In this document: in pieces, positions 1 to 33,832 of the stretch
How positions within the stretch are numbered: the first letter of the stretch is position 1
Layout: each line of letters begins with the position of its first letter
Virus record (IMG/VR): IMGVR_UViG_3300025000_000288
Span: 1-33,832 of that record
Source of the DNA: a virus
Strand: one strand, 5' to 3'
DNA: 33,832 nucleotides
Translations under genes and position numbers: made by a program
The notes under the pieces: generated by a model
Seen by the model: only the letters and a program-made list of their open reading frames with translations
What the model was told of the DNA's origin: nothing
Database searches by the model: none

Positions 1-187
1 AATGATGAAGCGGCGTGCGAAAAAAATATATCAAAAATTGCGAAAAGTGGCCGCCAAAAATGTCTTGATATGGTCAAAAAAATCTTGACCAGTTTCACAA
101 AACAACAACTCGGAAAAAAAACAAGGCAAGACGGGAATAAAAAAAATTAACAAAATACACGTCATCAAACTGGAAAATAAAAAAAAT
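1..187. other. AT-rich non-coding end, probable phage right end
   Basis: No believable gene lies here. The stretch is very rich in A runs on the + strand and follows the last (tail-fibre) gene of the phage. In Mu-like phages this position is the right end, where the transposase binds several short sites and the terminal dinucleotide reads TG/CA. A TG occurs at bases 3-4 and again at 6-7, and similar TGCGAAAA words occur near 16 and 39. These could be terminus and transposase sites, but the left end of the phage is outside the window, so the sites cannot be compared. No host gene is seen to the left. Confidence 0.4.
71..91. repeat. 7-bp inverted repeat in the phage end region
   Basis: TGGTCAA at 71-77 and TTGACCA at 85-91 are perfect inverted copies around a 7-base A-rich loop. 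On the minus strand this could act as a weak terminator after the last tail gene, or be a protein-binding dyad at the phage end. Function is inferred only from position. Confidence 0.4.
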
Positions 188-733
188 TTACCAAACAACA
201 GCACTCATCGCCTGTGCATCTCCGGCAGAAAATGCCGTCTCCAAATCACTCAGCAAGCCATAATATCTCACTTTGTAATCTTTAATCATGGCTTGAATCT
301 CGGTGCCGACCTGGGCAAGCTGAGCGGCGGTATGCGGGCGCATGGCCTTGATGCCGCTCAAGGCGTCCGTGCAAGTTACGTCATAGGTCCACTCAGCATT
401 ACCCAGCATGATCTGCTGCAAGGCGGCAACAGCCAAAGCGGTCAGCGTCACCTGGTCCCTGTCCTTATCAGTATCATATATATAGGGAACGCCAAGCGCG
501 GACGACGTCCAGCCTGATCTGCAGGAAGCCTCGCAAGCCGCTTTTAAATCGGCTATCTTCGCAGCCATCAACTGACCAAGATCAACAACAGGGGCAGAAC
601 ATATCCCTGAACTATAATTCCAGCCGACAGTACAGTTATCCGGACAATCTACCCACTCGAGGGAAGCGGCAACAGGGAAATCTGCCTCGGAAACCTGAAC
701 GATTTTATTGCCTCCGTGTATCAAAGCACGCAT
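188..733 (-). CDS. Tail-fibre-associated protein, DUF4376-like
   Basis: 181-aa protein translated from ATG at 733, which has an AGGTG ribosome site seven bases upstream. The upstream in-frame extension runs into the preceding fibre gene and is not needed. The middle and C-terminal parts (AAKIADLKAACEA, then a stretch with many Gln/Ala/Leu and a GLLSDLETAFSAGD tail) resemble the DUF4376-type domain found in proteins encoded just after phage tail fibres. It is the last gene of the tail operon, 10 bases after the glycine-rich fibre gene. Expected role: part of, or assembly partner for, the fibre tip. The family call is by pattern only. Confidence 0.6.
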   Translation of the reverse strand: MRALIHGGNKIVQVSEADFPVAASLEWVDCPDNCTVGWNYSSGICSAPVVDLGQLMAAKIADLKAACEASCRSGWTSSALGVPYIYDTDKDRDQVTLTALAVAALQQIMLGNAEWTYDVTCTDALSGIKAMRPHTAAQLAQVGTEIQAMIKDYKVRYYGLLSDLETAFSAGDAQAMSAVVW

Positions 734-743
734 ATTAATCACC

Positions 744-1574
744 TTAAACGTATTCGTAAACGAGAACGACTCCTGCCCCACCGGTACCGCCAGTGCCATT
801 GCCGGCATTAGACGTGTTTGCTCCACCGCCGCCTGAACCAAGAGAACCATCGCCGCCATTAATCACAGACGACACAGAAATCCCGCTATCTCCTCCACCA
901 GAAAAATAGCTAGACCCGCCAAGGCCGATACCCATGCCGGAGCCTGATAAAACACCAGACGAAGAACCTGGTGATCCGCTTGCGGATATATCACCTCCTG
1001 AGCCAACCCCGCCAGCACCTCCATCAGGCCTGACAGTACCGGTAGAATTGTTGCCAAGACCACCCCCGCCGCCTCCTGTCGCCGACAGCAACGAACCGAA
1101 TGAAGTTGCACCGCCACTTGAACCTGCCGCAGCGCCAACCCCGCCAGCACCTCCAGCCCCAACAGTTACTGTTTCTGTAGCGCCGATACTTGAGCTGAGA
1201 AGCAATTTCCGAGCATACCCACCAGCCCCTCCACCGGCCCCACATGCATCGCCAGTGCCTGTTTGAGACCCTCCGCCACCACCTCCGGCGCCGATTAACT
1301 CCACAATTGCCGCAGCAAGCCATGATGGTTTTGTATACGTGCCTGATGCCGTAAATTTGGTAACCTGTCTAAGGCGATAGTACATCGCCGCCTTCAGCTG
1401 AGTATTATCAACCTTATTAAGCGTTATCCCGGCCCCCTCAATAACCTCGCAAATCTCTTCCTGGACCGCGTTGGCCCAGTCATCAGTCATAACGGTGGCG
1501 GCAATGCCGCCGACAGGATCACCCTCGGTGAATAAATTGTCAACCGTTGCCGTCGCGTGGTCGATTCTATGCAT
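744..1574 (-). CDS. Glycine-rich tail fibre / receptor-binding adhesin
   Basis: 276-aa protein. Residues 1 to about 90 form an ordinary N-terminal domain with short beta-like segments (KFTASGTYTKP), probably the attachment part. From about residue 93 to the end the sequence is dominated by Gly-rich blocks (GAGGGGGGS, GAGGAGG, GGGGGG) separated by short Ser/Thr/Asn-rich stretches, and closes with a hydrophobic VVLVYEYV strand. Such patterns fit polyglycine-II sandwich tips like those of T4-type gp38 adhesins, where the loops between glycine runs contact the receptor. The start has GGAGG nine bases upstream. It is the most likely host-range determinant. The mirror-image Pro-rich frames on the + strand are artefacts of the glycine codons. 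Confidence 0.75.
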   Translation of the reverse strand: MHRIDHATATVDNLFTEGDPVGGIAATVMTDDWANAVQEEICEVIEGAGITLNKVDNTQLKAAMYYRLRQVTKFTASGTYTKPSWLAAAIVELIGAGGGGGGSQTGTGDACGAGGGAGGYARKLLLSSSIGATETVTVGAGGAGGVGAAAGSSGGATSFGSLLSATGGGGGGLGNNSTGTVRPDGGAGGVGSGGDISASGSPGSSSGVLSGSGMGIGLGGSSYFSGGGDSGISVSSVINGGDGSLGSGGGGANTSNAGNGTGGTGGAGVVLVYEYV

Positions 1575-1589
1575 AAAACCATTCCTCCA

Positions 1590-2669
1590 TTAATATGAGC
1601 TGCGCAGCTTGACCATGCCAAGCGTGGCGCTGCCTACCGCAGCAGCGTTATTGCTGTCGAGCACCAACCCTCTCGCGGGATAAAATATGATATTCACCAG
1701 CGTGGTGCCGTTACCGCACGTGCCGTAAAATGATATCCGCCACCAATCGCCATCATAGTCCGTGATTACCGGGGTGCTTATGGTGGCCGTTGTACTGTTG
1801 CTCGTCGCGTAATCACCGGTATTGGTCTTGAATCGCAGGCTAAAAGAGGACACAGCCACGCCGCCGGTGCCGTAAACCAGCAAATGGATAGTCCTGGTAT
1901 CATCAGTGTCTTTTTTCACCCAGGCGTCAAAATACAGCGTCTCCCCCTCGGTGTAAGCGAAAAACGACGAATCCGCCCGTTCGTACGCCGTAACGGAATC
2001 ATCGGTAAACGTGTAGGCCTGATGCCCGCCAGGATCGGCAATCCCGGCCGGCGCCATGGTGCACCCTCCGATCAATGTCCACGCCGACACCTCATTAATC
2101 AGGTTGTCAGTAATGCCGCCGTAGCCAAACACCGCATACGTATGGGCAGGCTTGAGCTTGCCGATCGCGCACTCCAGCAGCTCGTTGCCCCAGGATCGCA
2201 GCGGATCGCCCACCGCAGATATCCCCACCGCAAACTCGGTAATCGTGGTCGCCGGCGCGGTAACCAGCCAGGCATACAGCCAGTCCGTGCCATAAAGCGG
2301 ATCTCCAACCGCGGAAACCCCAACCTGAAACGGCCGGTACTCGGAAATTGTCACCGTAAAACCGAGCGCGGCGGCCACGGCAATGAAATAGGCGCGGCTT
2401 TGCCCACCTGTCTCAACATATTTAGCGACCACAGCGGCCAGGCGCTCCTGCATGGTGCCAAGCTCGCCAATACATGGATCAGGCAAACCAAGCACCCGCT
2501 CCCATGACGACAGCAGCTCAACGGATGCATCCGGATGCATTTCAAGCAGCAGATCAAGATCCCTGGCCTGCACGGCATCAAGCGCCGCACCTTCCACCTC
2601 GCGATCCCCCTGCTCCACCCCGTCAAGCTCGATCGGGGCCAGCAGCCGCAACACGTCCTTATGTAACAC
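1590..2669 (-). CDS. Mu gp48-like (YmfQ/DUF2313) tail protein with C-terminal extension
   Basis: 359 aa, starting at a GTG (2669) that overlaps the end of the gp47-like gene; GGGGGTGAT upstream supplies the ribosome site. Residues 1 to about 185 match the Mu gp48/YmfQ family, a baseplate protein that links to the tail fibre: LLPxE-like start, a SWERVLGLPD segment, and two copies of a VGxSAVGDPL motif (about residues 117 and 148). Mu gp48 is much shorter. The remaining 170 residues are Thr/Ser/Gly/Tyr-rich, with alternating polar and hydrophobic residues, and look like a beta-sandwich carbohydrate-binding type module (AWTLIGG, SFFAYTEGETLYFDAWVKK, DGDWWRISFYG). The extension may bind surface sugar or anchor the fibre. 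Confidence 0.75.
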   Translation of the reverse strand: MLHKDVLRLLAPIELDGVEQGDREVEGAALDAVQARDLDLLLEMHPDASVELLSSWERVLGLPDPCIGELGTMQERLAAVVAKYVETGGQSRAYFIAVAAALGFTVTISEYRPFQVGVSAVGDPLYGTDWLYAWLVTAPATTITEFAVGISAVGDPLRSWGNELLECAIGKLKPAHTYAVFGYGGITDNLINEVSAWTLIGGCTMAPAGIADPGGHQAYTFTDDSVTAYERADSSFFAYTEGETLYFDAWVKKDTDDTRTIHLLVYGTGGVAVSSFSLRFKTNTGDYATSNSTTATISTPVITDYDGDWWRISFYGTCGNGTTLVNIIFYPARGLVLDSNNAAAVGSATLGMVKLRSSY

Positions 2670-3432
2670 TGATCACCCCCGGCCTGATGATCTCGATATC
2701 ATCGGTCACCACCGCCGCCGCCGGCGCCGATACCTGGGCATCCAGCGCGCCGGCGGCAATGGCGATGGCGGCCAGTTGCGACGGGTACAAGATCTGGCCG
2801 GGGACAAACAGCGACATATAGGCCTCGATGTCGGCGGCAATGGCAACCGTGTCAAGGTTTGTCCCGGTTACCGTCATGGTTACGTCCGTCACCAGAAATG
2901 TCGGCGACACCACGGAAACCACCGCGGTAACAGGCCGCTCCTCCTCAATATAGGCCGCCACCTCGGCCAGCAGTTCGGCGCTGGGCGTCTCCGATCCGGT
3001 GGACACTGCATCCGCCAGCACCACCACCATCACAGTTCCGATCCCGTCCGCCAAAGGAATACAGTAAGCGCTCTGCACATCATCGATAGCCGTGGCCCAC
3101 TGTTCATAGTCATATCTGTTGCCTCCCGCCGGCGGGTGACGGATGATTTCCAGCAGCCTGGCCAGCAACTCATCATCCGTTTCTCCGCTGCGGCGGGCCA
3201 AACCGCGTACCCAGGCATGATGTTCCAGCTGCTCCGTGTCGGCCGTGTCAGGGAAAATCTGTTTACTGATCCATTGCTGATGCTGATACAGCCCCCAGAC
3301 GGCGGAAGCCAGGCAGGCCGCCCGTATGAAAACCAGACTGCCCTGCGACAAATCAATGCTGCCATTGAACTGATTGGCATAATCCGTCAGAATTTCGTTC
3401 AGCAGCTCATCAAACGATTTGGAAAACGCCAT
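2659..3432 (-). CDS. Mu gp47-like baseplate J protein
   Basis: 257-aa baseplate wedge protein of the gpJ/Mu gp47 family, which forms the outer wedge of the contractile-tail baseplate. Visible landmarks are the N-terminal segment with SQGSLVFIRAACLASAVWGLYQHQQWI, the conserved RxSGETDDELLARLLEIIRHPPAGGNRYDYEQWA block near residue 80, a central VMVVVLAD strand, and the VAAYIEEERPVTA segment. Its ATG overlaps the stop of the gp46-like gene (TAATG), and its own end overlaps the gp48-like start, as in the Mu 46-47-48 order. Length is usual for short members of the family. Confidence 0.85.
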   Translation of the reverse strand: MAFSKSFDELLNEILTDYANQFNGSIDLSQGSLVFIRAACLASAVWGLYQHQQWISKQIFPDTADTEQLEHHAWVRGLARRSGETDDELLARLLEIIRHPPAGGNRYDYEQWATAIDDVQSAYCIPLADGIGTVMVVVLADAVSTGSETPSAELLAEVAAYIEEERPVTAVVSVVSPTFLVTDVTMTVTGTNLDTVAIAADIEAYMSLFVPGQILYPSQLAAIAIAAGALDAQVSAPAAAVVTDDIEIIRPGVISVT

Positions 3433-3794
3433 TAGACAACCCCCACGAAATCGGTGTAAACAATCTGCTCGCCATCTGCCTGGGTGACCTCTACCAGCAG
3501 TTTCAGCCTGGAAACATCCTGCAATGTGTCTCGTTCAGCCAGCACGTCAATCTCAGTCGCCCGGCCGGTATCAAGCAGCCACTGCAAGGCCTCCCTGGCG
3601 TATTCCTCCGCCAGGGAGGCGGCCCTCGGGGTGTTTTTTTTCAGCAGATGCAGGCGGCTGCCGAATTGCGGGTCAAAAAACCATGATCCGCGCCGCACCT
3701 TGAGGCTCAGATAAATATTATTGAAAATATTGGTGGCCTGGTCGAAGGACATTTCCGGCTGGCCGCCGTCATTAATGACAATGGCGAAATCCAT
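3432..3794 (-). CDS. Mu gp46-like baseplate wedge protein
   Basis: 120 aa, similar in size and pattern to Mu gp46 and the gp25/gpW-like baseplate wedge family. Features include NIFNNIYLSLKVRRGSWFFDPQFGSRL, the characteristic glycine/phenylalanine core where the wedge protein meets neighbours, followed by AREALQWLLDTGRATEIDV. It overlaps both the gp45-like and gp47-like genes by one base (TGATG/TAATG), which implies translational coupling and keeps the Mu gene order. Confidence 0.85.
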   Translation of the reverse strand: MDFAIVINDGGQPEMSFDQATNIFNNIYLSLKVRRGSWFFDPQFGSRLHLLKKNTPRAASLAEEYAREALQWLLDTGRATEIDVLAERDTLQDVSRLKLLVEVTQADGEQIVYTDFVGVV

Positions 3795-4333
3795 CAGATG
3801 CCCCTCGTGATGTCGGTGCAGTTGTCATTAAGGACAAAGGCCTGCACCGGCACCCCGGTGTTGCCGGATCCGGTCTGCACGCCGCTGTGGGTGTGGCTGC
3901 CGAAGAGCGCCGCGAAACGCTGATCGACAAAGCGCCGCAGCCCGGCCCGATCCCCGCCGAGATTGATCAGCGGTGAATTTACCGTGCAGCTGGTGGCGGC
4001 ATTGACCGTTACCATGCCGCCGCAGTCAATCAGAATTTCCCGGCCGCGCCGCAGATGGATTTTATCCCCCTCGTCGGTATACAGGCACACCTCGCCATTT
4101 TCTACCGCCACGCGGTATCTGCGGTCATCACTGGCCACCACGATGATGTGGTTTCCCTCGCGGACAGCAACCGCCTCGGCGCCTGCCAGCGGCCGGCTGG
4201 TGTATCCGTAATGCTGCATGTATTCCCGGGAGGAGACCGTTTCCCCGGCATAACCGCTGAAGGCGGCCAGCTTAATCGCCCCCTCGACCACACTATTAAT
4301 GATACAGCGGATCATGCCGCGCAGCCTGGTCAT
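3794..4333 (-). CDS. Mu gp45-like baseplate spike protein
   Basis: 179-aa homologue of Mu gp45, the trimeric spike at the tip of the tail tube that punctures the outer membrane. The N-terminal half has the OB-fold-like part (FSGYAGETVSSREYMQHYGYTSRPLAGAEAV). The middle is beta-rich (HIIVVASDDRRYRVAVENGEVCLYTDEGDKI), and the C-terminal third repeats short strands expected for the triple beta-helix. It ends with a GSHTHSGVQTG segment; HxH residues at this place bind the iron ion at the apex in related spikes. The ATG overlaps the end of the gpP-like gene. Confidence 0.85.
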   Translation of the reverse strand: MTRLRGMIRCIINSVVEGAIKLAAFSGYAGETVSSREYMQHYGYTSRPLAGAEAVAVREGNHIIVVASDDRRYRVAVENGEVCLYTDEGDKIHLRRGREILIDCGGMVTVNAATSCTVNSPLINLGGDRAGLRRFVDQRFAALFGSHTHSGVQTGSGNTGVPVQAFVLNDNCTDITRGI

Positions 4334-5376
4334 CTGATCACCCCTGGCAGCCCAAGCCGCAGCTCGGTCACGGGGCCCCGGCTTTTATCAATACGAAATG
4401 TGCGGCCGTAAATCAAATAAGTGCCGTTTATCTCAAATTTCTCATCCAGCACGGCGCACAGCTCATTAACCGCCCAGTTGCGTCCGTTGACGGAATGGCC
4501 AGGCGTCGTATACGACAATTGCAGGCCCATGGCCCGCTGGCGTTCGGCAATGACCCTGCCGGCATTGGCAGGGCTGGCCAGGTCATTGTTGTTGATCTCG
4601 ACAAACGGCTTGTAAAACGGCACATCGTCTACCTGGGCAATTGCAATGGTGTTCAAATCAGCCGCCTCGATGCCGTCCGCCCCCTGTTTCTGGCCGACCA
4701 CAATGATCTTTGAATATTGCTGCGAGATGTCCCGCACCCGGCTGCCGTCCATTACATTGTTGCCGGCGCCATCCAGCCTGCGCGTGATGGTAAACAGCGG
4801 TTTGCCTTTGGCTTTCGGCCGGCCGAAAACAAAGGTGCCGTCCGGCAGGGAAAAAAACATGGCTCCCCGCGATTCGGCAAAATCCCTGAGTACCTCAAAC
4901 ACCGTCTGGCCAGGCTCAATCTGGGCCAGATCCTGGCTGAGGTCAAACAGATCATTGTCCCCAGTCTTGCTGGCGGTCGCCCCGGCAATCCCGGCCTGAT
5001 ACTCAATATTTTTCCGGTTGATAAACGGCACGGCGCGCAGCAACCGCTCGGCCAAAACCTTCAACGTAACGCCTTCCAGCGTGATAAACTCCTCGCAATA
5101 GCTGTCCACCACCAGCCCCAGCAAATCGCGGCCTTCCACCACCACCCGGCTGCCGTCCTTGCCGTTATATTCGCTCACCCGGTCGATAATGCCGGTCATT
5201 TCCAGCCGGTCATTGACAAACAACTGAAACTGCTGGCCCGGGTTTACCGCAAACGCAGGATCAGGCAGCGTTACGCTGAACGCATCACCGGCCGTGTAAA
5301 GATCCGAATCAACACTGTACTCGGAGAACTCCGTTATTTTTCTGCCGCCAAAGGACAGCGAGATATTATCCGGCAT
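4330..5376 (-). CDS. Mu gpP-like baseplate hub protein (gp44)
   Basis: 348-aa baseplate hub protein of the Mu gpP/gp44 family, trimeric and structurally like T4 gp27. The start shows the usual first domain (ISLSFGGRKITEFSEYSVDSDLYTAGDAFSVTLPDP), then a FQLFVNDRLEMTGIIDRV strand pair and GSRVVVEGRDLLGLVVDSY. Further on are FEVLRDFAESRGAMFFSLPDG and the C-terminal segment TELRLGLPG. GGAGATAG lies before the ATG, which sits inside the end of the gpN-like gene. Together with the gp45-like spike it forms the central hub of the baseplate. Confidence 0.88.
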   Translation of the reverse strand: MPDNISLSFGGRKITEFSEYSVDSDLYTAGDAFSVTLPDPAFAVNPGQQFQLFVNDRLEMTGIIDRVSEYNGKDGSRVVVEGRDLLGLVVDSYCEEFITLEGVTLKVLAERLLRAVPFINRKNIEYQAGIAGATASKTGDNDLFDLSQDLAQIEPGQTVFEVLRDFAESRGAMFFSLPDGTFVFGRPKAKGKPLFTITRRLDGAGNNVMDGSRVRDISQQYSKIIVVGQKQGADGIEAADLNTIAIAQVDDVPFYKPFVEINNNDLASPANAGRVIAERQRAMGLQLSYTTPGHSVNGRNWAVNELCAVLDEKFEINGTYLIYGRTFRIDKSRGPVTELRLGLPGVIR

Positions 5377-6676
5377 AAACGACTATCTCCCCGCTGGTGA
5401 AATTCGGACGGATGATGTTGTTTGCCGCCATGAGCCTGGCGGCATATTGATAGGACAAACCATAACGCAGGCAGACCAGATGCAGGGGCAGCGGGTTATC
5501 AAGCTGCACCGTCACCATGCGGTCACGCTCAAGTTTGATGTCATCCACATGATCGGTCAATTGCCGGCTCATGGTCTTCAGGTCGCTGACAATTACGGCA
5601 TTTTCGCTGTTGTCATCAATCCTGATATTCGTAATGGTCGCGCTGACGTCTCCGCGCACAATCGCCAGCGACCGTTCCAGCTCCCTGATGGTCATCACTT
5701 CGGGAGCCGGATCCGGATCCAGATAATTACCGACAGCGTCAAAGCTGCGCTGCTTTTCAGCCTGCCGCATGGCCTGCCTGTTCAGCTCGTCAGCCGCATA
5801 CAGCGCGGAGGCCTCCACCGCCAGCCTCTGGGACGCGGCAATCCTGGCCGGCCGGGAAAACGAACTGCGGCGCTCTCCGGCGCTGCCGGTCAACGCCTCC
5901 AGTGATATCTGCAGACTGTCCAGAAAGCGCGAAGGCGACACGCGCAACGTCGCCAGGGAAAGAGCGCAGCGCTCCACGGTATTGGCCAGCACGCCGATTA
6001 CCCGGCCGGCCAGGCTGGCTGGGTAGGTCACCAGGGCAATAAGCGAGGTTCCCGGGTTGGTCACCTCGGCCAGCGTGCCGCTCATGTCTCCGATCCAGCC
6101 GTCCACATCCGTGAGATATGCCCTGGCCGTCCTCGAGGCATACGGAAACTGCCCGGCAATGCCGAGCTCTGGATCCAGGGTAGTATTCAGTATTCCCGCG
6201 GCCTCCGGCCCGAGAACACTAATCACGTCCGCGGCATAATGCGTCAGCAGATTATCCTGACCGGCGACAAATGTCTCTTCAACCGCGCCCTGGACATCGG
6301 CTGATTTCGCCGCGGCCTGGCTGTCTGACCGGTTGACGATAAAGGACAGATCGATTTCCGCCGTTTCCAGGCGGTCATCATGGCTGACGGACACCGTGTC
6401 GATGCGGCCCGTGAGCAGCCCGTATTTCGGGTGGGTCAGCTCAAACAGCTCGCGGGAATCCAGGTGGGACAAAAACTCCTCATGCCTGGCATACTGCTCG
6501 CCGAAAAAATAACAGCGGATGGAGATGCGGCGCGCCTTATGGCCGAGATCCTCCGTGTCCGCCCCGTCAACGAACGGGTATTCGTAAACGGCAATCGCCT
6601 TCTCAAAGCTGTCGCGGATCGTCTCCGCCTCCAGCTCGAAATCATCAATTTTCAATGCGCCGAGGCGGTCTGCCAT
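5366..6676 (-). CDS. Mu gpN-like tail/DNA circularization protein (gp43)
   Basis: 436 aa. The N-terminus, with FEKAIAVYEYPFVDGADTEDLGHKARRISIRCYFFG and FLSHLDSRELFELTHPKYGLLTGRID, is the DNA-circularization N-domain seen in Mu gpN and P22-like proteins. In Mu, gpN is a baseplate/tail protein that enters with the DNA. The central 150-330 part is helical. The C-terminus (PLHLVCLRYGLSYQYAARLMAANNI...GEIVVYAG) looks like a LysM/tail-hub end. Its ATG lies 25 bases inside the tape-measure gene with a GGGGAG site upstream, and its end overlaps gpP. Gene order matches Mu. Confidence 0.85.
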   Translation of the reverse strand: MADRLGALKIDDFELEAETIRDSFEKAIAVYEYPFVDGADTEDLGHKARRISIRCYFFGEQYARHEEFLSHLDSRELFELTHPKYGLLTGRIDTVSVSHDDRLETAEIDLSFIVNRSDSQAAAKSADVQGAVEETFVAGQDNLLTHYAADVISVLGPEAAGILNTTLDPELGIAGQFPYASRTARAYLTDVDGWIGDMSGTLAEVTNPGTSLIALVTYPASLAGRVIGVLANTVERCALSLATLRVSPSRFLDSLQISLEALTGSAGERRSSFSRPARIAASQRLAVEASALYAADELNRQAMRQAEKQRSFDAVGNYLDPDPAPEVMTIRELERSLAIVRGDVSATITNIRIDDNSENAVIVSDLKTMSRQLTDHVDDIKLERDRMVTVQLDNPLPLHLVCLRYGLSYQYAARLMAANNIIRPNFTSGEIVVYAG

Positions 6677-8451
6677 GGCCCGAACTCCCCGCGTTTGAGC
6701 GGCTTGACATTTGCTTTGGTGTTCATGTCATTTGATTTCGTGGTTACCCGGCCGCGTTCATCAATGGCCACGTTCAGCTGGATCTCGTTTTTTACCTCGC
6801 GGCCGTGGATGACGTCATACAGCATTTCGCCGAGCCAGCCCTCGCCGCCGTATTTGCCGCCGCTAATTTTTTCAGACGCCTTGCCAAGCAAAGGATTGAA
6901 AATATATTTACCAGCTAAAAACCCGCCAGCCCCATATGCGCCAAATTTGCCGGCCAGGCCCAGCGCCGGCAGCAGTTTTTTAAAAAGATTTCCACCGGCT
7001 GCGCCGGCCGCTATATCGGCGGCACTTCCACCCAGGCCTCCCGCCGGCCAGTTGGTGACAAATACCGGCTGCACGCCGGTTGCCGCCTCAACGGCCTTGC
7101 CGGTGGCGATACCGGCAGCAGCGCTGGCCGCGCCGCCGAACATCTTGCCGAACCCTCCCAGGCCCTTGACCGTCTTGCGGCCGTAATACAGGGCCGCTGC
7201 CCCCGCGCCGGCCGCGGCCAATGTTCCGGCGCCGACAGCGCCGAGCGACCCCCAGGACGCGGCCTTGCTTATGCCCTCATGCTCTTGCGCCATGCCGCCG
7301 AGCGCGGCGGAAAGCTCGTTTACCTTGTCGGTAATGGCCGTAAGCGGCGCCAGGGCCGGCTGAAATAATTCAGCCATGGCGGACTTCGCCGTCCCGGCCA
7401 GCTTTTTCAATGAGGCGTTAAATCCTTCCGCCCAGATAGCCATTTTCTGGGCCGCCGACAAGGAGGACTCGGCGTCCTTTCTGATTTCCTTGAACCCCTT
7501 GGACGCTCCGATGAATTCATTGGCGGCCCGGCCGCCTTCCTCGCCGAATATCTTCATCAGCGCCAGCAGTCTTTTCTGGTCATCCTTGATGTTGCCGAAC
7601 CGCTCCCGCAACTGGTCCGTGGCCTGGTCCATGCCGATGAACCTGCCGTTTTCAAACAGGTCTATCTTGTAGTGCTTCATGTACTTGCGCTGCTCGCTGC
7701 TCATGCCGAGCACGCCTATCAAGAAATTATTGAAGCTGCTGCCCGCCCGCTCCCCCAGGGCAGACAGCGCGCCCAGGGAAGTGACGCTGTCCTGCACGGA
7801 GATTTTCAGCGCGGCGGCGTTGGAACCTGACATTTTAAGGCCTTCCACCAGCATCGGCACGCTGGTTGCCGCGGCATCGTCAACCCGCACTAGCCAGTCA
7901 GCCAGCTTGCCGTAATCACCGCCGCTCAGCTTGAACTGGGTGCCGAGATTGGCCAGGGCATTGCCAACCTCTTCCGGCGCCATGCCGGACAGGCTGGCCA
8001 GGATGGTGGCGGCAAACGCCGCCCCGCTTTTGCCAGCTACATCCTGCAGCTTGAGTCCGGCCTTGAGCAGGGAATTCTGGATGCCGACCACGTCCTCGGC
8101 GGAAAACGGCGCATTGGCCGACACCTCAATGGCCGTGCTTTTCACCGTGGCCAGCTGCTTGTTCAGATCCTTGGCGTCACTGGCCGATCCGGCCAGCTGC
8201 GCCTTGACCTTCAGCATGGCCTCCTGCAATGACGCGGCAGACATCACCGCGGGCTGCAGGGCAGATGCCATAGCTGACGTGGCCACTAATGACCCGGCCG
8301 CTATTTTGCCGGCCTGGGCCATCCGGTCAAAACTCTGCTGCACATCCTTGTTTGCCGTGGCCAGGGACTTCATGCGGCCCTTGATCGCATCAACCCCTCG
8401 ACTCAGCAGGTCGATTATGGTAAACTGTATGGCAACCGAGGTTATCGTCAT
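6652..8451 (-). CDS. Tail tape measure protein
   Basis: 599-aa tape measure. It is Ala-rich with long helical stretches, a TIGR01760-like phage tail region around residues 100-350 (ANAPFSAEDVVGIQNSLLKAG; MAPEEVGNALANLG; SSFNNFLIGVLG), and Gly/Ala-rich hydrophobic segments near residues 405-430 and 500-525 that could cross the membrane during DNA entry. The C-terminal end is charged. It follows the gp41/42-type chaperone genes, as always in contractile and non-contractile tails. The length sets the tail length. The ATG is at 8451 with AAGGTAG about 11 bases upstream. Confidence 0.9.
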   Translation of the reverse strand: MTITSVAIQFTIIDLLSRGVDAIKGRMKSLATANKDVQQSFDRMAQAGKIAAGSLVATSAMASALQPAVMSAASLQEAMLKVKAQLAGSASDAKDLNKQLATVKSTAIEVSANAPFSAEDVVGIQNSLLKAGLKLQDVAGKSGAAFAATILASLSGMAPEEVGNALANLGTQFKLSGGDYGKLADWLVRVDDAAATSVPMLVEGLKMSGSNAAALKISVQDSVTSLGALSALGERAGSSFNNFLIGVLGMSSEQRKYMKHYKIDLFENGRFIGMDQATDQLRERFGNIKDDQKRLLALMKIFGEEGGRAANEFIGASKGFKEIRKDAESSLSAAQKMAIWAEGFNASLKKLAGTAKSAMAELFQPALAPLTAITDKVNELSAALGGMAQEHEGISKAASWGSLGAVGAGTLAAAGAGAAALYYGRKTVKGLGGFGKMFGGAASAAAGIATGKAVEAATGVQPVFVTNWPAGGLGGSAADIAAGAAGGNLFKKLLPALGLAGKFGAYGAGGFLAGKYIFNPLLGKASEKISGGKYGGEGWLGEMLYDVIHGREVKNEIQLNVAIDERGRVTTKSNDMNTKANVKPLKRGEFGPWQTASAH

Positions 8452-8540
8452 GGAAATTATCTACCTTCTCGCCGGAGCAGCCTTTTTTCTGGTCTTTCTT
8501 TTTGCCGGCCTGCGGTTTGGCAGCTTCGCCGGGCGGATCA

Positions 8541-8792
8541 TCATCTGTCTTTTTTCCGCCTTACCAGATACTTCTTCCCGCCGCGGTTTGGCGTGCGCAA
8601 ATCAGCATAAGCCGTAAGCCAGGACAGCGCCGCATCCTCATCCATGGCCATGGCCTCATCCGCGGAAAAGCCCATCATCATCAGCGCCAGCACCAGCTTG
8701 CGCTGCAATTCCATTCTGCTGGCCGCGAAAGGAGCTGACGGCATTCGCCAGCCTCCCGTCAGCCGCCATGATTTCCGCCAGATCGCCGTCAT
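8541..8792 (-). CDS. Tail assembly chaperone, shifted-frame part (gp42-like)
   Basis: This frame overlaps the end of the gp41-like gene by 137 bases. Its own start is weak: the first 25 or so residues are Trp/Arg-rich and unlike a protein. From AASRMELQRKLVLALMMMGF onward it looks real, with a helical MELQRKLVLAL segment, a SADEAMAMDEDAALSWLTAYADL segment and a basic KKYLVRRKKDR end. It is most likely made only as a C-terminal extension of the gp41-like protein by ribosomal frameshifting. A TTT-C at 8730-8727 would allow a +1 slip of tRNA-Phe, joining SSF to AAS; a -2 slip, as described for Mu, would give the same frame. The exact site is not proven. Confidence 0.65.
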   Translation of the reverse strand: MTAIWRKSWRLTGGWRMPSAPFAASRMELQRKLVLALMMMGFSADEAMAMDEDAALSWLTAYADLRTPNRGGKKYLVRRKKDR

Positions 8793-9021
8793 ACAGATCG
8801 AGCATGAAATCCAGGCATATCAGCTCGGGCGGCAAACCATCAATGGTCAGGCGCCTGCCAAGCAGATACAGGCCCAGCATGTTCTCATCGCCGAGCCTGT
8901 CCGCATCGGGAGACGCCTGAGCGGAAAACGTGTCCTTGACCTTAAGCGGCCGCAGCGTAAAAAGCCGGAGCCGCTCTTCGTTAAACATGACCCCTATCGG
9001 CAGCATCCCCTTTTCGAGCAT
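8656..9021 (-). CDS. Mu gp41-like tail assembly chaperone
   Basis: 121-aa protein, between the tail tube and the tape measure, of the Mu gp41/P2 gpE type that chaperones the tape measure. Landmarks are LRLFTLRPLKVKDTFSA, ADRLGDENMLGLYLLGRRLTIDGLP and LDFMLDLYDGDLAEIMAADGRL. The last 25 or so residues in this frame (GQQNGIAAQAGAGADDD) are low in complexity and probably appear only in the unshifted product. Its ATG overlaps the stop of the tail tube gene (TGATG). Confidence 0.75.
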   Translation of the reverse strand: MLEKGMLPIGVMFNEERLRLFTLRPLKVKDTFSAQASPDADRLGDENMLGLYLLGRRLTIDGLPPELICLDFMLDLYDGDLAEIMAADGRLANAVSSFRGQQNGIAAQAGAGADDDGLFRG

Positions 9022-9374
9022 CAGTTCCTCCCCGTGGCGCCAAAGGTGATGGTCCGGACAGCCTCATTTTCCCCGTCGTACTTGACGCTGCCAACCTTCA
9101 GGCAATACACGCCGGTATAGGCCACCCGCACCCCGTTCTGCTTGTCGATGGTCAGCGTGCCGTTTTTCACCTCTTCAAAATTGAACTCCGAGGCGTCGGA
9201 AGGGATTACATAGTCAACCTCAACCCCGTACCTGGGCAGGGAAGCGGCAAACCCGGTCTTGTTCATCAGCCGGATCTCCCGGAACACCTCAACCTCGTTT
9301 TCCGTGACGGTCTTGAAATCGGTTATCTCCTGGCCGTTCACCTCCAGGCTTACCCTGGTAACATATTCGGACAT
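9021..9374 (-). CDS. Tail tube protein (Mu gpM-like)
   Basis: 117-aa tail tube protein. It has the typical start EYVTRVSLEVNGQEITDFKTVTENEVEVFREIRLMNKTGFA, beta-strand-rich alternation, and an end with KVGSVKYDGENEAVRTITFGATG. This is the Mu gpM family, whose hexamers stack to form the inner tube inside the sheath. It follows the sheath gene by 38 bases, with GAAGGAGTG before the ATG. Confidence 0.88.
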   Translation of the reverse strand: MSEYVTRVSLEVNGQEITDFKTVTENEVEVFREIRLMNKTGFAASLPRYGVEVDYVIPSDASEFNFEEVKNGTLTIDKQNGVRVAYTGVYCLKVGSVKYDGENEAVRTITFGATGRN

Positions 9375-9412
9375 TGGTCACTCCTTCTCGTTGAAACTTT
9401 GGATCCGCTTTT

Positions 9413-10834
9413 TTACAGCAGCAGATCGATGCGGCCGGCAAACACATGCAGGCCATTGACCACGTCAGCCGGGATCTTGGCATCGAGCCTGTTTGCGTCC
9501 TGCAGATCACGCTCAACCAGCAGCCCGTCAAGGTTTGCCGCCACTTCCTCGACAATCTCCAGCTCTTCCAGCTTCAGCAGCACGTCAATCAGCTCGTTGC
9601 GCACCCGGTCAGGCGTCTTGCTGGAAAGCTTCGCCCTGGGGAATCTGAGCGCAACCCGCTCGCGGCATGCCTTGCGCACATAATCCAAGGTAGCGATGGT
9701 GGTGGTGTCCAGCAGGCTGACATCCTCAATGCCCTGGGCGTCCAGGGTATAGGTGGTGATGGCCCTGACGATCTGCACGGTCTCCCCCGGGCCCACCTCC
9801 AGGGGAGAAACACCGTTATGCAGACAGCTTTCCTGTTCGGTGCGCGACAGCCGCTGATCAATTGCCGGGGCATGAATACCGTCAAGCTCCAGGGTATTGA
9901 GCGGCATGGCCGGATCTTCCTCAAAGGCCATGACCGCTCCATAGGAGGCAGCCACCTCGTAGGAGATACTCCTGGTCGCCCGGAGAAAAACATGATTCAT
10001 GCGGCCGGAATTGATCTGGCCGGCCAGGGTGGTGGCGGCGGCCAGCGTGCCGGTGGTGGCGTACACCCCGCGGCCTGGCCGTTGCTCGAGCGGCCCTGAA
10101 ACGGAATCCAGATGGTCGGATACCGCCTCGAGGCTGGTCTGGTCATTGAGCGCCGTGGCAATAATGTGATACTGCTCGGCAAACACCGGAGCCAGGGCGT
10201 CATCAATGTCCGGATCAACCGCGCCGCTTGCCATGGCAACGATTACGGCAGTAATTCCAGCGGCGCTGATCTCCGTGGCAAGCCCGATCTGGTTGCCAAG
10301 CGTTCCGCCATTTTTGGCGGTAAAGGTCAGCACCGCGAGGGCGGCGGCAGCGGTTACCGGCAGTTCCGGATATTTATCCATTTCGGCATCAAGGGCGGCC
10401 GCGACAACCGCCGCCGTGTCGCCGCTGGTGATGCCGACCTCCACCATCTTATTGCCGACATACAGCTTGATCGAACCCGAGGCTGTTGCCGTGCCGGCCA
10501 GGGTGACAGTCCCGGTCGCGTCAACGGCGGTCGCGGCGTCATCAAGGGCCACCACGGTCAGATCGAGATACGGATTGGCGGTGATCGCCGCCCTGGTCAT
10601 CAGATGGGCAATGGAGCCCCAGCCGAAATACGCGGCCGCCTCGGCGTCGGAAAACACCCTGGTCGGCACCAGCTCGGCAACCGAGCCGGTGCTCAGTCGC
10701 TGGCCGATAATCAGCATCTTCTGCAGATTATTCGGCAGGGTACGGACCGCGAGCCTGGTGTTGAACTCGAAATACTTGCCCGGCTTGCGGATCGACGCCG
10801 GGATACTGTCAAAACTGATATTGGTTGAGCCCAT
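9413..10834 (-). CDS. Tail sheath protein (Mu gpL-like)
   Basis: 473-aa contractile sheath protein. Opening residues ISFDSIPASIRKPGKYFEFNTR are the family signature (proteins start with a PxxIRxPGxYxE-type motif). The middle has the Ala-rich beta inserts (TATASGSIKLYVGNKMVEVGI). The C-terminal part is conserved: SLLDTTTIATLDYVRKACRERVALRFPRAKLSSKTPDRVRNELIDVLLKLEELEIVE, the region that interlocks sheath subunits. GGGAGG lies upstream of ATG 10834, which overlaps the DUF2635 stop (TAATG). Confidence 0.93.
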   Translation of the reverse strand: MGSTNISFDSIPASIRKPGKYFEFNTRLAVRTLPNNLQKMLIIGQRLSTGSVAELVPTRVFSDAEAAAYFGWGSIAHLMTRAAITANPYLDLTVVALDDAATAVDATGTVTLAGTATASGSIKLYVGNKMVEVGITSGDTAAVVAAALDAEMDKYPELPVTAAAALAVLTFTAKNGGTLGNQIGLATEISAAGITAVIVAMASGAVDPDIDDALAPVFAEQYHIIATALNDQTSLEAVSDHLDSVSGPLEQRPGRGVYATTGTLAAATTLAGQINSGRMNHVFLRATRSISYEVAASYGAVMAFEEDPAMPLNTLELDGIHAPAIDQRLSRTEQESCLHNGVSPLEVGPGETVQIVRAITTYTLDAQGIEDVSLLDTTTIATLDYVRKACRERVALRFPRAKLSSKTPDRVRNELIDVLLKLEELEIVEEVAANLDGLLVERDLQDANRLDAKIPADVVNGLHVFAGRIDLLL

Positions 10835-11019
10835 TATTCTTTCCCTCCCTTAGCCTTGCCGGACTGCTTCTGCTCGGAAACTTTCAGCAGGCTTCCCTCG
10901 CGCGCAAGCCGCCGGTAATAAGTGCTGTCCGGCACGTCGACCGCCGTCGCGTCCGTGATATACTGCCGCGGCTTGTTTTCCATCGGGCACCGCTCGCCCG
11001 GTTTCGCGATCACGCGCAT
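10834..11019 (-). CDS. DUF2635 small protein (Mu gp38-like)
   Basis: 61-aa basic protein with the DUF2635 pattern: a KPGxxCPMENKPRQYITD start and a VDVPDSTYYRRLAREGSLLKV core. It is always encoded just before the sheath in Mu-like phages and is presumed to help tail assembly. The start codon ATG 11019 has AAGGAGG a few bases upstream. Confidence 0.85.
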   Translation of the reverse strand: MRVIAKPGERCPMENKPRQYITDATAVDVPDSTYYRRLAREGSLLKVSEQKQSGKAKGGKE

Positions 11020-11043
11020 GCAAACCTCCTTGCCCCAAAGGGA

Positions 11044-11598
11044 CTATAAGCCCAGCTCGACCAGATCGGCGGCATCAACCACACCGTCGTCAGCCGGATC
11101 CTGCAGATAGTAATTCAGGCCAACCCTCAGCAGATCAACCTCCTCCTCCGGCAGCGGAGCAACAATCTCCGCCACCTGCGGCAGCCGCACCTCCACCACA
11201 TGGCAGAGCACGCCGCCAAACATCCTGGTCTCGATCTCCGCCTCCGGCAGGGTATCACCAATGGTGCCCGCCAGCGGCGTGCGGGTGAAATCAAGCGCAA
11301 TCAGATCAGCCAGGCCGTTCACCGTCTTTTCGGTTCCCGCCGCGTCCTGCAGCCCGTAATAACCGCGCACCGTATACTGGTGCACCATTTTCCATTTGGA
11401 CATGGCAACCCGGCGCACGGAAAAACCGGTGCGGATAATCTCCCAGCCGAAAACCTTTTTTGTCTCCTCATCCTGGAACAAGGCCAGGAATTTTGCCGGA
11501 TCAACGGAAAACCGTTCATAATCATGCACCCGGCCGATGCCGGCGCCCAGGGCGTCCAGTCTGGTTTTGATCGCGGCCCGCAGCGTGGCGTCGCTCAT
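11044..11598 (-). CDS. Mu gp37-like tail terminator/completion protein
   Basis: 184 aa. Opening LRAAIKTRLDALG, a central VHQYTVRGYYGLQDAAGTEKTVNGLADLIALDF segment and a GGVLCHVVEVRLPQV strand agree with the phage gp37/tail-terminator type, which caps the tail tube below the head. It overlaps the upstream gp10-like gene by four bases (ATGA), which indicates coupling. The C-terminal acidic tail (DPADDGVVDAADLVELG) may be disordered. Confidence 0.7.
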   Translation of the reverse strand: MSDATLRAAIKTRLDALGAGIGRVHDYERFSVDPAKFLALFQDEETKKVFGWEIIRTGFSVRRVAMSKWKMVHQYTVRGYYGLQDAAGTEKTVNGLADLIALDFTRTPLAGTIGDTLPEAEIETRMFGGVLCHVVEVRLPQVAEIVAPLPEEEVDLLRVGLNYYLQDPADDGVVDAADLVELGL

Positions 11599-12098
11599 TT
11601 CCGCAGCTCCTCGGCAAGCCTTACCCCGTGCCGTTCAAAAATTTCTTGAAATTGCCGCCAGTCTTCCTTGATGGTCTGCTCGAACATGAACACCCCTTTT
11701 GTGCCTTTTCTGGCGATTTTGCGGCGCACCAGGAATTCGACGCTTTTCGCCTTTTCCGCCGGCACTCCCATCTGCACCCGTACCCAGCGCAGCATGCTGC
11801 CCTTGGGCGGCATGGGCCTGCCCGGCCTCCGGCCCTTTTCCACCACCAGCCCGTACTTGTAGGCGGTGCCGATCATGCCGGTCACCCCGGCAGCCATCGG
11901 CCGCACCTCGGGCTCAATGCTCGACCACAGCCCACCCTGGGTGCCCATTACGCCCTGGGGCGTTCTTTCCTTTACCCGGCGCACCCCGAACTGGGTCGCC
12001 TCATGCATGGCCGCCAGCATTTCTCCGCGCACCACCTCTGCCGGCCTGCCGGTCAGCAGAGTGCCTTTTTCGACTATCCTGGAGACAATATCAAACAT
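11595..12098 (-). CDS. Tail completion/neck protein, HK97 gp10 or Mu gpG type
   Basis: 167 aa from ATG 12098, chosen because AAGGGG sits six bases upstream; a TTG two codons earlier is less likely. The sequence VRRVKERTPQGVMGTQGGLWSSIEPEV and GTAYKYGLVVEKGRRPGRPMPPKGSMLRWVR are typical of HK97 gp10-like/Mu gpG neck proteins (the long basic loop with GRRPGRPMPP is diagnostic). The C-terminal FMFEQTIKEDWRQFQEIFERHG helix is also usual. It sits between the connector and the terminator gene. Confidence 0.8.
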   Translation of the reverse strand: MFDIVSRIVEKGTLLTGRPAEVVRGEMLAAMHEATQFGVRRVKERTPQGVMGTQGGLWSSIEPEVRPMAAGVTGMIGTAYKYGLVVEKGRRPGRPMPPKGSMLRWVRVQMGVPAEKAKSVEFLVRRKIARKGTKGVFMFEQTIKEDWRQFQEIFERHGVRLAEELRK

Positions 12099-12108
12099 CG
12101 TCAACCCC

Positions 12109-12750
12109 TTAATGCGTCAGCCGGGCCCGCGTTGGATCAGGAGGGCAGGCCACCACGGCCGCGGCCGGCGCCGGCCCCTCCGGATCTATGCCGAGGTGCT
12201 GGTGATACAGCTCCGACAACCGCTTGGCGCGGCGGGAAAATTCGCCGGACTTTGACCGGTAGTTGACCGCGTCGGCGGCAATGGTCGGATCGGCGGTCTG
12301 GGCAAACAGGTTGGCCAGGGTCTCGCAGCAGTAAGAGGCGGCGAGCGACGCCACCGCGTCCAGGTCGCCCTGGGCGACAGTGGCCTCGGTGCGCGGCACG
12401 GTAATCGTTACCCGCACCATCTCGTCGGCCTCGGGAGTCTCGTCAAGCAGCCGCAGCACCGGGCCGGCCGGCGCCTGGTAAATCTGCCACCGGCCCGCCT
12501 CGATCAATATTGCCGGCACCTCATCCACCGGATACTCCACCTGCAGCACCCGGGAGAACTCCTCGATCCACTCGGCCGGCAGGGCAACATCATGGGTGCC
12601 GGCGCCGGCAACATCCTTCACCAGCGGCCGGGTGAGGTGCTTGCCGTAGCGCTCCAGGGCGGCGTCGATGGCCGGCAGATAATCGTCGGCATCGGTCAGC
12701 CGCCCGGAGTCGTCCTTTACCTTGCTTTTTACCTGGTCAAGCAGGGCCAT
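12109..12750 (-). CDS. Head-tail connector (adaptor) protein
   Basis: 213-aa protein, helical at its N-terminus (LDQVKSKVKDD...LPAIDAALERYGKHL), followed by beta-rich PAEWIEEFSRVLQVEYPV. A later block, QGDLDAVASLAASYCCETLANLFAQTADPTIAADAVNYRSKSGEFSRRAKRLSELYHQHLG, is the typical end of connector proteins placed after the major capsid gene. AGGCGG is upstream of the ATG. It would join portal and tail. The family is recognised by position and general pattern, not by a single motif. Confidence 0.7.
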   Translation of the reverse strand: MALLDQVKSKVKDDSGRLTDADDYLPAIDAALERYGKHLTRPLVKDVAGAGTHDVALPAEWIEEFSRVLQVEYPVDEVPAILIEAGRWQIYQAPAGPVLRLLDETPEADEMVRVTITVPRTEATVAQGDLDAVASLAASYCCETLANLFAQTADPTIAADAVNYRSKSGEFSRRAKRLSELYHQHLGIDPEGPAPAAAVVACPPDPTRARLTH

Positions 12751-12759
12751 GATATCCGC

Positions 12760-13212
12760 CTACCGCCTCTTCAAAACCAGCAGCACGGTGACATCGGTAA
12801 TGCTCGGCGTGGTCCCTGCCGCATCGAGCGTCACCGTTACCACCGCCTCATCGGCCAGGGCCGCGTCGCTCACCGTGCCGTCATATACCGTGTCGGCCGC
12901 CGCCAGGTCGATGGCAGAGGAAAGAATGGTGGTGCCAGCCTCCAGCACGTCAATCTCATACACCTCATCCGTCGAGGTGTAATCGGCCGTTTCGCAACTG
13001 GCGGAAACCGAAACAACCGTGGCGGGAAACGGCAGCTTGATCCTGGCAATCACCGGGGTGGAGACCGCGGCCACCGTGCGGTCGAACACCAGGGGCATGA
13101 CCATGTAGCCGGCGCTCCCCGGGCTCGGGTTAGTGGTGGCGGCAAAGCCTGGCACGGCCAGGCAGAGCAGCATGGCCAGCAGCACAAATAAAGAGGAAAA
13201 TCTCTGTTTCAT
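12760..13212 (-). CDS. Signal-peptide-bearing protein in the head gene cluster
   Basis: 150 aa. Residues 1-25 form a classical signal peptide: basic MKQR, a hydrophobic SLFVLLAMLLCLAV core and a GFA cleavage site. The rest is Ala/Val/Thr-rich with alternating strands (PVIARIKLPFPATVVSVSASC, VYEIDVLEAGTTILSS, ATVTVTLDAAG-like end) and suggests a small beta-sandwich. The core resembles phage head-fibre or decoration-like proteins, and the position between the major capsid and connector genes suits a decoration protein, but an exported capsid protein would be strange. Strong AAGGAG ribosome site. It is separated from the capsid gene by a hairpin. Function not known. Confidence 0.6.
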   Translation of the reverse strand: MKQRFSSLFVLLAMLLCLAVPGFAATTNPSPGSAGYMVMPLVFDRTVAAVSTPVIARIKLPFPATVVSVSASCETADYTSTDEVYEIDVLEAGTTILSSAIDLAAADTVYDGTVSDAALADEAVVTVTLDAAGTTPSITDVTVLLVLKRR

Positions 13213-13238
13213 TGCTTCTTTCTCCTTTTTTTTAAACA

Positions 13239-13261
13239 GCGGCCGGTCTCCCTCCGGCCGC
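13239..13261 (-). terminator. GC hairpin after the capsid gene, possible attenuator
   Basis: GCGGCCGG at 13239-13246 pairs with CCGGCCGC at 13254-13261 (8 bp, 7-base loop). It lies between the capsid gene and the signal-peptide gene. On the minus strand the hairpin is followed by TGTTTAAA and an A run rather than a U run, so it is not a clean intrinsic terminator. It may lower read-through or protect the capsid mRNA 3' end. Confidence 0.5.
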
Positions 13262-13297
13262 CGCGACTTAACAGCTCAACAACTCAACAACTTCTTC

Positions 13298-15577
13298 CTA
13301 CGCCACCACCGCCTTGTAGGCGTTGCGGTAATCGGCGATCTCAGCCTCGTATTCATGCCTGATCTTGTACTGGATCTTGTCGGCCACGAACATCTGCCCG
13401 TTGGCCGGCTGGTCGGCCACGAACATCTCCGGCTCGGACTGGCCGTTGAGATAGGCCAGCTCCAGAATCTCGCAGTCGTTGGGGTCGCCGAACATCATCC
13501 AGTCGTTGGCGTCGGTCATGAACGGGCACTCGATCAGCCCATCAGGCTGGAAGAAGCCGTACATGGAGTTGCCGTCGGCAATGGCCACCGCCTGCGGATT
13601 ATAGGTGTTGACGTTTTTAACGATGCCGTACAGCTCGCTGGGGAAGGCCACGGTCACCGGCCGCAGCATCAGCCGTTCGCCGCTGTCCGGCTCGGTCTGC
13701 TGGGCAAAGGCCGTCTTGGCCGCCAGGGCGCTGGTGATGCCGTAGGCGGTGGAGCCGAGATTGCCGTGGTCGGCATGGAAAACAGCCTTGCTGTCACCCT
13801 TGTAGGTGGCGTTGCCGACAAACTTGTTCCAGCAGCGCTTGGCCAGGGTCCGGCGGGCCGCCCTGGGCAGCCGGCCGACGATCTTCTGCACGGCCCGCAT
13901 GTCGTCATTGATGATCATCACCCTGGTGATGGTGATGATGCCGCCCTTCTGGTTCAGGGCATAGCTGATCTCCTCATCGCTGACCTCGCCGAGATCCGGG
14001 TAATCCACCGTCTCCGGGGTGATATCCGGCAGATCTCCGTAATAGCCGATGCGGACCGATTCCATGGTCCGGAAATCGCGGGCGTTGCGGATATTGTTGC
14101 CGACCAGGCGGCCCACCCCGTAATCCGACGTTTCCCGGTAATCCTGCACCATCCGGCGGTACAAGGTATTGCCGATCACATAGGCGAAGGTGGCCGTGCC
14201 ATAGGCCGCCTGCAGCTTCATGGTCTGGCCCGGGTCGAGATAGCCGCGCACGTCGGTGTCGCCGGTAATCTCCACATAGGCGGCCCGCAACGATTTCAGG
14301 GCGGCGATGTCCTTGAATTTATCATCCACCGTGACCCCGAACATCTTGTCGCAGGCTGCCTGCAGTTTTTCCGTCTGCTCCACCTCCACCCTGACGGCGC
14401 CGGAGCCGAGCACCTGGCCGGATCCGGTCAGCTGGTCGACCGTTTCCTTCTCTTCCTTGATGGCCGCCTGCAGCTCAATTAACTCAAACACCTTTTGATC
14501 AAACCTTTTGCGCAGCTTGTCCGCGCAGGCTGCTGGCAGCTTGCTCATAGCCAGTTCATGATCAAGCTGCAGCCCGCAGCTGACCAGCTGCATTTTTTTC
14601 AGCTCGGCGGCAACCTCTGGATTATTCTGGGAGCCGGCGGCGGCCATGGCCGCGGCAACCGCTGCCCTAATTTTTTCGTCCACTTCTCCGCCTTGCTCCG
14701 GAGCGGCAGCCAGCATGGCCAGCAACTCATCTTCGGTTACCGTTTCCTGATTGATCTGCGCAAACTGCCCGGGCCGGGCCTTCTTCAGCGCGGCCAAAAG
14801 TTTTCCCTTCAACATGTCTTCTTCCTCCTGGCCGACTGCCGCGGCCATCTGAATAAATTTGCCGTTGTTGGTCGGGTCATAGACCACGTCAATCTCAACG
14901 GCGGTTATCTGTACCGGCTCCTTGACCTTTTTCCCGGCCACCATGACCGTCCTGGCCCTGGCAGACACATCATGAGACAAGCCAAAAAGGGTAGGATTGC
15001 CCCTCTCATGGCTGTCCACCAGATTGTCACGCAACCACTTAGCGCTTTTGAGGATATACAGGTCAGCCTCGATGCCTACCCCGGTGTCCACCGGTGCCTT
15101 CAGCCAGCCGACAATCTCCCGCACGCTCTTGCCGAAAGGCTTTGCCGCCTGGTGCTGGCTGTCGTTTAAGGCAAACACCTTGGCGCCGTCATACAGCGGC
15201 AGGGCGGCAACCAGCGGTTCCTTGGGCCAGTTGATGCGGCCGTCCTTGCCCAGGCCGTATTCCACTACCTGCACCCGCCACTTGTAGCCGTAATCGGCGT
15301 CGGCCGGATCGCCAGCCGCGGCCAGCAGTTTCGAGGCAGCCTGCAGCGGGATGTATTCGATCTTCTTCTGCACGGCAACCGGCTCGCCGAGCTGCACCTG
15401 GTTATCTACCAGGGCGTAGGAGCACCGGAAATACTGCTCCTTGCCCTTTGCCATCTCAACCTCGTAGACCACGCTGTCCTGGTAGAGGTCAACCACGTAG
15501 CAATAGGCGTCCGTAGCCATGGTCGCCTTCAGCGCCAGCCGCACCATCTCCCTGATCTGCTCGAAACTGTATTCCAT
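13298..15577 (-). CDS. Prohead protease/major capsid protein fusion
   Basis: 759 aa in one uninterrupted frame. Residues about 95-245 look like a phage prohead protease: VAALPLYDGAKVFALNDSQHQ (His142), then NPTLFGLSHDVSAR (Ser201, likely nucleophile), then ITAVEIDVVYDP. Residues about 250-420 are helical and charged like a scaffold/delta domain. From about 430 to the end the sequence is an HK97-fold major head protein of Mu gpT type, with TFAYVIGNTLYRRMVQDY, IRNARDFRTMESVRIGYYGDLPDI, GIITITRVMIINDDMRAVQKI and ILELAYLNGQSEPEMFVAD. In Mu these are separate genes (I and T). The fusion would release protease, scaffold and capsid parts by self-cleavage. GGAGGACGGAGGAG precedes the ATG. Confidence 0.85.
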   Translation of the reverse strand: MEYSFEQIREMVRLALKATMATDAYCYVVDLYQDSVVYEVEMAKGKEQYFRCSYALVDNQVQLGEPVAVQKKIEYIPLQAASKLLAAAGDPADADYGYKWRVQVVEYGLGKDGRINWPKEPLVAALPLYDGAKVFALNDSQHQAAKPFGKSVREIVGWLKAPVDTGVGIEADLYILKSAKWLRDNLVDSHERGNPTLFGLSHDVSARARTVMVAGKKVKEPVQITAVEIDVVYDPTNNGKFIQMAAAVGQEEEDMLKGKLLAALKKARPGQFAQINQETVTEDELLAMLAAAPEQGGEVDEKIRAAVAAAMAAAGSQNNPEVAAELKKMQLVSCGLQLDHELAMSKLPAACADKLRKRFDQKVFELIELQAAIKEEKETVDQLTGSGQVLGSGAVRVEVEQTEKLQAACDKMFGVTVDDKFKDIAALKSLRAAYVEITGDTDVRGYLDPGQTMKLQAAYGTATFAYVIGNTLYRRMVQDYRETSDYGVGRLVGNNIRNARDFRTMESVRIGYYGDLPDITPETVDYPDLGEVSDEEISYALNQKGGIITITRVMIINDDMRAVQKIVGRLPRAARRTLAKRCWNKFVGNATYKGDSKAVFHADHGNLGSTAYGITSALAAKTAFAQQTEPDSGERLMLRPVTVAFPSELYGIVKNVNTYNPQAVAIADGNSMYGFFQPDGLIECPFMTDANDWMMFGDPNDCEILELAYLNGQSEPEMFVADQPANGQMFVADKIQYKIRHEYEAEIADYRNAYKAVVA

Positions 15578-15606
15578 CTCCTCCGTCCTCCCTGGCTGAT
15601 ACGTTG

Positions 15607-15828
15607 CTACGCCTGCTTTTCCTTCTGTTTATCCTTCGGCACCGCATACTTGCTGCCGTCCATGGTGGCGATAATCACCACGTCGCCGGCATCCCGCCAG
15701 TTCAAGACATCTCCAGGCTCGAGCGGACGTTCAAACCGCTGGTGCTTGATCACCCCGTCCACCTTTTCCGGTTTGGATGAGCGGAACTTCAGCCCAGCCA
15801 GATATTTTTTGTCGATTTCCTTGCCCAT
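15607..15828 (-). CDS. Small conserved head-cluster protein
   Basis: 73 aa, basic at both ends. The body KFRSSKPEKVDGVIKHQRFERPLEPGDVLNWRDAGDVVIIATMDGSKYAVPK suggests a small beta-barrel. An ideal AAGGAG ribosome site lies seven bases before the ATG. It is the first gene after a candidate promoter and directly precedes the protease/capsid gene, so it may be a head assembly or regulatory protein. No function recognised. Confidence 0.65.
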   Translation of the reverse strand: MGKEIDKKYLAGLKFRSSKPEKVDGVIKHQRFERPLEPGDVLNWRDAGDVVIIATMDGSKYAVPKDKQKEKQA

Positions 15829-15884
15829 GTTTATCTCCTTGCTGTTGGTTATCCGGCCAGCGCCAGAATGCTGCCGGGAATGGT

Positions 15885-15913
15885 GTTACAAATGTTTATA
15901 AATCATGTGTCAA
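15885..15913 (-). promoter_or_regulatory. Candidate promoter before the capsid genes
   Basis: Minus strand -35 TTGACA (15913-15908), 17-base spacer, -10 TGTAAC (15890-15885). The -35 is perfect and the -10 matches TATAAT in four of six bases. It lies in the largest gap (136 bases) of the packaging/head cluster and would drive the small protein and the protease/capsid fusion, giving extra capsid expression. Confidence 0.45.
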
Positions 15914-15964
15914 GACTTTCCCGCCCCACACGTCACCCTGGGCCATTTTGCGCGCACAGGTCAT

Positions 15965-16906
15965 TTAAACGCTTTCTGGCTGTTTGCCTTTCTGCCCCTT
16001 GATAAATTTGCCGGTCAGATCCTCGTCGCTGCCGCTCCGTTCTCCCCGCCTGGCGATCTCCAGGCCCTGCTCGTCATAGATGGGCAATGCGTAAAATTCC
16101 TGGCCCCACTGTTCATGCCACGGCACATGGTCGCATCCGCAGCGGATCACCTCCGAGGCCGGCGCCGTCCAGGCCCGCGGATAATCAATGGACAGCGAGC
16201 CGATGACAAAAGGCTCATCCACCGGCCGCACCTGGCCGTGCAGCGCCAGGTGATTCCGGCGCGGCCTGGCCGGATGTCCGGCATGCCACCACTGCTTTTT
16301 CAGCTCCGGCACATAACGAGCCGCCTGCTTCATGCCTTCCTGGGTGGCGGTGGAATAGGCCCGGCCCATCTCGGTCCTGGCGATCACCATGGCCCGCTCC
16401 TCGATGGAATCAAACACCCCTGGGCTGCCCACGCTGCCGGCAATGGCCGTGATCACCTGGTCCGGCGTCTTCTGTCCGAGAATGCCCAAGGTCAGCTCGC
16501 CGCGGATCTTGTCAAAGGCGGCGCCGCTCACCCCGCTGATCTTGTGGAAGGCGTATTCCTTCATGGTGGACAGCACCGGACCCGGGATATGGCCGAAGGC
16601 CAGGGTGAAACCACCGGCCCGCAGTGCCTCCGGCACCAGATCGCCGCCTGACTCCCAGGCCGCGTCCAGCAGCCGGTTCATCTCCGCGGCCCCGGCGCTG
16701 GCAAATCCAGCCAGATAGCGCTCGATGCTGGCCAGATTGCTCTTCAGGTGCAGAGCCGTGTAGCTGTCGCCGCTTACCTGTCGCAGCTCATCGACAATCT
16801 GCCGCCTGATTTCCGCCAGCAGGCCGCGCAGCGTCTCCGCCCCGGCGTCAAGCTGCGCATCCTTGGCGGCCAGCAGCCGCTTGATCTCCCCGGTCACCTT
16901 GGCCAT
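15965..16906 (-). CDS. Minor head protein, Mu gpF / SPP1 gp7-like
   Basis: 313 aa. The helical first half contains LRGLLAEIRRQIVDELRQVSGDSYTALH. The second half has the family block IEERAMVIARTEMGRAYSTATQEGMKQAARYVPELKKQWWHAGHPARPRRNHLALHGQVRPVDEPF, followed by APASEVIRCGCDHVP. The ARTE motif and the H/C residues define the phage Mu F-like head morphogenesis domain. This protein binds the portal and is needed early in head assembly. Its ATG overlaps the portal stop (TGATG). Confidence 0.9.
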   Translation of the reverse strand: MAKVTGEIKRLLAAKDAQLDAGAETLRGLLAEIRRQIVDELRQVSGDSYTALHLKSNLASIERYLAGFASAGAAEMNRLLDAAWESGGDLVPEALRAGGFTLAFGHIPGPVLSTMKEYAFHKISGVSGAAFDKIRGELTLGILGQKTPDQVITAIAGSVGSPGVFDSIEERAMVIARTEMGRAYSTATQEGMKQAARYVPELKKQWWHAGHPARPRRNHLALHGQVRPVDEPFVIGSLSIDYPRAWTAPASEVIRCGCDHVPWHEQWGQEFYALPIYDEQGLEIARRGERSGSDEDLTGKFIKGQKGKQPESV

Positions 16907-18315
16907 CAGTCCTTGCCGCCTTTCCCGGCCGGCTTGCCGGCTTCCTTCTTGTAATCCGCATACTCCGGCGCCGCCTCGTTCTCTTCAGGGTCGTACTCGT
17001 AGCCCACGAAGGCGAGGAAATAGGCAAAGGCCTTGGCCGCCTCGGCCTCGTCAATCCACCCCTGGGTCTGGGCCGCCACCAGGGCGCCGGCCACCTCCCG
17101 CAGCATGGTCCCCAGCTTGGTCACATCCTTGTCGGAGATCTCCGGGGTCTGAACCTCATAGGCATACAGTTCATCCTCTGGTATGCCGGTCAGATACCTC
17201 GCCGCCGCGGCCCGGGAGATGACGACATCGCAGATCACCTCCAGCATGTTCTTGATCTTTACCTGGCGGGAGGCGATAATCTTCCTGGCCGGCGCGTCCA
17301 TCTCCGCCGCCGTGGCCCGGTTCACATCGCCGCCGCCGCCGAACCAGTGCTCCGGCAGCCCCAGGCTGCCCAGGATATGGTTGCGGTGCAGCCTGGCTGC
17401 CGTGGCGCTGTCATTGGCCTTCATCTCCGGCGAAATCGCCTCGCTCTTCACGTTCTCGTTATGGATAAAGGCGCCGCCCGTTTTTGGCGGCTGGTACTTA
17501 TCGCGCTCCTGCTGCAACTTTTTTTCATCCGCCCCGGTGACCGTGATGTCGTAGTAAAAGGCGTTAAAACGGGCGTATTTCTCCGAGCTGTCAAAGAGAA
17601 ACTGCTCGTAGCCGTCCAGATGGTCGGCCACGGTAAACAGATCCGAGGTGCCGCGCATCTCGTTGGTCAGCGCATTAATGGTGAAGAAGAAGCACTCCCC
17701 GTCAGTGAAGGTATCACGCAGCGCCCGTCCGGCCGGAGAAAGGAACGACTCCTCCTCGTCGCCCAGCACGATCTTCAGCCGGCGCGGCGCACCGGCGCTA
17801 TCAGGCGAGCCGATTGTCAAACCGATCTTGATCTTGACATTGTCTGGATCCGGATAGACCGTGTCGATATAAGCCGGATCGACATAGCCGAGCCGCACAC
17901 GGCCGGTCTGCTCCGCCGTAAACAGCGGCCAGCACTGTTCTCCGTACACGCCAAGCTCCCGCACGAAGTTTTCCCAGTGGATGTCCATGCGGTTTACCGG
18001 ATCGTCCCAGAAGTCCTGCAGCACCTGCCTGACCTCCTCGTTTTTGCAGGAGATCGGCATTCCCTTGGCCGCCACGAAGGCGGTCACCACCTCGATGATC
18101 CACTTGGCCAGCGGGTTGGTCTTCCACAGCCAGTACGCCACTTCGATGGCCCGGCCCTGGTCCATCATGGGCAGTTCGCGGGTCGGCGCCCCGGTCAGCT
18201 TGCGCCAGCCGAGCATGGACAGATCCTGGGCCACCGCGGCCGGCAACCGCTCCTTCACCTGGCGCTCGATCTCGCCGCCGAACAGCTTTTCCACAATAAT
18301 CCTGCCGATGCCCAT
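16906..18315 (-). CDS. Portal protein
   Basis: 469-aa portal, the 12-mer ring at the head vertex through which DNA passes. Landmarks: AYWLWKTNPLAKWIIEVVTAFVAAKG (N-terminal stalk), WENFVRELGVYGEQCWPLF, VRLGYVDPAYIDTVYPDPDN, the long clip helix LHRNHILGSLGLPEHWFGGGGDVNRATAAEMDAPARK. The last segment is typical of portal crowns. The C-terminus is Lys/Gly-rich. It sits between terminase and gpF as in Mu (gp29 position). ATG overlaps the terminase stop. A more exact subfamily cannot be named by eye. Confidence 0.88.
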   Translation of the reverse strand: MGIGRIIVEKLFGGEIERQVKERLPAAVAQDLSMLGWRKLTGAPTRELPMMDQGRAIEVAYWLWKTNPLAKWIIEVVTAFVAAKGMPISCKNEEVRQVLQDFWDDPVNRMDIHWENFVRELGVYGEQCWPLFTAEQTGRVRLGYVDPAYIDTVYPDPDNVKIKIGLTIGSPDSAGAPRRLKIVLGDEEESFLSPAGRALRDTFTDGECFFFTINALTNEMRGTSDLFTVADHLDGYEQFLFDSSEKYARFNAFYYDITVTGADEKKLQQERDKYQPPKTGGAFIHNENVKSEAISPEMKANDSATAARLHRNHILGSLGLPEHWFGGGGDVNRATAAEMDAPARKIIASRQVKIKNMLEVICDVVISRAAAARYLTGIPEDELYAYEVQTPEISDKDVTKLGTMLREVAGALVAAQTQGWIDEAEAAKAFAYFLAFVGYEYDPEENEAAPEYADYKKEAGKPAGKGGKD

Positions 18316-19886
18316 CAGCGCCGTCTCCCCCCGAAAAACCTGGCCAGCAATCCCTGCGGACGCTCGGCGTGATAATCATCGGCCGCTGGATCGCTGGCCG
18401 CGCAGGCCGGCTTGAATGAGCCGCTCTGCAGCTTGCTGATCGCCATCTCCGAGGCGTCCGGCCCGTCATCATGCACCGATGGCGTCAGCAGGTAAATGAA
18501 TTGCTCAACCAGCATATTCTGGTCACTGTGGCCCTTGATAAACCGCATTTTGCCATATTCCCACAGGTAAGCGCAGGTGCCGACGATGCGCGCCTCCTTG
18601 TTGGTCGAATGGTTCACCGGCGCCCAGGGCAGATAACGCTCCTCCTGCCTGGCGTAATTGGCGATGGCCTCATGCAGGAAGTCCTTGAGCATATTCTCCT
18701 CAACCTCGACGCTTTCCGGCTTGTAGGCCTCTTCCTGCGCATAGGCCGCGGCAAACATCTCGCCGATGGATTTTTTCTTAAGCCAGGCGTGGCGGCAGTA
18801 GAAAATCATCTGCTCGGGATCCAGGCTCCAGGTCACCACGGCCCGGTAATCATTGTTTTCACCGGCTTTGGCGCTGGGGTCCAGGGCCGACACCGTAACC
18901 AACTGCTTGCCGGCAATCTCCTCAAGCTGATAATAGGTGACCTGCTCATCCGGAAACGGAGAGCCGTCCACCGCCACCTTGTTGCGCATCTCCCGGTTGA
19001 AATCAAAGCTGCCCATGTCGATCCGTTTCTTGCGCAGCCGTTCCATCGGCCAGTTGGCCGGCCACAACGGCCGCTCCTCCGGCGTCCCCTCATCGAGAAT
19101 GGCGTCATACACCTTGGAAAAATACAGCGGCAGGCCCGTCTCATCATCAAGCATGGCGATCAACTGCGAAATGGCGGAACGGGGATGGAAGAGGTTGCCC
19201 ACCATCAGCGCCCTATAGCCCTTGCCCATGGAGCCGAGCACCGTGCCGCGGATCCAGCTGATCAGCCTCTTCACCAGCCTGGGATTCTCGACATTGTCAT
19301 CGTTTTCCATGTCGTCGAAGCGGGCGTAATCAGGCCGGTACGGCCCGCGCCTGATGCCGCGCACCTTGTCTTTTCTGCCCCTGGCCAGCAGCGCCACCCC
19401 GTTTTTGGTGCGGAAATCGTCATCGCTCCAGCTTCTGGTCTTCAGGTCGCCGAAGTCGTGGCGGATGCGGACATTGTCTTCCAGCTCCACCTTGATGGCC
19501 ACCGTGAAGTTCTGAGCCTGCTCATGGGTATCGGAGATCAGCAGCCCGAATCTGATCAGGCCATGGCAGATAACGTGCAGCGGATCGCCGAAGGTAAAGA
19601 AAGTTGATTTCGCATGCTCCCTCGGGGCCCCGATCAGGGCGAACTGGTCCTGCAGATCAGCCACCTCCGACCATTCCCCGTGGAATTCGCCGAAATCGCA
19701 GGTGAAATAATGGGGCAGATAGGTCTGCATGAAAAACAGCTTGTCTCCCAGCGACCTGGCTATCCGCTCTTTTTTCTTCTGCGGCGTGTCGTTTTCAAAC
19801 GGGCTGACGCTCTCCTTGACAAAGGCGCGCAGTTCCGCAACCTGCTTGTCATACTGTCCCTCGCTGAGCAGCGGCCGCTTACGCAT
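18315..19886 (-). CDS. Terminase large subunit (Mu gp28-like)
   Basis: 523 aa from ATG 19886, chosen because AAGGA lies eight bases upstream; an in-frame ATG nine bases earlier is possible. It is the DNA-packaging motor. The Walker A-type loop is GAPREHAKST (about residues 86-95) and a Walker B-like acidic segment DYARFDDMEND occurs near 187-197. The nuclease domain shows SALDPSAKAGENNDYRAVVTW (first catalytic Asp) and later acidic residues such as PSVHDDGPDASEMA. The C-terminal AERPQGLLARFFGGRRR is basic. It overlaps the small-subunit gene by eight bases. Confidence 0.93.
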   Translation of the reverse strand: MRKRPLLSEGQYDKQVAELRAFVKESVSPFENDTPQKKKERIARSLGDKLFFMQTYLPHYFTCDFGEFHGEWSEVADLQDQFALIGAPREHAKSTFFTFGDPLHVICHGLIRFGLLISDTHEQAQNFTVAIKVELEDNVRIRHDFGDLKTRSWSDDDFRTKNGVALLARGRKDKVRGIRRGPYRPDYARFDDMENDDNVENPRLVKRLISWIRGTVLGSMGKGYRALMVGNLFHPRSAISQLIAMLDDETGLPLYFSKVYDAILDEGTPEERPLWPANWPMERLRKKRIDMGSFDFNREMRNKVAVDGSPFPDEQVTYYQLEEIAGKQLVTVSALDPSAKAGENNDYRAVVTWSLDPEQMIFYCRHAWLKKKSIGEMFAAAYAQEEAYKPESVEVEENMLKDFLHEAIANYARQEERYLPWAPVNHSTNKEARIVGTCAYLWEYGKMRFIKGHSDQNMLVEQFIYLLTPSVHDDGPDASEMAISKLQSGSFKPACAASDPAADDYHAERPQGLLARFFGGRRR

Positions 19887-20364
19887 TATTGCCATCCTTG
19901 AACGCCATGGTCAGATCATCAATGCTGTCCGCCAGAATCTGCAGCCCGGCAGGCTGATTGTCCCGCAGCCAGCCAACGATAAACCGCAGGTTTTCCAGGA
20001 ACACTTTAGGCTTATCGTATGACGGCGCCGCTTCCGCCGCCTCCCAGCGCTGCACCAGCCCTCCAAGCTTGGTGATGCCGTCCAGGCTGGCCGGAGGCAG
20101 CCCCCCGGGGGGAGCATCCTCCAGGAACTGCAGCTCCCGGTCAAACAGCGCCCGCAGCCGCTGCACGTTGCTGCGTTTCTGCTGCCTGGCCCGGTCCCAT
20201 TCGTCCATATCCTGGCCTGGCGTCAGCGTGTCGGCCTTCCAGGCGGACAGCGTCTGCCGGGAAACCCCCAGGGCCTCGGCAATATCGGTCAGCGTCTTGC
20301 CGTCCGCGCTGTACATGCGGAAGGCGACATCATAGAGCCGCGCCTTGTCACCCTGGACCGCCAT
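19879..20364 (-). CDS. Terminase small subunit, DUF1804 (Mu gp27-like)
   Basis: 161 aa with an N-terminal helix-turn-helix (KTLTDIAEALGVSRQTLSAWK, about residues 25-44) for DNA recognition, then a long helical part (ARQQKRSNVQRLRALFDRELQFLED) and FLENLRFIVGWLRDNQPAGLQILADSIDDL at the end. This is the DUF1804 family, which occupies the small-terminase place in Mu-like phages. It overlaps the upstream gene by one base (TGATGG). Confidence 0.85.
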   Translation of the reverse strand: MAVQGDKARLYDVAFRMYSADGKTLTDIAEALGVSRQTLSAWKADTLTPGQDMDEWDRARQQKRSNVQRLRALFDRELQFLEDAPPGGLPPASLDGITKLGGLVQRWEAAEAAPSYDKPKVFLENLRFIVGWLRDNQPAGLQILADSIDDLTMAFKDGNNA

Positions 20365-20612
20365 CAGGCCAGCTCCCGATCCAGCCTGGCGATCTCTGAC
20401 AGCGTCGCCTGCAGCTCGCCCCAGGCCGTTACCAGCTCATCCATCTGGGCCGCGATCTGCGGCACCTCCAGATCACGGACCGGCGTCAGAGCCGTATTCA
20501 GCCCGGCCCTGATGGCCTGGCAATTGCCGTTGATGCGCAGCAGCAAATGCCGCTCCCGGTCCCTGGCCTCGGCCAGCTTGCCGCGCATGGCGGCCCTTTC
20601 CAGATTGATCAT
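20364..20612 (-). CDS. Small helical protein before the terminase genes
   Basis: 82 aa from ATG 20612, which overlaps the preceding stop (ATGA). The protein is almost wholly helical and charged (AAMRGKLAEARDRERHLLLRINGNCQAIRAGLN; AQMDELVTAWGELQATLSEIARLDREL), probably a coiled coil. Similar small proteins precede DUF1804 in Mu-like phages (Mu gp26 place). Function unknown. Confidence 0.7.
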   Translation of the reverse strand: MINLERAAMRGKLAEARDRERHLLLRINGNCQAIRAGLNTALTPVRDLEVPQIAAQMDELVTAWGELQATLSEIARLDRELA

Positions 20613-20950
20613 TGTTTCACCACCTGTTCTATCTTCTTTTCCTTGCGCATCAACGGACAAAAGAGGTTTGATTCCACCGAACTCTGCACGCGGGTCATGG
20701 TCTGAGTGGCCAGTACCACGATATCCTGCAGCGCCGCGCCCTGCTGCTGGGTAGTCTCCAGTAGCACCACGTTGTTTTTGTACATCTGCACCACCGCCGC
20801 ATGCCGGCGCTCACTGATCCACGACAGCACCACCATGGAGATCCACGGGCCGATCACCAGGAAGATGACGATGGATAATACTGGCCAGGTGCCCATTTCC
20901 TTAACGATCGCGGCCAGGGCCGTCAGTGCTGCTACATCAGATGGTGTCAT
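20609..20950 (-). CDS. One-helix membrane protein, possible spanin or holin part
   Basis: 113 aa with one strong membrane helix (WPVLSIVIFLVIGPWISMVVLSWI, about residues 22-45) after a short N-terminal part. A soluble helical C-terminal half follows (RRHAAVVQMYKNNVVLLETTQQQGAALQDIVVLATQTMTRVQSS). The layout suits an inner-membrane spanin (Rz-like, Mu gp23-25 place) or a membrane-bound accessory. No lipoprotein partner (Rz1) was found nearby. It overlaps both neighbours, which implies coupling. Confidence 0.65.
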   Translation of the reverse strand: MTPSDVAALTALAAIVKEMGTWPVLSIVIFLVIGPWISMVVLSWISERRHAAVVQMYKNNVVLLETTQQQGAALQDIVVLATQTMTRVQSSVESNLFCPLMRKEKKIEQVVKQ

Positions 20951-21027
20951 TTTTCACCGTTGTTTTTTTGTTGTTGCCGTAGGGTGAGGGTCCACGCCTC
21001 CCCTGAAACCTGCCCTGAAATCATCAT
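20947..21027 (-). CDS. 26-aa coupled mini-ORF
   Basis: A tiny frame whose ATG overlaps the stop of the zinc-finger gene and whose TGA overlaps the ATG of the membrane-protein gene. It encodes MMISGQVSGEAWTLTLRQQQ and six more residues. It may be a real peptide, or only a bridge that couples translation across the gap. No family recognised. Confidence 0.35.
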   Translation of the reverse strand: MMISGQVSGEAWTLTLRQQQKNNGEK

Positions 21028-21245
21028 GCCCGCCCGGGCAACCGCTCCTTGATGGCCTGGCACTGCACGCACAGATTGCATCCTGGACACGCGGCCCGCC
21101 GCTGCTCATGAATCTCCGCCCCGCACCACTCGCAGCAACGATGCTCGCTGACCGTCCCCGCATGTGCCCCGGCCAGCACCCTGGCGATGGAATCCATGTT
21201 CAAGCGGTCGGCATAATCCTTTGCAATATCGCCTTCGTCAGCCAT
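21024..21245 (-). CDS. DksA/TraR-family C4 zinc finger protein
   Basis: 73 aa. N-terminal helix MADEGDIAKDYADRLNMDSI, then the C4 zinc finger: Cys38-x2-Cys41 ... Cys59-x2-Cys62 with extra Cys at 37, 53 and 56. TraR/DksA proteins enter the RNA polymerase secondary channel and tune promoter use, so this protein may reset host transcription in late infection. Mu-like phages commonly carry it here. The ribosome site is weak. Confidence 0.85.
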   Translation of the reverse strand: MADEGDIAKDYADRLNMDSIARVLAGAHAGTVSEHRCCEWCGAEIHEQRRAACPGCNLCVQCQAIKERLPGRA

Positions 21246-21257
21246 GCCCGTTTTCTT

Positions 21258-21617
21258 TCACAGGCTAAGCGCCAGCGCAAACACCGCGTCAATTTCCGCC
21301 TCAGTTTTTCCCAACAAAACAGCCGCAGCCGTCAAAATCGGATGGTCTCTGCGGAATGTCGGCGCTTCAGCCCAGTAGAGACGCAGGGTATCATCACCGG
21401 AGCCTGCTATATATGTTTCAACGTCTGTCAGCAGCCCAGCCTGCGCCAAAGCAAGCTTGAATTGAAATCGTGAAACCTCGGGTGTGACCACCGGCACAGG
21501 CAATTCCGGCAGAGTATCGCCCACTTCATATACCGTCCACAAGCCATCACCTTGAGCAACACACAAGGCTTTATTCGGGAGTGCTTCCCGTTGTTCCATT
21601 GTCAGATTCTTTTTCAT
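21258..21617 (-). CDS. Fibre-associated small protein
   Basis: 119 aa. The second half, EVSRFQFKLALAQAGLLTDVETYIAGSGDDTLRLYWAEAPTFRRDHPILTAAAVLLGKTEAEIDAVFALALS, is a common pattern in proteins encoded next to phage tail fibres: an alanine-rich helix, then WAEA-x-x-FRRD and a short helical end. AGGAGA precedes the ATG. It follows two fibre-like genes in an AT-richer block. Likely a virion or assembly accessory; exact role unknown. Confidence 0.6.
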   Translation of the reverse strand: MKKNLTMEQREALPNKALCVAQGDGLWTVYEVGDTLPELPVPVVTPEVSRFQFKLALAQAGLLTDVETYIAGSGDDTLRLYWAEAPTFRRDHPILTAAAVLLGKTEAEIDAVFALALSL

Positions 21618-21625
21618 ATTTCTCC

Positions 21626-22252
21626 TTATCCAATTAACTCAAGAGTGAAGGCATGCAGTACGCCATATTCTCCAAGACCGCCAGTAATAAGGTCTTGCCA
21701 CACATTGTAGTAATTAGTTTCTAAATCCAGATTTGCGACATCAATAGGTGCGAGCCTTGCAATTATGCTAGTGCCAGATAACGCTGCAACAAGTGCGGTG
21801 CCTCCAGCTCCCTGCTTCCGCAGTTGTGTATCTGACACCCTGTAAGCTTGATATGTACCGCCTACCGACAAGTTTGTTAATGCGCATCCTGTTTGGTATA
21901 TTGTCGGATCGGCAAGCGAAGACAGCGGTCCTATTTTGGTGTAGTAGTTCAGAGAGTCACTTGTTCCACCTTCGTGACTGCCGCCCATTACTGTCCGCAG
22001 TCTCGCACGACCGTCAGGTAAAAGCTTTGGCGGTATAGGAACAGATATTCCCAGTTGGTAGGCATAATCATCAGTAAATACGACAGGAGCAGCTAAAGAG
22101 TATATTACTTGTGCGCCGCACCAGGGCCGCCAATGCGATCCATCTGATTCCATCCAGAAATAAGGCTGGCCGGCAACCAAAGGGTTGCAGCGCATCCTTA
22201 CACCAGAGTTAAGAGCAGCAGGGGGAAGGTCTGTAAAATTAACTGTTCTCAT
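21626..22252 (-). CDS. Beta-rich fibre-like protein, second paralogue
   Basis: 208 aa, paralogue of the gene just upstream. Shared motifs are DFTDLPPAALN-like start, MRCNPLV-GQPYFWMESDG, WRP-x-GAQV-YSL, VPIPP-L-PD-R--LRTV, and a final GGLGEYGVLHAFTLELIG. The WRPxxG-type strand and the IPxxLxPxG/R segment resemble jelly-roll modules in phage tail spikes and fibres. The ATG overlaps the stop of the first copy (ATGA). Base composition is lower in GC than in the packaging genes. Probably a virion surface protein or a receptor-binding module. No enzyme motif seen. Confidence 0.55.
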   Translation of the reverse strand: MRTVNFTDLPPAALNSGVRMRCNPLVAGQPYFWMESDGSHWRPWCGAQVIYSLAAPVVFTDDYAYQLGISVPIPPKLLPDGRARLRTVMGGSHEGGTSDSLNYYTKIGPLSSLADPTIYQTGCALTNLSVGGTYQAYRVSDTQLRKQGAGGTALVAALSGTSIIARLAPIDVANLDLETNYYNVWQDLITGGLGEYGVLHAFTLELIG

Positions 22253-22902
22253 CCAACAATCTCCATGTTGAACTCATGGAGAATTCCGTAATCTCCTAAG
22301 CCACCTGTGGTTAGTCGCCCCCACACTGTAAAGTAGTTAGTTTGGGTGTCAAGATCATTGACGTCGATTGCAGCAATACGAGCTGTAGAGGATACTGAGG
22401 ACAATGCTGCATTTGTCGCTGTTCCTGCTGCCCCATGTTTACGAAAGGTTGTCGCTGTTACTCTCGCTGCTTGGTTTGTCATTCCAGCTGATACGGTCGT
22501 TAAGTTTGCCGTAGACTGGAACAAATCCATCGCAGTTTCAACATCATTGCCAAACTTCTGATACGTATTGAGAACGTCAGCAGTGCCTACCTTATCGACA
22601 CCGATCACAGTGCGTAAGGCAAGTCGATTGTCCGGAAACATCATAGGCGGTATCGGTATTGACAGACATTTAACCCAATCAGGCGTAGGTGACGCAGGCA
22701 TCTGGATATCAGCCGTTAGCGAATACAGAACCTGCGCACCGCCAAGCGGACGCCAAAATTCCCCGTCTGATTCCATCCAAAAGTAGGGCTGTCCGGTAAC
22801 TAAAGGATTACAGCGCATTGCTCGGCCAGGGTTCAAGGCAGCGGGCGGGAGATCGGTGAAATCAATTGTTTTCTGCCGTCTCCGATAGTTGCGGAATATC
22901 AT
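22249..22902 (-). CDS. Beta-rich fibre-like protein, first paralogue
   Basis: 217 aa. Starts with a basic MIFRNYRRRQ, then the same module as the next gene (TDLPPAALN...CNPLVTGQPYFWMESDGEFWRPLGG; SIPIPPMMFPDNRLALRTVIGVDK; ARVTATTFRKHG; end GGLGDYGILHEFNMEIVG). The two proteins look about half identical by eye, so the pair arose by tandem duplication and then diverged. The module probably folds as a beta jelly-roll seen in virion proteins. Low GC against neighbours suggests later acquisition. Confidence 0.55.
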   Translation of the reverse strand: MIFRNYRRRQKTIDFTDLPPAALNPGRAMRCNPLVTGQPYFWMESDGEFWRPLGGAQVLYSLTADIQMPASPTPDWVKCLSIPIPPMMFPDNRLALRTVIGVDKVGTADVLNTYQKFGNDVETAMDLFQSTANLTTVSAGMTNQAARVTATTFRKHGAAGTATNAALSSVSSTARIAAIDVNDLDTQTNYFTVWGRLTTGGLGDYGILHEFNMEIVG

Positions 22903-22907
22903 AAATA

Positions 22908-23336
22908 TCAGTCCCCCACTTGTACATTGCTGTACAGCGATCCGGAGACGTAATCCCCTGCCACAAATCCAAATCGCATATAGCAGGCCACCGGCAGATC
23001 AAACACCTGCACCTGGGCGTCAATGCCGTTGACAAACTCCCCGGCCATAGTGGCGTCGCTGCCGGCCGCCTGGGTGGCCATCTGCACGGTGCACTGTCCA
23101 ACCCAGTCGCCGCGCAGGTACAGGGCATGGGTGCCTGCCGGCGTCCACACCCAGGGAGTCATGGTGTCATCCGCCGCGATGGTGAGCGGCTCGTGGGCAT
23201 AGGGGGTGTCGGCGGTACGTGTTACCCCATCCAGGCCGTCGAACAGCTCCTGGGTGACAAAGCCGACCGCTCCGCCAGGCAGCACGGTATTGTTTTTCGG
23301 ATAGGAATTCCGGCTGGTGTTGTCATAGGTTGGCAT
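22908..23336 (-). CDS. Beta-rich hypothetical virion-type protein
   Basis: 142 aa from ATG 23336, with AGGAGA nine bases upstream. Rich in Gly, Thr, Ala, Val, Tyr. A segment with VTRTADTPYAHEPLTIAADDTMTPWVW and LYLRGDWVGQCTVQMAT suggests a small beta-sandwich, perhaps a virion fibre or decoration protein. It heads the fibre-like block. No family recognised. Confidence 0.5.
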   Translation of the reverse strand: MPTYDNTSRNSYPKNNTVLPGGAVGFVTQELFDGLDGVTRTADTPYAHEPLTIAADDTMTPWVWTPAGTHALYLRGDWVGQCTVQMATQAAGSDATMAGEFVNGIDAQVQVFDLPVACYMRFGFVAGDYVSGSLYSNVQVGD

Positions 23337-23367
23337 AGGTTTCTCCTGCGTCACGCTGTGTTTATTA

Positions 23368-23502
23368 TCAACTAAGGCTGATAAGAGTTGTGCCTGTCAT
23401 GGCACAGACAATCAACACATCAGCCACAATGCTCAACGCGAGCCATGGCGCCGCACTGATACTTCCTTTCAAAAGGAGGATAGAAACCAATGTTGTAATC
23501 AT
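23368..23502 (-). CDS. 44-aa hydrophobic membrane peptide
   Basis: A short frame from ATG 23502 to TGA 23368. It encodes MITTLVSILLLKGSIS followed by a second hydrophobic stretch (WLALSIVADVLIVCAM). Two short hydrophobic segments suggest a small membrane protein. It sits near the endolysin gene, so a lysis role such as holin-like is possible but not shown. The ribosome site GAGG is only three bases before the ATG. Confidence 0.4.
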   Translation of the reverse strand: MITTLVSILLLKGSISAAPWLALSIVADVLIVCAMTGTTLISLS

Positions 23503-23548
23503 GCCTCATGCCTGCGTTGTTTTTTTTGACCAGTCAGACCAGCTTTTT

Positions 23549-23983
23549 TTACGGCAGCGTCACGCCCGCCGCGATCACCGTCCCGTCCGCGCCAAGCAGG
23601 TCCACGGTTCCGTCCGGATGGCGGCGCAGGATCACCACCCGCACCTCGGCCGGAGTTGCCGGATAGACCCGGTCGCCGGCGACAAAGGAAACCTCGTTGG
23701 AGAAATCGCTTTCAAAGCCGTCCGCGTCATAGGCGGTGGCCGCGCAGAAATAGGTCTTCCCCGCCTCAAGTCCGGACACGCGGCCCAGCACCGTGCCGGC
23801 CACCAGCGTGCCCATCTGCTGGTCCACCGGGGCCGCATACTCCCTGGAGGCTGCCCCGCAATAAACCTTATACCCGGCAAGATTGGTCTCCGTATTCGGG
23901 GCCCAGGCGAAACGCGCCTCGGCGCCCAATGCCTCGCCGGCCAGCGCCAGAACTAACCCCAGTGCGCAGATTGTCTTGCTCAT
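23549..23983 (-). CDS. Secreted FN3-domain protein
   Basis: 144 aa with a signal peptide (residues 1 to about 21, ending LGA) and then a fibronectin type III-like domain: ARFAWAPNTETNLAGYKVYCG, GLEAGKTYFCAATAYDADGFESDFSNEVSF. The remaining 35 residues carry a short beta segment (AEVRVVILRRHPDGTVDLL). FN3 domains are common in extracellular bacterial proteins and phage structural proteins. Here the export signal points to the periplasm or cell surface, perhaps for lysis or superinfection. GGGGGA precedes the ATG. Confidence 0.7.
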   Translation of the reverse strand: MSKTICALGLVLALAGEALGAEARFAWAPNTETNLAGYKVYCGAASREYAAPVDQQMGTLVAGTVLGRVSGLEAGKTYFCAATAYDADGFESDFSNEVSFVAGDRVYPATPAEVRVVILRRHPDGTVDLLGADGTVIAAGVTLP

Positions 23984-24002
23984 ATTTCCCCCTTATGTTT
24001 GT

Positions 24003-24056
24003 CTTTTGACCAGCCGGGCCAGTAAGACCAGCATGGCCAGCCAGACCAGTAAGACC
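24003..24056. repeat. Short 18-bp-period repeat with GACCAG/GGCCAG words
   Basis: Between the endolysin and FN3 genes the + strand carries GACCAG and GGCCAG words about every nine bases, i.e. an 18-base period in nearly three copies. A related GACCAGTCAGACCAG lies after the FN3 stop at 23529-23543. The repeats flank the FN3 gene on both sides. They may be slippage products, host-type intergenic repeats or binding sites. Confidence 0.45.
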
Positions 24057-24059
24057 GAA

Positions 24060-24413
24060 TCAATACAGCCACACCGCATTTGCCTTGCCGCGGTCGCAAT
24101 CAACATGGATAAACGTCCGGCTGATGCCGATGCGCCGGAACCCCGCGGAAATCAACGCAAACAGCACCTTCTCCCGCAGCCTGTCGCCCCGCGCCGCGAT
24201 ATCCGCCGCCATGCCGGCCAGGTGCGCGCTGCCGGCCACCCCGCCGATTATGGCGTTATGGCTGGCGCAGCGGTATCCCGAGGTCACTTCGAACGGCACG
24301 CCGGCCATCCCCCTGGCCGCATCGAGCATGCCCAGGAACCGGTCATCCATGGCCACGGCGCCGCAGCACGGGCAAAAAAATTCGGCAAGGGTGAAGTGGT
24401 CGAGATTGATCAT
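24060..24413 (-). CDS. M15 family endolysin (D-Ala-D-Ala carboxypeptidase type)
   Basis: 117 aa from ATG 24413, supported by GAGG six bases upstream. Peptidase_M15_3 family: TSGYRCASHNAIIGG (43-58), SAHLAGMAADI (His64, Asp71) and FIHVD (His103) give the zinc ligands His-Asp-His. Such phage proteins cut peptidoglycan cross-links at the end of infection. A CPCCG pair near residues 14-18 at the N-terminus is often seen in this subgroup. It is the first gene after a leader hairpin and candidate promoter. Confidence 0.9.
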   Translation of the reverse strand: MINLDHFTLAEFFCPCCGAVAMDDRFLGMLDAARGMAGVPFEVTSGYRCASHNAIIGGVAGSAHLAGMAADIAARGDRLREKVLFALISAGFRRIGISRTFIHVDCDRGKANAVWLY

Positions 24414-24431
24414 GCGCATCCTCGCGGAAAT

Positions 24432-24466
24432 GCGCCGGCGGGAGGGTCGCCCCGTCCCGCCGGCGC
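24432..24466 (-). promoter_or_regulatory. 12-bp GC hairpin in the endolysin leader
   Basis: GCGCCGGCGGGA at 24432-24443 pairs perfectly with TCCCGCCGGCGC at 24455-24466. It ends 18 bases before the endolysin start codon and leaves the GAGG ribosome site free. There is no U run after it, so it is more likely an mRNA-stability or translation-control element than a terminator. Confidence 0.5.
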
Positions 24467-24497
24467 TTGACGGGAGATGAGTGTCACTTACATGATC

Positions 24498-24518
24498 ACT
24501 ATAGCCGGATGATATCCG
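24498..24518 (-). promoter_or_regulatory. Candidate promoter with overlapping dyad before the lysis genes
   Basis: Minus strand -10 TATAGT (24503-24498), five of six bases of consensus, with no good -35. Just upstream is the dyad CGGAT-ATC-ATCCG (24518-24506). A good -10 lacking a -35 next to a dyad suits an activator-dependent promoter such as those used by Mor/C proteins of Mu, although the dyad here is closer to the -10 than in Mu. Confidence 0.35.
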
Positions 24519-24552
24519 TGGTGTCTTGTAAAGAGGTTTGGAAAAACAAGGA

Positions 24553-24590
24553 GATGAACGTTCAAGCGTTTAAGTGCTTGAACGTTCATC
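24553..24590 (-). terminator. Probable terminator after the antirepressor operon
   Basis: Perfect 15-bp stem (24553-24567 with 24576-24590) with an 8-base loop. On the minus strand it is followed by TCCTTGTTTTT. It lies 37 bases after the stop at 24627 and before the lysis promoter, so it should separate the two transcripts. Confidence 0.7.
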
Positions 24591-24626
24591 GAGGTGGGGA
24601 AGGGAAAGCGTTTCAGCGTTGGAACA

Positions 24627-24788
24627 TTACTTCACGGCCCGCAGCTCCTGTCGCCGGTTCGCCTGCTTGTTCAGCTCGGCCTGCATGGTCCGCATCCAGG
24701 TCAATACCAGGTCGAGCCGTTCCTTGAGATTGACCACGGCACCCATGGCCATGGTGAGCTGATCGTCAATCTTGCGTTGTTGGCTCAT
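24627..24788 (-). CDS. 53-aa helical protein, in-frame internal start
   Basis: Starts at ATG 24788 with GGAGGT six bases upstream, an excellent site. Encodes MSQQRKIDDQLTMAMGAVVN, then a helical stretch with LKERLDLVLTWMRTMQAEL. It is in the same frame as the antirepressor-like gene, so it can also be made as the tail of that protein. The ATG overlaps the stop of the +1-frame mini-gene (ATGA). Likely a separate small protein. Function unknown. Confidence 0.6.
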   Translation of the reverse strand: MSQQRKIDDQLTMAMGAVVNLKERLDLVLTWMRTMQAELNKQANRRQELRAVK

Positions 24789-25469
24789 GCGTCCACCTCC
24801 ACCTCGGTTTCCGGTTTGATGGACAGGCCGCGGACCACCGGCGCCGGCCGCCGGCCGTGCGGCAGCCGCATGGTCTCGAAGGAAGTCTTCACCCGGCTCT
24901 GCCCTGGGCTTCGTGCCATTGGCCCGCTCGATGGCCTTCTCCAGCAGGCCTGATTCAAGGCGGTAAATGATGGTGGTCAGCTTGTCTACCATATTGAGCA
25001 AGTCGGCAACGGGTGCCGGCTTCGGCTGGCTTGGATTGCCGAAAGCGCCGAAAAACTTTTCATAGAGCTCATCACCAATCACATCCCGGAAAGAATTGAT
25101 TGACGTGGCTGCCTCTTCCAGAGTGGAGAAGGCCCTCATGATCTGCACCGCCCTGGCGGCGGCCACCGGACTCTTAAGCACCGCAGACAGCATATTTGCT
25201 CCCATGCGGGTGAAAGCCATCGGGCGATATTGCTCTCCGGCATAAAATTTGGTCACATTTTGTGACCGAATTATTTCTACCTCTTCCGCAGAAAGCCGGA
25301 AGCAGAAATCTGGCTTCGGGAATCTTTCCTGGTTTCGCTTAACCGCCTGGTTTACCTGCTTTGCGCTCACCTCGTACACTTCTGCAGCATCCTGGGCCAG
25401 CATTACCGGAGGGCGATTCGGCAGGTTGATAATCTTGTTCTGGATGTCTTTAATGGTTAACTCATTCAT
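24627..25469 (-). CDS. ORF6N-domain antirepressor-like protein
   Basis: 280 aa from ATG 25469, with AGGAGG seven bases upstream; an earlier GTG is less likely. Residues 14 to 115 match the ORF6N domain of phage antirepressors: VMLAQDAAEVYEVSAKQVNQ, then RFPKPDFCFRLSAEEVE, then MAFTRMGANMLSAVLKS. A helical part follows (LLNMVDKLTTIIYRLESGLLEKAIERANG). From about 188 to 227 the sequence turns into Arg/Ala/Gly/Pro-rich text that is out of register with a better frame, and then runs into the 53-aa protein. The original stop may have been lost by an indel. It is preceded by a C4-like RNA and leader, as in P1/P22 ant genes. Confidence 0.75.
   Translation of the reverse strand: MNELTIKDIQNKIINLPNRPPVMLAQDAAEVYEVSAKQVNQAVKRNQERFPKPDFCFRLSAEEVEIIRSQNVTKFYAGEQYRPMAFTRMGANMLSAVLKSPVAAARAVQIMRAFSTLEEAATSINSFRDVIGDELYEKFFGAFGNPSQPKPAPVADLLNMVDKLTTIIYRLESGLLEKAIERANGTKPRAEPGEDFLRDHAAAARPAAGAGGPRPVHQTGNRGGGGRMSQQRKIDDQLTMAMGAVVNLKERLDLVLTWMRTMQAELNKQANRRQELRAVK
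24785..24919 (-). CDS. 44-aa basic mini-gene in the +1 frame of the ORF6N gene
   Basis: ATG 24919 to TGA 24785. The product MARSPGQSRVKTSFETMRLP continues with GRRPAPVVRGLSIKPETEVEVDA. It looks far more protein-like than the same DNA read in the ORF6N frame. Its stop overlaps the ATG of the next gene. It has no clear ribosome site, so it may depend on the upstream gene. Function unknown. Confidence 0.45.
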   Translation of the reverse strand: MARSPGQSRVKTSFETMRLPHGRRPAPVVRGLSIKPETEVEVDA

Positions 25470-25476
25470 GTTGCTA

Positions 25477-25592
25477 CCTCCTGGAGAAAAAAGTAATTCA
25501 CCGCCCACTTGCTACCAACAAAAAAAGGCGGAACCTGGCAGGTTGGTAGACCGGTCTCCAGGAGTCGGCTGCCCTTGCGGGCACCTGCCAGG
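25477..25592 (-). promoter_or_regulatory. Leader of the ORF6N gene with C4 target sites and switchable hairpins
   Basis: The leader holds CTACCAACC (25549-25541, site a) and TCCGCCT (25532-25526, site b), which are exact complements of two segments of the upstream RNA. Site a can also pair with a local GTTGGTAG (25518-25511). A 10-bp stem (25534-25543 with 25583-25592), followed after seven bases by a U7 run, competes with it. Ribosome site AGGAGG at 25482-25477. The layout suggests a leader whose folding decides expression of the antirepressor. Confidence 0.6.
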
Positions 25593-25626
25593 CCCGCCCT
25601 ATAAAGTGCTGGCCTGGTTGTGGACA

Positions 25627-25656
25627 CAAAAAAACCGCCGTAATGCTGCTGGCGGT
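25627..25656 (-). terminator. Intrinsic terminator of the C4-like RNA
   Basis: On the minus strand ACCGCC (25656-25651), an 11-base loop, GGCGGT (25639-25634), then a run of T. The flanks GGACACA and TGTGTCC can pair as well. It is a textbook intrinsic terminator and lies between the early genes and the antirepressor gene. Confidence 0.75.
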
Positions 25657-25730
25657 GTGTCCGCCTGAAGATGATCCGGGCTACCAACCCGGCCACGGAT
25701 TTTGCCGTGGCATGATTATCGTAGCCCGTG
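25627..25730 (-). ncRNA. C4-like antisense RNA
   Basis: About 104 bases on the minus strand. Outer stem CGGGCTAC/GTAGCCCG (25728-25721 with 25684-25677) encloses a 7-bp hairpin GCCACGG/CCGTGGC. Next come GGTTGGTAG (25689-25681, a') and AGGCGGA (25666-25660, b'), then a terminator hairpin with a U7 run. Both a' and b' are exact complements of sites a and b in the leader of the ORF6N gene. This is the arrangement of the C4 RNA that represses ant in P1/P7/P22-type phages. Assignment is by architecture; I could not run a covariance search. No strong promoter was found in front of it. Confidence 0.55.
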
Positions 25731-25740
25731 GCGTTTTTTT
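25677..25740 (+). terminator. Possible + strand terminator
   Basis: Read on the + strand, the same 8-bp stem CGGGCTAC/GTAGCCCG with its inner hairpin is followed by TGGCG and TTTTTTT (25734-25740). It could stop + strand transcription, but no active + strand gene is seen to its left, so the fold is probably used mainly on the minus strand. Confidence 0.3.
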
Positions 25741-25776
25741 ATGCAAGCGAAAAGTTTGTTGTGGTATCGTCTTGAT

Positions 25777-25941
25777 ATGAAACCACCACACCTTGGCCAC
25801 GCCCACCCGGAAAAATACTACCAAAACAGGTGGTGCCAGGAGCACCACGGCCAGGCAGAGGTGGTGCTGCCCGACCAGACCAGGCTGAACAGTACCATCG
25901 AACACTTCAAACTGCCGGTTGACACCTGGGAAACAAATTAA
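25777..25941 (+). CDS. 54-aa + strand ORF, probable gene remnant
   Basis: The only + strand frame in the window that looks like protein: MKPPHLGHAHPEKYYQNRWC then QEHHGQAEVVLPDQTRLN. From memory this resembles the N-terminal part of a phage/plasmid family with an RWC...GQ.EV.LPD.TR pattern, thought to be nuclease-like, in which the chain continues past TR with an acidic core. Here the ending is short and different, so the gene looks truncated. No ribosome site is visible. Its stop overlaps the stop of the convergent phospholipase-like gene. Confidence 0.4.
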   Translation: MKPPHLGHAHPEKYYQNRWCQEHHGQAEVVLPDQTRLNSTIEHFKLPVDTWETN

Positions 25942-26333
25942 AGCTGAGTTTCCCTCCCAAACCCCCACCGCCACGGGGTCGGCAGCCAGTCCACCCCGCC
26001 TACCCGCACGCCGTTGAACATGATTTCCGCCATCTTCGGCGCCCCTTTCCTGGCAATGCCCATGGCCAGCTGCAGGTCGGCGATCAGCTTGTCTGCCTCG
26101 CTGCCGCCGCACCAGTATTCGATATCATGGAGGAAACAATCTTCGTACATGTCAACCTCCTGCCATTCATCCGGCCAGGATGAGCAGCCGTCGCTCTGAA
26201 ACGGCTTGTCGGGAGGATCGGCCAGAATACGCTCGGCCAGACTGAAGCGCCCATGTTTTTTACAGATAAACAACACCTCGCCCACACTGAGCAACTGCCC
26301 TTTCTTCGGCAGCTCACACTTTTGTTGCGCCAT
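25938..26333 (-). CDS. Phospholipase A2-like protein
   Basis: 131 aa. Residues 48-82 carry the PLA2-type core: DGCSSWPDEW, then DCFLHDIEYWCGG with His69-Asp70, flanking Cys50, Cys66 and Cys75, and an Asp81 that could complete the catalytic pair. The following helix (ADKLIADLQLAMGIARKGAPKMAEIMFNGVRVGG) is typical of short bacterial homologues with a CxxHDxxYW pattern. There is no signal peptide, so action would be cytoplasmic or after lysis. GAGGTG before the ATG. It sits between the Mor-like activator and the antirepressor region. Possible roles are membrane damage in lysis or a defence or competition trait. Confidence 0.6.
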   Translation of the reverse strand: MAQQKCELPKKGQLLSVGEVLFICKKHGRFSLAERILADPPDKPFQSDGCSSWPDEWQEVDMYEDCFLHDIEYWCGGSEADKLIADLQLAMGIARKGAPKMAEIMFNGVRVGGVDWLPTPWRWGFGRETQL

Positions 26334-26394
26334 GTTTCACCTCGTTTTTCTTTTTCCTGCCGCGTCCAGGCTGTTCTGGGATTAATGGTCGTCA

Positions 26395-26739
26395 TCAGAA
26401 CAGCCGCAGCTGTTTTTCCGCTATTTTTTCTGCCCGCACCCGGGCCATGATCCGATAAAACCACTGCTCGGAAATCTGGTATTCCCGGCAGAGTTCCAGC
26501 TTGTTCCGGCCATTGTATTTCCGGTAGATCTCCAGATCGCGCAGCCTGGTCTGCCACTCCTGGCCCTTGGGCACATAGATGTTCAGCCCGGCCCACCGCT
26601 GTCTGGTCCGTTCCGCCGCCGCCACGGCGATCTCCCTGGCTTTTTCCGGATCGATCTTGTACTCGCCAAGCAGTTCGATCAGTTCATCGCGCAGATCGGC
26701 AAGGATCTCCGGATACTTGTCATCCTTTGTTTCCGCCAT
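26395..26739 (-). CDS. mor: Mor-family transcription activator
   Basis: 114 aa from ATG 26739; the longer frame start is within the gemA gene and has a poorer context. The Mor/C family is seen in EILADLRDELIELLGEY, IDPEKAREIAVAAAERTRQRWAGLNIYVPKGQEW and the HTH end RDLEIYRKYNGRNKLELCREYQISEQWFYRIMARVRAE. Mor is the last early gene of Mu and turns on the middle promoter; as no separate C is seen here, this protein may serve both middle and late promoters. It overlaps gemA by 20 bases. Confidence 0.9.
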   Translation of the reverse strand: MAETKDDKYPEILADLRDELIELLGEYKIDPEKAREIAVAAAERTRQRWAGLNIYVPKGQEWQTRLRDLEIYRKYNGRNKLELCREYQISEQWFYRIMARVRAEKIAEKQLRLF

Positions 26740-27169
26740 CTTCACCACCTTTCCCCCGTGCTTTTTCCCTGGCAACCCAGGCCTTGAGTGATTCGATCAC
26801 CATGCTGTGCTGTTCTGGGGCCAGCCACTGAAGCGCATCGACGCCGGTCAGCCGTTTGACGTACTTCACCAGGGCCTCCTCGGATGGATTGCGCAGGGCC
26901 CCGAGATCGCGCAGAGTGAGCCACAGCGCCCTGATCTTGCGGGATCGCGGATCGCGGGCCATGGGCCTGCCGCTTTTCCCCGTTGCCCTGGCCGGCTGCC
27001 AGCCCTTTCGTTGCAGGATGTCCAACAGTTCCCCTACCTGGCGGCTGTTCAGCCTCTTTGATGATTCAACCCGGAAATGCTCCCGCAGCAGATCGCGGTA
27101 CTGCTGATCGGTCAGCCCTACATCCTTGACGGCAATATGGATTTTGGCGTAATCAGCTCTGGTCGGCAT
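26720..27169 (-). CDS. gemA: GemA (Gp16 family) regulatory protein
   Basis: 149 aa with the Gp16 pattern: ADYAKIHIAVKDVGLTDQQYRDLLREHFRVESSKRLNSRQVGELLDILQRKGWQP, then RDPRSRKIRALWLTLRDLGALRNPSEEALVKYVKRLTGVDALQWLAPEQHSMVIESLKAW. In Mu, GemA changes host DNA supercoiling and gene expression and lies just before mor, as here. GAGGAG six bases before the ATG. Confidence 0.92.
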   Translation of the reverse strand: MPTRADYAKIHIAVKDVGLTDQQYRDLLREHFRVESSKRLNSRQVGELLDILQRKGWQPARATGKSGRPMARDPRSRKIRALWLTLRDLGALRNPSEEALVKYVKRLTGVDALQWLAPEQHSMVIESLKAWVAREKARGKGGEDGGNKG

Positions 27170-27395
27170 GGATTCTCCTCATGACAAATACCGGGTCGAG
27201 GCCGGCCTCGGCGAATGCCCGGTTGAGCCTGCTGCGCCAATTTATCTTGGTCAGATGCCAGCCCCGGCAGACCGGGCAGAGGTACGGTTTCAGCTGCAAA
27301 CCTTTGCGGTACATGAATGTGGCCCGCTGCTGGGCGGCATCCTGCGATCCGTATTTTTTCTTATTGCGGCAGGAACGGCAGACATCCTTTTTCAT
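27153..27395 (-). CDS. Small zinc-ribbon protein
   Basis: 80 aa from ATG 27395, overlapping the stop of the previous gene (ATGA). Two Cys pairs: CRSC (about 6-9) and CPVC (about 40-43), the latter followed by RGWHLTK. Basic and Arg/Lys-rich, likely to bind nucleic acid. Such zinc-ribbon proteins are common just before gemA in Mu-like phages. It overlaps gemA by 17 bases. Confidence 0.7.
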   Translation of the reverse strand: MKKDVCRSCRNKKKYGSQDAAQQRATFMYRKGLQLKPYLCPVCRGWHLTKINWRSRLNRAFAEAGLDPVFVMRRIHADQS

Positions 27396-27949
27396 GGCTG
27401 TTTCCTCTCGTGCTGGTGCTTCTCCCTGATTGGCTTGGGCAGCATCAGCCATTCGTTTTCAGGTATGGACGCCCAGTCGGTGGCTGCTTCCGGTTTCCCC
27501 GCATCAAATGAGGAGGTGCGGAAACCGCCGTTGCGCTCGCTCTCGACAATCCGCTTCTCCGTGGCCGCGTCCTCGCGCTCGGCGATGGTGTAGGCCACGT
27601 CCCGCAGGTAGTTGTGGTTCGGCATTGGCCTGGTCAGCTTATCGCGCCGGCCAAGCATTTCATCCATGGCCTGGGCCCAGACGCTGGCCGGGCAGCGGCG
27701 GGCCGGTTTCTTGTCGATCTGGACATGGCCCTTGCCCACGAGCACGGCCAGATCCTGGGCCAGGCGCAGGGCTTTCGCCCAGGAGAGCGCCGACTTTTCC
27801 GGCCGAAACAAACTGAGATACGGCAGCACGATCACCGGCAGCGGCGGCTGCAGCTGGCAGATGACGGCGAGTGTTTTGCGGGCAGCTTCGTCATTGGACA
27901 TGGACTCGGCGGAGTTGGTTGCTCCGCATCCGGGGCAGATCAGTTTCAT
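27392..27949 (-). CDS. CxxC-containing early protein
   Basis: 185 aa. A CPGCGATNSAES zinc-knuckle-like start is followed by a helical region (DEAARKTLAVICQLQPPLPVIVLPYLSLFRPEKSALSWAKALRLAQDLAVLV), then a basic middle and an acidic Glu/Ser-rich C-terminus (SIPENEWLMLPKPIREKHQ). Proteins of this layout occur in early regions of Mu-like phages. Function unknown; possible DNA-binding or replication accessory. GAGGTG before the ATG. Confidence 0.65.
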   Translation of the reverse strand: MKLICPGCGATNSAESMSNDEAARKTLAVICQLQPPLPVIVLPYLSLFRPEKSALSWAKALRLAQDLAVLVGKGHVQIDKKPARRCPASVWAQAMDEMLGRRDKLTRPMPNHNYLRDVAYTIAEREDAATEKRIVESERNGGFRTSSFDAGKPEAATDWASIPENEWLMLPKPIREKHQHERKQP

Positions 27950-28353
27950 TAGATCACCTCAACCAACTTGATATCGTTAAAACTCTTCTCGTAGTGCCGG
28001 CGGATACTGGCCACTGAATCCCATATGGCCGAATAATAATGCACCTTGGTGTCCGGATCTTTTGCGCAGATCTGCTTTCTCCTCTTGGGAGTCATTTTCC
28101 TGAGCAGAATCCTGTCCTTGCTTGAGTAAATGTGCGCGCTCCTTGGACGCAAAAATTTTTGCTCATCAAATTGCATATCAGATCGCAACCAATCTTTATT
28201 GAATTCCCCGGCAACGTAGCTGACAATGCCTAACCTGTTTTTCTTTACGACCTGCTTAACCAGATTAATTTCCTGGCCGTCTACCAGCAATGTGGCAAGC
28301 CCTTTCACCCCTGACAGCGCGATGATCACCTTTTCCCAATCGTCTTTCTTCAT
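27949..28353 (-). CDS. Early protein of unknown function
   Basis: 134 aa from ATG 28353, which overlaps the preceding stop (TGATG). Basic, mixed helix/strand, with KVIIALSGVKGLATLLVDGQEI near the start and KMTPKRRKQICAKDPDTKVHYYSAIWDSVASIRRHYEKSF at the end. No catalytic motif or known domain recognised. It is coupled to both neighbours. Confidence 0.6.
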   Translation of the reverse strand: MKKDDWEKVIIALSGVKGLATLLVDGQEINLVKQVVKKNRLGIVSYVAGEFNKDWLRSDMQFDEQKFLRPRSAHIYSSKDRILLRKMTPKRRKQICAKDPDTKVHYYSAIWDSVASIRRHYEKSFNDIKLVEVI

Positions 28354-28625
28354 CAAGCAGCCTCATCTGTAGTTTTTTTCTTGACCACCAAGGCCGCCAG
28401 CCGGTATTCATAACGTCCCTGGCCGACGCAGCGGGTCTCGATGCGCAGGCCATTATCCCGCAGCTCGGCGATAATGGTGTTGACGGCGCAGACATCGCAG
28501 GCGTGAACAATCTCCCTGGTGCCGTGCCACTCCTCGTCCCGCAGCAGGGCATAAACATCGCTCAGCCGGTCGCTGTTGATCAGATTCGCCGCGTGTATCC
28601 TGTTTTTCCGTTTTGCCATCGCCAT
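28353..28625 (-). CDS. Winged-helix early protein
   Basis: 90 aa from ATG 28625, chosen because it overlaps the previous stop and has GGAGG eight bases upstream. The core LSDVYALLRDEEWHGTREIVHACDVCAVNTIIAELRDNGLRIETRCVGQGRYEYRL is a typical small winged helix: three helices, then a beta wing. Probably a DNA-binding accessory of the early region. The Lys/Thr-rich C-terminal tail is unstructured. Confidence 0.7.
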   Translation of the reverse strand: MAMAKRKNRIHAANLINSDRLSDVYALLRDEEWHGTREIVHACDVCAVNTIIAELRDNGLRIETRCVGQGRYEYRLAALVVKKKTTDEAA

Positions 28626-28819
28626 CAACTGTTCCTCCATTTGCATTTCACCGGGCACCACTCGCCACGGGCCGACCGGCACCACGCCATGGTAGGCCCG
28701 GCCGGCTGGCCGCTGGTTGGGTAGGCCGGGCAGCCCTTGAGGCGGACTTCCCTGGCTGCCGCCGCCTGCTTTTCGCGTTCCCGCTCCTGTTCAAGCCAGG
28801 TTGCCGTGGCGTTTATCAT
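28625..28819 (-). CDS. 64-aa Cys-containing early protein
   Basis: From ATG 28819, with AAGGGG a few bases upstream. Charged helical start (TWLEQEREREKQAAAAREVR), then a Cys-rich end with Cys30, Cys47, Cys55 and Cys59 (CRSARGEWCPVKCKWR), likely a zinc-binding site. It overlaps the end of the preceding gene by 29 bases and the start of the winged-helix gene by one. Similar small proteins occur in the early cluster of Mu-like phages. Confidence 0.6.
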   Translation of the reverse strand: MINATATWLEQEREREKQAAAAREVRLKGCPAYPTSGQPAGPTMAWCRSARGEWCPVKCKWRNS

Positions 28820-29072
28820 AATTCCCCTTAACCCTGGCCAGCGACTCGCTGCCGTCAAACCGATCGCAGATATTGGCCGGATGCACCCGATAGCGCCGCG
28901 AGTTCTCCAGGCCGATAACCAGGCAGCGCGGCTCTGTTTTGCCGAGCGGCAGCCCGTTGCAGCTCTTGGGCTCGAATGCGGCGACATAATGATTGCAGCT
29001 GCCACAGCTCGCGTGGGTGTACCCGCGGCGGTAATGCAATTCTTGTTTGATTTTCAGGTTCGGCACTCCCAT
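28791..29072 (-). CDS. Cys-rich early protein
   Basis: 93 aa with a strong GGAGG site. Cys residues at 23, 26, 38, 50 and 69 (CGSC; KSCNGLPLGKTEPRC; NICDRFDG) may bind zinc or an iron-sulfur cluster. Contains LPLGKTEPRCLVIGLENSRRYRVHPANICDRFDG. No enzyme motif seen. Function unknown. Confidence 0.6.
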   Translation of the reverse strand: MGVPNLKIKQELHYRRGYTHASCGSCNHYVAAFEPKSCNGLPLGKTEPRCLVIGLENSRRYRVHPANICDRFDGSESLARVKGNYDKRHGNLA

Positions 29073-29093
29073 TTCGTCCTCCTCAATGATGTT

Positions 29094-29564
29094 TCATAAC
29101 AGGTGCAGCAGGGCGCGGCGAACTTCCGGCCGTTTGCACGGCTTGCCTTTCCGGTCATATTTGATGTGGAGCAGATGGGCCTGGACGGTTATCGCGGCTG
29201 CCGATCTCCCTGTCAGCAACGGCAGGCAGGCGCCTGTGCCGCCGGCAGGATAGTTTTCCCGCAGGATGCGGCATTCCTCCCCTGTCCAGCTTTTCTTGCG
29301 ATGAACCGACTTTCCGGTTGCTTCTTTCGGTATTTCAGCGGTCATTTCCTTCACCGTTACATTCGCCGGCAGCATCTTCCCGCCGGCCGCTATTTTCTTG
29401 CCGATGGCGCAGTCGATGCAGTTCTCGTGGCGCCGTTCTTCATAGAGGTCAACCCTGCCGCGCTGCGCCTTTTTCTGCCTGGCGAGACAAAGCTTGAAAA
29501 ATGATTCTTTGTTGGAAAGAGCCAGGCCGTTTCCGGCTTCGCGGCAGATGTTCTCGTTTTTCAT
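29094..29564 (-). CDS. Myb/SANT-like HTH protein with N-terminal Cys motif
   Basis: 156 aa. The first half has Cys pairs (ENCIDCAIGKKI). The second half carries a SANT/GcrA-like domain: KSWTGEECRILRENYPAGGTGACLPLLTGRSAAAITVQAHLLHIKY, with Trp and spaced helices as in phage proteins that bind DNA at early promoters. The ribosome site is weak (GGACGAA). A palindrome and hairpin lie just upstream. Likely an early regulator. Confidence 0.7.
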   Translation of the reverse strand: MKNENICREAGNGLALSNKESFFKLCLARQKKAQRGRVDLYEERRHENCIDCAIGKKIAAGGKMLPANVTVKEMTAEIPKEATGKSVHRKKSWTGEECRILRENYPAGGTGACLPLLTGRSAAAITVQAHLLHIKYDRKGKPCKRPEVRRALLHLL

Positions 29565-29590
29565 AAATTCGTCCAGGGCTGCTCGTCAGA

Positions 29591-29610
29591 CCAGGGCCGC
29601 CACGCCCTGG
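29591..29610. repeat. 7-bp hairpin next to the large palindrome
   Basis: CCAGGGC (29591-29597) and GCCCTGG (29604-29610) are inverted with a 6-base loop. No U run on either strand. It forms a tandem pair of hairpins with the palindrome three bases to the right, in the 93-base gap between two early genes. Confidence 0.5.
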
Positions 29611-29612
29611 TG

Positions 29613-29650
29613 ACCGGATCATATTGCCGGCGCCGGCAATATGATCCGGT
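29613..29650. repeat. 38-bp perfect palindrome without a spacer
   Basis: The half ACCGGATCATATTGCCGGC is followed at once by its exact reverse complement. Nineteen matching pairs with no loop are far more than expected by chance. It lies between two early genes, downstream of the 50-aa gene. It may extrude as a cruciform, bind a dimeric protein, or form a strong mRNA hairpin that limits read-through. No U run follows it on either strand. Confidence 0.85.
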
Positions 29651-29657
29651 TTCGCAA

Positions 29658-29810
29658 TCAATCCACCGGGATGAAATCATTCGGATCGACAATGGTAAAC
29701 TGATCCACCCCGCAGCTCTGGCAGGTAAAAGCTATCTCCAAACTTCCCTCGTTCGGCTCGACCGTGACGTTTTTGTAATCGTTATCCACATGACATAATG
29801 GGTATTCCAT
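29658..29810 (-). CDS. 50-aa early protein with CxxC pair
   Basis: From ATG 29810, with GGGAG six bases upstream, to TGA 29658. Sequence MEYPLCHVDNDYKNVTVEPN, then EGSLEIAFTCQSCGVDQF and FIPVD. Cys6, Cys30 and Cys33, perhaps with His7, could bind zinc. Alternating strands suggest a zinc-ribbon mini-domain. Function unknown. Confidence 0.6.
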   Translation of the reverse strand: MEYPLCHVDNDYKNVTVEPNEGSLEIAFTCQSCGVDQFTIVDPNDFIPVD

Positions 29811-29864
29811 AATCATCTCCCTGTGATTTTCCTTAACAGCTTATCAGCTCAACAACTTATCATC

Positions 29865-30461
29865 TCAAACAGCCGCCATATCCAGGCTGATCTGGTTATA
29901 TCCTCCGCGCTCATCCCTTTCGTAGAGGCGGATATAGCTCTTACTGCCAGCAACCGCCACGGAATCGGAAATGGCGTCCATGGCCAGCCGCCATTTGTCA
30001 TCCTTGATGTCCAGCCGTCGCAGGCCGAGCACGCGCCGCGTATTGATCCGCGACTCCTGGTCAGGCTGGAATGCGTCATTGATCAACGTCCTGATCTCCG
30101 GCCGCGACTCGGAAGACCAGTCATTGATGCATTCATCGATCAGCGCCTTGGCAGCCTGCAACCCCTCGTCAAACACCAGAGATTCAGCCACGGCGATCTG
30201 AATTTTGTACTTCCTGTCATACGTGGTCAAGCTGACATTTCCCTTGCGTCCGCCCATCTCAACCCCGTAACGCTCTGCAGAAAGCTCTACGAACGCCTGA
30301 ATGTCTCCCATGGTTTGCTTCTTAAAGGTGGCCATCTGTTGCGACAGGATCATGGCCTTGCCGATAATCTCCTTAACCAGCTCGTCACGGGCAAGATCGA
30401 TCGGCCGCACGTTCTCCACCCGCACCAGCCGTCCCTGGCCGTCCATCATAAATCCGTCCAT
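29865..30461 (-). CDS. DUF3164 protein
   Basis: 198 aa from ATG 30461 (an upstream GTG is also in frame). DUF3164 landmarks: RDELVKEIIGKAMILSQQMATFKKQTMGDIQAFVELSAERYGVEMGGRKGNVSLTTYDRKYKIQIAVAESLVFDEGLQAAKALIDECI, and later RLDIKDDKWRLAMDAISDSVAVAGSKSYIRLYERD. This family is a standard early gene of Mu-like phages, after muB; its role is unknown. The ATG overlaps the stop of the preceding gene (TGATG). Confidence 0.88.
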   Translation of the reverse strand: MDGFMMDGQGRLVRVENVRPIDLARDELVKEIIGKAMILSQQMATFKKQTMGDIQAFVELSAERYGVEMGGRKGNVSLTTYDRKYKIQIAVAESLVFDEGLQAAKALIDECINDWSSESRPEIRTLINDAFQPDQESRINTRRVLGLRRLDIKDDKWRLAMDAISDSVAVAGSKSYIRLYERDERGGYNQISLDMAAV

Positions 30462-30871
30462 CACGCCACTCCCTGAAACTGGTTTGCTCCGACAACCCTG
30501 GCCTGCGGCTCAGCCTTGATCAACAGATACCGTTTAACCTTGTACTGGGCGTTTTCCAGGATGGCCGCCAGCCGGTACATGCTCAGATCATCCAGCCGGC
30601 CTGGCCGGTTGATCTGGTCAAGCTGGGAGCGCAGGGCGTTCAGGGTGTTCAGGCAATCCAGCCGCTTTTTCTCCTCGGGATCGAACCGCACCCCGTTCAC
30701 CCGCAGCATGCTGCCGGCCATATCCTTGATGTTCTGCAGATTGGCGAACATCATTTCCCCCTGCTGCTCCGGCACATAGCCGCCATGTTTCACCACCAGC
30801 TGCAGATCAGCAGCCGCGTTCATGATGTCGACCGCCGCCTCGCGGATTTCCTCGATTCTTTTTTCAGTCAT
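30461..30871 (-). CDS. Helical early protein downstream of muB
   Basis: 136 aa. Helical, with IEEIREAAVDIMNAAADLQLVVKHGG, then NLQNIKDMAGSML and KKRLDCLNTLNALRSQLDQINRPGRLDDLSMYRLAAILENAQYKVKRYLL. No family recognised. GGGAGG precedes the ATG. Its first nine codons and ribosome site are also present in the second repeat copy near 32013, so the gene originally followed muB directly. Confidence 0.65.
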   Translation of the reverse strand: MTEKRIEEIREAAVDIMNAAADLQLVVKHGGYVPEQQGEMMFANLQNIKDMAGSMLRVNGVRFDPEEKKRLDCLNTLNALRSQLDQINRPGRLDDLSMYRLAAILENAQYKVKRYLLIKAEPQARVVGANQFQGVA

Positions 30872-31047
30872 CGTAAACCTCCCGTGTTTTTTTCTTGACT
30901 CAACTCAGCTTTAAATCGTCCCGATTACCTCGGCGCTCACCAACTGCTCGCCCATTTCCTGGCACGCATTCAGCGCCCTGGCCGTCAGGTTGTTAACCGT
31001 CAGAGGGTAGGCGTGGCTGACCTTGCTCCTGCCGTCCCTGGATGCGG
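30844..31047. repeat. Direct repeat copy A (204 bp)
   Basis: Identical to 31986-32189 apart from one base (G at 30950, A at 32092). Contains the last 45 or so codons of muB, its stop, the short gap and the first nine codons of the next gene. Together with copy B it brackets a 938-bp insert. Confidence 0.95.
30911..31047 (-). pseudogene. muB 3' fragment
   Basis: Copy of the last 45 or so codons of the MuB-like gene, ending at the same stop codon (ending EQLVSAEVIGTI), without start or ATPase motifs. It was left by the duplication that came with the cassette insertion. One base differs from the intact copy. Confidence 0.9.
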
Positions 31048-31068
31048 CTTGCATGTTCTAATATTTCT

Positions 31069-31431
31069 TCACTTTTTACCATGGTCAAATCCTCCCAGGG
31101 CATCAAGCCCTGCAATTACAATCAACCGCATGCGCCCGGCGAGACTGCCGGGCATCTTGTCAACCTGCGCCCACACTTTGCGGGGCAGGCCGACTGTTCG
31201 GTTCTCCGATTTCTCTTGTTCTGGCTTTCTCTGCCCGCCTACGTGTCTTTTAAACATGATCGGTTTCTCCAACCCGCCCCGGCCAAAACAGCGCGGGCAG
31301 ATTCCGTCCTGATCAAAGACGGAATGTTGGCAACCACAACACCCGCAGGTGGTCTGGTTGCCTGGACAATCCGACCACCGACACTCGCCAGTGGTCTCCG
31401 AAATCTCTCTTCCGCAGTGTTCGCAGTTCAT
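31069..31431 (-). CDS. Zinc-ribbon plus ribbon-helix-helix protein in the inserted cassette
   Basis: 120 aa from ATG 31431 with a GGAAGGA site. Residues 1-50 are packed with Cys: MNCEHCGREI, GECRWSDCPG, TTCGCCGCQH, GICPRCFGRG, likely two zinc ribbons. The C-terminal NRTVGLPRKVWAQVDKMPGS followed by LAGRMRLIVIAGLDAL resembles a ribbon-helix-helix DNA-binding domain. It lies downstream of a 77-aa orphan with its own promoter, so it may be the repressor of the cassette. I do not recognise the full-length protein. Confidence 0.65.
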   Translation of the reverse strand: MNCEHCGREISETTGECRWSDCPGNQTTCGCCGCQHSVFDQDGICPRCFGRGGLEKPIMFKRHVGGQRKPEQEKSENRTVGLPRKVWAQVDKMPGSLAGRMRLIVIAGLDALGGFDHGKK

Positions 31432-31504
31432 AATTTCCTTCCTTTGCCCTTCATGGGCCATGGTTTGATCCCGGATTCTGCCTGGTCAGGTTAACCGCTC
31501 ATCA

Positions 31505-31529
31505 CGGCCCTGGTGCGTGTCCAGGGCCG
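31505..31529 (-). terminator. 9-bp GC hairpin between the two cassette genes
   Basis: CGGCCCTGG (31505-31513) pairs with CCAGGGCCG (31521-31529) around a 7-base loop. It lies just after the stop of the 77-aa gene. No U run follows on the minus strand, so it is a possible attenuator or mRNA-stability element that would lower expression of the downstream gene. Confidence 0.45.
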
Positions 31530-31538
31530 GGGGAATGG

Positions 31539-31772
31539 TTATGCAACTCCCATTTCTTGCAACGCTGAGCTGCATTCGGTGCAGCCTGTTTTTGACTTGA
31601 AAATGTTGACTGACTCTTGAAGGTAATCAACCCCTTCACTGTCAAGTCGCGAACCGTCAAGTTCCATCTCCAGGACAGAAAAACCACCAACAGGCCGACC
31701 AATACTATCAAAATTGTTGCTGATTCCCAGGGAGATTCCCCCTTTTTTGTTTTCAAAGTAGAAAATTGTCAT
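31539..31772 (-). CDS. 77-aa orphan protein in the inserted cassette
   Basis: From ATG 31772, with AGAGGA about eight bases upstream. Begins MTIFYFENKKGGISLGISNN, continues with FSVLEMELDGSRLDSEGVDY and ends with a Cys pair (TGCTECSSALQEMG). Mixed alpha/beta, slightly acidic, no family recognised. It is the first gene behind a strong promoter in an AT-rich insert and is followed by a DNA-binding protein, the layout of phage moron operons such as anti-CRISPR plus Aca pairs. That role is only a hypothesis. Confidence 0.6.
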   Translation of the reverse strand: MTIFYFENKKGGISLGISNNFDSIGRPVGGFSVLEMELDGSRLDSEGVDYLQESVNIFKSKTGCTECSSALQEMGVA

Positions 31773-31820
31773 GATCGTATCCTCTCTTAAGTTTTGGCTT
31801 AATGACCTTCCCTTTGATTT

Positions 31821-31849
31821 AATATAGCCATTACTGTGCCACAAGTCAA
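31821..31849 (-). promoter_or_regulatory. Strong sigma70 promoter of the cassette
   Basis: Minus strand TTGACT (31849-31844), 17-base spacer, TATATT (31826-31821): five of six bases at each box with ideal spacing. A palindrome TGTGGCACA fills part of the spacer (31843-31835) and may be an operator. The 77-aa gene begins 48 bases after the -10. Confidence 0.8.
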
Positions 31850-31971
31850 GTTAAATTAATAAATATTATCATCAATAAATACGTGTAGTTATGAACAAAG
31901 CAAGCAAGGTTGATAAAAAATAAATTGACATGAAATTGCAGAGTTCGCCCGGAGGGGGTCCCGATGGGGGG

Positions 31972-32013
31972 CTATACACCTCCCGGGATTTCCTCGATTC
32001 TTTTTTCAGTCAT
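31972..32013 (-). pseudogene. 5' fragment of the post-muB gene
   Basis: Same ATG, ribosome site and first nine codons (MTEKRIEEI) as the gene at 30461-30871. It then enters insert sequence and stops after 13 codons (PGGV then TAG). It marks the left edge of copy B and shows where the gene was interrupted. Confidence 0.85.
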
Positions 32014-32189
32014 CGTAAACCTCCCGTGTTTTTTTCTTGACTCAACTCAGCTTTAAATCGTCCCGATTACCTCGGCGCTCACCAACTGCTCACCCATTTC
32101 CTGGCACGCATTCAGCGCCCTGGCCGTCAGGTTGTTAACCGTCAGAGGGTAGGCGTGGCTGACCTTGCTCCTGCCGTCCCTGGATGCGG
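31986..32189. repeat. Direct repeat copy B (204 bp)
   Basis: Partner of 30844-31047, offset exactly 1142 bases, one mismatch. Here the muB end belongs to the intact muB gene and the downstream gene start is the broken one. Confidence 0.95.
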
Positions 32190-33309
32190 TGGTCAGCCGC
32201 TTACCAATGGCCTCGAAGGCGTCCTCGGCGAAGATGTCGCCGATATCCCGGCCGATCCGTTTGAACTTCACCTGCAGATAGTCGCGCAAATGTCCGTTCA
32301 GGCCGCGGATCTCCGCCACTTGCACCCGCCTGATCACCTCGCGCATGTCCACGTTCTGCCCTTCGTCAAAGCGGTGTTTAAGCTCGGACTGGCCGATAAG
32401 GATGATGCCGAGCAGCTTCTTGTAGCCGTCTTCCAGTTCGTAGAACCGTTTCAGGTACTTCAGGGTGTTGACGTTCAGGTCATGGGCCTCCTCGATGAAG
32501 ATGCAGGCCCTGAAACCGCTTTTCGCCCGGTCGAGCAGCAGCCGCTGCACCTGGCGGGTTTTGTCCTCAAGCTTTACCCGGCACTTTTCGCTGCTGACAT
32601 CCTGGATGATGGCGTCGCAGATCGAGGCCGCCGTCAACTTTGTTTTATCGATCATCTGAGGATAGATGACCAGGGTGTCGCCGTCCCGCTTTAGCTGCTC
32701 CACCACCTTGCGCCGCATGACGGATTTCCCGCTGCCCACCTCGCCGAGCACCGCCAAAAACCCGCCGTGCCGCGAGGCGTCGAGCATGGCCGCCTCGACA
32801 TAGCGGTGCTCGTCTGACATGTAGACATCGCTGTCCTTCTGGATGTCGTCAATGAATGGATTGCGGAACAGCTTGAAGTGCCGCATTGCCTCCTGTGATA
32901 TCATTTCCACCTCCCGTAGAATAATTTCCTCCGGATCGCCCGGAAGACATGCCTTGTGCTGCAACCCGTTCCTGACGCGCAGCGAATGTCCGGCAGGATG
33001 CCTTTTCCTCAGCTGGCTATCATGCTTGTTCCAGATATCAGCCGTGGTCAGGCCGTTTCCCGTAAGCCAGTCCTGGGCCTCCAGCCGGCCGGCGATGACC
33101 GTCTCCACCGCCGCCTTGAACCCCTCCATGGTGCTGGGGATATAGCCCCGGTTGACGCACAGGTTCATGGTCGGCCTGGATACGTCGCGGCCGATAATCT
33201 CCGCCACCGATCGCTGCAGGTCAGACTGGGTTATCCCGCAGGACAGCACCAGATCCTTAAGCACGATCGGCTCGAAATCCATGGCATATGCCTTTCTTGG
33301 TTTGCTCAT
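32053..33309 (-). CDS. MuB-like AAA ATPase, transposition target protein
   Basis: 418 aa from ATG 33309, six bases after GGGAG; in-frame upstream ATGs lie in the transposase gene. Residues 18-57 form an N-terminal HTH (LVLSCGITQSDLQRSVAEIIGRDVSRPTMNL). After a linker comes the ATPase core: HGGFLAVLGEVGSGKS (Walker A 189-196), ACIFIEEAH (Walker B about 268-276) and an IGQSEL sensor. The C-terminal domain has VSHAYPLTVNNLTARALNAC. MuB forms ATP-bound filaments on target DNA and recruits the transposase. The protein is about 100 residues longer than Mu MuB and resembles ExeA/TniB-type ATPases in its core. Its 3' end is duplicated. Confidence 0.92.
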   Translation of the reverse strand: MSKPRKAYAMDFEPIVLKDLVLSCGITQSDLQRSVAEIIGRDVSRPTMNLCVNRGYIPSTMEGFKAAVETVIAGRLEAQDWLTGNGLTTADIWNKHDSQLRKRHPAGHSLRVRNGLQHKACLPGDPEEIILREVEMISQEAMRHFKLFRNPFIDDIQKDSDVYMSDEHRYVEAAMLDASRHGGFLAVLGEVGSGKSVMRRKVVEQLKRDGDTLVIYPQMIDKTKLTAASICDAIIQDVSSEKCRVKLEDKTRQVQRLLLDRAKSGFRACIFIEEAHDLNVNTLKYLKRFYELEDGYKKLLGIILIGQSELKHRFDEGQNVDMREVIRRVQVAEIRGLNGHLRDYLQVKFKRIGRDIGDIFAEDAFEAIGKRLTTASRDGRSKVSHAYPLTVNNLTARALNACQEMGEQLVSAEVIGTI

Positions 33310-33346
33310 TTCCATCTCCCGTCCTTTGTTATAGGGGCCGTTCAGA

Positions 33347-33832
33347 TTACAGCGCCAGCCGCCTCTGCAGCTCCCCGCCATGCCAGTCACATCCGTCACT
33401 CATTGCCGCCACCACCTGGTCTGCCCGGTCAACCGCTATGGAACTGCCGAACTCTGCCCGCAACGCCTGATTGGTTGCCGGATCAATGGTTATCCCGGCC
33501 ATCCGCAGCCGCTTGAACAGCTCGATAATAGAAATTGCTGCATCTTCGGCCGGCCTGGACACCTCCATTGGCGTGCCGCGCCGCGGCATGGGGATGGAGG
33601 CGATCTTCTCCGCCTGGTGGCCAAATACCCGCAGTGATCCGGCAAACGGCAAATCGTTCTTGCCGCGTTCCTCGCCATAGGCCCGGTTGGCGTTGGTCTT
33701 CAGCGCCTGCTGCACCATGGTTTCCGGCTGCGCCTTATACTCTTGGCCGATGATCGCCGCGTCAGCCGAGAACCCGCCGGCAAGCCGACCTGATGGCTGC
33801 GCCAGATAGGTTTTGCCATTGAACACCACTGC
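33347..33832 (-). CDS. MuA-like transposase, C-terminal part (cut by the window edge)
   Basis: At least 161 residues, open to the right edge, so the DDE catalytic core lies outside. What remains begins VFNGKTYLAQ, the start of a beta-barrel like the Mu transposase C-terminal domain, with HQAEKIASIPMPRRGTP-like basic segments. It ends with the helical region (ISIIELFKRLRMAGITIDPATNQALRAEF) that in MuA contacts MuB. The position immediately upstream of muB confirms the call. It is followed by muB after 37 bases. Confidence 0.8.
   Translation of the reverse strand, partial: AVVFNGKTYLAQPSGRLAGGFSADAAIIGQEYKAQPETMVQQALKTNANRAYGEERGKNDLPFAGSLRVFGHQAEKIASIPMPRRGTPMEVSRPAEDAAISIIELFKRLRMAGITIDPATNQALRAEFGSSIAVDRADQVVAAMSDGCDWHGGELQRRLAL

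Follow-up and report, generated by a model that had tools for sequence, protein, structure and literature searches.

A Candidate Immunity Switch behind mor

Control of lysogeny in Mu-like phages is commonly attributed to the c repressor and Ner, and P1 and P7 have a switch in which a small antisense RNA silences an antirepressor gene. The locus described here raises the question of whether a Mu-like phage carries a switch of the P1/P7 kind and which of its RNAs would be the regulator. It lies in the window, by which we mean the whole IMG/VR virus record IMGVR_UViG_3300025000_000288 (33,832 bases), in which the Mu-like phage markers gemA, mor, a Mu-type transposition protein, terminase, portal and tail sheath are present. 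Just upstream of the locus and on the same, minus strand are gemA (26720–27169; PF06252, 2.4e-34) and a gene for a mor-type transcription activator (26395–26775; PF08765, 5.1e-30), as expected from the original prediction, which had placed a C4-like circuit after mor in a Mu-type early region. No repressor gene was recognized in the window, which stops inside the early region, and no close relatives of the Mor protein were found in viral contigs. The early region of the same phage also contains a Hammerhead ribozyme type II (RF02276, 58.1 bits, E 1.1e-9) at 29573–29657 on the minus strand, directly 5′ of an ORF at 29094–29564.

The presumed controlled gene (24627–25469, minus strand) starts with an ATG at 25469 and encodes a 280-residue ORF6N-domain protein that, as had been proposed, is a predicted antirepressor (PF10543, 2.2e-22; PHROG anti-repressor, 6.6e-16). 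No close relatives of this protein were found in viral contigs, and the one distant match in genome contigs, in a Draconibacterium MAG, was uninformative.

The Upstream RNA Is the Target Leader and C4 Is the Next Element

Read along the minus strand, on which all elements below lie and along which their coordinates are given, the order is a promoter-like sequence, a1, b1, a terminator, C4 (b′, then a′), a2, b2 on the Shine-Dalgarno sequence, and the ORF6N start codon. The original prediction had correctly described an upstream RNA with its own terminator (25711–25628) but had taken it for C4 itself. In Rfam searches of the whole window, this RNA matched the sequence and fold, with terminator, of isrK (RF01394) at 54.8 bits, above the gathering threshold of 50 (E 2.8e-9). 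Its parts are hairpin 1, the a1 hairpin, b1, an anti-terminator/terminator and a U-run. With the region searched alone, c4-a1b1 (RF03163) also matched, at 25724–25673, with 35.2 bits (E 2.2e-7), 11.5 bits below its gathering threshold of 46.7. The C4 model (RF01695) matched farther down, at 25604–25521, with 44.5 bits against a gathering threshold of 45 (E 1.8e-7 and 3.7e-9). This match is 0.5 bit under the curated cut-off, runs end to end through model positions 1–87 and includes the closing stem, P2, P3 and both the a′ and b′ loops. The isrK and C4 matches thus stand in tandem, 23 nucleotides apart. The circuit itself had been recognized correctly, but because the Rfam models fall in this way, the roles in the original prediction have to be exchanged: the upstream RNA is the target leader, and C4 is the element that follows it. 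The stretch before the gene, formerly read as the leader, does hold complementary sites, but C4 itself sits there.

C4 and c4-a1b1 were both listed by Weinberg et al. 2010 (PMC2864571). The c4-a1b1 model matches the leaders of P1 and P7 above its cut-off, and the isrK model matches the same places below its own, with 35.1 and 43.7 bits. Because both models match these two leaders, isrK and c4-a1b1 describe one kind of leader. This joins two literatures, one in which IsrK is an activator and one in which C4 is a repressor. The two models also overlap in the window (25628–25724), in P1, P7 and APSE, and in Mu-like records. In Rfam, c4-a1b1 and C4 both belong to clan CL00128 and isrK belongs to none, so that there are two families for one leader.

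A putative σ70-like promoter lies at 25746–25718, with TTGCAT (25746–25741), a 17-nucleotide spacer and TACGAT (25723–25718), and ends 6 nucleotides before the isrK start. It is weak in the window, agreeing with the consensus at 8 of 12 positions, and a strict consensus promoter scan did not flag it; most aligned relatives have TTGACA at the same place. We considered transcription of the module driven by Mor. Against this, a TTGACA promoter directly follows the mor-like gene in one related record (G006), and for this reason a constitutive or repressor-controlled promoter seems more likely. A dyad, TGTGGT (25790–25785) and ACCACA (25765–25760), just upstream of the proposed promoter is a possible operator. 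We also noted an open frame (25466–25696, minus strand) with a GTG start and no ATG, which spans a1, b1 and C4 and whose TGA overlaps the ORF6N ATG; it recalls orf45-anrP of Gifsy-1, and no good start site was seen for it.

Complementarity of the a and b Words

The a1 target GGTTGGTAGC (25689–25680) is an exact complement of a′ in C4. The 9-nucleotide pair of the original prediction, GGTTGGTAG (25689–25681) with a′ CTACCAACC (25549–25541), proved correct and is in fact part of a triple, since the a1 word is repeated as a2, GTTGGTAGC (25519–25511); all three agree exactly. The word GTTGGTAG at 25519–25512, which had been considered for an alternative fold alone, is this a2, and the additional a2/b2 targets that lie between C4 and the gene had been overlooked.

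The b pair had been misassigned. AGGCGGA (25666–25660) and TCCGCCT (25532–25526) are, like the two a words, present at the positions given for them, but TCCGCCT forms the 3′ side of the stem that closes C4 and is no target-binding loop, and we rejected the pair for that reason. The true b′ loop lies elsewhere, is CTCCTGGAGA (25564–25555) and matches both b1 and b2. It is an exact 10-nucleotide complement of b2, TCTCCAGGAG (25487–25478), which overlaps the Shine-Dalgarno sequence AGGAGG (25482–25477), directly upstream of the ORF6N gene. In the b1 target TCTTCAGGCG (25671–25662), the first 8 nucleotides, TCTTCAGG (25671–25664), pair with b′ with one G-U.

In 2.5% of dinucleotide shuffles, the leader RNA had a 9-nucleotide complement in the 158 nucleotides that follow it; in 0.015%, it had one whose word also recurs downstream, as in a1-a′-a2. 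The predicted duplex of the C4 core with a2/b2 has an energy of −33.4 kcal/mol (1.6–2.6% of shuffles were as good), and that with a1/b1 has −40.5 kcal/mol (at most 0.2%).

Covariation of the Words in Related Modules

Viral contigs were scanned with isrK patterns. A strict pattern matched one contig only, and looser patterns matched at least about 120 each. One pattern left the a1 loop free, so that loci were picked without regard to complementarity. Among the 97 distinct matches listed for it, some of which are chance pattern matches, 73 have a complement of at least 7 nucleotides to their own a1 downstream, usually about 120 nucleotides away, compared with 11% when a1 is paired with other loci. 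In most modules among these matches, the a word is repeated as a2 20–30 nucleotides further on. In at least about 70 viral contigs the a words vary in concert on a constant scaffold, and 29 distinct a′ words occur among the 73 listed modules picked by their a words. Within this set the a comparison is selected and hence no evidence; the b comparison is independent of the selection, and b′ matches its own b1 over a mean of 8.0 nucleotides against 5.7 between loci, and its own b2 over 9.5 against 7.0.

Compensatory change, whose absence from relatives had been named with the lack of a C4 match among the grounds for refuting the original prediction, was also evident in an alignment of nine sequences, namely the window, seven records with gemA and/or mor, and G001. 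In this alignment a1 and a′ are 100% paired with four doubly changed pairs, and a′ and a2 are 86% paired; the covariation scores of both were reached in 0 of 500 shuffles and lay above all slid controls. The closest scaffold among the matches listed, G051, has near-identical stems and carries TTGACAT in place of TTGGTAG at all three a places. The a and b words look, from these sequence comparisons, like exchangeable specificity labels, and superinfection compatibility might therefore be predictable from sequence.

A Predicted Attenuator Gated by b1

The intrinsic terminator (25656–25628) consists of ACCGCC and GGCGGT followed by a U-run that ends at 25628. In the free fold of the leader, a predicted anti-terminator hairpin, GGCGG ACACA CCGCC (25665–25651), forms instead: GGCGG (25665–25661) can pair with CCGCC (25655–25651), which doubles as the 5′ strand of the terminator. 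In partition function calculations on the window leader, the probability of the terminator was 0.10 in the free RNA, 0.98 with b1 occupied and 0.15 with a1 alone occupied, which agrees with the earlier suggestion that C4 pairing may switch termination.

Among the matches listed, 63 modules have a clear U-run, and their mean terminator probability rose from 0.62 to 0.88 with b1 occupied, as computed for equilibrium folding without cotranscriptional folding or C4 concentrations. A gain above 0.2 was computed for 28 of these modules and a loss above 0.2 for 4. The shared-strand geometry, in GGCGG/CCGCC and GGCGC/GCGCC versions, was found in 29 of the 63. Because the geometry is limited to these 29 modules and the prediction is reversed in 4, the attenuator step is not general; we hypothesize a b1-gated attenuator for a subset of modules, the window included, and this prediction is open to direct test.

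Placement of the Module near gemA and mor

Among the matches listed, 50 module records were searched, and GemA was found in 8 and Mor in 7. At least six other Mu-like records carry the module close to gemA or mor and on the strand of gemA. On that strand it follows gemA within about 0.6–2.4 kb in the window and in G006, G023, G043 and G051, and at 3.4 kb in G055; in G033 it sits between gemA and mor. G039 and G066 have it far from gemA/mor and on the opposite strand; of the two genes, mor alone was detected in G069, about 8 kb from the module on the same strand. The gene behind the module varies: it encodes an ORF6N protein in the window, G006, G043 and G069, Rha in G023 and G051, KilA-N in G033, Bro-N in G055 and P22_AR_N in G001.

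G006 is also a relative of the window by its terminase (81% identity) and is the only one of 21 terminase relatives with both elements above the cut-offs. Neither isrK nor C4 was matched in 19 of the 21, many of which are fragments, and in G009 isrK reached a weak 17.5 bits and C4 was not matched. G008 has gemA (118 bits) and no module. Because G008 has gemA without the module and only G006 has both elements, the module is, as far as these sequences indicate, optional in this phage group. Two terminase relatives, G015 and G016, have an ORF6N gene without the module; the gene in G015 is probably not the same gene as that of the window, because it lies about 8 kb from gemA.

We found no prior description of this recurrent placement in the literature searched, and none joining Mu-like phages with C4 antisense RNA, for which the limited search is weak evidence. 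We tentatively propose, at somewhat less than even confidence, that exchangeable isrK-C4-antirepressor cassettes dock repeatedly at the gemA-mor locus of Mu-like phages and that in many of these cassettes C4 acts on two levels, covering the Shine-Dalgarno sequence and breaking the b1 anti-terminator as an RNA-triggered, self-limiting attenuator. In the records described above, the known C4 switch recurs beside the gemA-mor genes of Mu-like phages.

Relation to Known Switches

The original prediction had likened the layout to the immI/C4-ant switch of P1, P7 and P22. The likeness to P1 and P7 holds in order, spacing and models, but P22 is not known to be a C4 system and uses the sar RNA with Mnt and Arc. 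The c4-icd-ant (immI) region of P1 and P7 has the same order of a1, b1, C4, a2, b2 and antirepressor, with the same C4 fold and target leader. The P1 record annotates a1 at 48255–48261, b1 at 48269–48276, C4 at 48343–48419, a2 at 48423–48429 and b2 at 48452–48459, with icd from 48470 and ant1 from 48688. Its spacing is near that of the window, with a few nucleotides from the C4 end to a2 and with b2 about 10 nucleotides before a start codon. Unlike P1 and P7, the window belongs to a Mu-like phage, has an ORF6N-type gene and has an intrinsic terminator with a predicted b1-gated anti-terminator. No icd-like small ORF follows b2 in the window, where the ORF6N start comes directly after it; in G006 there is a small ORF before ORF6N, with a 4-nucleotide overlap at the ORF6N start, like icd and ant1 of P1. 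The icd-like ORF belongs to the P1 arrangement and does not define C4 systems.

The isrK-STnc1160-orf45-anrP region of Gifsy-1 likewise has an isrK leader with a terminator, a complementary downstream RNA and an antirepressor-like gene (PMC4825925). There, the stable RNA STnc1160 follows IsrK and has complementary sequence in common with it, an arrangement that was compared to CI/seqA of phage P4 (Hershko-Shalev et al. 2016, PMC4825925). The upstream gene is antQ in Gifsy-1 and mor in the window, and the window lacks an orf45 whose start codon and Shine-Dalgarno sequence are clear. In P4, by description, the CI RNA is an antisense RNA between two targets, seqA and seqC, and its pairing favors termination (PMC4825925), but it controls replication genes and not an antirepressor.

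The isrK-C4 tandem also occurs in the satellite-like Pseudomonas phage phiAH14b and in other annotated phages and contigs. In APSE phages of Hamiltonella (e.g. LR794147) it is already annotated, before a Bro-N gene; these phages differ from the window in not being Mu-like, and no C4 target was recorded by the annotators. In Vibrio phage 10N.286.54.F9_PE001, which is P2-like, a stretch resembling the module leader of G006 (4001–4084) precedes a YoqD-like antirepressor gene and adjoins genes labeled PD-T4-9 defence.

Proposed Mechanism and Its Alternatives

Judged by its sequence, the circuit is a member of the known C4/isrK immunity family in a little-described place. This extends to Mu-like phages an RNA immunity switch that is classical but has received little study. 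The module of target leader, C4, second target and antirepressor gene very probably works in this Mu-like phage as the switch outlined here. A promoter just before 25711, where we infer that transcription starts, would make one transcript. C4 would be cut out of it, as is done by RNase P in P1, and would act in trans in two steps. In the first, the a′ and b′ loops would pair with a2 and b2, covering the ORF6N Shine-Dalgarno sequence and stopping translation. In the second, these loops would bind the a1 and b1 sites of the isrK-like leader; pairing with b1 would break the GGCGG/CCGCC hairpin and free CCGCC for the terminator, so that transcription would stop at about 25628 without reaching C4 or the antirepressor. 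C4 would in this way silence the antirepressor in the lysogen while restricting its own production, and its loss or titration would release the antirepressor to act on its presumed target and favor lytic growth.

The best surviving alternative is that the short isrK-like RNA (25711 to about 25628) is the regulator, pairing in trans with the C4 segment so as to unfold the readthrough mRNA or titrate C4 and turn the antirepressor on. Precedent comes from Gifsy-1, in which short IsrK was shown to activate translation of orf45-anrP, the downstream antirepressor-like gene (PMC4825925). The isrK score exceeds the C4 score, and the full window leader folds a1/b1 onto a′/b′ intramolecularly, like the inactive structure A of Gifsy-1. 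However, C4 RNA is the repressor in P1 and P7 with the same layout, and b′ fits b2 over the Shine-Dalgarno sequence (10 nucleotides) better than it fits b1 (8 nucleotides with a G-U), consistent with C4 being the RNA that acts. We regard activation by the short RNA as possible but rather unlikely; it and repression by C4 can coexist.

Another alternative is that the window phage carries a decayed or silent copy, a functionless remnant. The C4 and c4-a1b1 scores are both under the curated cut-offs, b1 has a mismatch and a G-U, and the promoter is weak, but the a words are in exact agreement at all three places, b2 fits over 10 nucleotides, the stems, terminator and Shine-Dalgarno sequence are intact and the ORF6N frame is open; a remnant is thus quite improbable. 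The reading that the complementarity arose by chance in an ordinary, terminator-bearing leader, for which only the shuffle frequency of a lone 9-nucleotide complement would speak, is already refuted by the rarity of the a triple in the same shuffles, by the matches to two Rfam families with E near 1e-9 and by the covariation in relatives.
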